Positions 1 through 64,000 of a DNA stretch of 64,000 bases are shown in pieces (positions within the stretch are counted from its first letter, which is position 1; each line of letters starts with the position of its first letter). A model generated the notes under the pieces. That model was given only the letters and a program-made list of their open reading frames with translations, was not told where the DNA came from and ran no database searches. Both the position numbers and the translations under genes were made by a program. Location: positions 1 through 64,000 of the forward strand of contig DAIDGQ010000031.1 of the NCBI GenBank assembly GCA_027452215.1. Direction: 5' to 3'. The stretch is from Granulicella sp. GTDB taxonomy: Bacteria; Acidobacteriota; Terriglobia; Terriglobales; Acidobacteriaceae.

Positions 1-264
1 GACCTGGCCGACGGTGATGCTGAAGGGGGATTGCGAGGCCTCTTCGGGGGACCTGTCTTTGGCTGGAGCGCGGCGGGGCTCGGGGGGAGGAGGGGGCGTG
101 GGCGGGTGCTCGAGGGCGAAGGGGGCGGACTTTGTTGTGGAATCTTCAGGTGTCGGCGCGGATTCGACCCAGGTCTCAGAGTCGGGACGTGGGGCACCGG
201 GATCTTCGCTGGTGTCAGAGGAGATCGGCGGGGTCGGTTGTTCGGGAGTTTGTTCGTCGCTCAT
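1..264 (-). CDS. scpA: Segregation and condensation protein A, N-terminal part (cut by window edge)
   Basis: This is the first 88 codons of a minus-strand gene running off the left edge. About 75 residues are acidic, proline-rich and low in complexity. They are followed by a PFSITVGQV segment that matches the start of the conserved ScpA core, where family members continue into an EGPLDLLL-type stretch just outside the window. ScpA is the kleisin of the bacterial SMC condensin, joining SMC to ScpB for chromosome segregation. The ATG lies two bases after the trpS stop codon, so the genes are probably co-transcribed. The long Pro/Glu-rich lead is unusual for ScpA and may be disordered. The call rests on a short conserved segment. 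Confidence 0.75.
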   Translation of the reverse strand, partial: MSDEQTPEQPTPPISSDTSEDPGAPRPDSETWVESAPTPEDSTTKSAPFALEHPPTPPPPPEPRRAPAKDRSPEEASQSPFSITVGQV

Positions 265-266
265 GG

Positions 267-1448
267 TTACGCTAGTCCCATCGCGAGTTGGACTTCTTCG
301 AGGGTTTGCTGGGCTCGTTTGGCGGCGCGGGCGCTGCCGTTGGCGAGGACGTCCTTGATGACCTGGGGGCGTTTCTCGAGGTCGCGGCGGTGGGCCTGGA
401 TGGGGGCGATTCGCTCGACGATGGCGTCGGCTACCCAGCCCTTGCACTCGATGCAGCCGATGGAGGCGGAGCGGCAACCGGCGGCGGCCTCGGACTGGAC
501 GGCGTCGGTGGAGAAGACTTTGTGGAGGTCGAAGACGGGGCAGACGTCGGGGTTGCCTGGGTCGTCGCGACGGATGCGGGCGGGGTCGGTGACCATGGTC
601 TTGAGCTTGGCGCGGAGGTCGGCTTCGGGCTCGGAGAGCATGATGAAGTTGCTGTAGCTTTTGGACATCTTGCGACCGTCGAGGCCGGGGAGTTTGGGGG
701 ACGGGGTGAGCAGGACTTTGGGCTCGGGGAGGATTTCAAGACGGCCGAAGGGGGAGATTTTTTTGGTCTGGGAGGCAGCCTCGAAGAGCTGGCGGTGGTT
801 GAAGTCGGTGCGGGTGGAATCTTTGGGTTCACCGGCTAGCTTGCGGGCCTTTTCGAGGATGGCGGGCATCTCCCAGGGTGCGGCTTCGGGAGAGGTGAAG
901 AAGTTGCCGGGGTAGAGGGAGTTGAAGCGGCGGGCGACCTCTCGGGTGAGCTCGACGTGAGCGACTTGATCGGCTCCGACGGGGACGAAGTCGGGCTTGT
1001 AGAGCAGGATGTCAGCGGCCTGGAGGAGAGGGTAGCCGAGGAAGCCGTAGGTGGCAAGATCCTTCTCTCGGAGCTGCTCCTGCTGGTCCTTGTAGGAGGG
1101 GACTCGCTCTAGCCAGCCGAGGGGGGTGAACATGCCGAAGAGGGTGTTGAGGCGGTCGTGCTGGAGGACGTCGGACTGCTTGAAGATGACGCAGCGGCCG
1201 GGATCGAGGCCGGCGGAGAGGAAGTCGAGGGTGATCTGGAAGATGTTTTCCTGGACGCGGCTGGGGTCGGCGTAGTCGGTGGTGAGGGCGTGCAGGTCGG
1301 CGATGAAGAAATAGCAGTCGTAGTCCTGCTGGAGGTGGACCCAGTTGTTGAGGGCTCCCATGTAGTTGCCGAGGTGCAGGCGGCCGGTGGGACGCATGCC
1401 GGAGAGGACGCGGGGACGGGGGGCGGAGCGGGATGGATTCGGATTCAT
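267..1448 (-). CDS. trpS: Tryptophan--tRNA ligase, probable [4Fe-4S]-cluster type
   Basis: A 393-residue class I aminoacyl-tRNA synthetase that charges tRNA-Trp in the cytoplasm. The HIGH-like motif is seen at residues 21-29 (TGRLHLGNY) and the KMSKS loop at 260-264. It is about 60 residues longer than the common ~330-residue enzyme, with extra sequence at about 200-256 before KMSKS. The C-terminal domain has four cysteines at 303, 325, 332 and 335 (C-x21-C-x6-C-x2-C). This is one residue short of the C-x22-C-x6-C-x2-C motif that binds a [4Fe-4S] cluster near the anticodon site in Thermotoga maritima TrpRS. Cluster binding here is inferred. The scpA gene follows directly. Confidence 0.96.
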   Translation of the reverse strand: MNPNPSRSAPRPRVLSGMRPTGRLHLGNYMGALNNWVHLQQDYDCYFFIADLHALTTDYADPSRVQENIFQITLDFLSAGLDPGRCVIFKQSDVLQHDRLNTLFGMFTPLGWLERVPSYKDQQEQLREKDLATYGFLGYPLLQAADILLYKPDFVPVGADQVAHVELTREVARRFNSLYPGNFFTSPEAAPWEMPAILEKARKLAGEPKDSTRTDFNHRQLFEAASQTKKISPFGRLEILPEPKVLLTPSPKLPGLDGRKMSKSYSNFIMLSEPEADLRAKLKTMVTDPARIRRDDPGNPDVCPVFDLHKVFSTDAVQSEAAAGCRSASIGCIECKGWVADAIVERIAPIQAHRRDLEKRPQVIKDVLANGSARAAKRAQQTLEEVQLAMGLA

Positions 1449-1496
1449 GAGTCGAACTTCAAGGATACATGTCCTGCGGTCCTGCGCGGACGGCGA

Positions 1497-1569
1497 GGGG
1501 CTTCGCGTTGCCGGGGACGGATTTGTGCGGGGGCCGGAGGCTTCGCGAGGCGGGCGAAGGATTTGTGCG
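1497..1569. repeat. Two imperfect 40-bp direct repeats between O-methyltransferase gene and trpS
   Basis: GGCTTCGCG occurs at 1499 and 1539, and GGATTTGTGCG at 1519 and 1559, so each element recurs at exactly 40 bp. The second copy also contains a small dyad, CTTCGC ... GCGAAG. The 126-bp gap between the two minus-strand genes is mostly made of this repeat. No function is evident. Confidence 0.6.
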
Positions 1570-1574
1570 TGGGG

Positions 1575-2246
1575 TTAGGGGGTGAGGACCCGTGCGAGGG
1601 CGAAGCCGTCGTGGCCTTTGCTGCCTACGGTTTGGAGGGCGGCGGAGGAGAGGCGGGGTTCGGCGGCGAGGGCTTGGAGGAAGTGGCGGGCTCCGAGGAC
1701 GGCGGGATCGGTGGAGTCGGCGTTGATGATGAGGCCGTCTCGGACGACGTTGTCGGCGAGGATGACGGTTCCGGGGCGGGAGAGCTTGAGGGCGGCGTGG
1801 AGGTAGTCGGCGTAGCTGGGCTTGTCGGCGTCGATGAAGATGAGGTCGAAGGGCTGGACGTGCTCGGAGTGGAGCTGGGCGAGGGAGTCGAGGGCGGGGC
1901 CGAGGCGGAGCTCGACGAGCGAGGAGAAGCCGGCGCGAGCGATGTTAGAGAGAGCGACTTCGGCGTGCTTGGGGTCGAGCTCGAGGGTGACGAGGTGGCC
2001 GTCGGGAGGGAGAGCTCGGGCGAGCCAGGTGGTGCTGTAGCCGCCGAGGGTTCCGATCTCGAGGATGCGGCGGGCTCCTGCAATTTGTGCGAGGAGGCAG
2101 AGGAACTTGCCTTGATTGGGGGCGACGTCGATGGCGGGGAGGCCACCGGCGGCGTTGGCTTCGAGGGCGGCGTCAAGGACGAGGTCGGGGCCGAGGAGGG
2201 TTTGGTTGAGGTAGAGATCGACTGCGGTCCAAAGGTCGTTCGACAT
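1575..2246 (-). CDS. SAM-dependent O-methyltransferase, COMT-like
   Basis: A 223-residue class I methyltransferase of the caffeoyl-CoA/catechol O-methyltransferase type (Pfam Methyltransf_3). The SAM-binding motif I is ILEIGTLGGYSTTWLA at about 62-77. An acidic LELD follows at the end of strand 2, and IFIDADKPSYADYL contains the metal-binding Asp and catalytic Lys of this family. A further family motif is ILADNVVRDG. The enzyme transfers a methyl group from SAM to a hydroxyl of a small phenolic or related acceptor, usually with a divalent metal. The acceptor cannot be read from the sequence. It lies between the M50-like gene and trpS on the same strand. Confidence 0.88.
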   Translation of the reverse strand: MSNDLWTAVDLYLNQTLLGPDLVLDAALEANAAGGLPAIDVAPNQGKFLCLLAQIAGARRILEIGTLGGYSTTWLARALPPDGHLVTLELDPKHAEVALSNIARAGFSSLVELRLGPALDSLAQLHSEHVQPFDLIFIDADKPSYADYLHAALKLSRPGTVILADNVVRDGLIINADSTDPAVLGARHFLQALAAEPRLSSAALQTVGSKGHDGFALARVLTP

Positions 2247-2273
2247 GGGGTTGCTGAGCCTCCGAGTGGGCTG

Positions 2274-2972
2274 CTACAGGCTGAAGAGAAGGGCCTGGAA
2301 GATGGACATGATGGGGAGGAAGAAGATCTGGATGACGTAGAAGCCGAGGAAGAAGAAGCCGAACATGAAGTACATGCTCATGCCCTGATAGGTCTGGGCG
2401 GCATTGTAGGGGAGGTAGTGGAGGAGGATCTTGCCACCGTCGAGGAAGGGGAGCGGGAGGAGGTTGAAGACGAAGAGGAGGAGATTGACGAGGATGCAGA
2501 AGTAGAGAAAGAGGATGAGCGGAAAGATGGAGGGGAGGGCCTCGGTGGAGACGCCTAGATTTCGCATGGCGAGGGCGGAGGCGGTGAGGATGGAGAGGGT
2601 GCTGTCGGCTACGGTGTGGCGCACGATGATGAGCGCGATGAGAGCGATGACGGCGGCGGAGAGTTGGGCGGCTGGGCCGGCGAGGGTGGCGATCATTTCG
2701 TCGCGGGAGGGGTTGCGGAAGTTGCGTGGGGTGAAGGTGATGGGCTTGCCCCAACCGAGGACGAGAGGGCTGCGGAAGATGAAGAGCACGGGCCAGACGA
2801 GGGTTCCGAGGAGGTCGAAGTGGCGGGCGGGGTTCATGGTCATGCGGCCCATCATGCGGGCGGTTGGGTCGCCGAGACGGTTGGCCGCCCAGGCTTGAGC
2901 GCAGTCGTGGAGAGAGATGGAGAGCACCATAACGACCAGCTCGAAGATGATTAACGCGACGTTCAGCGGCAT
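2274..2972 (-). CDS. Site-2 protease (M50) family membrane protein with degenerate active site
   Basis: A 232-residue polytopic protein with the layout of the short bacterial site-2 proteases: four or five hydrophobic segments, the DPTARMMGR signature, GTLVWP, and a late NLLPLPFLDGG motif carrying the third metal ligand. The zinc site, normally HExxH, reads HDCAQ at residues 22-26 (codons CAC GAC TGC GCT CAA). The catalytic Glu is therefore Asp and the second His is Gln. Family members cleave membrane-spanning substrates, and with this site the protein is probably proteolytically dead or altered. The scaffold otherwise looks intact, with no frameshift. It sits 27 bp upstream of the O-methyltransferase gene. 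Confidence 0.85.
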   Translation of the reverse strand: MPLNVALIIFELVVMVLSISLHDCAQAWAANRLGDPTARMMGRMTMNPARHFDLLGTLVWPVLFIFRSPLVLGWGKPITFTPRNFRNPSRDEMIATLAGPAAQLSAAVIALIALIIVRHTVADSTLSILTASALAMRNLGVSTEALPSIFPLILFLYFCILVNLLLFVFNLLPLPFLDGGKILLHYLPYNAAQTYQGMSMYFMFGFFFLGFYVIQIFFLPIMSIFQALLFSL

Positions 2973-3024
2973 GAGGATAGTTTACGGGAGCCGAGAGGAT
3001 GGGGCGCGGAGTGGGGTGAGGGGC

Positions 3025-3060
3025 AAAAAAGTGCGGAGACAGCTTGAAGCTGTCTCCGCA
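3025..3060 (-). terminator. Intrinsic terminator of the ferritin-like gene
   Basis: A perfect inverted repeat has 14-base arms (3032-3045 and 3047-3060) and a minimal loop, probably 13 bp around TGA in RNA. On the minus strand it is followed by six T at 3030-3025. It lies 27 bp past the stop codon of the minus-strand gene ending at 3087. Confidence 0.85.
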
Positions 3061-3086
3061 TTCGGGGGAGTTGCGATAGATGCTGG

Positions 3087-4073
3087 CTACTCTGCTGCGG
3101 GGATGGTGCCGGTGGTGGTGACGCCAGACGTGATGACCGAAGAGAAGCTGGAGTTGGCCGTGGTGAAGCTGAAGCCAGCGCTCTGCGAGGAGCTGGAGGC
3201 GAGGAAGGGGGTGAGTGCTGCTCCGGCGGTGGTTCCGGAGCCGCCGACTCCGACGAGCAGACCGGTGAGGCCGTCGGTGACCTCGTAGTTGACGTTGTTA
3301 GCGGGGATGAGGTTGATGCCGGCGTAGGTGGGGCTGCCGATGGTGACGGCGGGGATGCCACGAACGAGGGCGCGGTGCTCAGCCTCGACGCCGAGGATGG
3401 AGGCGGCGACCTTGGCGTAGAGGATGAGGTCGGCCTGACTGTAGTTGCTGCCGCTCTTGGCAGGGTTGGCCTGGGTGGCGCTGAAGCCGTTGTAGCCGGC
3501 GGCCATGGAGGCGAACTCCTCGACGGCGGTCATGTAAGCACCGATGAAGGCGGTTTCGAGGGCCACGAGGACGGGCAGGAAGTTGGTGAGGGTGTCGAAG
3601 GTTCCGGAGGGGTAGTAGAAGGAGGAGGGAACTCCGGCTCCTACGTCGCCGCTGCCCATGGGGTCAAGGCCGAGGAGGGTGCGGAGAAGCTGCGCGTGCT
3701 GGACTTCTTCAAGCAGGGCTCCCTGGAGATAGGCGACGTTGACGACGCTGCCGCTGGCGGAGACGTTGGTGGCGGTGCCGCCGGGGCCGGCGAGGTTGGC
3801 GTCGGTGATGAGGCCTCCCTTGAGCGCGTTGTAGTAGGTGGTGATGGCGAGGTCTTCGGCGATGAGGGCGGCGGTGAAGATCTGGGTGGCGGTGTCGGTG
3901 GAGGCTGCGGCCTGCACGGGGGTGGTGGGCATGGTGTAGTTGCTCATGCTGTTGCTGCAGCCGACGATGGTTGCAGCGGCGGCGCCGATGCCGACCGCAC
4001 CCACTCCGGTGAGGAAGGAGCGGCGGTTGACGACACTGTCGATCATCTCTTGGGTTACTTTGCCTAATGCCAT
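3087..4073 (-). CDS. Tat-exported ferritin-like domain protein
   Basis: A 328-residue protein whose N-terminus carries a twin-arginine signal, NRRSFLTGVG at about 17-26. A hydrophobic stretch ending IVGC follows and could be a lipobox. The mature part is helical with widely spaced Glu and His residues (IAEDLAITTYYNA, LLEEVQHAQLLR, LVALETAFIGAYM, EAEHRALVR), as in the ferritin-like (ferritin_2/DUF4439-type) fold that binds a di-metal site. Export by Tat suggests folding with cofactor in the cytoplasm. The start at 4073 is chosen for an AGGAG seven bases upstream; an upstream in-frame start exists but lacks this. The gene is monocistronic, ending at a strong terminator. The substrate is unknown. 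Confidence 0.85.
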   Translation of the reverse strand: MALGKVTQEMIDSVVNRRSFLTGVGAVGIGAAAATIVGCSNSMSNYTMPTTPVQAAASTDTATQIFTAALIAEDLAITTYYNALKGGLITDANLAGPGGTATNVSASGSVVNVAYLQGALLEEVQHAQLLRTLLGLDPMGSGDVGAGVPSSFYYPSGTFDTLTNFLPVLVALETAFIGAYMTAVEEFASMAAGYNGFSATQANPAKSGSNYSQADLILYAKVAASILGVEAEHRALVRGIPAVTIGSPTYAGINLIPANNVNYEVTDGLTGLLVGVGGSGTTAGAALTPFLASSSSQSAGFSFTTANSSFSSVITSGVTTTGTIPAAE

Positions 4074-4237
4074 GGGAATCTCCTGGAACGCGTTGTGGGG
4101 TAGGTGAACTGAACGGCCGATCGGACGCGAGGGGGCGTGAACGCAAGGCCTCGTGCGCTTGGAGCGGTCATGAAGAGCGAACAAATTTTGTGGAAGCAGA
4201 GTGATCTCCGGCGCTTGTGCCCGGAGCGCTCCCGGTG

Positions 4238-4253
4238 TGATGCGGCTGCATCA
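4238..4253. promoter_or_regulatory. Dyad TGATGC-N4-GCATCA in the ferritin-like gene upstream region
   Basis: A perfect 6-bp inverted repeat with a 4-bp spacer, about 165 bp upstream of the ferritin-like start. It could be an operator, but no regulator is indicated. The rest of 4074-4367 shows no gene. Confidence 0.25.
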
Positions 4254-4367
4254 GTGTGGGTTTGCTGCCGTGGCTTTGAGCACTGGCTACTTCATTGCTT
4301 CGTCTGGAGAACGCGCGGGCGGGGAAGATGGATTGGGGTGGAGTGAAGATTTTTTTCGGGGAGGGGA

Positions 4368-5108
4368 TTATTCGATGGCGAAGACGGCGTAGACCGTGGC
4401 GGAACGGGTGATGCGGTCGGGGGAGATGGCGAGGGGCTTTATGGATTTCATGTCGCGTGCCATGCGCGTTGGAGATGCGAGGGCCTCCATCACGACGGTT
4501 TGCTCGGGCACCTGGTTGCTGGCGTAGAGCAGGGAGCCGAGGTGGGTGTTGAGGCCCTGTGCCATGTGGTCTGCGATTTCGCGAGCGTGGTGGAGGGCTT
4601 TCTGCGCGGCCTCTGCTTGAAGGACGTCGTCGTTCTTGAGTTGCCAGTCGATTCCGCCGCGGTTGTTGGCTCCGTGGGTGATGGCTAGCTGGAGGAGATT
4701 CGAGGCTTGATCGGCGGGGAGGGTCACCTGCCAGCGTTGCGAGAACTGGAAGCGCAGGCCTTCGTCGTAGCGGACCTTGTCCTGATTGTTGCCGGGGTTG
4801 AGGGGGGTGAGGTTTTGCTCCTGGCTTTGGATGGCGTCTTTGGGGATGCCGGAGGTGGTGATGGCGGAGATGATGGCGTTGGAGGTTTGGGTGGCGTCGG
4901 CGTAGGTGGTGTCCTGATCCTTGCCGTAGGCGTTGAAGCCGATGGTTACGACGGCGGTATCGGCAAGGGCGGAGGCTTCGTCGGTGGTGGTGATGGCGAT
5001 GGTCTTGTTGTCTTTGCTGATCTGGATCTGCTGGGCGTAGAGAGGAAAGATGGACGCCAGGGCGAGCAGTGCGGGGAAGAGATGTTTGAGCGGCTTGAGC
5101 AGCTTCAT
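4368..5108 (-). CDS. SIMPL (DUF541/YggE-like) periplasmic protein
   Basis: A 246-residue protein with a signal peptide (residues 1 to about 25, ending LYAQ) and then the SIMPL/DUF541 pattern: a beta-rich start with TIAITTTDEASALADTAVV, a middle SNAIISAITTSGIPKDAIQS helix typical of YggE homologues, and a C-terminal SATVYAVFAIE strand. Members are periplasmic or outer-membrane associated. Roles in oxidative stress or interaction with surface components are reported for some, but the biochemical activity is unclear. Its ATG immediately follows the TAA of the upstream 62-residue gene (TAAATG), which implies translational coupling. Confidence 0.85.
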   Translation of the reverse strand: MKLLKPLKHLFPALLALASIFPLYAQQIQISKDNKTIAITTTDEASALADTAVVTIGFNAYGKDQDTTYADATQTSNAIISAITTSGIPKDAIQSQEQNLTPLNPGNNQDKVRYDEGLRFQFSQRWQVTLPADQASNLLQLAITHGANNRGGIDWQLKNDDVLQAEAAQKALHHAREIADHMAQGLNTHLGSLLYASNQVPEQTVVMEALASPTRMARDMKSIKPLAISPDRITRSATVYAVFAIE

Positions 5109-5297
5109 TTAGAGAGCATCCTTGTCTGCTTCGAGGAGGTCGGCGAGGGTTTCCTTGTGCTTGGGACGGGCGATGATCTTGTCCTTGATGGTGGGGAGGG
5201 GGTGCGAGGGCGGGGGAGAGCCGAGGCGCTCGCGGGCGTTGGCTTTGACGGCCTTGGTTGCGGAGAAGACTTGTTTCTTTGGCTTGGACTTGCTCAT
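5109..5297 (-). CDS. Small basic hypothetical protein coupled to SIMPL gene
   Basis: A 62-residue lysine-rich protein (start MSKSKPKK) with no signal peptide or membrane segment and an acidic C-terminal tail. An AGGAGG Shine-Dalgarno stands about nine bases before the ATG, and the stop codon abuts the start of the SIMPL gene, so the two form an operon. No domain is recognised. The basic N-terminus could bind nucleic acid, but this is a guess. Being first in the operon, it probably matters for expression of the SIMPL gene. Confidence 0.65.
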   Translation of the reverse strand: MSKSKPKKQVFSATKAVKANARERLGSPPPSHPLPTIKDKIIARPKHKETLADLLEADKDAL

Positions 5298-5316
5298 CGG
5301 CGGAGCCCTCCTGAGT

Positions 5317-5333
5317 GATGTACAGCGTACATC
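5317..5333. promoter_or_regulatory. GATGTAC-N3-GTACATC dyad upstream of the small-protein/SIMPL operon
   Basis: A perfect 7-bp inverted repeat with a 3-bp spacer, about 20 bp before the ATG at 5297 and just upstream of its Shine-Dalgarno. The position suits an operator or an mRNA leader element. ATGTAC/GTACAT half-sites resemble some PadR-type operators, but no regulator gene is adjacent. Confidence 0.4.
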
Positions 5334-5465
5334 TTCAGGGGGCGCTTGCGCAGAAAGGGGGGGCAGATTCGTGGCTGTAGTGATGTGCATCCGTTGGCGG
5401 AGTAAAGGCGTATTCTGGGGTTGAGTTGAACGCGCGGTCTGTAAATGTATGCGCAGGGGATACCG

Positions 5466-5813
5466 ATGGAAGAGCGCGACTTCTTCGACGAAGTAACCGA
5501 AACGAAGATTCACACGATGATCTGCCCGCATTGCAATCAGCCGGGCGAGTATGAGCTGAACTGGCTGGTGCGGCGCAAGAGGGCACAGATTCCTCGCGGC
5601 GCGGATGATATGGACCGGGCTAGATTCGCCAAGGCTCGCAGCTATATGGTTCGGCGCGATGACCTGGTGGGATGCAAGAATATTCGCTGCCGGAAGAGGT
5701 TTGAGGTGGTGGGGATCCAGTCGGTCGCGGACTTGCAGCCGGTGGCGACGGGGACTCCGGAGAATCGGGCAGAGCGGATACGGGCGGCATTTGGACGGCG
5801 CACTCTGGGCTGA
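5466..5813 (+). CDS. Small zinc-ribbon protein
   Basis: A 115-residue protein with CPHC near residue 20 and a second Cys pair in CKNIRC about 50 residues later. This is a zinc-ribbon-like arrangement separated by a basic helical insert rich in Arg and Lys. The start at 5466 is preferred over an in-frame ATG at 5445 because GGGG stands at a suitable distance before it. The function is unknown; the basic character would suit nucleic-acid or protein binding. It is transcribed away from the small-protein/SIMPL operon, and the 5298-5465 gap holds both upstream regions. Confidence 0.6.
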   Translation: MEERDFFDEVTETKIHTMICPHCNQPGEYELNWLVRRKRAQIPRGADDMDRARFAKARSYMVRRDDLVGCKNIRCRKRFEVVGIQSVADLQPVATGTPENRAERIRAAFGRRTLG

Positions 5814-5959
5814 GAGGGAGCTGCGCGTGGGATGGTTTTCGTCGGCGCGAAGGCTGGAGTTTGAGCTTTGGTGCGCTGCGGGAGTGGTTTGTGATTTAAT
5901 GCGGTAGTGAGCTCTGCGCCGCGAGCGGACGCAGGAGTTTCCAGCAGGAGTAAGACGCA

Positions 5960-6244
5960 ATGGCCAACATGTTGATCCCCGTCGAAGAACGCCACCTGAC
6001 ACCGGAGCAGGTCGATCACCTGGATCGCCGCCGCCGGCGTGGGCAGACGCTGCTGGTTATCGGCTTCCAGACGCTGATTATCGGGACGATTGTGACGTTG
6101 TGGGCGGGGCAGGACCTGACGTATTCGCCGGGCTGGGCGCATCCTCTGGCGTATTGGGACGGATTTCTGTTCCTGGTATCGCTGACTTGCTTTGCCGCGG
6201 GGATTCAGCAGCGGCGCGGGTCGAACGAGTTTTTTAGCTACTAA
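5960..6244 (+). CDS. Small membrane protein with two transmembrane segments
   Basis: A 94-residue protein with an AGGAG site before the ATG. A charged N-terminal 28 residues (ending DRRRRRGQ) precede two hydrophobic segments, about residues 30-48 and 68-83, and a short polar C-tail. No family is recognised. The cluster of arginines before the first helix predicts a cytoplasmic N-terminus. It is followed at 130 bp by etfD on the same strand, so a link to that electron-transfer system is possible but unproved. Confidence 0.6.
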   Translation: MANMLIPVEERHLTPEQVDHLDRRRRRGQTLLVIGFQTLIIGTIVTLWAGQDLTYSPGWAHPLAYWDGFLFLVSLTCFAAGIQQRRGSNEFFSY

Positions 6245-6373
6245 GATGGCGACTAAGATTTTGATGAGGTCGAGAACGGCGGGCTGCGGCTCGCCGTTTT
6301 GTTTTGCTTCACAGCATGATGCTGGGTGCGTCTGCTATTGTGGCCTTCGCCGGGTAGAGCGGAGGCGGGGGTG

Positions 6374-8296
6374 ATGATTTTGTTGTTGGGAGTGTCGATG
6401 GTGGGGATCAGTGTGGCGGAGCCGACGAGTTTTTCGACGGCGGAGAGACTGCTGGTGGTGGTGATGATTGCGGCGTCGCTGGGGGTGTTTGCCTGGCGGT
6501 CGTGGCCGATTGCGGGGAATATTCTGGGGTCGAAGAAGGATGCGGACTTTTCGCTGCGTCCGGTGGGCAGGAGGGTGTGGGAGTTCTTCTGGGAGGTGCT
6601 GTGCCAGTCGAAGGTGATTCGGCAGCGGCCGCTGCCGGGGCTGGCGCATGCGTTTGTGTTCTGGGGGTTTCTGGCGTTCGCTCTGGTGACGTTGAACCAC
6701 CTGGCTGTGGGGCTAGGGCATGGATTTTTGCAGTATGCGGGGGCGGTGGGGACGTTCTACGAGGTGTTTGCGGGGGTGTGGGCGGTGCTGGTCGCGGTGT
6801 CGATTGCCGGGCTGTTTGTGCGGCGGTTTGTGGTGCGGCCGAGGTGGCTGGGCGAAAAGGTTTCGGTGGAGTCGGGGGTGATTGCGGGGTTGATCTTCCT
6901 GCTGATGGTGAGCTACCTGGCGACGTTCTTTGTGGGGGATAAGGGCTTTGCCGTGAGGGGTTTGTGGTGGGTGCACACTATGTGCCTGCTGGTGTTTCTG
7001 CCGATTATTCCTCGGACGAAGCACTTGCACCTGGTGCTTAGTCCGCTGACGGTCTTTCTGAAGAGGCGGGAGTTTTCGCAGCTTCCGAAGCTGGAGGGGG
7101 ATGAGGATTTTGGGCTGGTGGCGGGGAAGGATCTGACGCAAGTTATTGCGCTGCAGGCATATAGCTGCGTGGAGTGTGGGCGGTGTACGGAGCATTGCCC
7201 GGCGGCGAGCACGGGCAAGGTGCTGAATCCAAAGGAGATTGTGCTGGGGGTGAGGTCTTACCTGAACGCGGAGGGGCCGGGGAGCGAGGTGGCGCTGCTG
7301 GATGGGGGGCAGGCTGCGTTGTCGATGGAAGCGGCTTTTGAATGTACTACTTGCGGGGCTTGCGAGTTTCAGTGCCCGGTGGGGGTGCAGCATCTTCCGG
7401 TGCTGATTGGGCTGCGGAGGGGAGCGGTGAATACGGGGGCGTGGGAGGACCGGTATGGGACGAAGCTGTTCCTGGCGCTGGAGAAGCAGGGCAACTCGCT
7501 TGGAATGAGTTCGATGGAGCGGGAGAAGTTTATTGCGAAGCAGGGGTTTCCGGTCTTCGATGGCTCGCAGGAGTACTGCCTTTGGCTGGGGTGTATGGGG
7601 AGCTATGACCCGAAGGGCCGCGAGATTGTGGCGGATTTCGCGCGCGTGATGCAGTACCTGGGGACGCAATTCGGCGTACTGAGCAAGGAAAAATGCACGG
7701 GCGATCCGGCGCGGCGGCTGGGGAACGACCTGGTGTTCGGCGACCTGGCGGAGCAGGGGCTGAAGACGTTTGCCAATGCCAAGGTGAAGAAGATTGTGGC
7801 GATCTGTCCGCACTGTGTTCGGACGATTGCGACGGACTGGCTGGAGTATGGCGTGGCTCCGGAGATCGAACATCATTCGGAGTTCATGGCGAGGCATGCG
7901 CAGCTGCTTCCGAAACAGGAGGGAGAGAGCATTGTGTATCATGACCCTTGTTATCTGGGCCGGTATCGCGAGGTGTATGACGAGCCGCGCGAGGTTGTAG
8001 CAGCGGCAGGAACGCTGGTCGAAGCGGAGCGGAACCGGGAACGGTCGTTCTGCTGCGGAGCCGGCGGAGGCCTGGCGTTTCTGGGCGAAGAAAGTGGAGA
8101 ACGCGTGAGCCATGTGCGCGCGACCGAGTTGATGGCGACCGGCGCGCAGACGATCGGGACGGCGTGTCCATTCTGTAACTCGATGTTTCGGGATGCGTTG
8201 GGAGCAGTGGGAGGAGAGCATCCACCGCAGCTGTTGGACATTGCGCAGTTGACAGCACGGGTGCTATTCAAGGATGCCGATCAGGAACATAAGTAG
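6374..8296 (+). CDS. etfD: EtfD-like membrane iron-sulfur oxidoreductase (ETF:quinone oxidoreductase type)
   Basis: A 640-residue protein. The N-terminal third has about five membrane segments with conserved histidines (NH, WWVHTM, KHLH), as in NarI/HdrE-type heme b domains. Two [4Fe-4S] motifs follow: CVECGRCTEHCP and CTTCGACEFQCP. Two heterodisulfide-reductase-like CCG regions complete it, including HDPCYLGRY and a late CCGAGGG. This matches EtfD, which passes electrons from the EtfBA flavoprotein to menaquinone. The etfB and etfA genes lie 1.8 kb downstream on the same strand, supporting the call. The start at 6374 is chosen for GGAGG eight bases upstream. Its 3' end overlaps the next gene by 23 bp. 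Confidence 0.88.
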   Translation: MILLLGVSMVGISVAEPTSFSTAERLLVVVMIAASLGVFAWRSWPIAGNILGSKKDADFSLRPVGRRVWEFFWEVLCQSKVIRQRPLPGLAHAFVFWGFLAFALVTLNHLAVGLGHGFLQYAGAVGTFYEVFAGVWAVLVAVSIAGLFVRRFVVRPRWLGEKVSVESGVIAGLIFLLMVSYLATFFVGDKGFAVRGLWWVHTMCLLVFLPIIPRTKHLHLVLSPLTVFLKRREFSQLPKLEGDEDFGLVAGKDLTQVIALQAYSCVECGRCTEHCPAASTGKVLNPKEIVLGVRSYLNAEGPGSEVALLDGGQAALSMEAAFECTTCGACEFQCPVGVQHLPVLIGLRRGAVNTGAWEDRYGTKLFLALEKQGNSLGMSSMEREKFIAKQGFPVFDGSQEYCLWLGCMGSYDPKGREIVADFARVMQYLGTQFGVLSKEKCTGDPARRLGNDLVFGDLAEQGLKTFANAKVKKIVAICPHCVRTIATDWLEYGVAPEIEHHSEFMARHAQLLPKQEGESIVYHDPCYLGRYREVYDEPREVVAAAGTLVEAERNRERSFCCGAGGGLAFLGEESGERVSHVRATELMATGAQTIGTACPFCNSMFRDALGAVGGEHPPQLLDIAQLTARVLFKDADQEHK

Positions 8297-9191
8297 GAGC
8301 TACGGAGCACTCGCGGTCGGCGTGGTTGCGATTGCGTGGTCGGCGATTTTTGTGCGGTGGGCACGGATGCCGGGAGTGACCTCGGGCTTTTACCGAATGC
8401 TGATTGCGTCGATGGTGCTGTGGCCGATCCTGCTGGGCTCGAAGGTGAAGGTATCGGGTTACCGGCGTGGCTGCTATGTGCTGGCGGCGCTGAGTGGAGC
8501 ATTTTTTGCGGGGGACATTGCCCTGTTCAATACGGCGGTGATGCGGACGTCGGCGGGGAGCGCGATGTTTCTGTCGAACAACGTGCCGCTGCTGGTGGGG
8601 CTGTTGACGTGGGCGATCACTCGGAAGATGCCGTCGGCGAGGTACTGGACGGCGCTGGTGGTGGCGACGGTGGGGGCGTGGATGATTATCTCGGCGGACG
8701 TGCGGCATGCTGCGGCGGAGTGGTCGGCGGATATGCTGGCGGTGGCGGCGTCGGTTTGCTTTGCGATGTATCTGCTGCTGACGGAGAGGCTGCGGAGGGA
8801 GATTGATGCGCGGGTGCTGGTGACGATTTCAGCGACGGCGAGCGCGGCGACGCTGCTGGTGGTGGGAGGGTTGGCGCATCTGTCGTTCAGGGTGCAGAGC
8901 GTGCAGTCGCTGGCGTCGTTGGTGGCGATGGCGCTGGTGTGCCAGGTGACGGGATATTTTTGCCTGGCGTATGCGCTGGGGCAGTTGCCGGCAACGGTGA
9001 CGTCGGTGATTATGCTGGCGACGGCTCCTCTGACGGCGCTGTTCGCGTTCTGGATTTTTGGCGAGCGGATGACGGTGCTGAAGTTTGCGGGCGGGCTGTT
9101 GGTGATGCTTGGCGTGTGGATTGTGAGCCGGGTTCCGGTGGAGGCTGCTGTTGCTGAAGAGAACGAGGCGGTCTTTGAAGTCGCGGGATGA
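8274..9191 (+). CDS. EamA-family drug/metabolite transporter
   Basis: A 305-residue protein with about ten hydrophobic segments arranged as two EamA repeats. The first begins GALAVGVVAIAWSAIFVRWA; the second ends with LTALFAFWIFGERMTVLKF and GGLLVMLGVWIV, typical EamA-repeat endings. DMT carriers export or import small metabolites, and the substrate cannot be told here. The gene starts inside the end of etfD, implying co-transcription. Its place between etfD and etfBA is unusual, and its relation to electron transfer is unknown. Confidence 0.85.
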   Translation: MPIRNISRSYGALAVGVVAIAWSAIFVRWARMPGVTSGFYRMLIASMVLWPILLGSKVKVSGYRRGCYVLAALSGAFFAGDIALFNTAVMRTSAGSAMFLSNNVPLLVGLLTWAITRKMPSARYWTALVVATVGAWMIISADVRHAAAEWSADMLAVAASVCFAMYLLLTERLRREIDARVLVTISATASAATLLVVGGLAHLSFRVQSVQSLASLVAMALVCQVTGYFCLAYALGQLPATVTSVIMLATAPLTALFAFWIFGERMTVLKFAGGLLVMLGVWIVSRVPVEAAVAEENEAVFEVAG

Positions 9192-9228
9192 AGTCGCGGG
9201 ATGAGTGGGCGTTTTGATCAGGGGATTG

Positions 9229-9972
9229 ATGCTGGATGCGACGACGGTGCAGGTGCTGGTGGTGGTGTTCTTCGCTACGCTGATTCGATCGACGTTTGGA
9301 TTTGGGGAGGCGCTGATTGCGGTGCCTCTGCTGGCGTTGATTCTTCCGGTCGGGATTGCGGCTCCGGTGGCGGTGCTGCTGTCGATTACGGTGGCGAGCG
9401 TGGTGGTGGTGCAGGACTGGCGGAAGATTCACGTTCGCAGCACGGGCTGGTTGCTGGTGTCGACGGTGGCGGGGATTCCGCTGGGCATTGCGCTGCTGGC
9501 GAGCAGCCATGATCGTGTTGTGAAGGCTGTGTTGGCGATGGTGATTGTGGCGTTTTCGGGATATTTCCTGCTGGGAAAGCGGCCTCCTGAACTGCGGGAA
9601 GATAGCAGGAGATGGCTGTTGGGCTGCGGGTTTGTTGCGGGCGTGCTGGGCGGGGCGTATGGAATGAATGGGCCTCCGCTGGTGATGTACGGGGCGATGC
9701 GGAGGTGGTCTGCGCAGCACTTTCGGGCGACGCTGCAGGGATATTTTCTTCCTGCGAGCGTGGTGGTGATGACGGGATACTGGATGTCGGGGCTGTGGGC
9801 TCCGGCGGTGACGCACTACTATCTGGTGTCGCTGCCGGTGGCGTTGCCGGCGATTTTTCTGGGGAGAGCGGCGAATCATCGGCTTCGAGGAGACTCGTTT
9901 CTGAAGTATGTTCACCTGGGGCTGGTGGGTGTTGGAACGGTGCTGTTGATCCAGGCGATTCGTGGGCGTTAG
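9229..9972 (+). CDS. TSUP family (TauE/SafE) membrane permease
   Basis: A 247-residue protein with about eight membrane segments. Conserved features include the early FFATLIRSTFGFGEALIAVP block, PVAVLLSITVASVVV, and a second-half FVAGVLGGAYGMNGPPLVMY, which is diagnostic for the TauE/SafE (TSUP) family. Members move sulfite, sulfoacetate, organosulfonates or other small anions across the inner membrane. The ATG at 9229, preceded by AGGGG, is preferred; a GTG at 9205 is possible. It lies in the etfD-etfBA gene string, so it may serve the same growth substrate, which is inference. Confidence 0.87.
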   Translation: MLDATTVQVLVVVFFATLIRSTFGFGEALIAVPLLALILPVGIAAPVAVLLSITVASVVVVQDWRKIHVRSTGWLLVSTVAGIPLGIALLASSHDRVVKAVLAMVIVAFSGYFLLGKRPPELREDSRRWLLGCGFVAGVLGGAYGMNGPPLVMYGAMRRWSAQHFRATLQGYFLPASVVVMTGYWMSGLWAPAVTHYYLVSLPVALPAIFLGRAANHRLRGDSFLKYVHLGLVGVGTVLLIQAIRGR

Positions 9973-10091
9973 GACGCATGGAGTGGAGGACCAAAACGGC
10001 GGTTCTGTAATCGGCTAGGCGGCGACAGTTGAGCGATGGGTGGGATAGGCTAGGTGGTCGTTGGCGAAATGCTGACGAAGTGGAGTTGGTG

Positions 10092-10871
10092 ATGAAGATT
10101 GTGGTGGCAGTGAAGCAGGTTCCGGAGCGCGATGCGGTGGTGCGTGTGGCTGCGGATGGGCGCGGATTGGATGAGCGCGATGTGACGTGGACGATGAATG
10201 AGCCGGACGCGTATGCGCTGGAAGAGGCGCTGCAGTTGAAGGAGCGCGCGGGCGAGGCCGAGGTGGTGGTGTTGTGCGCTGGGCCGGAGCGGGTGCAGAG
10301 TACTCTGCGTGAGGCGCTGGCCAAGGGTGCGGACCGGGCGGTGCATGTGGTGACGCCGGAGAGTGGCGCGGGGTCGCTGGGTGAGCGGGATTCGCTGGAT
10401 GTGGCGCGGTTGCTGGCGGAGGCGGTGAAGGCCGAGGCTGCGGATCTGGTGCTGACGGGATTGCAGTCGGATGACCTTGGTGCGGGGCAGACGGGCGTGG
10501 TGATGGCGGAGTTGCTGGGGGTTCCGCATGCGACGCTGGTGCTGCAGGTGGAGCTGTTGGGGAATGGAATTAAGGTCAAGCGTGAATTGGAAGACGGGTG
10601 GATGCAGCAGGTGGAGATGCCGCTGCCGGCGCTGCTGACGGTGCAGTCGGGAGGGAACCGGCTGCGGTATGCGACGCTGATGGGGATCAAGCGTGCTCGG
10701 CAGAAGGAGATGCGCGAGGTGTCTGCGGCTGCGGCGGCGAAGCGCGTGGATGAGGTGGTGAAGGTGTCTCCGCCGACGAGGGTGAAGCGGACGGAGATGC
10801 TGACCGGGTCTGCGGATGAGATTGCTGCGACGCTGGTGGAGCGGCTGCGGTTTGAGGTGAAGGTGCTGTAA
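10092..10871 (+). CDS. etfB: Electron transfer flavoprotein beta subunit
   Basis: A 259-residue protein opening MKIVVAVKQVPERDA, the standard EtfB start. It also has NEPDAYALEEALQLKE, LREALAKGADRAVHV and LVLTGLQSDDLGAGQTG, all in the expected order for the AMP-binding beta subunit. With EtfA it forms a cytoplasmic FAD-containing heterodimer that collects electrons from acyl-CoA and other dehydrogenases. GGAG stands six bases before the ATG. No feature pointing to electron bifurcation could be established by eye. The partner gene etfA follows after 107 bp and the likely quinone-reducing partner etfD precedes it. Confidence 0.95.
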   Translation: MKIVVAVKQVPERDAVVRVAADGRGLDERDVTWTMNEPDAYALEEALQLKERAGEAEVVVLCAGPERVQSTLREALAKGADRAVHVVTPESGAGSLGERDSLDVARLLAEAVKAEAADLVLTGLQSDDLGAGQTGVVMAELLGVPHATLVLQVELLGNGIKVKRELEDGWMQQVEMPLPALLTVQSGGNRLRYATLMGIKRARQKEMREVSAAAAAKRVDEVVKVSPPTRVKRTEMLTGSADEIAATLVERLRFEVKVL

Positions 10872-10884
10872 CGGCGCTGCTGCG

Positions 10885-10963
10885 GTGCTGCGCGCATGGG
10901 TGCTGCGCGCATGGCGGGAGTGGCTTTCGTGGTTTGGGTTTGGGTTTTGGATTTGGTTTTGGG
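10885..10963. repeat. Perfect 15-bp tandem duplication plus G/T-rich tract between etfB and etfA
   Basis: GTGCTGCGCGCATGG is present twice back to back (10885-10899, 10900-10914). It is followed at 10931-10963 by a TTTGGG-like tract with six G-runs of two or three. Both lie in the 107-bp spacer before the etfA ribosome-binding site. The G-runs could form a weak quadruplex or the tract may simply be slippage-derived. Confidence 0.6.
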
Positions 10964-10978
10964 AGTAGAGGAGTGGAT

Positions 10979-11980
10979 ATGAGCAACGGTGTTTTGGTGG
11001 TGTTGGAGACGAAGGGTGCGGGTTGGCATCGGATGAGTTTTGAGGCGCTGGCTGCGGGACAGAAGCTGGCTGCGGATATGGGTGGTGCGTGCTCGGCTGC
11101 GGTGTTGGGCGAGGCGGCTGCGATTGCCCCGTTGGCTGCGGAGCTGGCGACGAAGAGGCTTGCCACGGTGTGGATGGTGGGCGATGCTCTGCTTGCGCAG
11201 TACACGGCGGATGGATGGATTGCGGCGCTGGCGCAGTTGATTGCGGAGGTGAAGCCGAAGTATGTGGTGCTGCCGCATACCTACCAGGTGAGGGATTTTG
11301 CTCCGGCGCTGGCGACTCGGATGGGCGAGGTGCTGATCGGCGATGTGACGGCGATACAGGTTGCGGTGGCTGCGGACGGGCCGGTGTTTGTGCGGCAGTG
11401 GATGCAAGGGAAGTTGAATGCGGAGTATCGGCATGGCGGCGACGGAGGGGTTTGTTTTGTGTCGGTGCAGGCGGGGAGTTTTCGCGGGGATGCGGTCGAG
11501 TCGGGGGCGAGCGAGGTGAAGACGTTTGCTCCGACGCTTGAGGCTGCGAAGATTCGGACGAAGCCGGGCGAGGCGTTTCGAGAGGCGGCGCAGACGGTGG
11601 ATCTGTCGTCGGCTCCGGTGATTGTGAGCGTGGGGCGAGGCATTGGCGAGCAGGAGAATTTGAAGCTGGTGGAGGCGCTGGCGACCGCGTTGGGAGCGGA
11701 GATTGCGGCGTCGCGGCCGATCTGCGACGCGGGCTGGCTGCCAATGGAGCGGCAGGTGGGGAGTTCGGGGCAGACGGTTGCGCCGAAGCTATATCTTGCG
11801 GTGGGGATCTCAGGAGCGATTCAACACCTGGTGGGGATGAAGGGAGCGAAGACGGTGATTGCGATCAATAAGGACGCGGATGCGCCGATCTTTGAGGTCG
11901 CGGATATTGGCGTGGTGGGCGATTTGTTTGAGGTCGTTCCGGCGCTGACGAAGGCGATTGAAGGGGCTGCCCGGGGGTAG
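10979..11980 (+). CDS. etfA: Electron transfer flavoprotein alpha subunit
   Basis: A 333-residue protein. The N-terminal domain carries a KPKYVVLPHTYQVRDFAPAL segment. The C-terminal FAD domain includes VSVGRGIGEQENLKLVEALA, the SRPICDAGWLP segment, VGSSGQTVAPKLYLAVGISG, and VIAINKDADAPIFEVADIGVVGD near the end, all hallmarks of EtfA. It binds FAD and docks partner dehydrogenases. A GAGGAG Shine-Dalgarno precedes the ATG at 10979. It forms the heterodimer with EtfB. A modest hairpin with TTTT follows the gene, consistent with an operon end. Confidence 0.95.
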   Translation: MSNGVLVVLETKGAGWHRMSFEALAAGQKLAADMGGACSAAVLGEAAAIAPLAAELATKRLATVWMVGDALLAQYTADGWIAALAQLIAEVKPKYVVLPHTYQVRDFAPALATRMGEVLIGDVTAIQVAVAADGPVFVRQWMQGKLNAEYRHGGDGGVCFVSVQAGSFRGDAVESGASEVKTFAPTLEAAKIRTKPGEAFREAAQTVDLSSAPVIVSVGRGIGEQENLKLVEALATALGAEIAASRPICDAGWLPMERQVGSSGQTVAPKLYLAVGISGAIQHLVGMKGAKTVIAINKDADAPIFEVADIGVVGDLFEVVPALTKAIEGAARG

Positions 11981-12031
11981 CGAAGTTGCCCGGTAGAGAC
12001 TTTGGGGGCAGGATTTGCGTCATACTAGAGG

Positions 12032-12053
12032 AGATCGGCTGAGCTGATCTTTT
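12032..12053 (+). terminator. Possible intrinsic terminator after etfA
   Basis: AGATC (12032-12036) pairs with GATCT (12046-12050), with an inner GGC/GCT stem around a TGA loop. TTTT then GTTTG follow on the plus strand. The stem is short, so strength is uncertain. Confidence 0.45.
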
Positions 12054-12082
12054 GTTTGACGTGAACCTTTGACCCTACCTAC

Positions 12083-12451
12083 TTGACCAAGAGAAACCAA
12101 CACGGCGCTGCTGAGCACTCGTATCCTTTGGGGTTGCGCGTGCTGGCGTTGGCGTGCCTGTTGCTGGTGGCGGTGGCGAGTTCGGTGGAGGTGGTTCACG
12201 TCCATGGACGATGGCTTCCGCAGCAGACGGCGCAGGCCGGGGCAGCGGCGGATGGTTCGCAATTGCCGGGTGGGGAAGATCATTGCCCGCTGTGTGTGGC
12301 GATGCACTCGGCTCTGCCGGTGCAGGTGCATGTGGAGCCGGTGCGGTTGTTGCTGGTGGATTGCAAGGCGGTGCAGGGGATTGATCGCGAGCCTGAATCG
12401 GCCTGGCATTTTGCGATGTTCAGCAGGCCACCTCCTGTAGAGACACTCTAG
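12083..12451 (+). CDS. Small exported HxH/CPLC protein (DUF2946-like)
   Basis: About 122 residues with a hydrophobic segment near residues 17-33, then HVHG, and later EDHCPLCVAMHSALP. A membrane segment followed by a His pair and a CPLC-x3-H motif resembles DUF2946-type proteins, some of which are linked to copper handling. The motif looks like a metal site on the periplasmic side. No ATG is available; TTG at 12083 is the tentative start and no clear Shine-Dalgarno is seen, so the start is uncertain. The TonB-dependent receptor gene follows after 168 bp on the same strand, suggesting a shared metal or cofactor role. Confidence 0.55.
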   Translation: MTKRNQHGAAEHSYPLGLRVLALACLLLVAVASSVEVVHVHGRWLPQQTAQAGAAADGSQLPGGEDHCPLCVAMHSALPVQVHVEPVRLLLVDCKAVQGIDREPESAWHFAMFSRPPPVETL

Positions 12452-12619
12452 AACTTGTTGGGGAAGATCGCGCTGCTCAAGGTGGGCAGGCTCCGTGCTA
12501 TCAGGCCGGATGGTCTTCTCTTCAACGTCCAGTCGTCGCGCGGAGCTAGCGCGGACAGAGGACCGGTCGTTAGCCACATCGGGCTTCGGCTTTTTGAGTC
12601 TCAGGGAACAGGAGTTTGG

Positions 12620-15256
12620 ATGCGGGGATTTAATCAATCGCGACTAGTGGGGCTGATGCTTGGCCTGGTGGTCGCATGCTCGGCGAGCGTGGGCTTCGGC
12701 CAGAGCGCTGTGGGCAGCGTGACAGGGACGGTAAGCGATCCGACGGGAGCGGAGATTCCGGGAGCGAAGGTTGTGATCTCGAATCCGGTGAGCGGGTATA
12801 CGCGCACGGCGGTGGCGGACGCAGGCGGGCAGTTTCAATTTTCGAATCTTCCGTTCAACACGTATAGCGTGACCGTCACGAATGCTGGCTTTCAAGATTT
12901 CAGCAAAGCGGTGTCGGTGATGTCTTCGAACGCGGTGACGTTGCAGGTGACGATGCAGGTGGCGGTGTCGAACCAGACGGTGTTGGTAACGGCTCCGGCT
13001 GATTTGATCGATAACGATTCGACTCCGCATACGGATATCGATCGCTCGCTGATCGATCATCTTCCGCTGGAGAGTGCTTCGTCGGAGCTGAGTTCGATTG
13101 TGACGCTGGCGGCTCCGGGAGTTGCTGCGGACTCGAATGGGCAGATGCATGGGTTGGGCGATCATGCGGAGAATTCTTTCAGCATCGATGGGCAGCCGAT
13201 CACGGACCAACAGAGCAAGGTGTTTTCGAACCAGGTTCCAGCGGCGGCGGTGCAGTCGCTGGAGGTGATCGATGGCGCGCCACCGGCGGAATATGGCGAC
13301 AAGACGAGCCTGGTGATCAAGGCGACAACTCGGTCGGGACAGGGCGTGACGACTCCGACGGGAAGCGTGACGTTGAGCTATGGAAGCTTTGGGTCGAGCA
13401 ATCTTGCGTTTGATATGGCGTATGGAGGGAAGAACTGGGGAAACTTTGTTGCGGCGAATGGGATGCAGTCGGGGCGGTTCCTGGATGCGCCGGAGTTTTC
13501 GGTGTCTCACTCCAAGGGCAATGAGGAAAATTTCTTTGATCGCGTCGATTACCAATTTAGTTCGACGGATTCGCTGCACACGAATTTGCAGTACACGCGG
13601 TCGTGGTTTCAGACGCCGAATAGTTATGACACGCAGTTTGGATTTATCGCGAATGGGCTGACGACGGGGCTGATGGATCAACGGTCGCAGATCAAGACGA
13701 TCGATGCGGCACCGAGTTATACGCGAACGATCGGAACGACGATGGTGTTCAACTTCGGACCGTATATTCGGCGCGACTCCTACGACTATTATCCGAGCAA
13801 TAACGCGCTGAATGATTTTGGACCGATCCAGCAGGAGAGTGTAGCGCAGCAACGGTCGCTGACAAATGCTGGTGTGCATAGTGATATTTCGTATGTAAAG
13901 GGCATCAACAATGTGAAGTTTGGAGGAATGTACCAGCAGACATTTCTACGCGAGAATTTTCAGATTGGCATTGTTGATCCAAGTTTGAATGCGCCGCAGA
14001 GCGCGACCTACAACTCGGTGCTGGCTCCGTATGATTTGACGCGCGGAGGACATGATTATGCGTATCACGGGCAGACGGATATCAAGCAGCTTGCGCTGTA
14101 TGGCGAGGACCAAATAACGGCGGGCAACTGGCTATTCAATCTTGGCATTCGCGGAGATTTTTATAACGGACTTACGATTCAGAGGCAGGCAGAGCCTCGG
14201 GTTGGGATGTCGTATAACGTGAAGCCGACAGGGACGTTGCTGCGTGCGTCCTATGCTAGAACGCAGGAGACGCCGTTCAATGAGAACCTTGTGCTGTCGA
14301 GTGAAGGCTGCCTGGATCCGGTGCTGAATGCAATTTTTTCGACGATTGGGCCATGTATTCCGGCACCGTTCAATCCGGGATTTCGCAACGAGTTTCACGT
14401 GGGATTCGAGCAGGGTGTTACGAAACATTTTGTGTTGAATGCTGAGTACATTTGGAAGTACACACACAATGGATACGACTTCAGTGTGCTGGGAGCGACG
14501 CCGATTACGTTCCCGATTGAGTGGCACAACTCGAAGATTCCTGGATTTGCGATCAGCGGAACACTGACACCGGTGAAGGGCTTGTCGGCTCGCGTGACGA
14601 TGTCGTCGGTAGCGGCGAGGTTCTTTAATCCGCAGATTGGCGGCGTGGGAGCGACGCCTGGAGCGGCAGGAGGATTTCCGTTTCGCATCGATCACGACGA
14701 GAATTTCAATCAGACGACGCATGTGGAATATGCGATGCCGTTCCAGAAAAATCTCTACTTTTCGTTCAACTGGAAGTATGACAGCGGCATGGTGGCGGGG
14801 GCGGTGCCTTGCTATGGCATCACTGATCCGAATAGTGCGTGCGGGCCTTATTCTGAGACGATCAATGGAGTGCCGACGATCAATTTGAGCAGCCTGACGG
14901 CGGATGAAGAGTTCCAGGCAGGGCTGACGTGCGATGGCGTGAAGGCGACGCAGACGGCGGGTTTTACGACTTGCGATGCGGCTGGGTTGACGTCGAACCT
15001 GGTGAAGGTTCCGGCGCCGGGAACGCAGGACAACGATCATAATCCGCAGAGGATTCAGCCTCGCAATCTATTCGACATGGCGTTGGGGGATGACGATGTT
15101 TTTCATTTCCACGAGAATCGCTATCGGTTTGGAGCGAGGATTACAGCGATCAACGTGACGAACAAGTATGCAATGTACAACTTCTTGTCGACGTTTTCGG
15201 GAACGCATTATGTGACACCTCGCGCCGTGACGGCGGAGTTGTCATTCCACTTCTAG
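12620..15256 (+). CDS. TonB-dependent receptor, Oar-like, with carboxypeptidase-regulatory domain
   Basis: An 878-residue outer-membrane protein. A signal peptide (about 1-29, ending GFGQ) is followed by a carboxypeptidase-regulatory-like domain (about 31-115; GSVTGTVSDPTGAEIPGAKV and GGQFQFSNLPFNTYSV). A plug-like region (about 135-240; LEVIDGAPPAEYGDKTSLVI) and a long beta-barrel ending in AELSFHF with a terminal Phe complete it. Such receptors import large or scarce ligands using ExbBD-TonB energy; many acidobacterial paralogues have no known ligand. AGGAG lies five bases before the ATG at 12620; longer in-frame starts lack a signal peptide. The ligand is unknown, though the neighbouring CPLC protein hints at metal. 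Confidence 0.9.
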   Translation: MRGFNQSRLVGLMLGLVVACSASVGFGQSAVGSVTGTVSDPTGAEIPGAKVVISNPVSGYTRTAVADAGGQFQFSNLPFNTYSVTVTNAGFQDFSKAVSVMSSNAVTLQVTMQVAVSNQTVLVTAPADLIDNDSTPHTDIDRSLIDHLPLESASSELSSIVTLAAPGVAADSNGQMHGLGDHAENSFSIDGQPITDQQSKVFSNQVPAAAVQSLEVIDGAPPAEYGDKTSLVIKATTRSGQGVTTPTGSVTLSYGSFGSSNLAFDMAYGGKNWGNFVAANGMQSGRFLDAPEFSVSHSKGNEENFFDRVDYQFSSTDSLHTNLQYTRSWFQTPNSYDTQFGFIANGLTTGLMDQRSQIKTIDAAPSYTRTIGTTMVFNFGPYIRRDSYDYYPSNNALNDFGPIQQESVAQQRSLTNAGVHSDISYVKGINNVKFGGMYQQTFLRENFQIGIVDPSLNAPQSATYNSVLAPYDLTRGGHDYAYHGQTDIKQLALYGEDQITAGNWLFNLGIRGDFYNGLTIQRQAEPRVGMSYNVKPTGTLLRASYARTQETPFNENLVLSSEGCLDPVLNAIFSTIGPCIPAPFNPGFRNEFHVGFEQGVTKHFVLNAEYIWKYTHNGYDFSVLGATPITFPIEWHNSKIPGFAISGTLTPVKGLSARVTMSSVAARFFNPQIGGVGATPGAAGGFPFRIDHDENFNQTTHVEYAMPFQKNLYFSFNWKYDSGMVAGAVPCYGITDPNSACGPYSETINGVPTINLSSLTADEEFQAGLTCDGVKATQTAGFTTCDAAGLTSNLVKVPAPGTQDNDHNPQRIQPRNLFDMALGDDDVFHFHENRYRFGARITAINVTNKYAMYNFLSTFSGTHYVTPRAVTAELSFHF

Positions 15257-15301
15257 ATTGAGTGGACGATGGGGCGCCGAAGTCCCGTAGCATAGGAAGA
15301 G

Positions 15302-16252
15302 ATGTTCTCGCGAGTTCCGAAATCGACGATGGTGCTGCTGGCCTTTGGCAGCGTGTATTTATTTTGGGGATCGACGTATGGGGCGATCCATGTGGCGGGC
15401 GAGAGGCTTCCGGTGCCGGTGGTGTCGGCGACGCGGTCATTGATTTCGGCGACGTTGATTGTGTTAATCAGTGTGCTGAGGGGCAAGAGTCTGCGCGTGC
15501 CGAAGGGCGAGGGATGGAAGCTGGTGGTGGTGGGGCTGCTGTTTATGTCGCTGAACAATATGCTGCTGACGTGGGGGGAGACGATGGTGGCGTCGGGGTT
15601 CGCGTCGCTGGTGGTGTCGATGGTGCCGATCATGATTGCGCTGATCGAGATGGTGATGCCGGGCGGAGATGCTCTGAATAAGCGTGGATGGGTGGGGACG
15701 ATTCTGGGGACGATGGGGATTGGCGTGCTGGTGTGGCCGTCGCTGCATGGAGGCGCAAGCGTGGATGGGAGTCGCGCAATGACGGGTGTGTTGGTGCTGC
15801 TGGCCGCAGCGCTGGCGTTTGCGATTGGCTCAGTGCTGTCGCGACGATTTCGCTTTACGGCGGATACGTTTATTGCGACAGGATGGCAGATTGGCGCGGC
15901 GGGGATTTTCAATGCCATTGTGGCGATAGGAAGCGGAGGGCTTCATCGCGCGGTGTGGACGTGGCAGGGCTTTGGAGCGATCGTTTATCTATCGATCTTC
16001 GGATCGCTGTTTGGATTGGTTGCGTTTACGTATCTGCTGAAGAATGTTGCGGTGACTAAGGTATCGACGTACGCGTTTGTGAACCCGGTGATTGCGGTGC
16101 TGCTGGGTGTGGTGCTGTTGCATGAACGGCTGGTGAAGACAGAGATTGCGGGCATGGCGGTGATCGTGTGCGCAGTGGCGATGGTGGTGTATAGCCGCGT
16201 GGATCGCGGGAAGCGCGAGATTGTGGGGATGGCTGGCGAGGCGGTGGAGTAG
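15302..16252 (+). CDS. EamA-family transporter (YedA/RhaT-like)
   Basis: A 316-residue protein with about ten membrane segments in two EamA repeats. The start SVYLFWGSTYGAIHVAGE and the middle NMLLTWGETMVASGFASLV are typical of the YedA-like branch. The second repeat ends with VSTYAFVNPVIAVLLGVVLL and the HERL loop. These carriers export amino acids or other metabolites. It lies 45 bp after the TonB-receptor gene and 11 bp before the acyltransferase gene, so the latter two probably share a transcript. No substrate can be assigned. Confidence 0.88.
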   Translation: MFSRVPKSTMVLLAFGSVYLFWGSTYGAIHVAGERLPVPVVSATRSLISATLIVLISVLRGKSLRVPKGEGWKLVVVGLLFMSLNNMLLTWGETMVASGFASLVVSMVPIMIALIEMVMPGGDALNKRGWVGTILGTMGIGVLVWPSLHGGASVDGSRAMTGVLVLLAAALAFAIGSVLSRRFRFTADTFIATGWQIGAAGIFNAIVAIGSGGLHRAVWTWQGFGAIVYLSIFGSLFGLVAFTYLLKNVAVTKVSTYAFVNPVIAVLLGVVLLHERLVKTEIAGMAVIVCAVAMVVYSRVDRGKREIVGMAGEAVE

Positions 16253-16263
16253 ACGGAGAGGCA

Positions 16264-17454
16264 GTGGCGGTGGTTCATGCTAGAGTCGAAATTAGCATGA
16301 GCAACGACGCGCGTGCCTCACCAGAGGCCTCTACCACGAAGACATCGACGCTGACCGGCGAGCGTCGTAACTATCTTCCATCGCTGGATGGGTGGCGGGC
16401 TATCGCCATACTTTGGGTGTTGGAGGGGCATAGCCAACCGTGGGGTCTGGGTGGATTTACGAACCATTGGCTTCGATCCACGGGGGATCGCGGCGTCCAG
16501 TTGTTCTTTGCATTAAGCGGATTGCTTATATGTAATCGCCTGCTGCGAGAGGAGCAACGATATGGTTCCATCTCGCTTCGCAGCTTTTACACGAGGCGTT
16601 TTTTTCGCATACAGCCTGCCGCTCTAACTTATCTGGCAGTTGTGTCGCTATTGATGCTCAGCGGGGAGATGCCACGGGTCTGGTCTGCTGTCGCGGGCGC
16701 GGCGCTTATGGTTCGCAACTTGTTCCCTCGTACTGCCACCAACTGGGAGACGGCACACTTCTGGAGTTTGGCGGTCGAAGAGCATTTCTACCTTCTGTTT
16801 CCTGGCTTCCTAGTGCTTTGCCGTCGTTATCGTTTGGCAGTGATGTGTATGTTGGTCGTGGCCTTGGAGTGGTGGAGGGTCGTCGTCCTGCATACTCCGC
16901 GACTACAAGGATTCACACCGCTGATTTACCTGCGCACGGATATGGTCATTGGCGGCATTCTCCTGGGCTGCGTTTTTGCGCTGGCGTTGACGCGGACGCG
17001 AGTGCTTACATTTGCAAAGTCCTACCTGCACCCATGGGTTGCGCTTCTATATACTGCTATGGTGTTTACGCGACTTGAACTTCACCATTCGCGGTCGGAT
17101 CATGCGCTTATCATCACGGTTTATCCGCTGTTGATCGCTGCGACGATGCTGCATCCGCGATCGTTGACCAGCCGTTTTCTGGAGCTTGCGCCGCTGCGGT
17201 TCGTCGGGCGAATTTCCTATAGCTTGTATCTTTGGCAGATGCTCTTCTTTAATTATTTCCAGGCTCCGACGCCGGGGAGCTTTCGTTCGCACGTACTTCT
17301 ATGTTGGTTTGCGACGTTTGCTTGTGCAATTGCGAGTTACTACCTGATTGAGACGCCGCTGATCCGGCGTGGGCATAAGATCGCCAGACGGTTTGACTTG
17401 CAGGAGTTGGATCCGCATCGGAGGATGGCGGACGCCGTGCCAGTAGAGGCTTAG
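16264..17454 (+). CDS. OafA-type membrane acyltransferase (acyltransferase family 3)
   Basis: A 396-residue polytopic protein with the family start LPSLDGWRAIAILWVLEGH, where His is the proposed catalytic residue, then SGLLICNRLLREE, RRFFRIQPA, HFWSLAVEEHFYLLFP and a late ISYSLYLWQ motif. About ten membrane segments are seen. The family O-acylates sugars of lipopolysaccharide, exopolysaccharide, peptidoglycan or antibiotics. The GTG at 16264 has GGAGAGG upstream; an ATG at 16297 is the alternative start without a good ribosome site. It is one of three such enzymes in this window. Its acceptor is not evident from the neighbours. Confidence 0.9.
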   Translation: MAVVHARVEISMSNDARASPEASTTKTSTLTGERRNYLPSLDGWRAIAILWVLEGHSQPWGLGGFTNHWLRSTGDRGVQLFFALSGLLICNRLLREEQRYGSISLRSFYTRRFFRIQPAALTYLAVVSLLMLSGEMPRVWSAVAGAALMVRNLFPRTATNWETAHFWSLAVEEHFYLLFPGFLVLCRRYRLAVMCMLVVALEWWRVVVLHTPRLQGFTPLIYLRTDMVIGGILLGCVFALALTRTRVLTFAKSYLHPWVALLYTAMVFTRLELHHSRSDHALIITVYPLLIAATMLHPRSLTSRFLELAPLRFVGRISYSLYLWQMLFFNYFQAPTPGSFRSHVLLCWFATFACAIASYYLIETPLIRRGHKIARRFDLQELDPHRRMADAVPVEA

Positions 17455-17471
17455 CCTTCGGCTAGCATCGT

Positions 17472-18977
17472 TTATTGGCGCTTCCAGCGGACGCCTTCTT
17501 TGGAGTCCTCGAGGAGGATTCCTTTTTCGAGGAGTTCGTTGCGGAGGGCGTCGGCGCGGGCGAAGTTGCGTTGCTTCTTGGCTAGCGTGCGCTCGGCTAC
17601 GAGGGCGTCGATAGCGGCGTCGGTGAGGCCGGAGCTGCCGAACTTTTCGAGGACGTCGGGCGAGACGTCATCCATGCGGCCTTCGGCTTCGGCCCAGGCG
17701 AGGGCGGCGCGGGTGAGGTCGGCGTCGCGGTCTTCGAGGACGGCGAAGATGGAGTCGAATTTGCTGAGGAGAGCGAGGGTCTCTTCGGCGTCGGCGCGAG
17801 TGAGGCGGGATTGGTCGGCGGCGGTGTTGACGGCGCGGAGGACGTCGAAGATGGCGGCGCGGGCTTCGGCGGTGTTGAGGTCGCTGGCGAGAGCGGCGGT
17901 GAAGTCGGCGTCGCCTTTGCGGATGAGGGTCGAGAGGGTATCGTCCGCTGGTGCGGTAGCGGGCCAGTTGCCGGCGCGGATGCGGTCGTTGAAGGTGCGG
18001 AGGCGGTCGACGGCGTTGGTGGATTCGGTGAGACCGTCGAAGGTGAAGTTGAGCTGGTGGCGGTAGGGCACGCTGAGCAGCAGGAAGCGGATGGCCGAGG
18101 CGCGGTAGCCCTTGAGCAGGAGGTCGCGGAGGGTGAAGAAGTTACCCTCGGACTTGGACATCTTTTTGCCTTCGACGAGCAGGAAGCGGACGTGGAACCA
18201 GTGACGCGCGAAGGGCTTGTGGGTGGCGGCTTCGGACTGCGCGATCTCGTTTTCGTGGTGCGGGAACATGAGGTCTTCGCCACCGGCGTGGAGGTCGAAG
18301 GAGTCGCCGAGGTATTTCATGGCCATAGCGGAGCACTCGATATGCCAGCCGGGGCGGCCGGGGCCGAGGGGCGTTTGCCAGGAGGTTTCGCCGGGCTTGG
18401 TGGCCTTCCAGAGAGCGAAGTCGCGGGCTGCGTCCTTCTCATATTCGTCGACGTCGACGCGGGCACCGTCTTCGATGCCGTCGAGGTCTTTCTTGGAGAG
18501 CTTGCCGTAGCCGGGGAAGCGGGCGATGCGGAAGTACCAGCTGCCGTCCTCGGCTTTGTACGCAATATCCTGAGACGCAAGGCGCTCGATGAGGTCGACC
18601 ATGCCGTCGATGTTTTCCGTGGCGCGGGCGATCTGCTCGGGCTGCTCGATGCCGAGGGCGTCCATGTCTTCGAAGAAGGCTTGCTCGAATTTGGCGCTGT
18701 ACTCTCCGATGGGTTTGCCGGCGGCGAGGGCGTTGCGGATGATCTTGTCGTCGACGTCGGTGATGTTCATGACGTGGTGCAGGCCGAGGCCGTGGAGGCG
18801 GGCGGTGCGGCGCAGGAGGTCGACGTGGAGGAAGGTGCGGAAGTTGCCGATGTGGCCGTAGTCATAGACGGTGGGGCCGCAGCAGTAGAAGCGCAGGGCG
18901 TGGCCGTCGGAGGCGAAGAGCGGTTCGATTTTTCCGGAGAGGGTGTTGAAGAGTTCGAGTGCCACGCGTCGCTTCAT
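17472..18977 (-). CDS. cysS: Cysteine--tRNA ligase
   Basis: A 501-residue class I synthetase charging tRNA-Cys. The HIGH motif is HIGN at 42-45 within [12 protein letters not shown], and KMSKS is at 272-276. The expected zinc-site residues are present: Cys33, Cys215 in HIECSAM, and His240/Glu244 in PHHENE. The C-terminal helical tRNA-binding domain includes [20 protein letters not shown], as in other CysRS. The length is slightly above the usual ~460-480 residues. It converges on the acyltransferase gene from the right, with only 17 bp between the stops. Confidence 0.97.
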
Positions 18978-19082
18978 GCCGCTGGGCTAGACGCTCGCGC
19001 GCCGCACCGCAGGCTACTTTCTGCTGTTGTCTGTACCTTTTTGATTTTAGCTGAGATGGAGGCTTCAGCCGAGGGTCGAGCC

Positions 19083-20309
19083 TTACCCGAGGCGGAGCTG
19101 GGGGGTGGGCTCGAGGGTGTCGGGGGCGAAGTTGCGGGAGAGGAGCTTGGGGTGGGCGGCGGCGGCGATCATGGCGGCGTTGTCGGTGGAGAGGGCGATG
19201 GTGGGGAAGGCGACGGGGAGGTGGCGGCGGGCGGCCTCGGAGGTGATGCGGCGGCGGAGTTCGGAGTTGGCGGCGACGCCTCCGCTGACGAGGAGGCCGC
19301 GGGCGCCGTAGTGCTCGGCTGCGAGGAGGGTGGTGCGGGTGAGGTAGTGGGTGACGGCGGCCTGAAAGCTGGCGATGAGGTTGAGGGTCTGGGGGTCGAA
19401 GTGGGTGAGCGCCTGCTGGAGTGTGGCTGGGTTGGAGGGTTTGGCGTGGATGAGGTTCGCGGCGTGGAGGGCGGCCTCGCGCTGGAGGATGGCGGGGTGC
19501 ATGGCGTAGAGCTCGACGTAGCGGCGGACGGCGGTTTTGATGCCACTGAAGGAGAGGTCGAAGCGGGTGGGGTCGGCGTGGTCGAGATTTTCGCGGGAGA
19601 GCTTGGGGGCGGTGTGGCCGGTGGCTTTGGTCTTGATCTGGGCGAAGGTGAAGGGGACGGCTTTGGGATCGCCGTGGGGGGCGAGGGCGTCCATCCACGG
19701 GCCGCCAGGGTAGGGGAGGCCGAGGAGCTTGGCGACCTTGTCGAAGGCTTCGCCGGCGGCGTCGTCGAGGGTCTTGCCAATATTGCGGTAGTGCCAGGTC
19801 TCCACCCCAGCGGGCAACGACCGCCCGCCGGGGATCCCGGTGTTCTGGGGCGTGCGGGTGGCGAGGTAGAGGTGCGTGTGGCCTCCGCTGACGACGAGGG
19901 CCAGGAGCGGGGAGGCGCCGGCGAAGGTGGTGGCGGTGTCCATGAGGACGGCGTGGATGTGGCCTTCGAGGTGGTTGACGGCGATGAGAGGGAGGTCTGC
20001 GCCGAAGGCCAGGGCCTTGGCGAAGGTGATGCCGACGAGCAGGGCTCCGGCGAGGCCGGGGCCTTCGGTGACGGCGACGGCATCGAGGTCGGAGTAGGCG
20101 ACACCGGCGCGCTGCATGGCTTCGCGGACGACGGGTACGATGGCGCGAAGGTGCTCGCGAGAGGCGAGTTCGGGGACGACGCCTCCGTAGTTGCTATGAA
20201 TGAGCTGCGAGGCGACGACGTTGGAGAGGACTTCGCGACCATTGCGGACGACGGCGGCGGAGGTCTCGTCGCAGGAGCTTTCGATACCGAGGATGAGGCC
20301 GTTGGGCAT
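19083..20309 (-). CDS. tsaD: tRNA N6-adenosine threonylcarbamoyltransferase
   Basis: A 408-residue ASKHA-fold enzyme that transfers threonylcarbamoyl to A37 of ANN-decoding tRNAs together with TsaB/TsaE. Its start [17 protein letters not shown], the metal-binding His113 and His117 in [20 protein letters not shown], and [16 protein letters not shown] are all family signatures. It is longer than the usual ~340 residues, with inserts at about 145-165 (after the SGGHTHLY strand) and at about 285-305. The start at 20309 gives the canonical N-terminus. It lies divergently from the CCA-adding enzyme gene, a second tRNA-maturation function. Confidence 0.96.
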
Positions 20310-20338
20310 TGGGACTATCGTACTAGGGAGGGGCAGAC

Positions 20339-20366
20339 GGTAGGCAGTAGAGGGTAGACAGTAGAG
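20339..20366. repeat. Degenerate heptanucleotide tandem repeat, tsaD/cca spacer
   Basis: Four consecutive 7-base units: GGTAGGC, AGTAGAG, GGTAGAC, AGTAGAG. They occupy most of the 65-bp spacer between the divergent tsaD and CCA-enzyme genes. Confidence 0.7.
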
Positions 20367-20374
20367 AGAGGCAA

Positions 20375-21754
20375 ATGGCGAGGGTCGACGATCCAAGATA
20401 TGTAGCGGCGTTCAGGATTGTGCGGCGATTGCGCGCGCTGGGACATGCCGCTTATTTTGCAGGTGGATGCGTGCGCGATCTGCTGCTGGGCGTGACACCG
20501 CAGGACTTCGATGTGGCGACGTCGGCGACTCCGGACCTGGTGCAGGCGGCGTTTCCCCGGACGGAGTTGGTGGGGGCTCATTTCGGGGTGGTGTTGGTGA
20601 TCGATCATCTGGCGAAGGAGCGGGTGGCGACGGAGGTGGCGACGTTTCGCCATGATGGAGCGTACAGCGATGGTCGCAGGCCGGATGCGGTGAAGTTTTC
20701 GCTGGATCCTCGCGAGGATGTGCTGCGGCGCGACTTCACGATCAACGGGTTGCTACTGAATGCGATGGAGTATGACGCGGGCGATCGCGTTGAGGATTGT
20801 GTGCTGGATTATGTGGGAGGACGAGGCGACCTGCATGCGAGGCTGGTGCGCGCGATTGGCGAGCCGGCGGTTCGGTTTGCCGAGGATAAGCTGCGGATGC
20901 TGCGAGCGGTTCGGTTTGCGGCGCGGCTGGGGTTCTCGGTGGAGCGGCGAACGATGGATGCGATGGTGCACCAGGCGGAGACGATCCGGGTTGTGTCGGC
21001 CGAGCGGGTGCGGGATGAGCTGACCAAAATTCTGACGGAGGGCGGAGCCCGGCGCGGCTTGGAGTTGCTGGATGAGAGTGGTGTGCTGGCGCAGGTGCTG
21101 CCTGAGATCAAGCGCATGCAGGGGGTTGAGCAGCCTCCGCAATATCATCCGGAGGGGGATGTGTGGACGCATACGCTGATGATGCTGGAGCAGCTTCCGC
21201 CGGGATCGAGCGCGACACTGGCGTGGGGGATGCTGCTCCATGATGTGGGTAAGCCGGCGACGTTTACGGCTCCTGATCCGGGGAGGCCTGGTGACCGGAT
21301 ACGGTTTAATGGGCACGTCGATGTTGGGGTCGCGGTGGCCAGGACGATTCTGACTCGGCTGAGGTTCAGCAATGAGGAGTGTGAGCAGATCCTGGCGCTG
21401 GTGAAACATCACATGCAGTTTGGCGATGTGATGCAGATGAAGGAGTCTACGCTGAAGCGTTTTTTGCGGCTGCCGAAGTTTGAGGAGCACCTGGCGCTGC
21501 ATCGTGCGGATTGTATGAGCTCGCATGGGAAGCTTGATTTGTATGAGTTCGCGAAGGAACGGTATGAGGAGCTGGGGGAGGAGCAAATACGTCCTCGGCT
21601 TTTGCTGACGGGGGAAGATTTGATCGCTGCAGGATACAAGCCCGGGCCGCAGTTCAAGGGGATGCTGGAGGCGGCGGAGGACGCGCAGTTGGAGGGGGCG
21701 GTGACAACCAAGGAGGAGGCGCTGCGAGTGGTGAGGGAGCGCTTTGGGGGATAG
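20375..21754 (+). CDS. CCA tRNA nucleotidyltransferase / poly(A) polymerase family, with HD domain
   Basis: A 459-residue class II nucleotidyltransferase. The head domain has [14 protein letters not shown] followed by [12 protein letters not shown], giving the catalytic DxD, and [13 protein letters not shown]. The neck carries [17 protein letters not shown]. The C-terminal half is an HD phosphohydrolase-type domain ([19 protein letters not shown]). The enzyme adds or repairs CCA at tRNA 3' ends, or adds poly(A) if it is the PcnB-type paralogue; these cannot be separated by eye, so no symbol is given. An AGAGAGG tract, itself part of the heptad repeat, supplies the ribosome site. Confidence 0.92.
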
Positions 21755-21760
21755 AGTGCG

Positions 21761-21791
21761 GATCTGAAGCTAGCCGCGGCTTTCCCAGATC
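21761..21791. terminator. Hairpin after the CCA-enzyme gene
   Basis: GATCTG (21761-21766) and CAGATC (21786-21791) enclose an inner AAGC/GCTT pair. There is no immediate T-run on the plus strand, so it may be a weak or Rho-assisted terminator or only a processing hairpin. Confidence 0.35.
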
Positions 21792-21956
21792 GATACAAAT
21801 ATCGGAGTTTTGTTACGGGATGGTGGCTAGAGTTTCATGAGATCGATGTGAGAGTTTTCCTTCTGGGCCAGACGCTGTAAGGTGGAGATTCGTGTAAGGT
21901 GCCGGGAAGTTTGCGTTGCAACTGAATCCGCAAATTCGGGCATCCCAAGGAGTGTT

Positions 21957-24900
21957 ATGGCAAACCTGAAACCGCTCATGAATACGCCTCGTGCGTTCGT
22001 CCCGGATACAACCATTCATGTGGACGGACTCGCCGTCTCGGCTCAGATGGGAGAGCCGCTGGTGGATGCGCTGAACCGGGCGGCGGCGTTACGGGGCGTG
22101 GATCCGATCCCGCAGGTTTGCTACCTTCCGGCGATGGGTGCGATTGGCTCGTGCGATACGTGCATGGTGGAGATTGATGGGAAGCTGGTGCGGAGCTGCG
22201 AGGCACAGGTCGTGTCCGGCGAGAGCATTCTGACCCGGAGCGAGATGGCTGACATCGCACAGCGCGATGCGTTTGACCGTCTGCTCGAGAATCATGTGCT
22301 CTATTGCACCGTCTGCGATAACAATAATCAGAATTGCACGCTGCACAATACGACAGCGGAGCTGGCGGTGAAGCACAATGCGCGGCCCTATCGTTCTAAG
22401 GGGTATGCACAGGACCATTCGAACCCGTTCTATCGCTATGACCCTGAGCAGTGCATTCTGTGTGGGCGATGCGTGGAGGCCTGCCAGAATGTGCAGGTGA
22501 ACGAGACGCTGACGATTAGCTGGGAGCGCGAGATGCCTCGCGTGATGTGGGATGGAGGCGAGCAGATTGAGGGGTCGAGCTGCGTGAGCTGCGGCCACTG
22601 TGTAACGGTTTGCCCGTGCAATGCGCTGATGGAAAAAGGCATGCTGGGTGAGGCTGGCTACCTGACGAAGACTCCGGCGAATGTTCTGAAGACGATGATC
22701 GATGTGGTGAAGGCGGTCGAGCCGAGCACGGGCTATCCTCCGATTCTTGCGCTGTCCGAAGTGGAGGCGGAGATGCGCCACCAGCGGGTGAAGCGCACCA
22801 AGACGGTGTGTACGTACTGCGGGGTTGGGTGCAGCTTTGATATCTGGACCAAGGACCGGCACATCCTCAAGGTCGAACCCTCGCAGGGGGCGGTGAACGG
22901 AATTTCTACCTGCGTGAAGGGGAAGTTCGGGTGGGACTTTGCGAACTCTCCGGACAGGCTGCGGAAGCCGTTGAAGCGAGCGAATTTTGCAGGGCACGAG
23001 ACGTTTGTGGAGATCGAGTGGGATGAAGCGCTGCAGATGATTGCGGACAACTTCACGAAGATTAAGAACGAACATGGGCCAGATGCGCTGGCGTTTATTG
23101 CATCGTCGAAGTGTACTAACGAAGAGAGTTTCCTGATGCAGAAGCTGGCGCGGGCGGTGATTGGAACGAACAATGTGGACAACTGCAGCCGCTACTGCCA
23201 GACTCCGGCGAGCAAGGGGCTGAGCCGTACGGTTGGCATTGGCGGCGACTCGGGCACGATCCAGGACATTGAGACGGCAGACTTGGTGATCATCATCGGA
23301 GCGAATACGGCGGAGAGCCATCCGGTGCTAGCGACTCGCATCAAGCGCAGCCACAAGCATCGCGGACAGCGGCTGATTGTGAGCGACATCCGCATGCATG
23401 AGATGGCGGAGCGCGCGGATATGTTTATTCGCCCGAACCCTTCGACGGATGAGGTGTGGCTGCAGGCGGTGACGAAGTACATCATCGATACGGGGCAGCA
23501 GGACCAGGCGTTCATCGACAAATGGGTGAACAAGTGGCCGGAGTACAAGGCCTCGCTGGACGGATACACGCTGGAGTACGCGGAGAAGATTACGGGGATA
23601 CCGGCGGCGACACTGCAGCAGGTTGCGAAGGAGATTATCGGGAAGAAGGTGGCCGTGTGCTGGGCGATGGGCGTGACGCAGCACTGTGGAGGGTCGGATA
23701 CGTCGACGGCCATTTGCAACCTTTTGCTGACGACGGGAAACTTCGGCAAGCCGGGTGCGGGGGCGTTTCCTCTGCGGGGTCACAACAATGTGCAGGGTGC
23801 GAGCGACTTTGGCTCGATGCCGGATATTTTCTCGGGCTATCAGAAGGTCGACGACGCGGAGATTCGCGGGAAGTTTGAGGCGGCCTGGGGCGTAACGCTA
23901 CCGATTACGACGGGGCTCGATAACCGGCAGATGATCGAGGCGGCGCACGAGGGCAAGCTGAAGGCGATGTATATCAAGGGCGAGGACACGATCACGTCCG
24001 ACTCGAATTCGAATGATGTGGCAGAGGCGTTCGGCAAGCTGGACTTTATGGTGGTGCAGGATATTTTCTTCTCGGAGACATGCCGGTATGCGGATCTGGT
24101 GCTGCCGGCGTCGCCGTCGCTTGAGAAAGAGGGCACGTTTGTGAACACGGAGCGACGGATTCAGCGGCTGTATCAGGTGTTTGAGCCGCTGGGAGATTCG
24201 AAGCCGGACTGGAAGATTATTCAGGCAATCGCGCAGAAGCTGGGCGGCGCCGGCGGATGGGACTACCACCATCCGAGCGACGTGATGGATGAGGTGGCGA
24301 GCCTGACTCCGCACTTTGCCGGCGTGACCTACGAGCGGCTGGAGGGCTACAAGACACTCTGCTGGCCTGTAGCGAAGGATGGCACGGATACGCCGCTGCT
24401 GTACAAAGAGAAGTTTGCTCATCCGGATGGGAAGGCTACGTTCTGGCCTCTGGAATATGTGGGGCCGAGTGAAGAGGCGAATGCGACGTACGATCTGCAC
24501 CTGAACAATGGGCGCTTGCTGGAACACTTTGAGCAGGGCAACATGACGTTCCGAGTGCCCGGCGTGATGGAAATTACTCCGGAGAATTTTGTTGAGGTTT
24601 CGCCAGAGTTGGCGAGCGAACGCGGTCTGGAATCTGGCCGCTGGGTGAGGTTAGAGAGCCCGTACGGACGAGTGCGCGTGCAGGCCCTGGTGACGGACCG
24701 GGTGGCTGGCAAGCAGATGTACATGGGGATGATTTCGGTGCTGGATCCGGTGAATGCGTTGACGAGTTCGCATGTGGACCGGACGACGCATACTCCGGCG
24801 TACAAGGAGCTTTCGGTGAAGATGACGGTGCTTCCGGAGATGGGGACGAACCCTCTGCCTCGGAAGAACTTTCGCTATGGGACGCGGACTCCGACCAGCG

Positions 24901-25001
24901 GTGTTGAGGTGGAGAAGAAGCGGGCACGCGCCGATTACCACGTTCCCGGAACGAGATCGGGCGACAAACTGATCCAGATTAAAACGATGGAGCCGGTGTA
25001 A
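21957..25001 (+). CDS. forC: ForC-type menaquinone-linked formate dehydrogenase catalytic subunit
   Basis: A 1014-residue molybdopterin enzyme. In order: an N-terminal [2Fe-2S] ferredoxin-like domain (Cys55, 66, 69, 81), a His/Cys cluster site (His113, Cys117, 120, 127), two [4Fe-4S] motifs (Cys166-176 CILCGRC; Cys209-219 CVSCGHC), then the molybdopterin domain with its own [4Fe-4S] (Cys285, 288, 292, 319). The molybdenum ligand is Cys414 in NCSRYCQTPA. The next residue is Gln, whereas classical formate dehydrogenases have His; this matches Bacillus YjgC/YrhE (ForC). AAGGAG precedes the ATG. The DUF1641 partner ForE follows directly. Formate oxidation feeding menaquinone is inferred from that characterised pair. 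Confidence 0.9.
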   Translation: MANLKPLMNTPRAFVPDTTIHVDGLAVSAQMGEPLVDALNRAAALRGVDPIPQVCYLPAMGAIGSCDTCMVEIDGKLVRSCEAQVVSGESILTRSEMADIAQRDAFDRLLENHVLYCTVCDNNNQNCTLHNTTAELAVKHNARPYRSKGYAQDHSNPFYRYDPEQCILCGRCVEACQNVQVNETLTISWEREMPRVMWDGGEQIEGSSCVSCGHCVTVCPCNALMEKGMLGEAGYLTKTPANVLKTMIDVVKAVEPSTGYPPILALSEVEAEMRHQRVKRTKTVCTYCGVGCSFDIWTKDRHILKVEPSQGAVNGISTCVKGKFGWDFANSPDRLRKPLKRANFAGHETFVEIEWDEALQMIADNFTKIKNEHGPDALAFIASSKCTNEESFLMQKLARAVIGTNNVDNCSRYCQTPASKGLSRTVGIGGDSGTIQDIETADLVIIIGANTAESHPVLATRIKRSHKHRGQRLIVSDIRMHEMAERADMFIRPNPSTDEVWLQAVTKYIIDTGQQDQAFIDKWVNKWPEYKASLDGYTLEYAEKITGIPAATLQQVAKEIIGKKVAVCWAMGVTQHCGGSDTSTAICNLLLTTGNFGKPGAGAFPLRGHNNVQGASDFGSMPDIFSGYQKVDDAEIRGKFEAAWGVTLPITTGLDNRQMIEAAHEGKLKAMYIKGEDTITSDSNSNDVAEAFGKLDFMVVQDIFFSETCRYADLVLPASPSLEKEGTFVNTERRIQRLYQVFEPLGDSKPDWKIIQAIAQKLGGAGGWDYHHPSDVMDEVASLTPHFAGVTYERLEGYKTLCWPVAKDGTDTPLLYKEKFAHPDGKATFWPLEYVGPSEEANATYDLHLNNGRLLEHFEQGNMTFRVPGVMEITPENFVEVSPELASERGLESGRWVRLESPYGRVRVQALVTDRVAGKQMYMGMISVLDPVNALTSSHVDRTTHTPAYKELSVKMTVLPEMGTNPLPRKNFRYGTRTPTSGVEVEKKRARADYHVPGTRSGDKLIQIKTMEPV

Positions 25002-25006
25002 GAGGC

Positions 25007-25035
25007 AGGGAACAGGATTAGGAATTAGAAAGAGG
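25007..25035. repeat. Short AGG-phased heptad-like tract between forC and forE
   Basis: AGG or AGA triplets recur at 25007, 25014, 25020, 25027 and 25033, giving CAGGATTAGGAATTAG. The phase slips by one base, so it is a weaker member of the heptad family. The tract resembles the reverse complement of the repeat at 57344-57371. Confidence 0.45.
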
Positions 25036-25041
25036 CAATAG

Positions 25042-25500
25042 ATGGCACATCCAATTACGTTCAAGCCGCAGCCGGTGGATTATCACAAGGAGTTGATGCA
25101 GCGTGTGGAGGCTGCTCCTCGCGAGCACGCCGAGGCACTGCTGGTGGCGTGGGACTTGCTGCAGACGTCGCACGACCAGGGGATTCTGGAGCTGGCGCAG
25201 GGGTTGATTGGCGGCAAGGACGTCATCGCAGGCAAGCTGGCCGAGGCGGCTAGTATCCCCGAAAGCGTGAATGCGATTCGCAATGGAATTGCGATGGCGA
25301 GGATCTTAGGGTCGCTCGATCCAGATATGCTGCAGCGGCTGGCGCAGGGTTTCGACAAGGCGACGAAGGAGCACGCGGAGGAGAAGGACCCGCCGAGTTT
25401 GTGGACGCTGTTTCGGCGATCGACGTGCAGCGATGCCCGGCGGGGGCTATCGTTCCTTACAAACCTGCTGGTCGCGTTGGGTCGCGCGGCAAAGGGGTAG
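25042..25500 (+). CDS. forE: DUF1641 protein, ForE-type formate dehydrogenase partner
   Basis: A 152-residue soluble helical protein without signal peptide. The central LLQTSHDQGILELAQGLIGG and the AEAASIPESVNAIRNGIAMA segment are typical of DUF1641 (Bacillus YjgD/YrhD). In the characterised ForCE enzyme the DUF1641 subunit links the catalytic subunit to the menaquinone pool. It lies 40 bp after forC on the same strand with an AGAGGCA site before the ATG, so the pair is an operon. The C-terminus is more basic and variable. No fdhD or Moco genes are nearby. Confidence 0.87.
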   Translation: MAHPITFKPQPVDYHKELMQRVEAAPREHAEALLVAWDLLQTSHDQGILELAQGLIGGKDVIAGKLAEAASIPESVNAIRNGIAMARILGSLDPDMLQRLAQGFDKATKEHAEEKDPPSLWTLFRRSTCSDARRGLSFLTNLLVALGRAAKG

Positions 25501-25590
25501 GGCTCGACGGTAAAGAAAAATCTTCACGCAAAGCTCCGCGAAGGGTACACTGCCGTCTATCTCTCGCACTGCGATTCAAGGAGTTTTGAT

Positions 25591-26343
25591 ATGGAAGACG
25601 CATTGGTAGCCGAGGCGCGCGTACCCGAGAATCGGGGACTCTCGCAAGTTGAGCGCGTGGTGGACACGTTTGTAGCGCCGAGCAAGACGTTTGCGGACAT
25701 CCTTCGCAGCAGCAGTTGGTGGCTGCCTTGCGTGCTCGTGATTCTGTGTTCGGTGGTGTATGGGATGACTGCGGTGAAGAAGGTCGGGCTGTCGACGATG
25801 GCCGACAACATGATCCAGACAATGCCCAAGATTCAGGAGATGATGGCGAGTGACAAAGCGCAGGCAGCGGCCATCCATGCCCGTTTTGAACGCCAACTCT
25901 CGAGTGGGTTCTACTCGACGCCGATTTCATTTGTGATTGGGGGGTTTGCTATCGCGGGGCTGTTTATGGCGACGGTGAACTTCGCGTTCGGAGGGAAGTC
26001 CAGCTTCTGGCAGGCGATGGCTGTATTTTGGTATTCGCTGTTGCCACTAGCCATCTGGTATCTGCTGATCGTGGTGATTTTAATGCTGGGTGGCAATAAC
26101 GATTCGTTCCAGGCGGCCAATCCCGTGGGTACGAATATTGGTTTTTATCTGGCCGATTCTTCTCCGGCGATCAAGGCACTTTTTAGCATATTCGACGTGT
26201 TCTCCATATGGATTTTTGGGCTGCAGGCGTATGGGATGGCGAAGGTTGCGCGTGTCTCGTTTGGCAAAGCGGCTGCCGCGGTGGCCATTTGGTGGCTCTT
26301 GTATTCGGTGATGAAGGTGGTACCAGCGATGTTGTTTTCGTAG
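25591..26343 (+). CDS. YIP1 family membrane protein
   Basis: A 250-residue protein. A charged cytoplasmic N-terminus (VERVVDTFVAPSKTFADILR) precedes the first of about five membrane segments. The pattern of a VAPSKTF-type amphipathic start, a long polar loop (about 65-105) and four C-terminal helices is that of bacterial Yip1/DUF1282 proteins. The molecular role in bacteria is not established. AAGGAG lies upstream of the ATG. It is separated from forE by 90 bp and ends at a strong bidirectional terminator, so it may or may not belong to the for operon. Confidence 0.8.
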   Translation: MEDALVAEARVPENRGLSQVERVVDTFVAPSKTFADILRSSSWWLPCVLVILCSVVYGMTAVKKVGLSTMADNMIQTMPKIQEMMASDKAQAAAIHARFERQLSSGFYSTPISFVIGGFAIAGLFMATVNFAFGGKSSFWQAMAVFWYSLLPLAIWYLLIVVILMLGGNNDSFQAANPVGTNIGFYLADSSPAIKALFSIFDVFSIWIFGLQAYGMAKVARVSFGKAAAAVAIWWLLYSVMKVVPAMLFS

Positions 26344-26359
26344 ATCGAGATCAGACAAA

Positions 26360-26390
26360 GCAAAGGCCCGGCATCGCGCCGGGCCTTTGC
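26360..26390. terminator. Bidirectional terminator between YIP1 and hydrolase genes
   Basis: Perfect 13-bp arms (26360-26372, 26378-26390) with a 5-base loop. T-rich sequence follows on both strands. It separates two convergent genes. Confidence 0.8.
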
Positions 26391-26407
26391 TTTGGTGGTA
26401 GGGAAGG

Positions 26408-27241
26408 CTATTTGAGGAACTTCAGCAGCGCGGTGTTGACCTCGGTGGCGTGGGTCCAGTTGAGTCCGTGGGGGCCTCCTTCGACGACGTGGAGTTGGGC
26501 TCCGGGGATCATCGCGGCAGTGCGCTTTCCGGTAGCCTCGATGGGGAGGATCTGGTCGCTATCGCCGTGAATTACTAGGGTTGGTATCTTGATCTGCGCG
26601 ATGTCTCCGCGAAAGTCTTCGAGCCAGGCATCGACGCAGTTGAGAAACGCATGGTAGCTGGATGCGGCGCCGATGTTGAAGTTCGCGAGGATGGCAGCGT
26701 CCGAGATGTCAGTTCCTCCGACCAGCTTCTTGTTGAAGAAGTTCTTGAGGAAGGTGTCGAGGAAGGCGAAGCGATCGGCTTCGATGCCTTGCTTGATGCC
26801 CTCGAAGACGGCGGGGTCGACGCCTTCCGGATTGTCGGCAGAGCGGCGCAGCGCGGGGGCGATCGAGGCCATGAAGACGGCCTTGGTGACGCGGCCTCCC
26901 TGGTTGTACTTGCCGAAGGTGCGGGCAACTTCGCCACCTCCCATACTGAAGCCGACGAGGGCTACATCGTGGAGGTCGAGCGCGTGGAGGAGTTTGGAGG
27001 TATCACCGGCGAGGGTGTCGTAATCATAGCCGGTGCTGGGCTGGGAGGAGCGGCCAAAACCGCGGCGGTCGTAGGTGATGACGCGATAGCCGGCGGCAAG
27101 CAGAGCAGCGGACTGGCGCTCCCAGGAGGCTCCGCTGAGGGGCCAGCCATGGATCAGGACGACCGGCTTTCCGGTGCCACGATCCTCGTAGTAGATCTCA
27201 ATGTCTGCGTCGTTTTCCTTGCCAACTTTCAGATAGGCCAT
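26408..27241 (-). CDS. Alpha/beta hydrolase, non-heme chloroperoxidase-like
   Basis: A 277-residue cytoplasmic alpha/beta hydrolase. The oxyanion-hole HGWPLSG is at about 31-37, the nucleophile Ser99 in GFSMGGGE, the acid Asp in HGDSDQILP (227-229) and catalytic His258 in GGPHGLNW. The YDRRGFGRSSQP segment and overall length match the bacterial cofactor-free haloperoxidase/esterase group, which hydrolyses esters and forms peracids. The physiological substrate is unknown. It is flanked on both sides by near-identical terminator hairpins, so it is probably a single-gene unit with its own promoter in 27242-27269 or read through from fabF. Confidence 0.9.
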   Translation of the reverse strand: MAYLKVGKENDADIEIYYEDRGTGKPVVLIHGWPLSGASWERQSAALLAAGYRVITYDRRGFGRSSQPSTGYDYDTLAGDTSKLLHALDLHDVALVGFSMGGGEVARTFGKYNQGGRVTKAVFMASIAPALRRSADNPEGVDPAVFEGIKQGIEADRFAFLDTFLKNFFNKKLVGGTDISDAAILANFNIGAASSYHAFLNCVDAWLEDFRGDIAQIKIPTLVIHGDSDQILPIEATGKRTAAMIPGAQLHVVEGGPHGLNWTHATEVNTALLKFLK

Positions 27242-27269
27242 GATGAAATTCTCCTGCGGATTGGATGCA

Positions 27270-27304
27270 GCACAAAGGCCCGGCGAATTGCCGGGCCTTT
27301 GTGC
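27270..27304 (-). terminator. Terminator after fabF
   Basis: Perfect 15-bp arms (27270-27284, 27290-27304) with a GAATT loop lie 17 bp past the fabF stop codon. Twelve bases of the arm are identical to those of the terminator at 26360. Confidence 0.75.
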
Positions 27305-27321
27305 TTTTACGAACTTTTGAT

Positions 27322-28575
27322 TTACTCTGCGCCCCAGCGTTTGAAGACCAGGGATCCGTTGGTTCCTCCGAAGCCGAAGCTGTTGGAGAGAACGTAATCC
27401 AGCTTGGCAGCCTGCGGCTTATTGGGCACATAGTTGAGGCGGCAGGCGGGATCCACGTTGTCAAGGTTCATGGTCGGCGGGACGATCTGGTGCTGCATCG
27501 CCATGATCGCGATGCCGGCCTCCAGTCCTCCTGCGCCGCCGAGCAGATGCCCGGTCATGGACTTGGTGGAGCTGACCAGCAGCTCGTGGCTGCGTGCCCG
27601 CTCGCCGAAGACGTTCTCGATGGCCTGCGATTCGAGCGCGTCGCCGAGTTGAGTCGACGTAGCGTGCGCGTTGACGTAGTTGATTTTGTCGGGCGAGATT
27701 CCTGCCACCTTGAGAGCTGCGTTCATGGCGCGACGGCAACCTTCGCCTTCGGGGGCCATGCCGGTCATGTGGTAGGCATCGCCGCTCATGCCGTAGCCGA
27801 TGATCTCTGCCAGGATGCTGGCTCCTCGTGCCTGCGCAAACTCGAGCTCCTCAAGAATGAGGATGCCGGCGCCTTCACCGCACACAAAGCCGTCACGATC
27901 CTTATCAAAGGGGCGGCAGGCGTGGGTGGGGTCGTCGTTGCGCGTGGAGAGGGCCTTCATGGCCGCGAAGCCTCCAACGGAGAGCGGCGTAATGGCAGCC
28001 TCTGCTCCTCCGGCGATCATGGCGTCCGCATCGCCGCGCTGGATGATGCGAAAGGCGTCGCCGATGCTGTGGGCGGAGCTGGTGCAGGCCGTCGCGGTCG
28101 CTTCGTTCGGGCCCTTTGCGCCGTACTTGATGGAGACGTGTCCGGCGGCCAGGTTGATGATGGACGCCGGAATAAAGAACGGCGAAATTTTGCGTGGTCC
28201 TCCGTTCATCAGAGCAGTGTGTTCTCGCTCGATGACGTCGAATCCGCCGATACCGGAGCCAATGTGGACTCCGACGCTTTCGCTGATCTCCGGAGTGATC
28301 TGCAAGCCGGAGTGTTGCATGGCTTCCTGCGCAGCAGCCATGGCGAAGTGGATGAAGCGGCCCATCTTGCGGGCCTCCTTCTTCTCCACGAAGACGTGAG
28401 GGTCGAAGTCCTTGACTTCGGCGGCAAAGCGGACGGAGTGGCCGGTGAGATCGAATGCGGTGATCTCGCCCATGCCACTCTTCCCGGCGAGCAGACCCTC
28501 CCAAACTTGCGAAGCGGTATTGCCGACTCCGCAAAGGAGGCCCATGCCCGTTACAACGACACGACGATGCTGCAT
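27322..28575 (-). CDS. fabF: 3-oxoacyl-[acyl-carrier-protein] synthase II
   Basis: A 417-residue condensing enzyme of fatty-acid elongation that joins malonyl-ACP to acyl-ACP. The Cys-His-His triad is present: Cys164 in TACTSSAHSIG, His304 in NAHATSTQLGD and His343 in KSMTGHLLGGAG, with the conserved Lys338. The start RRVVVTGMGLLCGVG and the end SFGFGGTNGSLVFKR are standard for KAS II. It lies three bases after acpP on the same strand, the usual pairing, and ends at a strong hairpin. FabF and FabB cannot be fully separated by eye, but context favours FabF. Confidence 0.95.
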   Translation of the reverse strand: MQHRRVVVTGMGLLCGVGNTASQVWEGLLAGKSGMGEITAFDLTGHSVRFAAEVKDFDPHVFVEKKEARKMGRFIHFAMAAAQEAMQHSGLQITPEISESVGVHIGSGIGGFDVIEREHTALMNGGPRKISPFFIPASIINLAAGHVSIKYGAKGPNEATATACTSSAHSIGDAFRIIQRGDADAMIAGGAEAAITPLSVGGFAAMKALSTRNDDPTHACRPFDKDRDGFVCGEGAGILILEELEFAQARGASILAEIIGYGMSGDAYHMTGMAPEGEGCRRAMNAALKVAGISPDKINYVNAHATSTQLGDALESQAIENVFGERARSHELLVSSTKSMTGHLLGGAGGLEAGIAIMAMQHQIVPPTMNLDNVDPACRLNYVPNKPQAAKLDYVLSNSFGFGGTNGSLVFKRWGAE

Positions 28576-28578
28576 TGC

Positions 28579-28821
28579 TTACTTGCCCTTCTGATGCTTC
28601 TCGATGTACTCGGTCGCGTCCTTGACGGTCTTGATCTTCTCCGCATCCTCGTCGGGGATCTGGATGTCGAAGGCTTCTTCGAACTGCATGACGAGCTCGA
28701 CGACGTCGAGCGAATCGGCACCAAGATCTTCCTGAAAGCTGGCGCCGGGAGTCACTTCGGCTTCATCCACCTGAAGTTGCTCGACAATAATCTGCTTAAC
28801 CTTCTCATCCACTGCTGGCAT
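28579..28821 (-). CDS. acpP: Acyl carrier protein
   Basis: An 80-residue acidic helical protein. The phosphopantetheine-attachment Ser37 is in the [12 protein letters not shown] motif. It carries growing acyl chains during fatty-acid synthesis. The start at 28821 is set by AGGAGA seven bases upstream and by the normal ACP length. It is followed at three bases by fabF and preceded by a good sigma-70-type promoter about 90 bp upstream. The product is slightly longer than E. coli AcpP by a Lys-rich tail. Confidence 0.97.
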
Positions 28822-28907
28822 GTTGCGATCTCCTATAAAGTCCTGGGTTGGGCGAAAGGGCTGCGGCCAGTTCCAGCACGCTACCCGATTGACTGCCCCA
28901 AGGTGAA

Positions 28908-28936
28908 AGCATACCGACGCGCCCGGACGGTGTAAA
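28908..28936 (-). promoter_or_regulatory. Sigma-70-type promoter for acpP-fabF
   Basis: On the minus strand TTTACA (28936-28931) is followed after exactly 17 bases by TATGCT (28913-28908). Transcription would begin near 28900, giving a leader of about 80 nt before acpP. Confidence 0.6.
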
Positions 28937-29014
28937 GACGGGATGTGAATCATGGTAGCGAAAGCGCAAGGTTGCCGACAGCAAAAAAGCACACAAAGGA
29001 GGAAAGTCAGGTAT

Positions 29015-29042
29015 ATTTAGCGTGAATATTGAAATGTTAAGT
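29015..29042. other. Weak dif-like 28-mer
   Basis: The 28 bases read as an 11-6-11 arrangement. The right arm AAATGTTAAGT and left arm ATTTAGCGTGA each share 8 of 11 bases with common XerD and XerC arm consensus sequences (TTATGTTAAAT and ANTTCGCATAA). The inner palindrome is poor. It lies at the left edge of the skew-neutral zone. It is listed as a candidate only. Confidence 0.2.
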
Positions 29043-29234
29043 CTATCGGGATTTCGGGGTGGAAGGATCAGCTCAAACGTGTCTGCAAAGGTGTGTTTCT
29101 GGTGCGGTTCCACGAACTTCCGCAGAGTCAACCGTACAGGGTACCTGCAGCGCTATGTGCTGAGCCTCTTCGGATGGTACCCGTGGGAGTGTGTGATCTG
29201 TCGCCGAAAGACGCTGATTCGCAGGAGCATGTAA
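29034..29234 (+). CDS. Very small zinc-ribbon protein
   Basis: About 52-70 residues. The core has CFWCG, a basic stretch ending RYVLSLFGWYPWEC, then CVIC and a basic tail, giving two CxxC knuckles about 30 residues apart. This CxxCG ... YPW-x-CxxC layout is a zinc ribbon common among small uncharacterised proteins. The start is uncertain: ATG at 29034, GTG at 29022, or GTG at 29079, which has GGAAGG about 12 bases upstream and would leave the dif-like site free. It is transcribed divergently from acpP and converges on rmuC. The function is unknown. Confidence 0.5.
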   Translation: MLSLSGFRGGRISSNVSAKVCFWCGSTNFRRVNRTGYLQRYVLSLFGWYPWECVICRRKTLIRRSM

Positions 29235-29253
29235 ACCATTGCGGCGGGACGAG

Positions 29254-30633
29254 TTAATCGTCATCGCTGGCTGCCAGCGCAGGAAGTAGACCGTCGAATG
29301 CTCGATGGGAGGGATCGGAAGGCAGCGATGCCTGGGTTGCCTCGACGCTGACGTCGCGCAGGGTGCGGTTGATGGCACGGGTGCGAGTTCCGACGTCCTG
29401 AATGGTCTTCTGGACCTTGCTGACCTGGTCGTCCATCTTGACCATCAGATCTTCAAACTTGCCGAATTGGGTTCGCGCGTTGGCGAGGACCTTCCAGACC
29501 TCATCGCCCTTCTGCTGAAGCTGAAGCATGTGGAAGCCCATCTGGAAGCTGTTGAGGATCGCGGAGAGCGTGCTGGGGCCGGCGATGGTGACATGCGAGT
29601 TCTGCTGTATGTCGGATTGCAGGCCGTCGCGTCGCATCACCTCCGCGTAGAGGCTTTCGGTGGGTAGAAACATGATGGCGAAGGACGTTGTGGTGGGCGG
29701 AGCAATATATTTGTCGCAGATTTTTTTGCCTTCGAAACGGATAGCGGCCTCGAAGGCCTTGCCTGCGCTGACGATATCCGTTCCGGTCTCGTAGGCCGAC
29801 TCGAGCCGCTCCCATATTTCGCGAGGAAACTTCGAGTCGATGGGCAAGAGCATCTCCCCGCTGGGGGTGGGGAGTTTGACGGCGAACTCGACGATCTCCT
29901 GCGTGTTGGGCCGGACCTTTGCGTTTTGGACGTACTGACTGGGCGCGAGCATCTGTTTGAGCAGGGTTTCGAGCATGACTTCGCCGATGGTCCCTCGCGA
30001 TTTGACGTTGGTGAAAATACGAGAGAGGTCGTCGACTCCAGCCGATAGCTTGGTCATCTCGCCGAGACCGGCGTGGACCTTGGTGAGCTGGTCGGTGACC
30101 TGGCCGAAGCTTTCGGTGAGGCGGTTTTGCAGTGTAGCGTGGAGTTTTTCGTCGACTGTCTGGCGCATCTCCTCGAGCTTGGCGGCGTTGCTGACGTTCA
30201 GTTTGTCGAGGCGGTCTTCCACGGTTCTACGCAGGGTCTCAAGGTGCTCGCTCTGGCCTGTGCGGAGTTCGTTCAGGCGGCTGTGCAGAGCTTCCCGACT
30301 CTCGTTGGCCTGGCGTGCGGTGTCGGCGCGGAAGCCTTCGAGGCCCTTGTTGAGCGTGTCGCCGAGTGTGCTGATGTTGCCGAGGACCTCGCCGCGGAGG
30401 GCGGCGCTGGCGGTAGCGGCGTCGTTGCGGAGATGCGAAAGTTCGCCCCGCAGATGCTGGTCGAGGCTTTGGGAGCGGGCGTCGAGGCGTGTGAACTGGC
30501 CGGGGAGGTCGGCTGCGAGCAGCTGCGCGAGGCGAGGGTCTTCGGTTTCGGGCGAGCTGGCAGGCTTGCGCAGGAGCAGCACGATCAGGGCGACGAGGGT
30601 GAGAAGTTGGAGGGCAATCAGGGCTGGAATCAT
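29254..30633 (-). CDS. rmuC: DNA recombination protein RmuC
   Basis: A 459-residue protein with an N-terminal membrane anchor (about 3-22) and a long coiled coil rich in Glu, Arg and Leu (about 45-190). The conserved RmuC nuclease-like domain follows (about 200-390), containing KSRGTIGEVMLETLLKQML, LPIDSKFPRE and IMFLPTESLYAE. RmuC limits DNA rearrangements at inverted repeats in E. coli, and the fold is related to restriction-type nucleases. The start at 30633 gives a clean hydrophobic anchor, with AAGGAAAG upstream; an earlier ATG at 30663 is possible. It is a single gene here. Confidence 0.92.
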   Translation of the reverse strand: MIPALIALQLLTLVALIVLLLRKPASSPETEDPRLAQLLAADLPGQFTRLDARSQSLDQHLRGELSHLRNDAATASAALRGEVLGNISTLGDTLNKGLEGFRADTARQANESREALHSRLNELRTGQSEHLETLRRTVEDRLDKLNVSNAAKLEEMRQTVDEKLHATLQNRLTESFGQVTDQLTKVHAGLGEMTKLSAGVDDLSRIFTNVKSRGTIGEVMLETLLKQMLAPSQYVQNAKVRPNTQEIVEFAVKLPTPSGEMLLPIDSKFPREIWERLESAYETGTDIVSAGKAFEAAIRFEGKKICDKYIAPPTTTSFAIMFLPTESLYAEVMRRDGLQSDIQQNSHVTIAGPSTLSAILNSFQMGFHMLQLQQKGDEVWKVLANARTQFGKFEDLMVKMDDQVSKVQKTIQDVGTRTRAINRTLRDVSVEATQASLPSDPSHRAFDGLLPALAASDDD

Positions 30634-30725
30634 TTCGGCTTTCCTTCGCTTGGAGGATAGCATCGCCCTCGGGCAAAGCTGTGGCCTTCAGATGGTTTGT
30701 GATTCAATAGAGGCTAGAGCAAACT

Positions 30726-31421
30726 ATGCTCTCGAAGGTCCTGCGCTTGCGTCTATCAGCTATGTCTCGAGTTCTTACTACCGCCCTGTTCGTGTCGCTT
30801 ACCGTCGTATCTGCTACGGCCCAGACCTCCGTTCCCCCAAACCAGGTGAGCCAGTTCCGCGACACTTCGATGCTGATCCCTCCTGCCGGAGCGAAGGTGG
30901 CGATCATCGAGTGGGAAGACCTGGAGTGCCCGGCATGCGCGCACGCATTCCCGTTCATCCACATGGCGATCGATCACTACAAGATTCCGCTGGTTCGCCA
31001 CGACTTCCTTATTCCAGGCCACATGTGGAGTCGCGAGGCGGCAATCTACGCTCGCTACATGCAGGATAAGATCTCTCCCGAGCTTGCCACTGAGTATCGC
31101 CGTGAGGTCTTCGCGTCGCAGTTCAAGATTGCCAGCAAGGACGACCTGAACCGCTTCACGCAGGACTTTGTTGCCAAGCATGGCAAGCAGCTGCCGTTCG
31201 TCATCGACCCGACTGGCGAGCTTGCCCGTGAGGTTAATGCAGACCATGCACTGGGTGAAAAGCTGGGCCTGCATGAGACGCCGACGATCATCGTGGTGAC
31301 GCCCAAGGGCTGGATCCAGGTGAAGGATGTTTCGGACCTCTACCAGGCGATCGATCAGGCAGAAGCCATGGTGGCAAGCACCCCGGCTCCGGCGGCTCAT
31401 CATACGGTTGCAAAGAAGTAG
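30726..31421 (+). CDS. Exported DsbA-like thioredoxin-fold protein
   Basis: A 231-residue protein with a signal peptide (about 1-33, ending ATAQ) and a thioredoxin fold. The redox site is Cys68-Pro-Ala-Cys71 in WEDLECPACAHAF, and a cis-Pro site follows later in LHETPTIIV. The intervening helical insert is as in DsbA/DsbG-like proteins (thioredoxin_4 group). It probably forms or isomerises disulfides in the periplasm. No DsbB partner is adjacent. A Pro/Ala/His-rich tail ends the protein, and a strong terminator follows at 20 bp. Confidence 0.85.
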   Translation: MLSKVLRLRLSAMSRVLTTALFVSLTVVSATAQTSVPPNQVSQFRDTSMLIPPAGAKVAIIEWEDLECPACAHAFPFIHMAIDHYKIPLVRHDFLIPGHMWSREAAIYARYMQDKISPELATEYRREVFASQFKIASKDDLNRFTQDFVAKHGKQLPFVIDPTGELAREVNADHALGEKLGLHETPTIIVVTPKGWIQVKDVSDLYQAIDQAEAMVASTPAPAAHHTVAKK

Positions 31422-31440
31422 AGCCTCAATTTTGGGAGAA

Positions 31441-31467
31441 GCCGCTCGCTGTTGCGGGCGGCTTTTT
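31441..31467 (+). terminator. Intrinsic terminator of the DsbA-like gene
   Basis: A 9-bp stem with one G-U pair (31441-31449 with 31454-31462) around TGTT is followed by five T at 31463-31467. Confidence 0.8.
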
Positions 31468-31483
31468 CATTGCCCTGAACCGG

Positions 31484-32131
31484 CTAAGCAGGCCAGACCT
31501 TCAGCGCAAGATCGACCACGTTGTTGAGTGCTTCCCGGCTGCGCCCACTGCTTGCCTGGACTGCGATGCCGTTCATGACGCTGACGAGGAACAGGGTAAG
31601 TGCCTGCACGTCGGTGGCGGCGGGGAGGTCTCCTTCGCGGCGGGCTCGCTCGAGGCGGTCGTGTACCTGCGCTGTTCCGGCGTTGCGTAGCGCCATCATC
31701 TCGGTACGGATAGGATCGGCTTCGGCGCTTGCGACAAGGGCTCCCTGGACCCAGAGGCAGCCGTTCGGGTTGGCAGGATCCGTGGCGGTGGCGACTGCGC
31801 CTCGCAAGAGCATCTCGGCAACCTGACGAGCCTTTGGCTGGCCCAGCGCCCGACGAATGTAGCGCCCCGGGCCTGTACCGTAGTGCGCTACCGCCTCTCG
31901 GAAGAGCCCCGCCTTGTCTCCGAACGCGGCGTAAAGGCTGGGGCGATTGATGCCCATCGCGGCGGTGAGCGCTGTCAACGAAGCTCCTTCATAGCCCTGC
32001 CGCCAGAAGACATGCATTGCGGCATCGAGGGCTTGCTCGCGGTTGAAGGAGCGAGGGCGGCCCAATCGTGGCTTAGACCGTTTGGCTGCGGTCACGACGG
32101 CTGCGGTCGGGATAGCTGCGGGGAGGCTCAT
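31484..32131 (-). CDS. TetR/AcrR family transcriptional regulator
   Basis: A 215-residue repressor-type protein. The N-terminal helix-turn-helix region is recognisable: FNREQALDAAMHVFWRQGYE, then ASLTALTAAMGINRPSLYAAFGDKAGLF at about 50-77. The C-terminal ligand domain has NGCLWVQGAL and ends in helices typical of the TetR_C branch found with efflux or oxidoreductase genes. No obvious target gene is adjacent, so it may regulate itself or distant genes. Two ACCG-N2-CGGT dyads, centred exactly 50 bp apart, lie upstream and are good candidates for its operators. Confidence 0.9.
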   Translation of the reverse strand: MSLPAAIPTAAVVTAAKRSKPRLGRPRSFNREQALDAAMHVFWRQGYEGASLTALTAAMGINRPSLYAAFGDKAGLFREAVAHYGTGPGRYIRRALGQPKARQVAEMLLRGAVATATDPANPNGCLWVQGALVASAEADPIRTEMMALRNAGTAQVHDRLERARREGDLPAATDVQALTLFLVSVMNGIAVQASSGRSREALNNVVDLALKVWPA

Positions 32132-32176
32132 ACCCTCACTTTAGCCCCGGCAGACGGTGGCCGCGGTAGAAATCGA

Positions 32177-32236
32177 ACCGGCCGGTAAAGAAGTGGAATC
32201 TGGAGAGGTTCGGCGCCCCGGAAGATACCGTTCGGT
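32177..32236. promoter_or_regulatory. Paired ACCG-N2-CGGT dyads upstream of the TetR gene
   Basis: ACCGGCCGGT (32177-32186) and ACCGTTCGGT (32227-32236) share the same half-sites; the second extends to TACCG-N2-CGGTA. Their centres are exactly 50 bp apart. They lie 46-105 bp upstream of the minus-strand TetR start, as expected for autoregulation. Confidence 0.5.
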
Positions 32237-32252
32237 ACGGATAAGGGAATGG

Positions 32253-32474
32253 CTAAGCGTCCTTGGCGTCTTCGTACTCTTCATGCCAGGCCGTCTGGAT
32301 AGCTTCGAGGATGCCTTCGGTGGACTTGGCGGGGTCGCCGACGAAGCCGGGGAGCTGCGTTACCCACTTGTGCAGGTCGGTAAAGCGGACCGCATAGGGA
32401 TCGGTATCGGGGAACATCTCCTGCAGTTGAATGCCAATCTCGAGGGTGTCGGTCCAGTTGATCTCGCGGGCCAT
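32253..32474 (-). CDS. iscX: Fe-S assembly protein IscX
   Basis: A 73-residue acidic protein. INWTDTLEIGIQLQEMFPD, DPYAVRFTDLHKWV and the ending EGILEAIQTAWHEEY are the full IscX (YfhJ) signature. IscX binds IscS and iron and tunes iron-sulfur cluster assembly. GGAGG stands eight bases before the ATG at 32474. No isc or suf genes are nearby, so it is encoded apart from the main assembly operon. Several iron-sulfur proteins in the window (ForC, EtfD, probably TrpRS, the radical SAM enzyme) would be clients of that pathway. Confidence 0.93.
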   Translation of the reverse strand: MAREINWTDTLEIGIQLQEMFPDTDPYAVRFTDLHKWVTQLPGFVGDPAKSTEGILEAIQTAWHEEYEDAKDA

Positions 32475-32573
32475 GGTATTGCCTCCATTCCGAGTGTACT
32501 GCGAATGATGGAGGGGACGAAGCCTGCTGGATAAGCCGACCGGGCCCTTGCCGCGATAGAATAGCGAAGCCTC

Positions 32574-33653
32574 ATGTCCATCGAAACCCAGGTTCCGCAA
32601 ACACCTCTCCCAGCGACGCCCGCGCAGCGTCGCATGCCCGCCCGCCGCCGACTGCTGGCCGCAACGCGCAAGCTGCGCGAGCTGGGCTCGATTGCCTCCG
32701 CCGTCGCCGGAACGTCGCACCCGTACATGGCGCATATTGTGCCGATGCGCCGCTGCAACCTGGCGTGCACGTACTGCAACGAGTTCGATGATGTCTCCAA
32801 TCCCGTTGATATTGAAGAGATGAAACGCCGGATCGATCATCTGGGCCGGCTGGGCACATCGGTCATCACGATCTCTGGCGGCGAGCCGTTGCTACACCCA
32901 GAGCTCGATGACGTGATCCGCCAGATTCGTAAGACCGGGGCCATCGCAGGGATGATCACCAATGGCTACCTGCTGATGCCGGAGCGGATCGAGCGGCTGA
33001 ACAAGGCTGGCCTCGATCACATGCAGATTTCGATCGACAATGTGATGCCCGATGAGGTTTCGAAGAAGTCGCTCAAGGTGCTGGATGCGAAGCTGCGGAT
33101 GCTGGCCGAGCATGCTGACTTCCACGTGAATATCAACTCCGTCGTCGGTGGCGGAATTGCAAACCCTGAGGACGCGTTGACGATCTCCAAGCGGGCGCTG
33201 GGGTTGGGATTTAGTTCGACGATTGGCATCATTCACGACGGTAGCGGCCAGTTGAAGCCGCTGGGCGAGCGCGAGCGCACGGTGTGGGACGAGGTTCGCC
33301 GCCTTACGCGCAGAAGCTATTCGCGCTTCAATGGATTTCAGGAGGCCATCGCGAACGGGCTGCCGAACGACTGGCGCTGCCGTGCGGGGTCTCGCTACCT
33401 GTATATCGACGAGAACGGAATCGTGTCCTACTGCTCGCAGCAGCGAGGGTATCCCGGTATTCCGGTCGCGGAGTACACCACCGAGATCGTCAAGCGCGAG
33501 TTCCTCACGGAGAAGTCCTGTGCTCCGAACTGCACGATCAGCTGCGTGCATCAGGTCAGCTATATTGACCACTGGCGAGCTCCCCAGAGCACGACGGTTA
33601 CGCCGGGCGGCGCCGGGCATAGTGCCGACACGGGCCTCGTACAGATTCTCTAA
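32574..33653 (+). CDS. Radical SAM protein with C-terminal cysteine cluster
   Basis: A 359-residue radical SAM enzyme. The [4Fe-4S] motif is Cys61-x3-Cys65-x2-Cys68 in RRCNLACTYCNEF, and SGGEP is at 101-105. The radical SAM barrel follows with GMITNGYLL and MQISIDN. A C-terminal part has extra cysteines (SYCSQQRGYPG, CAPNCTISC), which suggests a SPASM-like auxiliary cluster region. The substrate is unknown; HpnH-like or peptide/sugar-modifying roles are possible. It is divergent from iscX and heads the surface-polysaccharide-like region. The basic N-terminal 45 residues are not part of the known fold. Confidence 0.85.
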   Translation: MSIETQVPQTPLPATPAQRRMPARRRLLAATRKLRELGSIASAVAGTSHPYMAHIVPMRRCNLACTYCNEFDDVSNPVDIEEMKRRIDHLGRLGTSVITISGGEPLLHPELDDVIRQIRKTGAIAGMITNGYLLMPERIERLNKAGLDHMQISIDNVMPDEVSKKSLKVLDAKLRMLAEHADFHVNINSVVGGGIANPEDALTISKRALGLGFSSTIGIIHDGSGQLKPLGERERTVWDEVRRLTRRSYSRFNGFQEAIANGLPNDWRCRAGSRYLYIDENGIVSYCSQQRGYPGIPVAEYTTEIVKREFLTEKSCAPNCTISCVHQVSYIDHWRAPQSTTVTPGGAGHSADTGLVQIL

Positions 33654-33758
33654 GCTCCTCACCGTGGATGGGTTGTGGTGGCGAACTTCCGTGCAATGTT
33701 GTGTGAAACGGGCATAATAGGGAGAACTTCCGCGACGCGAGACTGGTGAACTCCCACT

Positions 33759-34886
33759 ATGGCAGATGCTTTGACGGCTCCGATTCAGCGGCCGCGACAC
33801 ATCCCCAGTCTCGATGGCCTACGCGCGCTCTCCGTGTTGCTGGTGATTCTGCTGCACACGTTTCTGCGCAATACCCTCTACAAAGATATTCCGTTCGCCT
33901 ATCGCCTGTTGGGCAATGGATCTCTTGGTGTCTTCATTTTTTTTGTGATCTCGGGCTACCTCATCACCACGCTGCTGCTGCGGGAGCAGGAGAAGAACAG
34001 CGCTATCAGCCTCAAGAGTTTTTATGTGCGGCGTGCGTTCCGCATTCTCCCTCCGCTGTATCTGTACGTTGGGTTCCTCGCGGTGCTGGGAGTTACAGGG
34101 CATCTGCCGGGAATGAATCTACATGAGGCGATTGCGGCTCTGACGCTCACGCGCAACTATGCGCACCACGTCGATCTCTGGGCGCTCGAGCACATTTGGT
34201 CGCTGTGCATCGAAGAGCAGTTTTACATTCTCTGGCCGCCCCTGCTGGTGCTTTGCGTTCTTCACCGCAGAGGGGCCGAAGGCCGGCGGAATGCAACGCG
34301 GATTGCACTCTGTGTGCTCATCGCGGAGCCGTTTATCCGAGTCTTGTCCTTTCGTTATTTACCCGCGTTTCACAACACAGGCATGTTTCACATGCAAGCC
34401 GACGGCTTGATGTTCGGCGCACTGGGAGCGCTGCAGCAGGGGCATGCGTGCTTCGAGCGAGTCTACGCGCGAGCCACGCGGTGGCCCTGGTTGCTGCCCA
34501 TCCTCATCTTCCTCGTGCTGGGAGCGCTTACGGCGAGGTTTCAAAACTATTGGGACCTGCCGTTAGGCACGACGATCAATGGCTTCCTGATTCTGATGTG
34601 GATGTTGTGGCTGGTTCGCAATCCAGCGAGCGGCGCAGGCCGGATCTTCAATCAACCGGCCATCATGTGGGTCGGAAGACTCTCGTATTCGCTCTATATC
34701 TGGCAGACTTTTTTCACGCATGAACGAAACGTGGAGGTCTTCGGCCCTAGCGGTTGGGGAGACACGTTCCCGTCGAGTTGGATCTGTCTCATGGCCGCGG
34801 CCATGCTGTCGTACTACGGCATCGAGCGGCCTGCGCTGCGGCTCCGCGATGTGTGCCTGCGCCACATGCATTGGCATGAGATATAG
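33759..34886 (+). CDS. OafA-type membrane acyltransferase (family 3)
   Basis: A 375-residue polytopic enzyme. The conserved start IPSLDGLRALSVLLVILLHT has the proposed active His, followed by FFVISGYLITTLLLRE, RRAFRILPPLYLY, LEHIWSLCIEEQFYILWP and a late RLSYSLYIWQTFF. It probably transfers acetyl or another acyl group to a sugar of a surface glycan. It lies 105 bp after the radical SAM gene, upstream of several GT-C-like genes, which supports a glycan-decorating role. It is the second of three such paralogues in the window and clearly differs from the other two in its loops. Confidence 0.92.
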   Translation: MADALTAPIQRPRHIPSLDGLRALSVLLVILLHTFLRNTLYKDIPFAYRLLGNGSLGVFIFFVISGYLITTLLLREQEKNSAISLKSFYVRRAFRILPPLYLYVGFLAVLGVTGHLPGMNLHEAIAALTLTRNYAHHVDLWALEHIWSLCIEEQFYILWPPLLVLCVLHRRGAEGRRNATRIALCVLIAEPFIRVLSFRYLPAFHNTGMFHMQADGLMFGALGALQQGHACFERVYARATRWPWLLPILIFLVLGALTARFQNYWDLPLGTTINGFLILMWMLWLVRNPASGAGRIFNQPAIMWVGRLSYSLYIWQTFFTHERNVEVFGPSGWGDTFPSSWICLMAAAMLSYYGIERPALRLRDVCLRHMHWHEI

Positions 34887-34904
34887 GTTGGCCGATGAGC
34901 CTTA

Positions 34905-36815
34905 TCAGGGGGTAGGGGTGGCCAGGTCGAGAACAATTAGATTGTTACCGTCGTAGAGATGGCGGCGGCTGCGAATCAGTTGGTCATACTGGCGATAGCT
35001 GGCTAGCCGAATCTGGGCTTCACTCTGAATCCATTGCGTGGTGCTGTGATCGGCGAGCTCGGATATCTCGCGCTTTTCGACCTCTGCGAGCGTGGACGGC
35101 TTGTACGTGAGCGCGAGATATCGACGATGTTGCGAGAGTAGGTAGGCAGCCAAAGCATTGCCATCAGAACGGCTCGGCCAGCCGGGTGGCAAACTGGCCG
35201 CGCCGGGGATATCGGCGATCGCGAGGTCGCGCGATTTGAAGTCCAACAGAAACGGATAGTCGACTGTGGCGATCGCGCCATCAGGGCCTGCGGGAATCGC
35301 GCGCTCCATCGCGGCGTAGGCCTGCACCGTTGTCTTGGGCTCAATACGGAAGTCAGTTAAGCTGGTTCGCAGGCACTTGAAGGTCATCGCATATTCGTGG
35401 GTCCACGAGTTGAAGCCGATATAAATGGCAAGGCAGACGCACAGGACTGCGCTGAGGCCTTCGAGAGAACGGGTACGCACGGAAGGGGCCAGATTCGCTC
35501 TGCGCGAGGCGGCGATATAGAGCAGAAGGATCGCGGCGAGGATTGCAGGATAGTTGTAGCGCCGCACGGAGTCTCCGCCCGTCGCGATGCCGACGAGGAT
35601 CGATGCAGCCAGCGCGGATGCGGTCAGCGCGGCGAGGACTCGCGTGCGCTCATCGCGTTCACACCAGAACCACTCTGCGAGTAGTACGCCGAGCAGTGGC
35701 AAATTGAACAGCATGACCTTAACGATGATCTTGAGCGAGTTTCCGGACGATGGGGGAGGGAAGAGACCGTACGCGCTATATTGATAACCTTTGCCCAGAA
35801 GCGGATAAAACCAGGTGCCGGAGGCGCCGCGGCTGGCGATCATCCAGGGCAGCAGCACGACCAGGCAGCCTAGTGACGCAAACAGGGTGGTCCGCAATCC
35901 CGCAGCACTCCCGCGCCGGCGGGCATGCAAGAGGCCGATGCAGAGGAAGAAGAGGACGCCGTGAGGAAGATAGGTCGACTTGAACGAGGCGATGGTCGCA
36001 GCAGAGGCACCAAGCAGAAGTGCTTGCAGGATGGGGCGCGACTCGAGCTCGTCGGCGTCTGCGGCAAGAAAGACCAGCCCGCAGAAGAGAGCATAGGGCA
36101 GGATCACGAAGGTCAGGTTGAATTGAAGCTGCGGCGTGAGCAGGAGGAAGAGTCCGAGCAGAGCACGCTGCAGCGGCTTGAGGCGAAAGACCGCTCCGAG
36201 GCCGGCGGCAACGCATGCCAGAAGCAGCAGACCGAGGGCGCGGTCGGCCATTTGGACATCTTCGAGGGGAAGCTCGGCCAGCACCAGAGACTGCAGAAAG
36301 TAGTTTCCTCCGAGCGAGGACATAACGCGGCGCTCACTGAAGGGGTCGGGAGCGTACTGATGCAGCGCGTCCATTTTGACGGGTGCGGCAAGATAAAAGT
36401 TGTAGTCGTCGTCGTGCTGATAGTAGGACGTATGAACGCTTGCGCCGAAGCGGAGGACGAACACAAGCGCCGCGAGAACGAGAACGGGAAGACTCCAACG
36501 CGATGAGGCTTGAGTCGGAATCTGTGCGGGCTCGGTGGTGGAAGTTGGCAGGAGGGCGGGTTGCCTTAGGAGAAAGCCGATCAGGCCGATGACGATCAGC
36601 GCGATCTTTGCCGGGTGGCTGATCGCATGCAGCAGATTCAGGCAGCCACCGAGAAGGATGACCGCGCCGAGCCCTGCAATGGCAGCGAGCGGGAGGGATG
36701 GCCGCTGCTGGCTTCCGATACCCATGACAAGTGCGCCATATCCGGCGATTGCAACGAAGACGACGGTGGCCCAGGATAGAGCTTCCAGAAAGTGAAGCAG
36801 CGAGATGGGCGTCAT
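34905..36815 (-). CDS. Large polytopic membrane protein, GT-C-like or hypothetical
   Basis: About 636 residues with twelve or more hydrophobic segments and a C-terminal soluble domain of about 150 residues. The early periplasmic loop has YYQHDDDYNFYLAAPVKM, an acidic DDD cluster placed where GT-C glycosyltransferases keep their catalytic Asp. The C-terminal part (AMERAIPAGPDGAIATVDYP ...) resembles periplasmic domains of lipid-linked-sugar glycosyltransferases. The exact family is not recognised. The ATG at 36815 is preferred; 36854 is possible. It is convergent with the acyltransferase gene and divergent from the next gene, within the likely glycan region. Confidence 0.6.
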   Translation of the reverse strand: MTPISLLHFLEALSWATVVFVAIAGYGALVMGIGSQQRPSLPLAAIAGLGAVILLGGCLNLLHAISHPAKIALIVIGLIGFLLRQPALLPTSTTEPAQIPTQASSRWSLPVLVLAALVFVLRFGASVHTSYYQHDDDYNFYLAAPVKMDALHQYAPDPFSERRVMSSLGGNYFLQSLVLAELPLEDVQMADRALGLLLLACVAAGLGAVFRLKPLQRALLGLFLLLTPQLQFNLTFVILPYALFCGLVFLAADADELESRPILQALLLGASAATIASFKSTYLPHGVLFFLCIGLLHARRRGSAAGLRTTLFASLGCLVVLLPWMIASRGASGTWFYPLLGKGYQYSAYGLFPPPSSGNSLKIIVKVMLFNLPLLGVLLAEWFWCERDERTRVLAALTASALAASILVGIATGGDSVRRYNYPAILAAILLLYIAASRRANLAPSVRTRSLEGLSAVLCVCLAIYIGFNSWTHEYAMTFKCLRTSLTDFRIEPKTTVQAYAAMERAIPAGPDGAIATVDYPFLLDFKSRDLAIADIPGAASLPPGWPSRSDGNALAAYLLSQHRRYLALTYKPSTLAEVEKREISELADHSTTQWIQSEAQIRLASYRQYDQLIRSRRHLYDGNNLIVLDLATPTP

Positions 36816-36967
36816 GGGTGCAATCAGGTTAGAGCGGGGCCCCATCGGTGTCAATCAGATCGGTCTGCTGCCGAAGCGTCTGCAGGAGGAAGAGTTGACG
36901 CCGCAGTGGGCCATCTTTCCGTAACCTAGGATTTCGTCGGTTATAGCTGCTGCGCAACGGGGAACAG

Positions 36968-38512
36968 GTGCGGATAGTGGCCCTGAATCCTGTAAACTCG
37001 GGAGTAGTGCGGTTTTCCCTCCCAACGCGAGTTCCCCTGCCGCAGGCGTTTGTCTTCGCCTCGATATTTTTCTGCGTCCAGCAACTTCAGCATACCGACA
37101 TCTTGTTTAGTCTGCTTTACTTTGCGTTTCTAATCCTGACGGTGCTCGCGTTCAACTTTGCTGAGGGATTCAATCGACTCACGGGCGCCTATATCTTCTG
37201 GTATGCACTGCTAATTGTCATTGTGGGCGTTAGCTGGAAGGCTGTGCTGGCAGAGCCGGCAGACTCTAATCTGGCCAGCCCAGTGCTGGATATGGCGCTC
37301 TACGCCGGCAGTATGTTTATGCTGTTGCTGGTGACTTTGCTCAATAAGAAGCTGGATTTTCGTTATCTTGGAATCGGCGGTGGCTTTGCTGGCTCTTCGC
37401 TGAACTACACATCGGCTGGCTTGGGCTGTTTGCTCGTTGGGTATGGGATTTTTTTCGCGGATAGCATCTTTGGACAGGCCCCTGGCGGGATTGTCAGTGC
37501 GCTGATGCAGGTCAACGTGTTCCCATCACTAGGCATTATCCTGGCAACAATTGGCGCAATTCATGATAGTGGTGGGCGACGCTCCACTAACATGATCAGC
37601 ATCACCGGCCTTGTTTACTTTACTGGTCTTGGCATACTTTCGTTCTCCAAGCAGGCCATGCTGACGCCCATGGTTTGCTGGATTATTGGAGTGTTTTACT
37701 CGCGTATGAAGGTGCGTTTTATTCATGTCGTAGCGCTCGTTCTGATGGGTGTTGCTAGCTTCGGTTTTGTTTCACCGCTGTCGGCCTCGCGCGATCTCTC
37801 TGAAAACATGGATTATAGCCAACGTTTCCAGTTGGTCGGCTTTCTGATTACACACTGGGACGTACTCCAGGCGCATATCAAGAATCAGGAAGAATTCCAG
37901 AGTGATAACGGAATGACCGATTACTATAACAAACCACAGGGATCGCTTCTCGAAAGACTCAGCATGATCCCGCCAGACGACATCATGATTGCTTATACGG
38001 CGAAGGGGCACTTCGAAGGTATCGATCCCGTTGTGAACTACTTTGAGAATATGCCACCTCATTTTCTTGCGCCGAACAAGCAGATCAGGTACAGCGGCAA
38101 TTATTACGCCCACGAGATAGGCTTCGGGGTTGGTGCGGATGACTTCAGTACAGGCATTTCATTTAGTCCGGTTGCTGAGGCGTATCACTGCGAGGGCTGG
38201 GGTGGTATTTTCTGGCTTCTCCCTCTGCTGTGGGTGATGTTGTTTTCCACGGCCGACTTCGTTGTGGGCGACCTGACGAAGTATCCATGGGGGCTGATGG
38301 TGGTGGTCTGGTTCGCTCATTCTGCTCCGGAGACGCTGTTAGGTGGCATTATCTATTTCATGGGTATGGGTAACTTTGGAATGTTTTTCGCGATTGTCGT
38401 GGTCACGAGAATCGCTCCCATTATTGGCGCGCTGTTCACCGGAAAGATCGTTGAATCTCCCGCGCGATCGATTCGCAGCGTCGTTCCTGTATTGTCACGG
38501 CCTCAGGTATGA
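36968..38512 (+). CDS. Polytopic membrane protein, possible polysaccharide polymerase
   Basis: A 514-residue protein with about eleven membrane segments and one large hydrophilic loop (about 275-385) before the last group of helices. That architecture is seen in O-antigen/exopolysaccharide polymerases (Wzy, WzyE-like) and ligases, but no signature motif was recognised, so this is only a structural suggestion. The start is GTG at 36968, preceded by GGGGA. Codon use is less GC-rich than in neighbouring genes, with more A/T third positions, as often seen in polysaccharide loci gained by transfer. The loop contains the odd NKPQGSLLERLSMIPPDDIM segment. Confidence 0.55.
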   Translation: MRIVALNPVNSGVVRFSLPTRVPLPQAFVFASIFFCVQQLQHTDILFSLLYFAFLILTVLAFNFAEGFNRLTGAYIFWYALLIVIVGVSWKAVLAEPADSNLASPVLDMALYAGSMFMLLLVTLLNKKLDFRYLGIGGGFAGSSLNYTSAGLGCLLVGYGIFFADSIFGQAPGGIVSALMQVNVFPSLGIILATIGAIHDSGGRRSTNMISITGLVYFTGLGILSFSKQAMLTPMVCWIIGVFYSRMKVRFIHVVALVLMGVASFGFVSPLSASRDLSENMDYSQRFQLVGFLITHWDVLQAHIKNQEEFQSDNGMTDYYNKPQGSLLERLSMIPPDDIMIAYTAKGHFEGIDPVVNYFENMPPHFLAPNKQIRYSGNYYAHEIGFGVGADDFSTGISFSPVAEAYHCEGWGGIFWLLPLLWVMLFSTADFVVGDLTKYPWGLMVVVWFAHSAPETLLGGIIYFMGMGNFGMFFAIVVVTRIAPIIGALFTGKIVESPARSIRSVVPVLSRPQV

Positions 38513-38778
38513 CGATTAGTTGCTCCTGCTTCCTTATGGCGAACATCAATGCCAACCCACTAGCGTGTGCCAGCGCAAGACCTTGAGGCTGTACCTTGCT
38601 GAATTACTCGCTTTCGGTGCTCGAACCGGGACGGCGTAAATACGCACGCTCCGATCCCTCCTGCCCTTCGAAGTGATTGGCGCGAAGACTTTCCTGGATC
38701 GGACGAACCAAAGTGATCGTGAACGACTGCGCTACTATAAACCTGCTGCCCTACGCATGAGAACACTGACCCACACCC

Positions 38779-39885
38779 ATGAATAAACTGATCATCGGCA
38801 ATCTCGTACACCGCCCACTGCGCTCGGTCATCAGCGCCTTCGCCGTTGCAATCGAGGTGATCATGATCCTCTCGGTTGTGGCGATTTTCTTTGGAATTCT
38901 CAACGGTAGCCGTAAACAGACCTCCGGGATTGGCGGGGATATGATTGTGCATCCCGGTGCAGCTACGTCCATGATGATGACTAGTTCTGCGTCGGCTGAT
39001 GTTCGCATCGCCAAGGTGCTGGACTCGCTTCCCCATGTGCAGGTCGCGGCTCCGGTCAACATCAAATTTACGGCGGGCGCGACGGTCGAAAATATATACG
39101 GCATCGACTTCGCCACATACAACGCGCTACGGCCCTTCGTCTTCCTCAGTGGTGGACCCTTCAAGAATACCTACGATCTGATCATCGACGACCTCGAGGC
39201 CAAGACCGGCAAGGGGTACAAGGTCGGTGACAGCATCAAGGTCTTGAGCCACACATTTACGATCTGCGCTATCGTCGAGCACGGCAAAGGAGCGCGTAAA
39301 TATATTCCGCTGGAGACCATGGACGCGCTCGACAATAATCCGGGCAAGGCGTCTCTTTTTTATGTTCGAACAGAGGACCAGCCAAAGTATGAAGAGGCTG
39401 TCCGCAATGAAATTCTCGCGACGGATGGCCTGCAGGACTGGAGTGTCCAGACTGTCGAAGAGTTCCTGTCGACCCTCACCCCTGATCGTCTGCCGGGTTT
39501 CAATATCGCACTCAACGTCGTGATCAGCATTGCAACCATCATTGGGTTCCTGGTAATTTTCCAGTCCATGTATACCGCGGTGATGGAGCGTACGCGAGAG
39601 ATCGGGATTCTGAAATCCATGGGTGCAGGCCGCCTCTCGATCGTCTCCGTCGTGCTTCGCGAGACAATGCTGTTAGCCCTTGTAGGAACGACACTGGGCG
39701 TGGCCGCGACGTACCTTCTGCGTAACGTTCTGCATGACCGGTTCCCGACGCTCAGCTTCGAGGTAACGCTGGGCTGGGTCTTCAATGCAGTACTCATCGC
39801 ACTGTGCGGTGCTCTTTTTGGGGCGCTCTATCCAGCACTTAAGGCTGCTCGCAAGGACCCGATCGACGCCTTGTCGTACGAATAG
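38779..39885 (+). CDS. ABC transporter permease, FtsX/MacB type, without adjacent ATPase
   Basis: A 368-residue permease. One membrane segment at about 18-42 is followed by a large periplasmic MacB-like domain (about 45-245), and then three membrane segments forming the FtsX domain (about 255-360; YTAVMERTREIGILKSMGA, YPALKAARKDPIDAL). These are typical for type VII ABC systems that move lipoproteins or signals rather than cross-membrane cargo. A partner ATPase normally sits next to such genes; none is visible in the flanking 5 kb. It lies in the glycan-like region, preceded by 266 bp without a recognisable gene. Confidence 0.87.
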   Translation: MNKLIIGNLVHRPLRSVISAFAVAIEVIMILSVVAIFFGILNGSRKQTSGIGGDMIVHPGAATSMMMTSSASADVRIAKVLDSLPHVQVAAPVNIKFTAGATVENIYGIDFATYNALRPFVFLSGGPFKNTYDLIIDDLEAKTGKGYKVGDSIKVLSHTFTICAIVEHGKGARKYIPLETMDALDNNPGKASLFYVRTEDQPKYEEAVRNEILATDGLQDWSVQTVEEFLSTLTPDRLPGFNIALNVVISIATIIGFLVIFQSMYTAVMERTREIGILKSMGAGRLSIVSVVLRETMLLALVGTTLGVAATYLLRNVLHDRFPTLSFEVTLGWVFNAVLIALCGALFGALYPALKAARKDPIDALSYE

Positions 39886-40052
39886 CAGGCTGCGTCCCTT
39901 GTAGGGTCGCACTCGCTACTGCAGTTGCGCTCATACCGTGGTTAAATTGGTGGCAGTCCTCTTTTCCCCGAGCGGCGCTGCTTCGACTTGGTCTGCGCTG
40001 TGCCGCGCCGCTGTTTGGAAGCCTGCTTGCCGCGGCTCTCATCTTCGTCACG

Positions 40053-40910
40053 ATGCACACGCTCATGCCGGACACTGCTGTAGCGAAAGCTGGAGGCATA
40101 AGCGGGTGGCTCGGTACTTTGTACGTTATCGTTCTGGTGCTTGCTGGTTCCTTGTCATTCGGCGGCCTACTAGTATTATTCTGGCTGCTGACGGCATTTG
40201 CGGTCATTGCATACAAGCGCGGCATCACGCCGCCTTTGATCGCCGCAAACAGTCTCTTTCCTATTACTGTTGCGCTGGCTGCTTTGCGTGGACAACAGGT
40301 GCAGGGGATTCGCTATTTCCTGTGGACGCTGTTCTTTCCGATACTTTGGAATACGCTTGAACTGCGTTGGAGCAACGTTGCGCCTGCATTCGCGACAAGA
40401 CGAGCGCTGCGCTTTGCTTTGTATGGTCTGGTTGGGATGCTGATCGTGTTGCTGCCGATCGAGTCAGTACTGCTGTACAAGGAGTTCCACGCTCGATCGT
40501 TGAGCCTTGCTGAATTCCGTGCGCAACATCTTGAGCGACTCAGCTCGTTGAAAGTCGTTGCATTCGATGTTGGCTATATCGGATATTTCACCGGGTCGCC
40601 GCTGTGCGACATGGCTGGGCTGGTCAACGGGCGTACTCGTGCGCTGCTCTCCTTCCATGACCGAGTCAACCTGTGCGCTGCTGAAGATCCGCAATACGCC
40701 TTCGTTAGCGGGTTCAGTCTAGGTGAACTCAACAATAGCCTTGACCTCAAAGGCTGGTCGATCTGTTCGGTCTATGATCTTGCGAATCTGCGATCCTCTG
40801 ACCTGCACTATTTGATCGCCTCCCCTGCGGCGGCCGCGGAGGTTTGCTCCGCAGCAGGCCATGCACCCGAGCCGCTGGAACCGATACTCCATCCATCGCC
40901 GGCTCGCTAA
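40053..40910 (+). CDS. Membrane protein, possibly 5'-truncated GT-C-like gene
   Basis: From the ATG, 285 residues: four or so hydrophobic segments then a soluble C-terminal domain with two CxxxA/CS cysteines. The same frame stays open upstream to 39843 and still reads as a plausible membrane protein (a PWLNWWQ segment, then FGSLLAAALIFVT) but offers no ATG, GTG or TTG. It could therefore be the 3' remnant of a longer GT-C-like gene that lost its start next to the ABC permease gene, or it may start at 40053 without a clear ribosome site. No family is recognised. Confidence 0.45.
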   Translation: MHTLMPDTAVAKAGGISGWLGTLYVIVLVLAGSLSFGGLLVLFWLLTAFAVIAYKRGITPPLIAANSLFPITVALAALRGQQVQGIRYFLWTLFFPILWNTLELRWSNVAPAFATRRALRFALYGLVGMLIVLLPIESVLLYKEFHARSLSLAEFRAQHLERLSSLKVVAFDVGYIGYFTGSPLCDMAGLVNGRTRALLSFHDRVNLCAAEDPQYAFVSGFSLGELNNSLDLKGWSICSVYDLANLRSSDLHYLIASPAAAAEVCSAAGHAPEPLEPILHPSPAR

Positions 40911-41065
40911 TCGATTTGTGACTATAGCTGTGTTGTTTCATAATGTAGATTCACACCGTAAAGAGCTGGCTAGCATCTGATCGTGCACGATCGCGCCTGC
41001 ACCGGCTGTATCTCAGGGACGACAGGTCTCTGGCTGGCTTCACTTGTTGTACGTGAATAGCTTTC

Positions 41066-42772
41066 ATGGCTGACACCTCTCCCAACTCGACCGAGGCCGC
41101 GACGGCTTCTTACAAGTCTCCGCAGCCCCTTCTGCTGCCGCGGCTTCAGGCGGCCCGCGTTACCGCTGCTCACCTTCTCTCCCTCACGTTGCTCGGCGTC
41201 TCCGCTATTTTTTTTGCGTTGCATTTCTTTCATCTCAACGCCGATTTCCCTAACCACTCGCCCTGGGTTGATTGGTCGAAGTACACCGATGAAGGTTGGT
41301 ATGGTGATGCCGCGATTCGCCACTACGTCAGCGGGCACTGGTACTGGAAGGGTGACTTCAACCCAGCCGTGGCGCTGCCGGTATGGCCCCTGATCGAGTT
41401 GGTCACGTTCAAATTCACCGGCGTTTCGCCTGTGGCTGCACGGGCGCTGACGCTGTGCGTGTTCGGGCTCACCCTCATCACGTTCTGCCTGCTGATTCAG
41501 CGTCACACCCGCCCGCGATCAAACGATTCTGGTCAGCCTCTGGCAGCAGCGATCACTGTTTTCTTTCTGTGTACAAGCCCTCTGCTCTACGTCTTTGAGC
41601 GTATGGCGATTCTTGAGCCGCTGCTGATTGCGCTGACCTCGCTGGCATTGCTGACCGCCTCGATTCTGCACCCCATCCATCGGCGCACGATAAGTATCCA
41701 TAGCGTGCTGCCGACATTCTTCTTCATGCTGCTGCTGCCCGCGATGGTGCTTACCAAGACGACTGCTATCTGCCTCTTCCCATCGATCTTCTATATGGTC
41801 TGGGCGCGCGCCGGCTATCGTCTCCGGCCAGCACTGCGCCTCGCGGTGCCTCCTGTTTTGGGTGGAATAGCGTTGTGGGGTGCGTATTTCTTTCTATTCG
41901 TTCGCCCCCACTACCTAGAGGACTACCGCTACCTGTTCTCCGCCAACGCCTATACCGGAATAGAGCTTGAGCCAGTAGCGAAGGTCATCCTCAACACGCT
42001 TGCGGACGGTGCCTGGATGGGTACGCCTCTTTATGTGGCGTTCTTCATCGTGCTCACACTCGCCCTCTTCTGGCGTCCTCGTCTGCTATCGAATCCACTC
42101 TTCCCATCGCTGTTGCTTTGGATCGCGGGTTACTTTGCGTTTCTCGCGTATCACAATAATTTGCAGCCGCGGTATTACCTGGTTGTGGCTGTGCCGATTG
42201 CAGCCGTCGTTGCGCTGGGCATCGATAGCTTTCGCCAGACGCACGGACGAACGACTACGATCATCACGTCGACGATCGCGGTCGTTGTTGTTCTTGCGAT
42301 CGTTGTTCCCGATGCGGTGCAGCAGATCGATTATGTCCTTCATCCCACGTATGAGTTCGAGGCGGCGGCGCAGCAGATCAAGAGCATCGTGCTTGCCGAG
42401 AAGGAGCACTCGCGGCTTATTCTTTCCATCTCTGGATCCGACCTGACGCTGATGACCGGCCTTCCTTCTATCGATGACGACTTCGGCACGCTCGATCTTG
42501 ATCAGCGAGTGAAGCAATACCGGCCCGGCTGGTACGTCGCATGGAACGACGTCGAAGACGATAAGGCAGATGCCCTCACGCCGCTTTATACCTTGCAGAG
42601 AGTGGCTGCGTTCCCTGCCTATGATGATCCGGACCGCAACCTGCTTATCCTCTATCGCCTCGACCCGGTAACAACTGCGTCGTCGTCACGGCACAAGGCA
42701 CGCCGTCACATTCCCAAGCCTCTGCGAACTAAGCTCGGCCAGCAACCCAGCAACGATCAACTGCAACATTGA
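41066..42772 (+). CDS. GT-C glycosyltransferase family 39-like membrane protein
   Basis: A 568-residue protein with about eleven membrane segments. After the first helix comes a periplasmic loop with SKYTDEGWYGDAAIRHYVSG, where the Asp-Glu pair matches the catalytic motif of ArnT/PMT-type GT-C enzymes using polyprenyl-phosphate sugars. ERMAILEPLLIAL and LQPRYYLVVAVP are further family-like features. The C-terminal 130 residues are periplasmic. The enzyme probably adds a sugar to a lipid or surface glycan. The donor and acceptor are unknown. It is the best-recognised glycosyltransferase in the cluster from 32.6 to 42.8 kb. Confidence 0.8.
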   Translation: MADTSPNSTEAATASYKSPQPLLLPRLQAARVTAAHLLSLTLLGVSAIFFALHFFHLNADFPNHSPWVDWSKYTDEGWYGDAAIRHYVSGHWYWKGDFNPAVALPVWPLIELVTFKFTGVSPVAARALTLCVFGLTLITFCLLIQRHTRPRSNDSGQPLAAAITVFFLCTSPLLYVFERMAILEPLLIALTSLALLTASILHPIHRRTISIHSVLPTFFFMLLLPAMVLTKTTAICLFPSIFYMVWARAGYRLRPALRLAVPPVLGGIALWGAYFFLFVRPHYLEDYRYLFSANAYTGIELEPVAKVILNTLADGAWMGTPLYVAFFIVLTLALFWRPRLLSNPLFPSLLLWIAGYFAFLAYHNNLQPRYYLVVAVPIAAVVALGIDSFRQTHGRTTTIITSTIAVVVVLAIVVPDAVQQIDYVLHPTYEFEAAAQQIKSIVLAEKEHSRLILSISGSDLTLMTGLPSIDDDFGTLDLDQRVKQYRPGWYVAWNDVEDDKADALTPLYTLQRVAAFPAYDDPDRNLLILYRLDPVTTASSSRHKARRHIPKPLRTKLGQQPSNDQLQH

Positions 42773-42785
42773 TGGATACGCATTC

Positions 42786-43586
42786 CTAGAATATTGCGAA
42801 CTTTACATCGATTGACAGCGCATACGCGACCGGTACGCCTGAGCAGGTTGCAGGCGTGAAGACATACTGTCGAACGGCAAGAATTGCATTCTCGTCCAAT
42901 CCGTGTCCGACGGAACGAGCAAGCCACGGATCTACAGCGTGTCCCGTCTTGTCTACGGTTATCACGACAGAGACGATTCCGTTGTATCTTTGACGCCGAG
43001 CTTCTTCGGAAAATACTGGTTCCGCAGCGGAAACTACCACGGGACGTTTGAAGTCCGCGGCCTCGCTACCGCACGTCTCTGCAGCCAGCTCTTCTTTGGT
43101 TGATGGCGGATTCGCAATCGATGCATTGTAAGGAATCATCGACTGGTAGGCCTTCGGAATTGCTGCCAGCGCCTCATCCAGCGTCCCAAAAAATAGTTGG
43201 CTCTTTAGTTTGGGCAATACGGCGACGGGGTCAGCGGTTCCTAAATCTATGAGTAAGTGAACCGGTGTTCTTCCGGAGAGGACGAGCTTGTCTTTGTCCT
43301 TGAGCAAGGTTTCGCGCTCACCTCGTAGCTCGACTTGCCCAGACTTCACCTTGATGGAGCTTACTTCTACAACGCCGAACGTTCGCAGCCTGGGTTCGTT
43401 CATCACGAGACTCGTTGCCATCCACTGGTAGTGAATCTCTGCGTCCGCGCTGAATCCGCGAGCCACCAGCCTCTGTGCCACCAGTTCAGCGCGCAGTGCC
43501 TTCTGCGCATCCTCGAGGGTTTGCGCCTGCAGCCCACAGGTGACCGCTCCAAGCCAGCACAGGACAACCCATACTCTTAACCACAT
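42786..43586 (-). CDS. Exported protein with C-terminal TonB domain
   Basis: About 266 residues. A signal peptide (WLRVWVVLCWLGAVTCGLQAQ) replaces the usual uncleaved TonB anchor. A middle domain of unknown type (about 25-165) precedes a C-terminal TonB box domain: PVFSEEARRQRYNGIVSVVI, then VDKTGHAVDPWLARSVGHGLDE and a final AVRQYVFTPA. TonB C-terminal domains contact receptor TonB boxes, but without a membrane anchor and ExbBD contact helix it cannot be a normal energy transducer. It is divergent from the TonB-dependent receptor gene that starts 151 bp away. ATG 43586 or GTG 43592 are both possible starts. Confidence 0.8.
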   Translation of the reverse strand: MWLRVWVVLCWLGAVTCGLQAQTLEDAQKALRAELVAQRLVARGFSADAEIHYQWMATSLVMNEPRLRTFGVVEVSSIKVKSGQVELRGERETLLKDKDKLVLSGRTPVHLLIDLGTADPVAVLPKLKSQLFFGTLDEALAAIPKAYQSMIPYNASIANPPSTKEELAAETCGSEAADFKRPVVVSAAEPVFSEEARRQRYNGIVSVVITVDKTGHAVDPWLARSVGHGLDENAILAVRQYVFTPATCSGVPVAYALSIDVKFAIF

Positions 43587-43592
43587 CGGCAC

Positions 43593-43618
43593 ATGCTAAC
43601 GCAGGCATGGGTTAGCAT
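43593..43618. promoter_or_regulatory. ATGCTAAC-N10-GTTAGCAT dyad between divergent TonB genes
   Basis: A perfect 8-bp inverted repeat with a 10-bp spacer, immediately upstream of the TonB-domain gene start and about 120 bp before the receptor start. The geometry suits a dimeric repressor controlling one or both genes. Confidence 0.45.
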
Positions 43619-43736
43619 CATAGTTATAGTTTGGATTGATCATTTTTTGCTTAATTTCCTGAACTACTTTCTGCCATCCTCGCTGTCCCATCTCGAACAG
43701 GTAATTGCGAACGTGATTTTTTCAGGGCGGTATGGA

Positions 43737-46601
43737 ATGTCTAAGTTGTGGTGGGCGCGTCTGTTTTGCTGTTTGACAGCCCCGATGTACTGTTTTGCCG
43801 CGACCCGCTCTGGAGCCCTGCGCACGGCGGCCGCAGTGCGTGACGGTTCGACCGCGGACGCTCCGACAAATTTTGGAGTCCTCAGCGGCACCGTCTCTGA
43901 TCCCTCGGGTGCAAAGATCAGTAACGCCGACGTCCACGTTCAAAGCAACTCACTCCGACGCGACACCACCACCGACGATACGGGGCGATTCAGTCTTCCG
44001 CTGCCCCCTGGAGCCTACGAGGTCACGATCACAGCCGACGGCTTCAAGCCGTACAGCAACAACGTAGCGATCTCAGATCGGGCCGGCCACGCCCACATCG
44101 AAGCTCGGCTTGCCATCGACGCCAAGCCCGAGGAGATCACCGTTCCCTCCGAAGAGCAGGGCAGTACCGCGGCCGGCGATAACAAAAGCGCCCTGATCTT
44201 CAAGGGCGATGATCTCAAGACCTTCTCCGACGACGACAGCATGTTCCAGCAGGAGATCGAGGCCCTCGCCGGAGGCAACAGCATCAAGCCTCCTGAGATT
44301 CTGGTGGACGGCTTTTCCAATGGACGCTTCCCTCCGAAGAACAGCATCCGCGAGATCCGCATCAACCGTAATCCATACTCCGCGCAGTATGATCAGCTGG
44401 GATTTGGACGCGTCGAGGTCTTCACCAAGCCGGGCACGGACAAGCTGCATGGCAACTTCAGCACCTACGGCACAGACAATGTCTTCAACTCGCGCAATCC
44501 CTACACCCCCGTTGAACCTCCTTACTACACGTTCAATATGGAAGGCAATCTGAGCGGCGCCTTGAACAAGAAGACGTCCTTCTTCGTAGCTGAAACCTAT
44601 AACGATGTGCAGAATAATGCCATTGTGGATGCGATTGATCCGGCCCTGCTTACGCCGCTGGCCGAGGCCGTTGCTGCTCCGCAGCGCATGCAAACTTACA
44701 GCGGACGCATCGACCGACAGGCGACGAAGTTGAACACCTTCACCGGTCGCTACGAGTACAACAATGTTGCCGTGAGCAATAGCGGCGTTGGGCTGTTGGT
44801 TCTGCCTTCTGAGGGCTTGAACATCAATACCACGACCCAGACCTTGCAGCTCACGGACACACAGGTGATTGGTGCAAAGATCATCTCCGAGGCGCACTTC
44901 CAATACGTCCGTACTCGCCTGCAGCAAAACCCCGCGAGCACGGCGGCTACCGTCGTGGTCCAGGGCGTCTTCAATGGCGGAGGGAGTGCGGCGCAGTCGC
45001 TGGCCGACAACCAGGATCGCTACGAGTTTCAGGAGCTCCTCACTATCGCGCACAAATCCCACTACGTTCGCCTCGGCGGCCGCTATAGACTGCTGCGCGA
45101 TGCGAATGTGAGTACGGCCAATTACAACGGCCAGTTTATCTTTCCGGACATAGCCACCTACAAGCTCGCGCTCAGTGGAGAGACTCCCGCACAGATCTTC
45201 GCCAACGGCGGAGGCACCACCCAGTACAGCCTCACTGGCGGAGTACCTCGCGCCACCGTGCTCACCGGCGACCTTGGAGTCTTCGCGGAAGACGAATGGA
45301 AGATTCGCAAGAACTTCACTCTCGACCTCGGGTTCCGCTTCGAGAGCCAGACTGCGGTTCCCGACCATGCTGATCCTGCACCGCGCGTGGGGTTCGCGTG
45401 GGCCGTCGGACAGAAGCCCAAGAAGCCGCCTATTGTCATATTGCGAGGCGGCGGAGGAATCTTCTATGACCGATTCCTATCCAATAACATCCTCACTGCC
45501 ATTCGGCAGCAGAGCGGAACCCTGCAGACCGCCTACTTTGTCACCAATCCTGACTTTTACCAGCAGTACCTCAACACCCCTCCCCCTGTGTCGAACCTAA
45601 GCTCCACGCCTCCCACCCTTTACAACATCGACCCGCATCTTCGCACTGAGTACGGTATTATCGCGGGGGTCACCGCCGAACGGTCGCTGGGCAAAATCGG
45701 CAGCATCAGCGCGAATTACTTCTTCGTTCGCGGAGACCACCAGTACGTCTCGCGTAACATCAATGCGCCGCTGCCCGGAACCTACAACCCTGCCAACCCC
45801 GCCAGCGGAGTTCGCCCTCTTGGCGGATCCCAGAACATCTACCAGTTCGGCTCGGGAGGGATTGCTAAGTCTCAAGAGTTCTTCATCAACTCTCAGTTCA
45901 AGTTAGGCAAGCGAGTGTCAGGCTTTGTCTTCTACAGCTTTCAGGATGCCCACGCTGACGTAGCGAATGCGACGACCTTTCCGTCCAACTCCTACGATCT
46001 GGCGCAAGACTATGGGCGGTCCGCGCAGCCGACCCAGCAACTCGTTATCGGCGGCTCCGCGCACCTTCCGTTCGGAATTAGCAACAACTTTTTCATCTCG
46101 ACGCTAGGCGGCACGCCGTTCAATATCACGACCGGCACGGACCTGAATGGCGATACGATCTATAACGACCGCCCGGCGTTTGCCACCAATACGAATGCCA
46201 ACTCCATCATTTACAAGACGCGCTTCGGCACCTTCGACGCCAACCCCCAGCCCGGCGAGAAAATCATCCCGATCAACTACGGTAACTCGCCCAATTTTTT
46301 CTTCGTTCAGATGAGCCTGGACCGGAGCTTCAAATTAGGCCCTCGGCCGCCCTCGCCGCCGGACGCCGCCGGTGGCGCCCCTCCGAAGACCCGCAGCCCG
46401 CAGCCCGATCCGCCCTACACCCTGGGCTTTTCTGTCGAGGCCGACAACATTCTGAACCATGTCAACCCAGGAACCCCCGTAGGGGTGCTAAGCTCCCCGC
46501 TTTTCGGCCAGTCGATCTCTCTGAACTCGCCCTTCTCCCTGGGAGGCATCGCCACCTCCGCCAACCGAACCATCACCCTGCGGTGCAATTTCAGCTTTTA
46601 G
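43737..46601 (+). CDS. TonB-dependent receptor, Oar-like, with carboxypeptidase-regulatory domain
   Basis: A 954-residue outer-membrane protein. After an N-terminal signal (about 1-25) and a linker comes a carboxypeptidase-regulatory-like domain (about 45-130; FGVLSGTVSDPSGAKISNAD, GAYEVTITADGFKPY). A plug-like region follows (about 190-260; EILVDGFSNGRFPPKNSIRE), then a large barrel ending LRCNFSF with terminal Phe. A Pro-rich loop lies near about 870-890. It belongs to the acidobacterial Oar-like group, not to siderophore-specific receptors, so the ligand is unknown. The ATG at 43737 is chosen because longer frames lack a signal start. A TonB-domain gene is divergent from it. Confidence 0.9.
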   Translation: MSKLWWARLFCCLTAPMYCFAATRSGALRTAAAVRDGSTADAPTNFGVLSGTVSDPSGAKISNADVHVQSNSLRRDTTTDDTGRFSLPLPPGAYEVTITADGFKPYSNNVAISDRAGHAHIEARLAIDAKPEEITVPSEEQGSTAAGDNKSALIFKGDDLKTFSDDDSMFQQEIEALAGGNSIKPPEILVDGFSNGRFPPKNSIREIRINRNPYSAQYDQLGFGRVEVFTKPGTDKLHGNFSTYGTDNVFNSRNPYTPVEPPYYTFNMEGNLSGALNKKTSFFVAETYNDVQNNAIVDAIDPALLTPLAEAVAAPQRMQTYSGRIDRQATKLNTFTGRYEYNNVAVSNSGVGLLVLPSEGLNINTTTQTLQLTDTQVIGAKIISEAHFQYVRTRLQQNPASTAATVVVQGVFNGGGSAAQSLADNQDRYEFQELLTIAHKSHYVRLGGRYRLLRDANVSTANYNGQFIFPDIATYKLALSGETPAQIFANGGGTTQYSLTGGVPRATVLTGDLGVFAEDEWKIRKNFTLDLGFRFESQTAVPDHADPAPRVGFAWAVGQKPKKPPIVILRGGGGIFYDRFLSNNILTAIRQQSGTLQTAYFVTNPDFYQQYLNTPPPVSNLSSTPPTLYNIDPHLRTEYGIIAGVTAERSLGKIGSISANYFFVRGDHQYVSRNINAPLPGTYNPANPASGVRPLGGSQNIYQFGSGGIAKSQEFFINSQFKLGKRVSGFVFYSFQDAHADVANATTFPSNSYDLAQDYGRSAQPTQQLVIGGSAHLPFGISNNFFISTLGGTPFNITTGTDLNGDTIYNDRPAFATNTNANSIIYKTRFGTFDANPQPGEKIIPINYGNSPNFFFVQMSLDRSFKLGPRPPSPPDAAGGAPPKTRSPQPDPPYTLGFSVEADNILNHVNPGTPVGVLSSPLFGQSISLNSPFSLGGIATSANRTITLRCNFSF

Positions 46602-46643
46602 CCCAGGATCAAGCGGAAATCCAGCGTTCTCACGCCAAAGTTG

Positions 46644-46673
46644 TTGACGGCACCTGTAAATCTCGCATATTCT
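46644..46673 (+). promoter_or_regulatory. Sigma-70-type promoter for rplM-rpsI
   Basis: TTGACG (46644-46649) and TATTCT (46668-46673) are separated by 18 bases. Transcription would start near 46680. Confidence 0.55.
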
Positions 46674-46679
46674 AGAGAC

Positions 46680-47036
46680 TCGCGCAGTCTCGCGCCTGTA
46701 CCTCCGTGTGCCCATGCTTTGGGCGGCAACGAGGACATCGGGTGCCAGACATCGAGGTGAGTCTACCGGGGCAGGGCATTCTTCTTCAGATTTTGAAGGG
46801 AGCCGGCCGTCGAAGCACCCACTCCCCAGTCGCTTGCAGTTTGATCCAGCAGCTTGAGCTCAGCCGCTGAATTCGGACACAAAGGCTCTGTGCGCTCAAC
46901 CGCAACCCCCGGCTCTGGCCTGCGTGGACACCGTGTCCGCGCTCGTCCCGCCGCCTAACGCACGGCTGCAACTCTCTTCGCGCTTCAAGCCGAGCAGTCA
47001 GATCTACGAAGACGGCAGAACCAAGGAGTAACCCAG
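46680..47036 (+). other. Long untranslated leader before rplM
   Basis: About 357 bases without a convincing gene lie between the predicted start site and rplM. They hold small hairpins, for example GCCCA-tgctt-TGGGC near 46709 and GGACAC-C-GTGTCC at 46926-46938. An AAGGAG site ends it. It may contain an r-protein autoregulatory structure; no known family was recognised. Confidence 0.35.
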
Positions 47037-47522
47037 ATGAACCTCAATCAGACGACAACGATCCCCAGCGGCAAAGACATTCAGCGCAAGTGGTTCGTGT
47101 TGGACGCCTCCGGCCAGACCCTCGGCCGCCTCGCCTCCCACGCCGCCAGCGTCCTCGCGGGCAAGTTGAACCCGCTCTACACCCCGTATATCGATATGGG
47201 TGATCATGTCATCGTCATCAACGCCGAGAAGATCCACGTCACCGGCATGAAGGCAGAGAGCAAGCTCTATCGCCGCTACACCGGCTTCCCCGGGGGCCTG
47301 CGCGAGGAAGAGTACAGCAAGCTGCTCGCCCGCCGTCCCGAAAAGATCCTCGAAGAGGCGATCAAGGGAATGCTGCCCAAGAGTAAGCTCGGCCGCCAGA
47401 TGGCCACCAAACTTAAGGTGTACAAGGGTGCCGAGCATCCACACCACGCTCAGCAGCCGACGGCCATGGAGTTGCACCGCTCCGGTACGCCAATGGAACT
47501 GCACCTGAAGCAAAGAGCCTAA
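47037..47522 (+). CDS. rplM: 50S ribosomal protein L13
   Basis: A 161-residue L13. The hallmark segments are all present: [52 protein letters not shown], and the C-terminal [27 protein letters not shown]13 binds 23S rRNA early in 50S assembly. It is slightly longer than the usual 142-150 residues because of extensions at both ends. AAGGAG is properly spaced before the ATG. It is followed by rpsI, as in most bacteria, but the two genes are separated by 108 bp of inverted heptad repeats. Confidence 0.98.
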
Positions 47523-47524
47523 GA

Positions 47525-47617
47525 GCAGGGTTCAGGGCCCAGGTTTCAGGGCCGTCGAACCACGACAGTTTCGCTTCACTAAGTTTTTGGACCTTGGCCT
47601 CTGAGCCCTGGCCCCTA
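47525..47617. repeat. Inverted heptad arrays between rplM and rpsI
   Basis: Left array: GCAGGGT, TCAGGGC, CCAGGTT, TCAGGGC at 47525-47552. Right array: GACCTTG, GCCTCTG, AGCCCTG, GCCCCTA at 47590-47617. The two are roughly reverse complementary and would form an imperfect hairpin within the intercistronic RNA. Confidence 0.7.
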
Positions 47618-47630
47618 AGAGGATGTCAAT

Positions 47631-48026
47631 ATGGCAGATTTGATTCAGTACTACGGAACCGGACGCCGCAAGAGCGCGATTGCTCGCGTGTTTCTGCGCC
47701 CCGGCTCGGGCAAGTTCACCGTCAACGGCAAGCAGTTTGAGGAGTACTTCGTGACCCCGGCGCAGCGCGTCGCGGCGAAGCTTCCTCTCGGCATTGCCGA
47801 CATCAACGAGACCTTCGACGTCCTGACCACGGTCAAGGGCGGCGGAGTCAACGGCCAGGCCGATGCTGTCAAGCTCGGCATCGCCCGCGCGCTGATGGAG
47901 TTCAACATCGAACTGCGCAAGACCCTCAAGGCTGGCGGCATGGTCACGCGCGATTCGCGTGGCAAGGAACGCAAGAAGTACGGCCAGAAGGGTGCTCGCG
48001 CTCGCTTCCAGTTCAGCAAGCGCTAA
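47631..48026 (+). CDS. rpsI: 30S ribosomal protein S9
   Basis: A 131-residue basic protein. [42 protein letters not shown] and the C-terminal [17 protein letters not shown] tail are diagnostic for S9, whose tail reaches the ribosomal P site. The length is normal. AGAGGATGT precedes the ATG. It forms the usual rplM-rpsI unit, and heptad-repeat hairpins lie on both sides of the gene. Confidence 0.98.
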
Positions 48027-48042
48027 TCGTTTGTGGGCTTTT

Positions 48043-48091
48043 AGCTTCTGGCCTCTAGCTCTTGGCTAAAGACTAGAAGCTAGAAGCTGGC
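48043..48091. repeat. Inverted heptad array between rpsI and rpsB
   Basis: Seven 7-base units in register: AGCTTCT, GGCCTCT, AGCTCTT, GGCTAAA, GACTAGA, AGCTAGA, AGCTGGC. The first and last parts are reverse complements (AGCTTCT/TAGAAGCT), so the RNA would fold as a long imperfect hairpin 17 bp after the rpsI stop. Confidence 0.75.
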
Positions 48092-48202
48092 TTCTTTAGC
48101 TTCACCCACCGGCATCGCGCCGATGGCAGGAACCCAATCTCCCTTCGGGGATCTCAATCGCTTCACGTCGCAGCGCAAGCGATGCGTTTACAAGGAGCCT
48201 CT

Positions 48203-49138
<936 letters not shown>

Positions 49139-49193
49139 TTTCGGGCCGTACGTCACGGTATTCTTCGTGGCTTAATGGCCGAACGCTAACATC

Positions 49194-49222
49194 ATGGCGC
49201 GGGCCCAGGCCCGCGCCATTTT
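49194..49222 (+). terminator. Strong hairpin with T-tract between rpsB and tsf
   Basis: Perfect 12-bp arms (49194-49205, 49208-49219) with a nominal 2-base loop are followed by TTTT. It lies 56 bp past rpsB and 64 bp before tsf, so it would attenuate or end rpsB transcripts. Confidence 0.75.
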
Positions 49223-49285
49223 CGCAAATTGCGCATGCGCCCCGAGCGCTGCCCCAGAACCAAGCCCCGCACCAAGAAGGAACTT

Positions 49286-49948
49286 ATGTCTACCACTGAA
49301 GCCGTAAAGATCGACGCCAAGCTTGTCAAGGAACTCCGCGAAAAGTCCGGCGCCCCCATGGGCGACTGCCTCAAGGCCCTGCAGGAAGCCAAGGGCGATA
49401 TGGAAGAAGCGTTCGTTGTGCTGCGCAAGCGCGGCATGGCATCGGCTGCCAAGAAGGCCAGCCGCTCCACCAACGAGGGAGCTGTTGGCACCTACATCCA
49501 CGCCGGCGGAAAGATCGGCGTGCTGCTCGAGCTCAACTGCGAGTCGGACTTCGTTGCCCGCACCGACGACTTCCAGGAGCTGCTGAAGGACATCGCCATG
49601 CACATCGCCGCGGTCGACCCGCGCTACGTCGGCAAGGACGAAGTCACCGAGGCTGACCTCGCTCGCGAGAAGGACATCTTCCGCTCGCAGGCTGCCGCGA
49701 CGGGCAAGCCCGCTCCTGTCATCGAGAAGATCGTCGAAGGCAAGATGTCGAAGTTCTACGAGGAAGTCTGCCTCCTCGAGCAGCCCTTCATCAAGGAAGC
49801 GACGCTCACGATCGCGCAGCTCATCGCGCAGAAGGTAGCCAAGCTAGGTGAGAATATCAGCGTTCGCCGCTTCGCCCGCTTCAAGATCGGCGAGCCCAAC
49901 TTCACTGTAGCTTCGGCCAAGCCAGCCGCTGAAGAGCCAGCAGCCTAA
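49286..49948 (+). CDS. tsf: Elongation factor Ts
   Basis: A 220-residue guanine-nucleotide exchange factor for EF-Tu. The N-terminal UBA-like domain KLVKELREKSGAPMGDCLKA is followed by EAFVVLRKRGMASAAKKASR and the core EGAVGTYIHAGGKIGVLLEL with NCESDFVAR. KMSKFYEEVCLLEQPFIK comes next. This is the short EF-Ts form, lacking most of the second core subdomain found in the ~280-residue E. coli protein. The ATG at 49286 is chosen for AAGGA five bases upstream. A hairpin with a T-run separates it from rpsB. Confidence 0.97.
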   Translation: MSTTEAVKIDAKLVKELREKSGAPMGDCLKALQEAKGDMEEAFVVLRKRGMASAAKKASRSTNEGAVGTYIHAGGKIGVLLELNCESDFVARTDDFQELLKDIAMHIAAVDPRYVGKDEVTEADLAREKDIFRSQAAATGKPAPVIEKIVEGKMSKFYEEVCLLEQPFIKEATLTIAQLIAQKVAKLGENISVRRFARFKIGEPNFTVASAKPAAEEPAA

Positions 49949-49974
49949 ACCTCATCCATTACGCAGCAACAAAG

Positions 49975-50002
49975 AGCCCGGGCACTCAGCCCGGGCTTTT
50001 TT
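49975..50002 (+). terminator. Intrinsic terminator after tsf
   Basis: AGCCCGGGC (49975-49983) and GCCCGGGCT (49989-49997) flank ACTCA, followed by six T. Confidence 0.9.
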
Positions 50003-50325
50003 GCCTCACCTTGGCCCTCACTTCGTAAAAACCAGAGTCCCACGTCCCCACACCGCTCCTGCTCCAGTCTGAGTGAACCTCCATATGCCCTCGTTCCCTT
50101 TTGGAACTGGGGCTATATATTTCTGAGGAATGTTCCAAGAATCTAGGAGCGAACCCCTGTGCTGCCTGCTATGTTCCGTTCAGTGAGGTTAGGACCTGAG
50201 TTGATCGAGCCTTGAATAATCCTGGTTACTACATCACGACTCCACCTGCCAAACCGAGTGTCACGGGCTCGAGTCCCAGGTGCCGCCCGAACTTCCGAAA
50301 TTCGTAATAGCAGAAGGAGCCGCAC
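50003..50325 (+). other. Gene-free region before the DUF4382 gene
   Basis: No gene or RNA is recognised in these 323 bases. One inverted repeat, TTGGAAC (50101-50107) with GTTCCAA (50132-50138), brackets an AT-rich GGCTATATATTT stretch and may be a regulatory dyad. The ribosome site AAGGAG lies just before 50326. Confidence 0.35.
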
Positions 50326-51774
50326 ATGTACTCACCGAAGAAGATTGGGTCGACCATTTTCCTGGTTGCGTCACTCGTAATCTCTGCCTCCACATTGGGC
50401 TGTTCCTCAGGAATCAATGGCGCCACATTAGCTCCCCTTGCGCCTGCGAGCGGAACTACTCCACTCCTCGTCACCGTCAGCGATGCTCCCCTCGCCAATC
50501 TTCTTTCGGCCAGCGTAACGCTCTCGGCAGTCACACTCAGCAACGGAACTGCGGGCAGCGCCGTCTCCGTCCTGGCCAATCCGGCGACCATCGAGCTATC
50601 CAGTCTCGCTGGTATTCAGGAGCCTCTTGAGCTTCAGAGCATCGCCGCTGCAACCTACACCTCGGCCACGGTGACCGTGTCCGCTGCTCAGGTAACCTAC
50701 CTCAACAGCAGTGGAGTCGTTACCAACGGCATCGCCAGCATCGGCCAGCCCACCATTACCGTCGCGCTCAAACCTGCGCTGATCGTAACCTCTAGCAGCG
50801 AGGTCCATCTCGATCTTGGCTTCAATCTCGCCACCTCCTTCGATCTCACCGGAACCGCGCTCACCTTCACTCCGGCCATCAGCACAGCTGCTGCCGCCGT
50901 GAATGCTGAAGCCGGCGGCGATCGCCAACTTGAGGTCGTCGGCTCGGTCGTTAGCATTAGCGCCAGCTCCATCGTCGTTCAGTCCGGCGACTCCGGTAAA
51001 CAATTCACCTACACGATCGATAACGCTACGATATTCCCGGCAGGTATCGCCAACACCGCCATCCCTGTCGGCAGCATCGTCCATCTCCAGGCGCAAATCC
51101 AAGCCGATGGCACTCTGCTCGCCCTTTCCATTACGCCGCAGTCAGCGGCTTCTGCGTCGAATCAGCCTGGCGACTCGAACGGTGGAGGCGATGGCCTCAT
51201 CGTTAGCGTTACGTCCACCGGTGGCCTGGTGACCGGCTTCACGATGGTTCCGCGCGAGCACTTTGATGGTTCAACCGCAGCAACCCTCACCGTAACTCTC
51301 TCCCCATCGACCGTCTACGCCGCCGACCAGGACGCGCTGGCTCTCGGTCTCACCACCGCACAGTTCACCAATGCCGAACTCTTCCCCGGCCAGTCCGTTT
51401 CCGTCACCGGTTCTAACACCAACGGTACCGTCGCCGCAACTCAGGTTATGCTCTCGGCTGAGAGCCTGTCCGGCACTCTTGCGGCAGCACCCGCAGGTAC
51501 GAGCTCCAACTTTACCTTTGGCCTCGCTCTGCCCCCCGGGTCGTATCTGACCACCTATGACGCCCTCACTAGCCTCAACGTCGTCACAGAAACAACAACC
51601 AGTTACGATCATCAACTTACCGCCGCAGCATTCGCCACACTCCCCGCCGCAACTGCCGTCGAAGTGCATGGGTACCTCCTCCAAACAGCGCCCGGCATGT
51701 TCACTCTTTATGCCTCGAACGTGGGCAAGACCCAAGCCGCTGAGACTCCTGAAGCCCCTGAAGGTGGCAGCTAA
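50326..51774 (+). CDS. DUF4382 lipoprotein with DUF5666-like repeats
   Basis: A 482-residue exported lipoprotein. The signal peptide ends in the lipobox STLGC with Cys26. A DUF4382-type beta domain follows (about 45-195; LLVTVSDAPLANLLSASVTL). The remainder holds about three shorter beta-rich units (about 205-280, 285-375, 385-465) whose pattern VVGSVVSISASSIVVQ and IPVGSIVHLQAQIQADGTL is like DUF5666 repeats. Almost no charged residues occur outside a few loops. The molecular role is unknown; such proteins are abundant on acidobacterial envelopes. It is bounded by terminators on both sides, so it is a single gene. Confidence 0.82.
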   Translation: MYSPKKIGSTIFLVASLVISASTLGCSSGINGATLAPLAPASGTTPLLVTVSDAPLANLLSASVTLSAVTLSNGTAGSAVSVLANPATIELSSLAGIQEPLELQSIAAATYTSATVTVSAAQVTYLNSSGVVTNGIASIGQPTITVALKPALIVTSSSEVHLDLGFNLATSFDLTGTALTFTPAISTAAAAVNAEAGGDRQLEVVGSVVSISASSIVVQSGDSGKQFTYTIDNATIFPAGIANTAIPVGSIVHLQAQIQADGTLLALSITPQSAASASNQPGDSNGGGDGLIVSVTSTGGLVTGFTMVPREHFDGSTAATLTVTLSPSTVYAADQDALALGLTTAQFTNAELFPGQSVSVTGSNTNGTVAATQVMLSAESLSGTLAAAPAGTSSNFTFGLALPPGSYLTTYDALTSLNVVTETTTSYDHQLTAAAFATLPAATAVEVHGYLLQTAPGMFTLYASNVGKTQAAETPEAPEGGS

Positions 51775-51790
51775 TTCGCTGCTGCACTAA

Positions 51791-51821
51791 AAAGAGCCCG
51801 GACAATCAGCCCGGGCTCTTT
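51791..51821. terminator. Bidirectional terminator between DUF4382 and GlsB genes
   Basis: AAAGAGCCCGG (51791-51801) and CCGGGCTCTTT (51811-51821) form an 11-bp stem with A/T ends on both sides, between convergent genes. Confidence 0.85.
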
Positions 51822-51842
51822 CATAGTTGGTGAAGCTGCTAC

Positions 51843-52097
51843 TCAGGGACGTTTACCCGACAGCAGTCGAAATAGCCACGTCAGGATAACCGCACCCAGC
51901 GTCGCGACGAGCACGCTGTAGATCAATCCGCCCGACCCTGCAATTCCCAGCAGGCCAAAGAGAAACCCGCCTGCGATCGCTCCAAGAATTCCAATAACAA
52001 TGTCACCGAGCACGCCGAAGCCGCTGCCCTTCATCACCTTACCGGTCAACCAGCCTGCGATCAACCCAACCAGAATCCACCAAAGAATACCGTGCAT
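51843..52097 (-). CDS. GlsB/YeaQ/YmgE family stress-response membrane protein
   Basis: An 84-residue, three-helix membrane protein rich in Gly. WWILVGLIAGWLTGKVMKGSGFG and ILGAIAGGFLF are signatures of the transglycosylase-associated (GlsB/YeaQ/YmgE) family. Related proteins anchor Asp23 in Gram-positives or are induced by stress; the function here is unknown. The start at 52097 has AAGGA seven bases upstream. It is separated from the dienelactone hydrolase gene by 135 bp and probably has its own promoter there. Confidence 0.88.
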   Translation of the reverse strand: MHGILWWILVGLIAGWLTGKVMKGSGFGVLGDIVIGILGAIAGGFLFGLLGIAGSGGLIYSVLVATLGAVILTWLFRLLSGKRP

Positions 52098-52232
52098 AGA
52101 CGTTCCTTTCGGATGAGAATTGTGATCCGTCGAGCATTGGAGCATGATCCCGATCTACTCGTCTACGCCAATGCGCACATGGCACACAAGTAGTCATCTA
52201 TCCAACAGGCAGATTCCTTTGTGTTCCTCCGG

Positions 52233-53150
52233 CTACCGCACTCCGCCCAGCAGCTTCACGAGCCTGCGAAATCCCTCGGCCCGCGCAGCGGAGTTCGCAG
52301 CATCTGCATCAGGAGCCTCGCCCGCTCGCATGAAGCCATGCCCCGCGCCTGTGTAAGTCACTGGCTCATAAACCTTGCCTGCAGCCTTCATATCGATTAC
52401 TGTCTGCGGAATCGTCGCGTCAATGCGCGCATCATTGCCTGCGTAAAATCCATACACTGGTGCCGTAATATTCTTCATCGCATCGGCAGGAGGAGGAGGT
52501 CCATAGAACACAAATGCCGCGCTTAGGTCCTTGCGATGCGTCGCAAAGAGGAACGACTTTCCTCCGCCCCAGCAGAAGCCGGCAACAGACAACGTTCCAT
52601 TCGCCGCCGGCAGCTTTTTGCCATAGTCCGCAGCTGCATCCAGGTCGCCGAGTACTTGCGCGTCCGGCAGCGATGACACCGCCTTCACCACAGCGCTCTG
52701 GTCCGGGAAAGCTGCTGTTCCCCCCGGCATGGCGGGCACAAATGCAGCTCCCGCCGAGCTCTGCGCCATCTGCATATGCGAGTGATCCATCGGCATATCT
52801 GCCGCCCCTGCAGTTGCTCCGCCCACCGGCCCAAGACCACTCAGCAGATCTGGTTCGACGACAATATAGCCTGCTCCGGCAACCTCATCGGCCATCTCCC
52901 GTGCCCAGTCGCTCAGCCCAAAGATCTCATGGATCATCACTACGACCGGTGCCTTGTCCTTGACCTCGGGATAGACGACCCAGGCCTGCACCTTGCGCCC
53001 ATTGGCCTCGGTAAGGGTGACATACTCACCATGCCGGGGGCTCTTATCCAGCGCCGCCTTCGCCCACGCCTGCGCTGAGCACGAAGCCGCACTAAGGCTC
53101 ACTAACAACAACGTCGTCGCAACAGGGAACAGCTTTTTCTTCCGCATCAT
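52233..53150 (-). CDS. Exported dienelactone-hydrolase-family protein
   Basis: A 305-residue alpha/beta hydrolase with an N-terminal signal (about 1-27; SAASCSAQ could also be a lipobox). The dienelactone-hydrolase Cys-Asp-His triad is visible: Cys193 in GFCWGGGK, Asp240 in AGNDARI and His271 in GAGHGFMR, with Glu75 in HEIFGL. A Met/His-rich insert (MPMDHSHMQM, 119-128) interrupts the usual fold after strand 4 and looks like a metal-binding loop. The enzyme hydrolyses lactones or esters; the substrate is unknown. Its export distinguishes it from cytoplasmic chlorocatechol-pathway enzymes. Confidence 0.88.
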   Translation of the reverse strand: MMRKKKLFPVATTLLLVSLSAASCSAQAWAKAALDKSPRHGEYVTLTEANGRKVQAWVVYPEVKDKAPVVVMIHEIFGLSDWAREMADEVAGAGYIVVEPDLLSGLGPVGGATAGAADMPMDHSHMQMAQSSAGAAFVPAMPGGTAAFPDQSAVVKAVSSLPDAQVLGDLDAAADYGKKLPAANGTLSVAGFCWGGGKSFLFATHRKDLSAAFVFYGPPPPADAMKNITAPVYGFYAGNDARIDATIPQTVIDMKAAGKVYEPVTYTGAGHGFMRAGEAPDADAANSAARAEGFRRLVKLLGGVR

Positions 53151-53201
53151 GCCAGCGAGTGTACGTCGCGAAGCGGCCGTGCTGCAATGCTTTTCCGCAG
53201 C

Positions 53202-53681
53202 CTATAAGTTCGCTGCGAATGATTCCGCCAAATCGCCCGCAATGGGGACGTGATAACGCTCTCCCTGGCTCGCCTTGATGATCGCAATCAGCCAGAAGAC
53301 AAACAGCAGCAGCCCTAAAAGGCCTCGCACTGCTTCTCCAATTCTGCCCATGAAACCGAACACCAAGTCTCCCGCAATATCGGCCAGCGTAAGAACGATG
53401 CACTGGCACGCATGGAAGCGGACGAAATTGTCTCGCTTATACGGTTCGATCAGCAGCAAAATTACCGCGGGAATAAACGTGACGTACGCTAGCGTCGCGG
53501 CCGCGTTGGTCGAGAGTCCTGCTGACCGCGTGGCATCCGGTGGAACATAGCCCGGAGGCACCGATCCAGGCGGCATATAGTGCTCCCTAGGGGGCGGATA
53601 GTTCGGATTCGGAGGTCCCCAAGCCGGCTCATTCGATGCCGCTGGCGGAACCCTTTCAGGTCCATTCGGAGTCTCATCCAT
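53202..53681 (-). CDS. DUF4870 membrane protein
   Basis: A 159-residue protein. The N-terminal 55 residues are Pro/Gly-rich and probably disordered. The DUF4870-type core follows with three hydrophobic segments (about 60-150) and the motifs TLAYVTFIPAVILLLIEPYK, VRFHACQCIVL and FVFWLIAIIKASQGERYHVP, which are typical of the family. The function is unknown. GGAGG stands six bases before the ATG at 53681. It lies between the AIM24 and hydrolase genes on the same strand, with 51 bp to the latter. Confidence 0.85.
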   Translation of the reverse strand: MDETPNGPERVPPAASNEPAWGPPNPNYPPPREHYMPPGSVPPGYVPPDATRSAGLSTNAAATLAYVTFIPAVILLLIEPYKRDNFVRFHACQCIVLTLADIAGDLVFGFMGRIGEAVRGLLGLLLFVFWLIAIIKASQGERYHVPIAGDLAESFAANL

Positions 53682-53786
53682 TGCGTCCTCCTCACTCGCC
53701 GGGCGGCCCGAGCCAACGCTGGCGATTGCCAAGAGTTGTACCACAACCCACCGCTCTCCAACAGTCTCTTGGCGCGATCAGCCGCG

Positions 53787-54548
53787 TCAGCGGTTGTCGA
53801 ACATGCTTCCTACGATCCCGCCCAGCACGGCGGCCGTCCCTACATTCTTCGCCTCACCTCGCCCCGACGGCAGATACGGCTCCAGCGCATGTGCCAGATT
53901 CGCCAGCGGAAGCGTCTGCAGCCAAACACGACCGGGCCCGGTTAGCGCCGCCAGAAAGATTCCATCGCCGCCAAAAAACATGTTCCGAATCCCTTGAATC
54001 CGTGTGATCTGGAAGTTCACGCTGGCCTGAAACGCTCCCACATGACCGGGATGCACGCGCAGCGTTTCGCCTGGTTGCAGGTCGCGCACCACCACCTCGC
54101 CACCCAGCTCCAGCCACGCTGTGCCGACGCCCGTAACCTTCTGCAGTAGAAATCCGTCGCCGCCGAAGATGCCTGCACCCAGCGACTGCTGAAATCCAAC
54201 CCCCAGCTGAATTTGCGGAGTCGCACATAAAAATCCGTGCCGGTGAATCAGGATCTCGTGTCCCGGCCCGATCTCCATTGGCAGAATCTGCCCTGGAATC
54301 TTTGCCGCAAACGCGACCTCGCCGGGATATCCCTGCGCGGTGTATTCGGTCATGAAGAGCGTTCCTCCGCCGGCCACGCGCTTAATGGCTCCAAAGAAGC
54401 CTCCGCCTCCTGCCATCTGCGTATGCGTTGTCATGGAGATGGTCTGGGTCATCCAGCTCAGCTCACCAGCCTCGGAGATCAGGCTCTCGCCCGGCTGCAG
54501 CAATGCCTCCAATACCGGCATCGTGGTTCCAACAATCCTGCTCTGCAT
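53787..54548 (-). CDS. AIM24 family protein
   Basis: A 253-residue beta-rich protein of the AIM24/TIGR00266 family. VLEALLQPGESLISEAGELSW, MTTHTQMAGGGGFFGAIKR, TLFMTEYTAQGYPGEVAF and GDGFLLQKVTGVGTAWLELG are diagnostic. A C-terminal glycine-rich hydrophobic tail could associate with membrane. The homologue in yeast mitochondria helps assemble the MICOS complex; the bacterial role is not established. The start at 54548 gives the normal N-terminus, with AAGGA about nine bases upstream. A strong terminator isolates it from the gene to its right. Confidence 0.9.
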   Translation of the reverse strand: MQSRIVGTTMPVLEALLQPGESLISEAGELSWMTQTISMTTHTQMAGGGGFFGAIKRVAGGGTLFMTEYTAQGYPGEVAFAAKIPGQILPMEIGPGHEILIHRHGFLCATPQIQLGVGFQQSLGAGIFGGDGFLLQKVTGVGTAWLELGGEVVVRDLQPGETLRVHPGHVGAFQASVNFQITRIQGIRNMFFGGDGIFLAALTGPGRVWLQTLPLANLAHALEPYLPSGRGEAKNVGTAAVLGGIVGSMFDNR

Positions 54549-54695
54549 GGTATGCGATCCTTTCACCGTGGCCGGTCGATGCCAGCGCACAGCTTTGCAA
54601 AGTATCCTACGCCGCCAACCCTTGCAAAGTTCCATTTGTTTGTGCAAGATCTCGAAGCCTTTGTGAGCCCTGAATCCCGCTGTGATCTTGGCTAC

Positions 54696-54743
54696 AAAAA
54701 AACGCGATCGGATGGGCAATGTGCCTGTCCGATCGCGTTTTTT
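54696..54743. terminator. Strong bidirectional terminator
   Basis: AAAACGCGATCGGA pairs with TCCGATCGCGTTTT, with an inner GGCA/TGCC stem; A-run 54696-54702 and T-run 54738-54743. On the minus strand it ends the Ig-repeat gene. Confidence 0.88.
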
Positions 54744-54798
54744 CGTTCCTTCCGGGTAGCCCCCAACAGCTTTGCAGCGTGCCGGCAGCAGCCCGGAC

Positions 54799-56097
54799 CT
54801 ACCAGTAGGTAAAGTTGGTCTTGTCGAGGTAGGTCGTGTACGCGGTTTGCTTGCTGTTGCCGTCCATCTGGTAGTTGACCGTCATGCCATACCAGAGGGC
54901 GGGAACCGGGAACGGAGCGACGGTCTTGTTGATGTTGTTGACCGTGCCGTTCACCGTAATCGTCTGATAAAGCAGATCATTGTTCGGCTCGCGCTGGACC
55001 TGGAGCACAACGTGGTTCCACGCGGCGTTGTTCAGGACGCACGGAACCCCGGAAGAAAACCACTTGGCATTGACGTTATCCCATAGATCCCAGGTACCGT
55101 CGGCGAGGTGGTTGCACTGCGTTCCCCACTCCATTCCGACGCCATTCATGTACCAGTTGATGTCGAACTCCAGGGACTGCGTAACAGATAGATTCGTCAC
55201 GTACGCATAGGTATCCAGCGTAAAGTTATGCAGCGTGGGAAGGATCTGGTGGTTAGGGTCATTCAAGCCCTGCAGGTTGCCCTGGCCAAGAACGGGGTTC
55301 GAGTATAAGACGTCAGAGTAGGGGGTCTTTCCGCCCAGATTGAACTGGGTTGAATGACCACTCAGCGAAAATGCCGTGTCGTTCTGGTTCATCGACCATG
55401 TCACTTCGCCATTGCAGGGAGCAGTGCAGATACCATAGTTCGGTGCCAGCTCTCCCCATTGATTCCATCCGCTAAGCAGGTGAACGTTAGAGATGGTTTT
55501 TCCATTGGTGCCGCCCACTGTGACAGGTACCGCCTTAGCCGAGCTACCACCGCAGTTGTCCCACTCCTGCACGACCGTATTCTGGCTGCCGGTACCCAGC
55601 GGCAGCGAGGTATTTAGATTCCCCCCCGCCACCTTATACGCCAGTTGGTTGTTCACATAGACTCCCATCGCCGCGACACCTTTGGAGCAGGAGGCATTCG
55701 CTGTCGCCACATAAGGGACAGGCGAACTGACCTGAGCTCCGGCAAGCGGCAGACTGACCGCTACAACATCCGTTGTGTTCACCTTGAGGGTTAAAGGGGT
55801 GGCCGTTGCTCCGCCACACAAATCCCACTCCTGTACGGCTACTGTATGGGTGCCCGCAGCCATCGACAGGGTCGTATTGAGATAAGTGCCGTTCACCAGG
55901 TACTCGATCTTGCTGTCAACATAAATGCCCATGCTGGCAACACCCTTGGAGCAGGTGGTGGTATTGGCGGTTGCGCTAAATTGCACATTCGAACTGACGG
56001 TTGCGCCGTTCGAAGGACTGCTGACAAGGACTGTAGCGAACGCAGGTAACGCCGCAGCGAATGCGAGCATCAAAAGCGTCTGAAGGTAAATTCTCAT
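54799..56097 (-). CDS. Secreted protein with two Ig-like repeats and a C-terminal lectin/LamG-like domain
   Basis: A 432-residue exported protein. A signal peptide (about 1-21) precedes two ~90-residue repeats. Each repeat begins VSSPSNGATV or VSLPLAGAQV, contains CSKGVASMGIYV or CSKGVAAMGVYV, and ends VQEWDLCGG or VQEWDNCGG, giving two conserved Cys per repeat that probably pair. The remaining ~220 residues are beta-rich with many Asn, Trp and Gly, suggesting a concanavalin-like or carbohydrate-binding fold, but no signature was found. Codons are less GC-rich than in its neighbours. An adhesin or glycan-binding role is possible. AAAGG precedes the ATG. Confidence 0.7.
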   Translation of the reverse strand: MRIYLQTLLMLAFAAALPAFATVLVSSPSNGATVSSNVQFSATANTTTCSKGVASMGIYVDSKIEYLVNGTYLNTTLSMAAGTHTVAVQEWDLCGGATATPLTLKVNTTDVVAVSLPLAGAQVSSPVPYVATANASCSKGVAAMGVYVNNQLAYKVAGGNLNTSLPLGTGSQNTVVQEWDNCGGSSAKAVPVTVGGTNGKTISNVHLLSGWNQWGELAPNYGICTAPCNGEVTWSMNQNDTAFSLSGHSTQFNLGGKTPYSDVLYSNPVLGQGNLQGLNDPNHQILPTLHNFTLDTYAYVTNLSVTQSLEFDINWYMNGVGMEWGTQCNHLADGTWDLWDNVNAKWFSSGVPCVLNNAAWNHVVLQVQREPNNDLLYQTITVNGTVNNINKTVAPFPVPALWYGMTVNYQMDGNSKQTAYTTYLDKTNFTYW

Positions 56098-56671
56098 GGG
56101 TATGCCTTTACTGAACTAGGGATGTATCGACCTGGGCATGCGTATGAATCCCGGGTGAGTCGATTGTTTGCGCAATCAGCTCGCTCGTTCTTTTTCGCCG
56201 AGTTGTTCAGATGGGCGCAAACGTTCCGCACCGTATCTGACAACCTCTAGGTTTTAGTAGGTAGGCAAGGAGAGATGTCCCTGCCATACGTAGCCACACT
56301 CAAAATGAAACCCACTCACACTCTCGGGTGATTCGTGGCCAAAGAGCCCCCTAGGCTCTCTTGTTCGTGCAGGGCGTACATCGATAGCGGACTGAGGCAA
56401 CTCAACCGTCGATAGGGTCATCCTAGCACATCGTTCCCTGTTAGTTTGTGACCGCAAAGCCCAGTTTTTATGCGCTTGTGTGCAAAGCTTTCCTCAGGGA
56501 AACCGTGCCTCTTCCAATCTTCACATTCGGGGGGACTTCCTCTGCTTCCTCTGGCTGTAATATTCCAGCCTCAAATGCGTCAGTCTTTCGCGTTACAGTC
56601 TGTTCATTCATCGTTTATCATCGGCCGGTTACGCTTACACTAAGCGATAGCAATTCCAGAGGGAGAGCACT
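56098..56671. other. Gene-free regulatory region between divergent genes
   Basis: In 574 bases no convincing gene was found. It contains a hairpin AGAGCC-ccctа-free stem at 56343-56359 (AGAGCC/GGCTCT around five bases) and a short dyad AACCT-CT-AGGTT at 56242-56253. Upstream signals for both the Ig-repeat gene and the cytochrome gene must lie here. Confidence 0.35.
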
Positions 56672-57229
56672 ATGGCAACCAGCAAGTCGAGAGCCGGCTC
56701 CAGCGGCATCCTGAAGTTCATCCTTGGTTTCGTCTTCGCGTTCGTCGTTTTATTCGTCGGAGCCTTCATCTATTTCAAGTTCGGCCAGCCTCCCGTAGCC
56801 ACCGCTGATAAGCCCTTCCCCTTTGAGGCCCAGATCGTCAAGGTGCCTCTCAACGCCCGCATTGACCGCGAGATGGAGAAACCTCCCTTCGGCACCAGCG
56901 AAGACGTCTACGAGACCGGCGCCATGGCCTATAAGCTGCAGTGCGCTGCCTGCCACGGCGTCCCCGGTGAAGATGTAGCCTTCGCCAAAGGCATGTATCC
57001 GCGCGCTCCCCAGCTTTGGAAAAAGCATGCCCGAGGCAACGTCGTCGGCGTCAGCGATGATGAAGCGGGCGAGACCTACTGGAAGATCAAGAACGGCATC
57101 CGCCTCACCGGCATGCCCTCCTTCGACCATGTTCTCACCACCGAACAGATGTGGGACGTCGCGCTGCTGCTCAAGAACGCCGACCAGCAACTACCCGACC
57201 CCGTCATGGCTATGCTCAAAGGTAAGTAG
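56672..57229 (+). CDS. Membrane-anchored monoheme cytochrome c
   Basis: A 185-residue class I cytochrome c. A single N-terminal membrane helix (about 13-36) anchors a periplasmic domain. The heme site is Cys91-x2-Cys94-His95 (CAACHGVPGE), and the distal axial ligand is probably Met148 in LTGMPSF. A WKKHARGN-like loop lies between them. It probably carries electrons in a periplasmic respiratory chain; the partner is unknown and no oxidase genes are nearby. GAGGGAGAG precedes the ATG. It ends before a hairpin terminator at 57255. Confidence 0.9.
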   Translation: MATSKSRAGSSGILKFILGFVFAFVVLFVGAFIYFKFGQPPVATADKPFPFEAQIVKVPLNARIDREMEKPPFGTSEDVYETGAMAYKLQCAACHGVPGEDVAFAKGMYPRAPQLWKKHARGNVVGVSDDEAGETYWKIKNGIRLTGMPSFDHVLTTEQMWDVALLLKNADQQLPDPVMAMLKGK

Positions 57230-57254
57230 CTAGGCCCCAATCGCCATCATATAA

Positions 57255-57281
57255 ACGCCGTCCTCTCATACAGGACGGCGT
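57255..57281 (+). terminator. Hairpin terminator after cytochrome c gene
   Basis: ACGCCGTCCT (57255-57264) and AGGACGGCGT (57272-57281) flank a 7-base loop. The tail TCTCTCGTTG is only moderately T-rich. Confidence 0.65.
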
Positions 57282-57343
57282 CTCTCGTTGCTGTAGAGGT
57301 GCGTGCACTCCACGGGCCTCTCCACTGTGCTTCCCAACGGGCT

Positions 57344-57371
57344 TTTCCTAATCCCTGATCCCTAATCCTTG
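57344..57371. repeat. Heptanucleotide tandem repeat upstream of pyrH
   Basis: TTTCCTA, ATCCCTG, ATCCCTA, ATCCTTG in perfect 7-base register, ending 27 bp before the pyrH start. Confidence 0.75.
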
Positions 57372-57398
57372 CCCCTCACCCTGTACACTTAACCCAGA

Positions 57399-58103
57399 AT
57401 GTACAAGCGCGTCCTCCTCAAGCTATCCGGAGAAGCCCTGGCCGCCGGCCGTGGCTTCGGTGTCGACGCTATTTTCGTCAACGCTGTCGCCCATGAAATC
57501 GCAGAAGCCGCCCGCTCCGGTTGCCAGATCGGCATCGTCGTCGGCGGGGGAAACTTCTTCCGCGGCGTCGCCGAGCAGGCCATCCACATGGACCGCGTCG
57601 CTGCCGACCACATGGGCATGCTCTCGACGGTCATCAACGCCATCGCACTCCAGGACGCCATTGAAAAGACCGGAATTCCCGTCCGCGTCATGTCCGCCAT
57701 CCAGATGCACCAGGTCGCCGAGCCCTACATCCGTCGCCGCGCCGTCCGCCATCTCGAAAAGGGTCGCGTCGTCATCTTCGCCGCCGGTACCGGCAACCCC
57801 TACTTCTCCACCGACACCGCCGCCAGCCTCCGAGCCATGGAGATCGGTGCCGAGGTTCTACTCAAGGCCACCAGCGTCGACGGCATCTATACCGCCGACC
57901 CCAAGAAAGATTCCAACGCCACCAAGTACGACCAGATCACCTACATGGATATCCTCAAGCTTGGCCTGCAAGTCATGGACACGACCGCGGTCTCGCTCTG
58001 CAAGGACAACAGCCTGCCGATGATCATCTTCTCCATGCGCGAGCGGGGCAACATCCTCCGCGTCATCGAAGGCGAAAAGCTAGGCTCCCTCGTCACCGCC
58101 TAA
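57399..58103 (+). CDS. pyrH: UMP kinase
   Basis: A 234-residue amino-acid-kinase-fold enzyme phosphorylating UMP to UDP in pyrimidine synthesis. The phosphate-binding KLSGEALA is at 8-15. [32 protein letters not shown] and [17 protein letters not shown] follow in the normal order. The length is standard. The start codon has no strong Shine-Dalgarno, being preceded directly by a heptad-repeat tract and CCAGA. In this window pyrH is not next to tsf or frr as in many genomes, though rpsB-tsf lie 7.5 kb away; pyrG, the next pyrimidine step, lies 4 kb downstream. Confidence 0.97.
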
Positions 58104-58139
58104 CGCAACATCCCCCTCACCAACCGTCATCTCGCGCCT

Positions 58140-59015
58140 TCATGCCTCTGAATCCGCCTCTCTCAAGGAATGGACTTCAGCCCCGGGTTCCTCATCTGCG
58201 ACCTCGGCGCGATCAGAGATGCCCTCCACTGCCACCAAACTCAGCGCAACGAAAAGCCCGATATACGGCAGAGCCAGGAACACCGTACTAAGCACCCCGA
58301 AAGCGGCACTCACAGCCCTTCCCTGAAAATAAGGCTTAGAAAATGACATCTGAATCACGGATAACAAAGTGATTGCTATGCCCGCCAGGATGGAGCACTT
58401 GCGCCCCTTCGCAAGGGTCTCTGCGTCAATCGTATGCCTCCTGGTTTGAGAAAGCAGTCGCAGAGCTATTGGCGTGGCGAAGTAAGGGAGCATCGCATAC
58501 ATGAAGAGGATTTCTGTGGCAATCGCAAAAGGTCGAGTCAATATTGAGATGTGATGCACGGAATTGGCGTAGTAATAAATTGGCGCGAAAGCCAGTGTGC
58601 CAGATGCCAATGCCAGGACATAAACCACCAGCCCCAGCAACAACACACCTGAGCCGTGATGTGCAACAGCTATGTCTGCATATGGATTATCTTGCTCAGC
58701 TGTCGCCGTGAGTCTGCCGAGCAGCTTGGCGGTCATTAGAAGCGCAATCACATAGCAACAAGAGTCCGCATACTGGCATACGGCCGTATTAACTCCTGCA
58801 AGCGCGAGAAGCATTGAACTTCTTCCAGCGCTTTCGTTAGAGACATATCCCCCGAGCACCGTCTGTTGCCTAAAAACCAACGGCAACACGTCGTGCAAAA
58901 TGATCAACCGAAGTTGTCCCCAGCCGTAGCTCAACAACGCCGCCAAGATTGCCGGCAGCCAAAGCGCAGGATATCGACGAATCAGCTCCACGGTCCTGCG
59001 CCAAAGCTCTTTCAC
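58140..59015 (-). CDS. Polytopic membrane protein of unknown function
   Basis: A 291-residue protein with about six membrane segments. The start MKELWRRTVELIRRYPALWLP is like that of DUF975/YciC-type membrane proteins, but no certain family is recognised. The C-terminal ~25 residues are acidic and hydrophilic. Three bases separate it from the upstream nucleoside-hydrolase-like gene, which implies co-transcription. Base composition is slightly less GC-rich than in its neighbours. No function is proposed. Confidence 0.65.
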   Translation of the reverse strand: MKELWRRTVELIRRYPALWLPAILAALLSYGWGQLRLIILHDVLPLVFRQQTVLGGYVSNESAGRSSMLLALAGVNTAVCQYADSCCYVIALLMTAKLLGRLTATAEQDNPYADIAVAHHGSGVLLLGLVVYVLALASGTLAFAPIYYYANSVHHISILTRPFAIATEILFMYAMLPYFATPIALRLLSQTRRHTIDAETLAKGRKCSILAGIAITLLSVIQMSFSKPYFQGRAVSAAFGVLSTVFLALPYIGLFVALSLVAVEGISDRAEVADEEPGAEVHSLREADSEA

Positions 59016-59018
59016 CGC

Positions 59019-60032
59019 TCATTTCTCCTTCGCCAGAAATCCAGACTTGTGCGCATAGCCGTCGAAGAGCGCAGACAGCACCTGATCCGAAGCGGCATTC
59101 GTGATTACGTAGTGCCCGGAATCAACCCCCGCAGACCATGTATCCGCGCCCGTTGCCGCATCGACCTCCACGGTCCCCGGAGCACCCACCGTGAAGTAGG
59201 TGGTCCCGCGATACGCTGCTCCCCGCGCCGCAAACAACACCGACAGCATGTCCCACATCGGCCGCTGATCTGTGCCCGCAAGCCGCAATCCATACCGCGT
59301 CGGATTCACCGTCTCGAGCGCGTCCGCCGGAGCACCCGCCAGCACATTCAGGCCATTCGCAAACCCATTCAGATACACCGGCGGGAACCCATCCTGCCTC
59401 GTCCACTTCGCAAACAGCGAATGAAACCCGGGCGCATCGCACTCAAAGTTCCACTCGACTCCCTCCGGATATCTTCCACCCATCACCGACAGCAGCTTCA
59501 CCTTCCGCTTCACCAACTCCACTCCACTCAGCGGACTGATCGCGTCCGCCGGACTCGCAAGCAGCTGATTCAAGCAGGTAGCAAATCCCGTCGCCACCAC
59601 ATCCACGCTATGCTCAGGCTGCTTCTCCAGTGCCCGCCGATACACCTTCACGCAATCAGGAAACTTCGCACGCGTGTCTCCCGGATCGAATCGCGCCACC
59701 AGCTTCTCCGCCCATACGCTGTCGTTGCAGGTGTTTTTCCTGCACAGCGGGTTGGCCGGATCATCACTCTGGTTCGCCCCAATCACGGTCTTCGGATGTC
59801 CACCATACTTTGCAAAAACCCGCATCACCGGAGCTGAGAACGGATCAGCCGAGTCCGCGACCATCGCGAGAATCTTCACCTCGCCGCGATCTTCGAGCGC
59901 GTGCAAGATCGGCAGCGTCGCAACGCAATCCACATCCAACGAGCAATCATCGTCATAGATCAGCCGCTGCTGTTGCGCAGCCGCCGTCCCAGCCACCAAC
60001 GCCAGTAATCCAAGTAAGGTCCAAACGCGCAT
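59019..60032 (-). CDS. Exported nucleoside-hydrolase-like protein with variant metal motif
   Basis: A 337-residue protein with a signal peptide (about 1-20). The fold is that of inosine-uridine nucleoside hydrolases: an early acidic calcium motif, here YDDDCSLDVDCVATL, then VIGANQSDD, VDVVATGFATCLNQLL, LSVMGGRYPEGVEWNFECD and a late PMWDMLSVLFA. In a large branch of the family the first motif is DTDMGNDVDD; here the last Asp is Cys. Catalysis may be altered, or a disulfide may form in the periplasm. It probably acts on extracellular nucleosides or a ribosylated compound. GGAG is five bases before the ATG. Confidence 0.78.
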   Translation of the reverse strand: MRVWTLLGLLALVAGTAAAQQQRLIYDDDCSLDVDCVATLPILHALEDRGEVKILAMVADSADPFSAPVMRVFAKYGGHPKTVIGANQSDDPANPLCRKNTCNDSVWAEKLVARFDPGDTRAKFPDCVKVYRRALEKQPEHSVDVVATGFATCLNQLLASPADAISPLSGVELVKRKVKLLSVMGGRYPEGVEWNFECDAPGFHSLFAKWTRQDGFPPVYLNGFANGLNVLAGAPADALETVNPTRYGLRLAGTDQRPMWDMLSVLFAARGAAYRGTTYFTVGAPGTVEVDAATGADTWSAGVDSGHYVITNAASDQVLSALFDGYAHKSGFLAKEK

Positions 60033-60050
60033 GCACACTCCTCGAAAGAG

Positions 60051-61271
60051 CTAGCCTACCGCAATCCCCGCGCGAGCATCTTCCGCTGCCCGTCGCCGCT
60101 TCCACCATCCACCGATCGCCACCTGCGCCGGATGCTCCACCCACGTTCGTACAGAGAGCGCCAGCACTACCACAAACACATACGAGATCCACGGATCGAA
60201 CCGCCCCAACCCCATCCGCTCCCACACCTGATTCTTCTGCAACAAAATAAACACGTTGAAGTGCAGCAGATAGAGCGCATACGTCGAGGCCCCGATGGCC
60301 ACCAGTGGCTTCCACGAAAAGATGTTTGCCAGCCAGCTCGGCCCCGCCAGCCCCAGGATAATCGCAGCAAACACCGGCGTCAGCAGACCGCCATGGATCA
60401 TGATGTAAGGCAGCGTCGTCGACAGGTGATACGCAGCAAACCACGCCCCCGCAAACCCCAGCACTCCGACCAAGGCTCGTCCTCGCCGCCCAAGCTTCGC
60501 CGCCTCGTGCAACTGCCCCAGCGTCAGTCCCGCCAGGAAAGTACAGACGTATGGCAGCGGAGTGTACTTCAACGTATTGATCCAGAACCCGTCGCTGTAG
60601 CGGTCTGCCGCGTGGCCAAAATGGTCCGGGTCATGCAGCACATATATCGAATGAGGAATCAATCCCACCGCCCACAAAAATAGCCCCAGCGCCAGCAGTT
60701 TGCCTGCCGTCTTCGGCCACGGCAGCCGCAGCAGCCACGGGAACGCGAGATACAGCATCACCTCGCACGATAGCGTCCACGTCACCGTCATCCAGAACGT
60801 CGCCAGGTGTGGGAAGAACCCTTGCAGCAGCAGCGGAGTAGCCACGGCTCCCAGCCAGAAATCCCCTCGCGATCGCACCCCCCACTCCGTCATCAACATC
60901 GGAATCGACACCACCATCGTCAACAGATAAACCGGGTATAGCCGCGAAAACCTCGCCATCCAGAAGTCAGCCGCATTCATCGGCTGTGGTCTGCCCGCAT
61001 AGTTGTACGAGAGGATGAACCCCGAGATCAAAAAGAAAAAGCTGACAAAAACATATCCAATATTGATCAGCGGATACAGAGTGATTGACGGAAACCGGCT
61101 CCAGGTCAACCCGGACGGCGTAAAGTGAAACAGCAGAATCGTCAACGCCAGCAACGACCGCAGCCCTGTCAGCGCTGGCAGCGCAGGCTTCCGCACATAC
61201 TTCGTCCGCGGCTGCAATTCACCCGCTGGCTCTCCGGTAGACGTTGGTGCTATGGCGATCACGGCCTGCAT
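60051..61271 (-). CDS. OafA-type membrane acyltransferase (family 3)
   Basis: A 406-residue polytopic enzyme. LPALTGLRSLLALTILLFHF carries the conserved Arg and His; FFFLISGFILSYNY, ARFSRLYPVYLLTMV, TVTWTLSCEVMLYLAFP and STYALYLLHFNVFIL follow in family order. It probably O-acylates a cell-surface sugar or peptidoglycan. ATG at 61271 is preferred to GTG at 61277. It is the third family-3 acyltransferase in the window and lies 18 bp before the nucleoside-hydrolase-like gene, so it probably shares its transcript. Confidence 0.92.
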   Translation of the reverse strand: MQAVIAIAPTSTGEPAGELQPRTKYVRKPALPALTGLRSLLALTILLFHFTPSGLTWSRFPSITLYPLINIGYVFVSFFFLISGFILSYNYAGRPQPMNAADFWMARFSRLYPVYLLTMVVSIPMLMTEWGVRSRGDFWLGAVATPLLLQGFFPHLATFWMTVTWTLSCEVMLYLAFPWLLRLPWPKTAGKLLALGLFLWAVGLIPHSIYVLHDPDHFGHAADRYSDGFWINTLKYTPLPYVCTFLAGLTLGQLHEAAKLGRRGRALVGVLGFAGAWFAAYHLSTTLPYIMIHGGLLTPVFAAIILGLAGPSWLANIFSWKPLVAIGASTYALYLLHFNVFILLQKNQVWERMGLGRFDPWISYVFVVVLALSVRTWVEHPAQVAIGGWWKRRRAAEDARAGIAVG

Positions 61272-61325
61272 CCCCACCCATAAGACGCCCGCGCGTCGAG
61301 CGAAGTTCCACCCAATTCGCTCAAT

Positions 61326-61982
61326 CTACCGAATCTCGACATGCTCGAATCCCAATCCCTCAAGCATCGCCGTCACCGTCGCCTTCGCATTTTTTGTTGC
61401 CGCATCCAGAATCCCATCGCTCAATGCAGCAGCCTGCAACTCGCTCTGTGCATTCTGTCGGACCTGAGTCTCCAGGTTCGGATCAGCCTTCACAAACAAG
61501 CCCGTATCTCTCGCATACACCCGCGATTTCTGCTCATCGATCGTCGTCACAAATACCTGTGACGGAGGCAGCGTCAGGCGGATCGACCGCCCCTGCGAGC
61601 CTTCGCTGATCTCCACGCTATCGGGCTGTAGCTTGCTCATATCCACGCCGGCAATCGTCTGTCCATGCACGATCATCAGCAGCCTGTCTCCCGCCAGCGC
61701 ATCCGGAAGCACCGCATTCGACTCATTGCCCTCAACTACCGTATCCAGCGAATACACCACCGTCTCCAGACGGTTCAGCCGCTGCACCTTCTCCACTACA
61801 TCGGGGGCGGACACAATCGTCAGCGGCCTTCCCGTGATCATCGCGGCCAGCTTGCCCGCAATGCCGGACCTCGCGTGATGTACGAACACCCCGAGCGCCA
61901 ATGCGCCCAGTACAAGCGCCAACGCTACGCCGAAGAATGCCCCCGACCCTCGCCGTCGCCCGTAGTCGTACTGCATAGTCAT
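61326..61982 (-). CDS. DUF4230 protein with N-terminal membrane anchor
   Basis: A 218-residue protein. One membrane helix (about 17-35) is followed by an extracytoplasmic domain with LNRLETVVYSLDTVVEGN, LLMIVHGQTIAGVDMSKL, ITLPPSQVF-like strand and VYARDTGLF, matching DUF4230. The C-terminal half is helical with an amphipathic AQSELQAAALSDGILDAATK. The function of the family is unknown. It lies 11 bp after pyrG on the same strand and is likely co-transcribed with it. Confidence 0.82.
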   Translation of the reverse strand: MTMQYDYGRRRGSGAFFGVALALVLGALALGVFVHHARSGIAGKLAAMITGRPLTIVSAPDVVEKVQRLNRLETVVYSLDTVVEGNESNAVLPDALAGDRLLMIVHGQTIAGVDMSKLQPDSVEISEGSQGRSIRLTLPPSQVFVTTIDEQKSRVYARDTGLFVKADPNLETQVRQNAQSELQAAALSDGILDAATKNAKATVTAMLEGLGFEHVEIR

Positions 61983-61993
61983 AGCGATTTCAC

Positions 61994-64000
<2,007 letters not shown>

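Follow-up and report, generated by a model that had tools for sequence, protein, structure and literature searches.

Two neighbouring gaps in a ribosomal-protein gene row, built of different seven-base words in the same inverted layout, raise the question of what is kept there: the word, the period or the pairing. The DNA analysed, hereafter the window, is a stretch of 64,000 nucleotides from Granulicella sp. (Acidobacteriota). It lies in contig C31 of a 2.5 Mb, 59%-complete genome (G000), whose ribosomal protein S2 has 94% identity to that of Granulicella sp. L46, the closest named relative among the loci found. The genes rplM (which we take to be so named from its family and the gene order), rpsI and rpsB lie in one row (Table 1). 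We tentatively favour, at somewhat short of an even chance, the reading that the arrays between them are intercistronic RNA hairpins from lineage-wide heptad arrays, in which pairing is kept along with the 7-base step and the word is replaceable. Both gaps would then hold degenerate members of a genome-wide and lineage-wide class of heptanucleotide arrays.

Table 1. Coordinates of the genes, arms and leader-like RNA around rpsI in the window
Feature	Position	Strand	Basis
rplM (ribosomal protein L13)	47037..47522	+	ORF of 161 aa; match in 27/28 genus genomes
Gap 1 5′ arm, CAGGGTT CAGGGCC CAGGTTT CAGGGCC	47526..47553	+	Direct reading; TRF period 14, 92% matches
Gap 1 3′ arm, mirror heptads GGACCTTGGCCTCTGAGCCCTGGCCCCTAAG	47589..47619	+	Direct reading; MFE fold, with pairing to the 5′ arm over the first ~22 bases
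rpsI (ribosomal protein S9)	47631..48026	+	Match in 39/41 genomes
Gap 2 5′ arm, GCTTT TAGCTTC TGGCCTC TAGC	48037..48059	+	Inverted repeat score 13; lag-7 identity of the arms 0.75
Gap 2 3′ arm, GCTAAAGAC TAGAAGC TAGAAGC	48065..48087	+	Inverted repeat; fold −34.9 kcal/mol
Conserved rpsB leader-like RNA, distinct from the heptad hairpin	48094..48202	+	10-sequence alignment
rpsB (ribosomal protein S2)	48203..49138	+	Relatives across Acidobacteriota; start picked by AAGGAG preceding 48203

Heptad arrays in the gaps flanking rpsI

The degenerate heptads in inverted arrays that an earlier note had described on both sides of rpsI were seen in both gaps, strongly in the rpsI-rpsB gap (gap 2) and weakly in the rplM-rpsI gap (gap 1) when taken alone. 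A 5-base loop separates the arms of the gap 2 inverted repeat. In the first 82 bases of this gap (48027-48108), to which its shuffle statistics are confined, the best lag-7 segment scored 9 (P = 0.00025; P = 0.004 for any lag from 4 to 21), and neither the lag-7 match fraction of 0.52 nor the inverted repeat was equalled in 4000 mononucleotide shuffles. The fold had a z of −3.8 (0/200 against dinucleotide shuffles). Chance was ruled out as the origin of gap 2, and of the genome-wide arrays described below. The array occupies only the first ~65 bases of gap 2. The separate leader-like RNA ahead of rpsB showed two-sided changes in 4/9 predicted pairs, a weak consensus energy (−2.1 kcal/mol) and no match in Rfam. 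The available text of a paper on ribosomal leaders (PMC7247131) lists a Bacteroidia L13 leader, and the term Acidobacter is absent from it.

In gap 1, GGACCTTGGCCTCTGAGCCCTGGCCCC begins at 47589 by direct reading. The best lag-7 segment scored 6 (P = 0.019; P = 0.29 for any lag from 4 to 21), the lag-7 match fraction was 0.38 (P = 0.002) and the inverted repeat had a P of 0.03 (4000 mononucleotide shuffles). The fold of −40.6 kcal/mol had a z of −1.4 (25/200 against dinucleotide shuffles). Gap 1 alone is weak to marginal against chance, and it gains weight because five congeners have related arrays there, a CAGGGCC-type array being present in six genomes (G000, G022, G017, G024, G006 and G100). 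Lag-7 scores of gap 1 ranged from 10.5 to 13 in G022, G017, G024 and G006, with the other lags tested at 5 or less, and by eye G100 had the same layout as the window. Gap 1 of G006 did not fold into a long two-arm hairpin (z −1.0).

The earlier note had asked whether these act as processing or termination hairpins, and termination was not supported. A role as transcription terminators or attenuators would explain why the stems are long, stable and placed behind stop codons, both in convergent and in co-directional gaps. However, neither hairpin has a T-run after it, so the U-tract that follows the GC-rich stem of an intrinsic terminator was lacking in both gaps, and termination in gap 1, between rplM and rpsI, would cut off rpsI. 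The ordinary terminator-like hairpins of the genome (AAAGGCC...GGCCTTT) also look unlike the heptad hairpins. A scan limited to loops of 3-8, which leaves the long loop of gap 1 outside its reach, found no terminator-like site at the gaps (3 sites against 2.9 expected in shuffles). We consider a terminator or attenuator role improbable.

Rfam gave no match above the gathering threshold in the entire window, and at E up to 1 there were four sub-threshold matches in 46600-49400, none of them within either gap. The gap sequences had no match in E. coli. A search of the gene row against plasmids returned one partial rpsB match and nothing more, and a heptad array queried by BLAST against plasmids had no match, as expected given the low-complexity filter.

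Period seven in the genome and the phylum

An excess of period 7 beyond the window, on which the earlier note had made its idea depend, was present. In 740 kb of the 2.5 Mb host genome there were 41 lag-7 segments, against 1, 2, 1, 2 and 5 at lags 5, 8, 10, 11 and 13. The two gaps, with scores of 6 and 9, are both degenerate and fall under the threshold of 11 used for these genome-wide counts; at this threshold the sole lag-7 segment of the window lay at 46390-46407, within a long ORF (43593-46601). Lag 14, the double of period 7, had 37 segments in the same 740 kb. Multiples of three were also raised (37, 23, 38 and 28 segments at lags 6, 9, 12 and 15), mostly in coding DNA. At a slightly higher threshold, 20/28 lag-6 segments were in called genes and the remainder belonged mostly to a GCAANN hexad family. 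With a stricter threshold, 356 kb yielded 16 lag-7 segments against none in a first-order Markov control. Relatives gave 50 lag-7 segments in 744 kb against 0-8 for the other lags from 4 to 13, and E. coli gave none in 150 kb.

Five YAG (TAG or CAG) triplets at spacing 7 occurred 56 times in the host genome, 6 times in G002, 11 times in G007 and 35 times in relatives, with counts of 0-4 at spacings 5, 6, 8, 9, 10 and 11 and none in third-order Markov controls. At lag 7 the arms of the 25 intergenic hairpins of the host genome had a self-match of 0.51, which rose to 0.71 at lag 14; the other lags from 3 to 16 gave 0.17-0.29. Elsewhere the lag-7 self-match of arms was 0.45 in two genomes of the class (f3f4), and in family f2 it was 0.38, with 0.42 at lag 6. 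Hairpin arms of G002 (0.32, 55 intergenic hairpins) and G007 (0.27, 12 hairpins) had little or no lag-7 signal, and the trait is therefore uneven within the genus.

At least one lag-7 segment was found in 9 of 20 further genomes of the phylum, each represented by one 20-kb stretch (one by 3.6 kb); one of the nine had more segments at lag 8. The 20 kb covered from each of three near relatives in a different genus of the family (G084, G073 and G095) contained no lag-7 segment. Among 80 rpsB loci a lag-7 segment was present in 18/38, 12/21 and 4/21 of three groups made by hit rank. An unusually dense cluster was observed in locus L130 of the host genome (contig C20), with about eleven lag-7 arrays in 17 kb, nearly all of them TAATCCC/TAGGGAT.

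Replacement and restriction of the repeat words

The rpsI-rpsB gap reached a lag-7 score of at least 8 in 12 of 24 genus genomes, and at lags 4-6 and 8-11 in none. About eight words were found at this one site (TAGCTTC, TAGGGAT, TAAGGAG, CAGTTCT, TCACTTT, GGTTCTC, GTAGACG and AAGTTCT), a count made by eye that includes G014 (score 7.5). When the distinct gaps of all loci were scored, with identical gaps dropped and L031-L034 repeating genus genomes, lag 7 reached at least 9 in 20/72 first gaps and 33/98 second gaps. No gap had a score of 9 at any other lag from 4 to 12, and shuffles reached 9 once. Identical gaps were likewise dropped when folds were compared over the 80 bases that follow rpsI: z was below −2 in 22/32 heptad gaps and in 14/36 non-heptad gaps, leaving 10/32 and 22/36, respectively, with no significant fold. 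The proposal that heptad-less species have ordinary hairpins at rpsI-rpsB was accordingly too strong. The significant folds at sites lacking a clear array are compatible with a weak requirement for a stem at this place and are no proof of it.

Across 137 intergenic arrays, which are degenerate internally, there were 53 distinct canonical units and thus no fixed word shared by all. This set is no random genome sample, since 79 of the 137 arrays come from rpsB-centred loci; 22 of 159 arrays lay within called genes and were left out of the counts of place and units. L093 is on the same contig as L161/L162, and L089 on that of L193; L093 and L161/L162 were counted separately in the tallies of arrays, places, units, partners and unit similarity. 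Of the 53 units, 43 had YAG on one strand, as did 34% of random intergenic heptads; ATG/CAT was absent (8.1 expected). The claim of the earlier note that the period is kept and not the sequence therefore holds in part: period and inverted layout are constant while the unit varies at an orthologous gap, but the sequence is not free.

Unit pairs within one mismatch made up 71% in G007, 21% in the host genome, 15% in other genomes (48 pairs) and 7-9% between genomes. Units thus resemble each other somewhat more inside genomes than across them. A stop codon was found on at least one strand of 38/53 units, against 36% of random intergenic heptads; this excess is possibly in part an artefact, as the gene caller treats open repeats as coding. 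Stops in every frame (7 = 1 mod 3) were rejected as the cause of period 7, YAG being enriched at least as much, and they are a possible extra factor.

The arrays could also be direct-repeat sites for a putative protein, with YAG recognised at 7-base intervals in either DNA or single-stranded RNA and the pairing incidental. The YAG core of most units is consistent with such sites, as are the unit families common within a genome, above all in G007, and the unpaired state of the G007 arrays. However, the units are not uniform inside a genome, nor at a single site when sister species are compared, and complementary arms would hide single-stranded sites. We regard protein sites of this kind as very improbable.

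Pairing of the arms

A partner arm within 220 bases was found for 67/132 arms, against 0/137 with shuffled flanks. About half of the counted arms, together with both arrays of the window, occur as inverted pairs. One 200-kb stretch of G007 held 17 intergenic arrays, every one of them single-armed, and in this genome none of 31 arrays in 600 kb (30 stretches) had a partner arm.

We collected 74 heptad hairpins from which identical arms had been removed, a few of them (L164, L165) being GC-rich coding-type repeats. The 5′ arm was YAG-type in 52, CTR-type in 8 and tied in 14. Where both arms left the consensus, their letters were complementary at 148/168 positions, a figure inflated by the choice of hairpins for good pairing, against 10-21 of 21-45 when the arms were slid by one or two units. 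As a cleaner control, arms of 39 hairpins were compared with same-word arms of other hairpins. On average 12% of these foreign arms paired as well as the own partner, which outpaired all of them in 21/39. The comparisons show that the arms are largely mirror copies, whether through a common origin, later correction or selection. One acidobacterial contig held five heptad hairpins in 4 kb (L107:4827-8628). The arms of four of these, 41-48 bases long, were near-perfect mirror copies, and the hairpins differed from each other.

Position relative to genes

Genes were called by a custom script, which recovered 51/51 annotated stops on one E. coli stretch. The 108 array loci comprised 86 co-directional, 12 convergent, 5 divergent and 5 contig-edge cases. 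Divergent gaps thus held 5/103 of the array loci, whereas they make up 25.6% of the intergenic DNA (P = 5e-8). Arrays of co-directional gaps started a median of 9 bases past the upstream stop codon. The pattern persisted when rpsB-centred loci were excluded: 35 were co-directional, 6 convergent and 4 divergent (4/45, P = 0.009), and 29/41, against an expected 15.7, had a stop codon no more than 15 bases away. Paired arms were found in divergent gaps in 0/67 cases and single arms in 7/65. Single arms had no strand bias with transcription outside G007 (12 sense, 15 antisense), and G007 had 10 sense and 4 antisense.

If our favoured reading of intercistronic hairpins is correct, the operon hairpins would be transcribed along with the genes, standing after the stop codon of one gene and ahead of the next. 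Paired arrays would persist right behind stop codons, where by computed folding the transcripts would form stems. There they may protect or set the 3′ end of the upstream message, affect its stability or mark a processing site. Placement near stops could also reflect mere tolerance.

Strand bias and origin of the arrays

GC skew in the window ranged from +0.36 to −0.22, with a zero crossing near 40 kb. The median absolute skew of 5-kb stretches was 0.24 in the host genome and 0.23 in G007, and 0.04-0.06 in G002, relatives and phylum samples. Genes on the plus and minus strands agreed in the skew of their third codon positions (rho 0.88 in the host genome and 0.89 in G007), and hence the skew of these two genomes is a property of the chromosomal strand and not an effect of gene direction.

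Arrays may be neutral or selfish, arising by slippage at a 7-base step, made palindromic by template switching and surviving only where harmless behind stop codons. Their orientation fits such an origin. The strand bearing YAG matched the local GC skew in 30/30 orientable arrays of G007 and in 20/24 orientable single arms of the host genome. The G-rich strand of the array agreed with local skew in 30/31 single arms of G007, 18/22 of the host genome and 19/20 of the relatives. Arrays were also denser in strongly than in weakly skewed 10-kb windows, with 25 in 40 windows against 3 in 27 in the host genome and 27 in 34 against 4 in 26 in G007. Skew strength did not divide paired from single arrays in the host genome (medians 0.32 and 0.30, P = 0.30). 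Moreover, close species can differ by the gain or loss of an array at a single site: a CAGGGCC-type array is missing from gap 1 of G002, though its gap 2 and that of G022 are one base apart in 196. The strand rule, which operates at the level of DNA, points to a replication-strand-biased origin, and it is the main evidence that points to the arrays as first of all a mutational product.

A second repeat family follows the same rule. The hexads GCAANN/TTGCNN, for example in L118:501-596, L119:7211-7339, L130:8094-8193 and L144:4997-5132, accounted for 12/13 intergenic lag-6 segments in three genomes, with GCAA on the G-rich strand in 12/12; within called genes 5/7 hexad segments agreed with the rule. 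That an unpaired family obeys it favours a neutral origin, but none of the 13 intergenic lag-6 segments had a mirror arm, and hence pairing is not automatic. Against a neutral origin, too, YAG ignored the skew in the relatives, where skew is weak (12 with it and 13 against it, 25 in all), and in the other phylum samples only 2/7 single arms agreed in G content. The lack of paired arms in divergent gaps and the ATG-less units suggest selection. A neutral or selfish origin is in our judgement only a little less probable than maintained hairpins. We slightly raised our estimate of it, and slightly lowered that of maintained hairpins, because the G-content strand rule also holds in relatives and the lag-7 signal of arms is weak in G002 and G007.

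Selected hairpins may themselves have a mutational source. The arrays would be born and altered by a slippage-type mutation of 7 bases with a strand preference, and would be turned into inverted pairs, for which template switching is the simplest idea.

Comparison with known repeats

Cyanobacterial STRR heptamers are tandem repeats of one word, and REP/REPIN elements are dispersed palindromes of 20-40 bp that have their sequence in common and are linked to a RAYT transposase. The heptad words here differ between sites.

In logic, the nearest match is the P6b stem of the trnL(UAA) intron of Nostoc and Calothrix. According to the available text (PMC4476775), this heptanucleotide stem has two degenerate classes (Class I TDNGATT, Class II NNTGAGT), which in Nostoc were repeatedly swapped with the fold retained. 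As there, degenerate heptads build a stem of inverted arms, and the unit class is interchangeable at one site. Unlike the Nostoc stem, which as described occupies one site in a cyanobacterial group I intron, the arrays here occupy many intergenic sites with many words in another phylum; those of the window are intergenic in a ribosomal-protein gene row and not in a trnL intron.

TAACTGA direct repeats occur in marine Beggiatoaceae and also in Cyanobacteria and Bacteroidetes (MacGregor 2015, PMC4679880). The accessible portion of that paper indicates several likenesses: intergenic heptamers with YAG on one strand, presence also in ribosomal-protein operons, and stop codons in all frames of one strand. 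Sets between stop codons in one cyanobacterium have a single shared chromosomal orientation (PMC4679880, same portion). The Beggiatoaceae repeats differ, as described there, in having one fixed word, mostly right upstream of start codons, and in being direct and not inverted (169 direct sets, one indirect). Among long simple sequence repeats, seven is given as the commonest unit of those with 5-11 bases, and polymerase slippage was proposed (PMC4679880, same portion). In the host genome and its relatives, seven-base tandem units likewise exceed other lengths not divisible by three. The available descriptions of the STRR and long simple sequence repeats mention neither inverted pairs nor an exchange of units at a single site, nor a placement behind stops in Acidobacteriota. 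Geobacter metallireducens has dispersed tandem heptanucleotides (GGACCGG x4; class 3, MTYCTGA x5), one class of which contains CTGA (PMC2700814, in the part available). They differ, as listed there, in a single consensus per class and in lying also inside genes (49 elements; 16 class 3 sites). Heptanucleotide repeats are thus already known from cyanobacteria, Beggiatoaceae, Bacteroidetes and Geobacter in the texts available. In the open-licence papers searched we found no account of genome-wide inverted heptad arrays in Acidobacteriota.

A broader proposal is that Acidobacteriota have a genome-wide system of interchangeable heptad hairpins, in which the 7-base step, YAG core and arm complementarity are kept behind genes and the word is repeatedly rewritten, new arrays being oriented by the replication strand and later becoming palindromic. 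We think this unlikely as a whole. If true, it would define a class of RNA stems in which selection acts on period and pairing and not on sequence, a logic shared with Nostoc P6b. The reason for the preference of bacterial tandem repeats for seven bases is unsettled, and one phylum here offers many arrays, some of them orthologous with the unit rewritten and pairing kept. Together with the unpaired arrays, whose strand is predicted by skew in two genomes, these should allow a mutational origin to be told apart from a selected use as RNA.

Other observations in the window and host genome

The end of a short contig of the host genome (C3:16834-16944) carries another rpsI-like fragment, with 92% identity over residues 95-131, which may be an assembly remnant or a result of strain mixture. 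In the window itself, another short heptad array, CCTAATCCCTGATCCCTAATCC, lies at 57347-57368, immediately ahead of an ORF at 57399.
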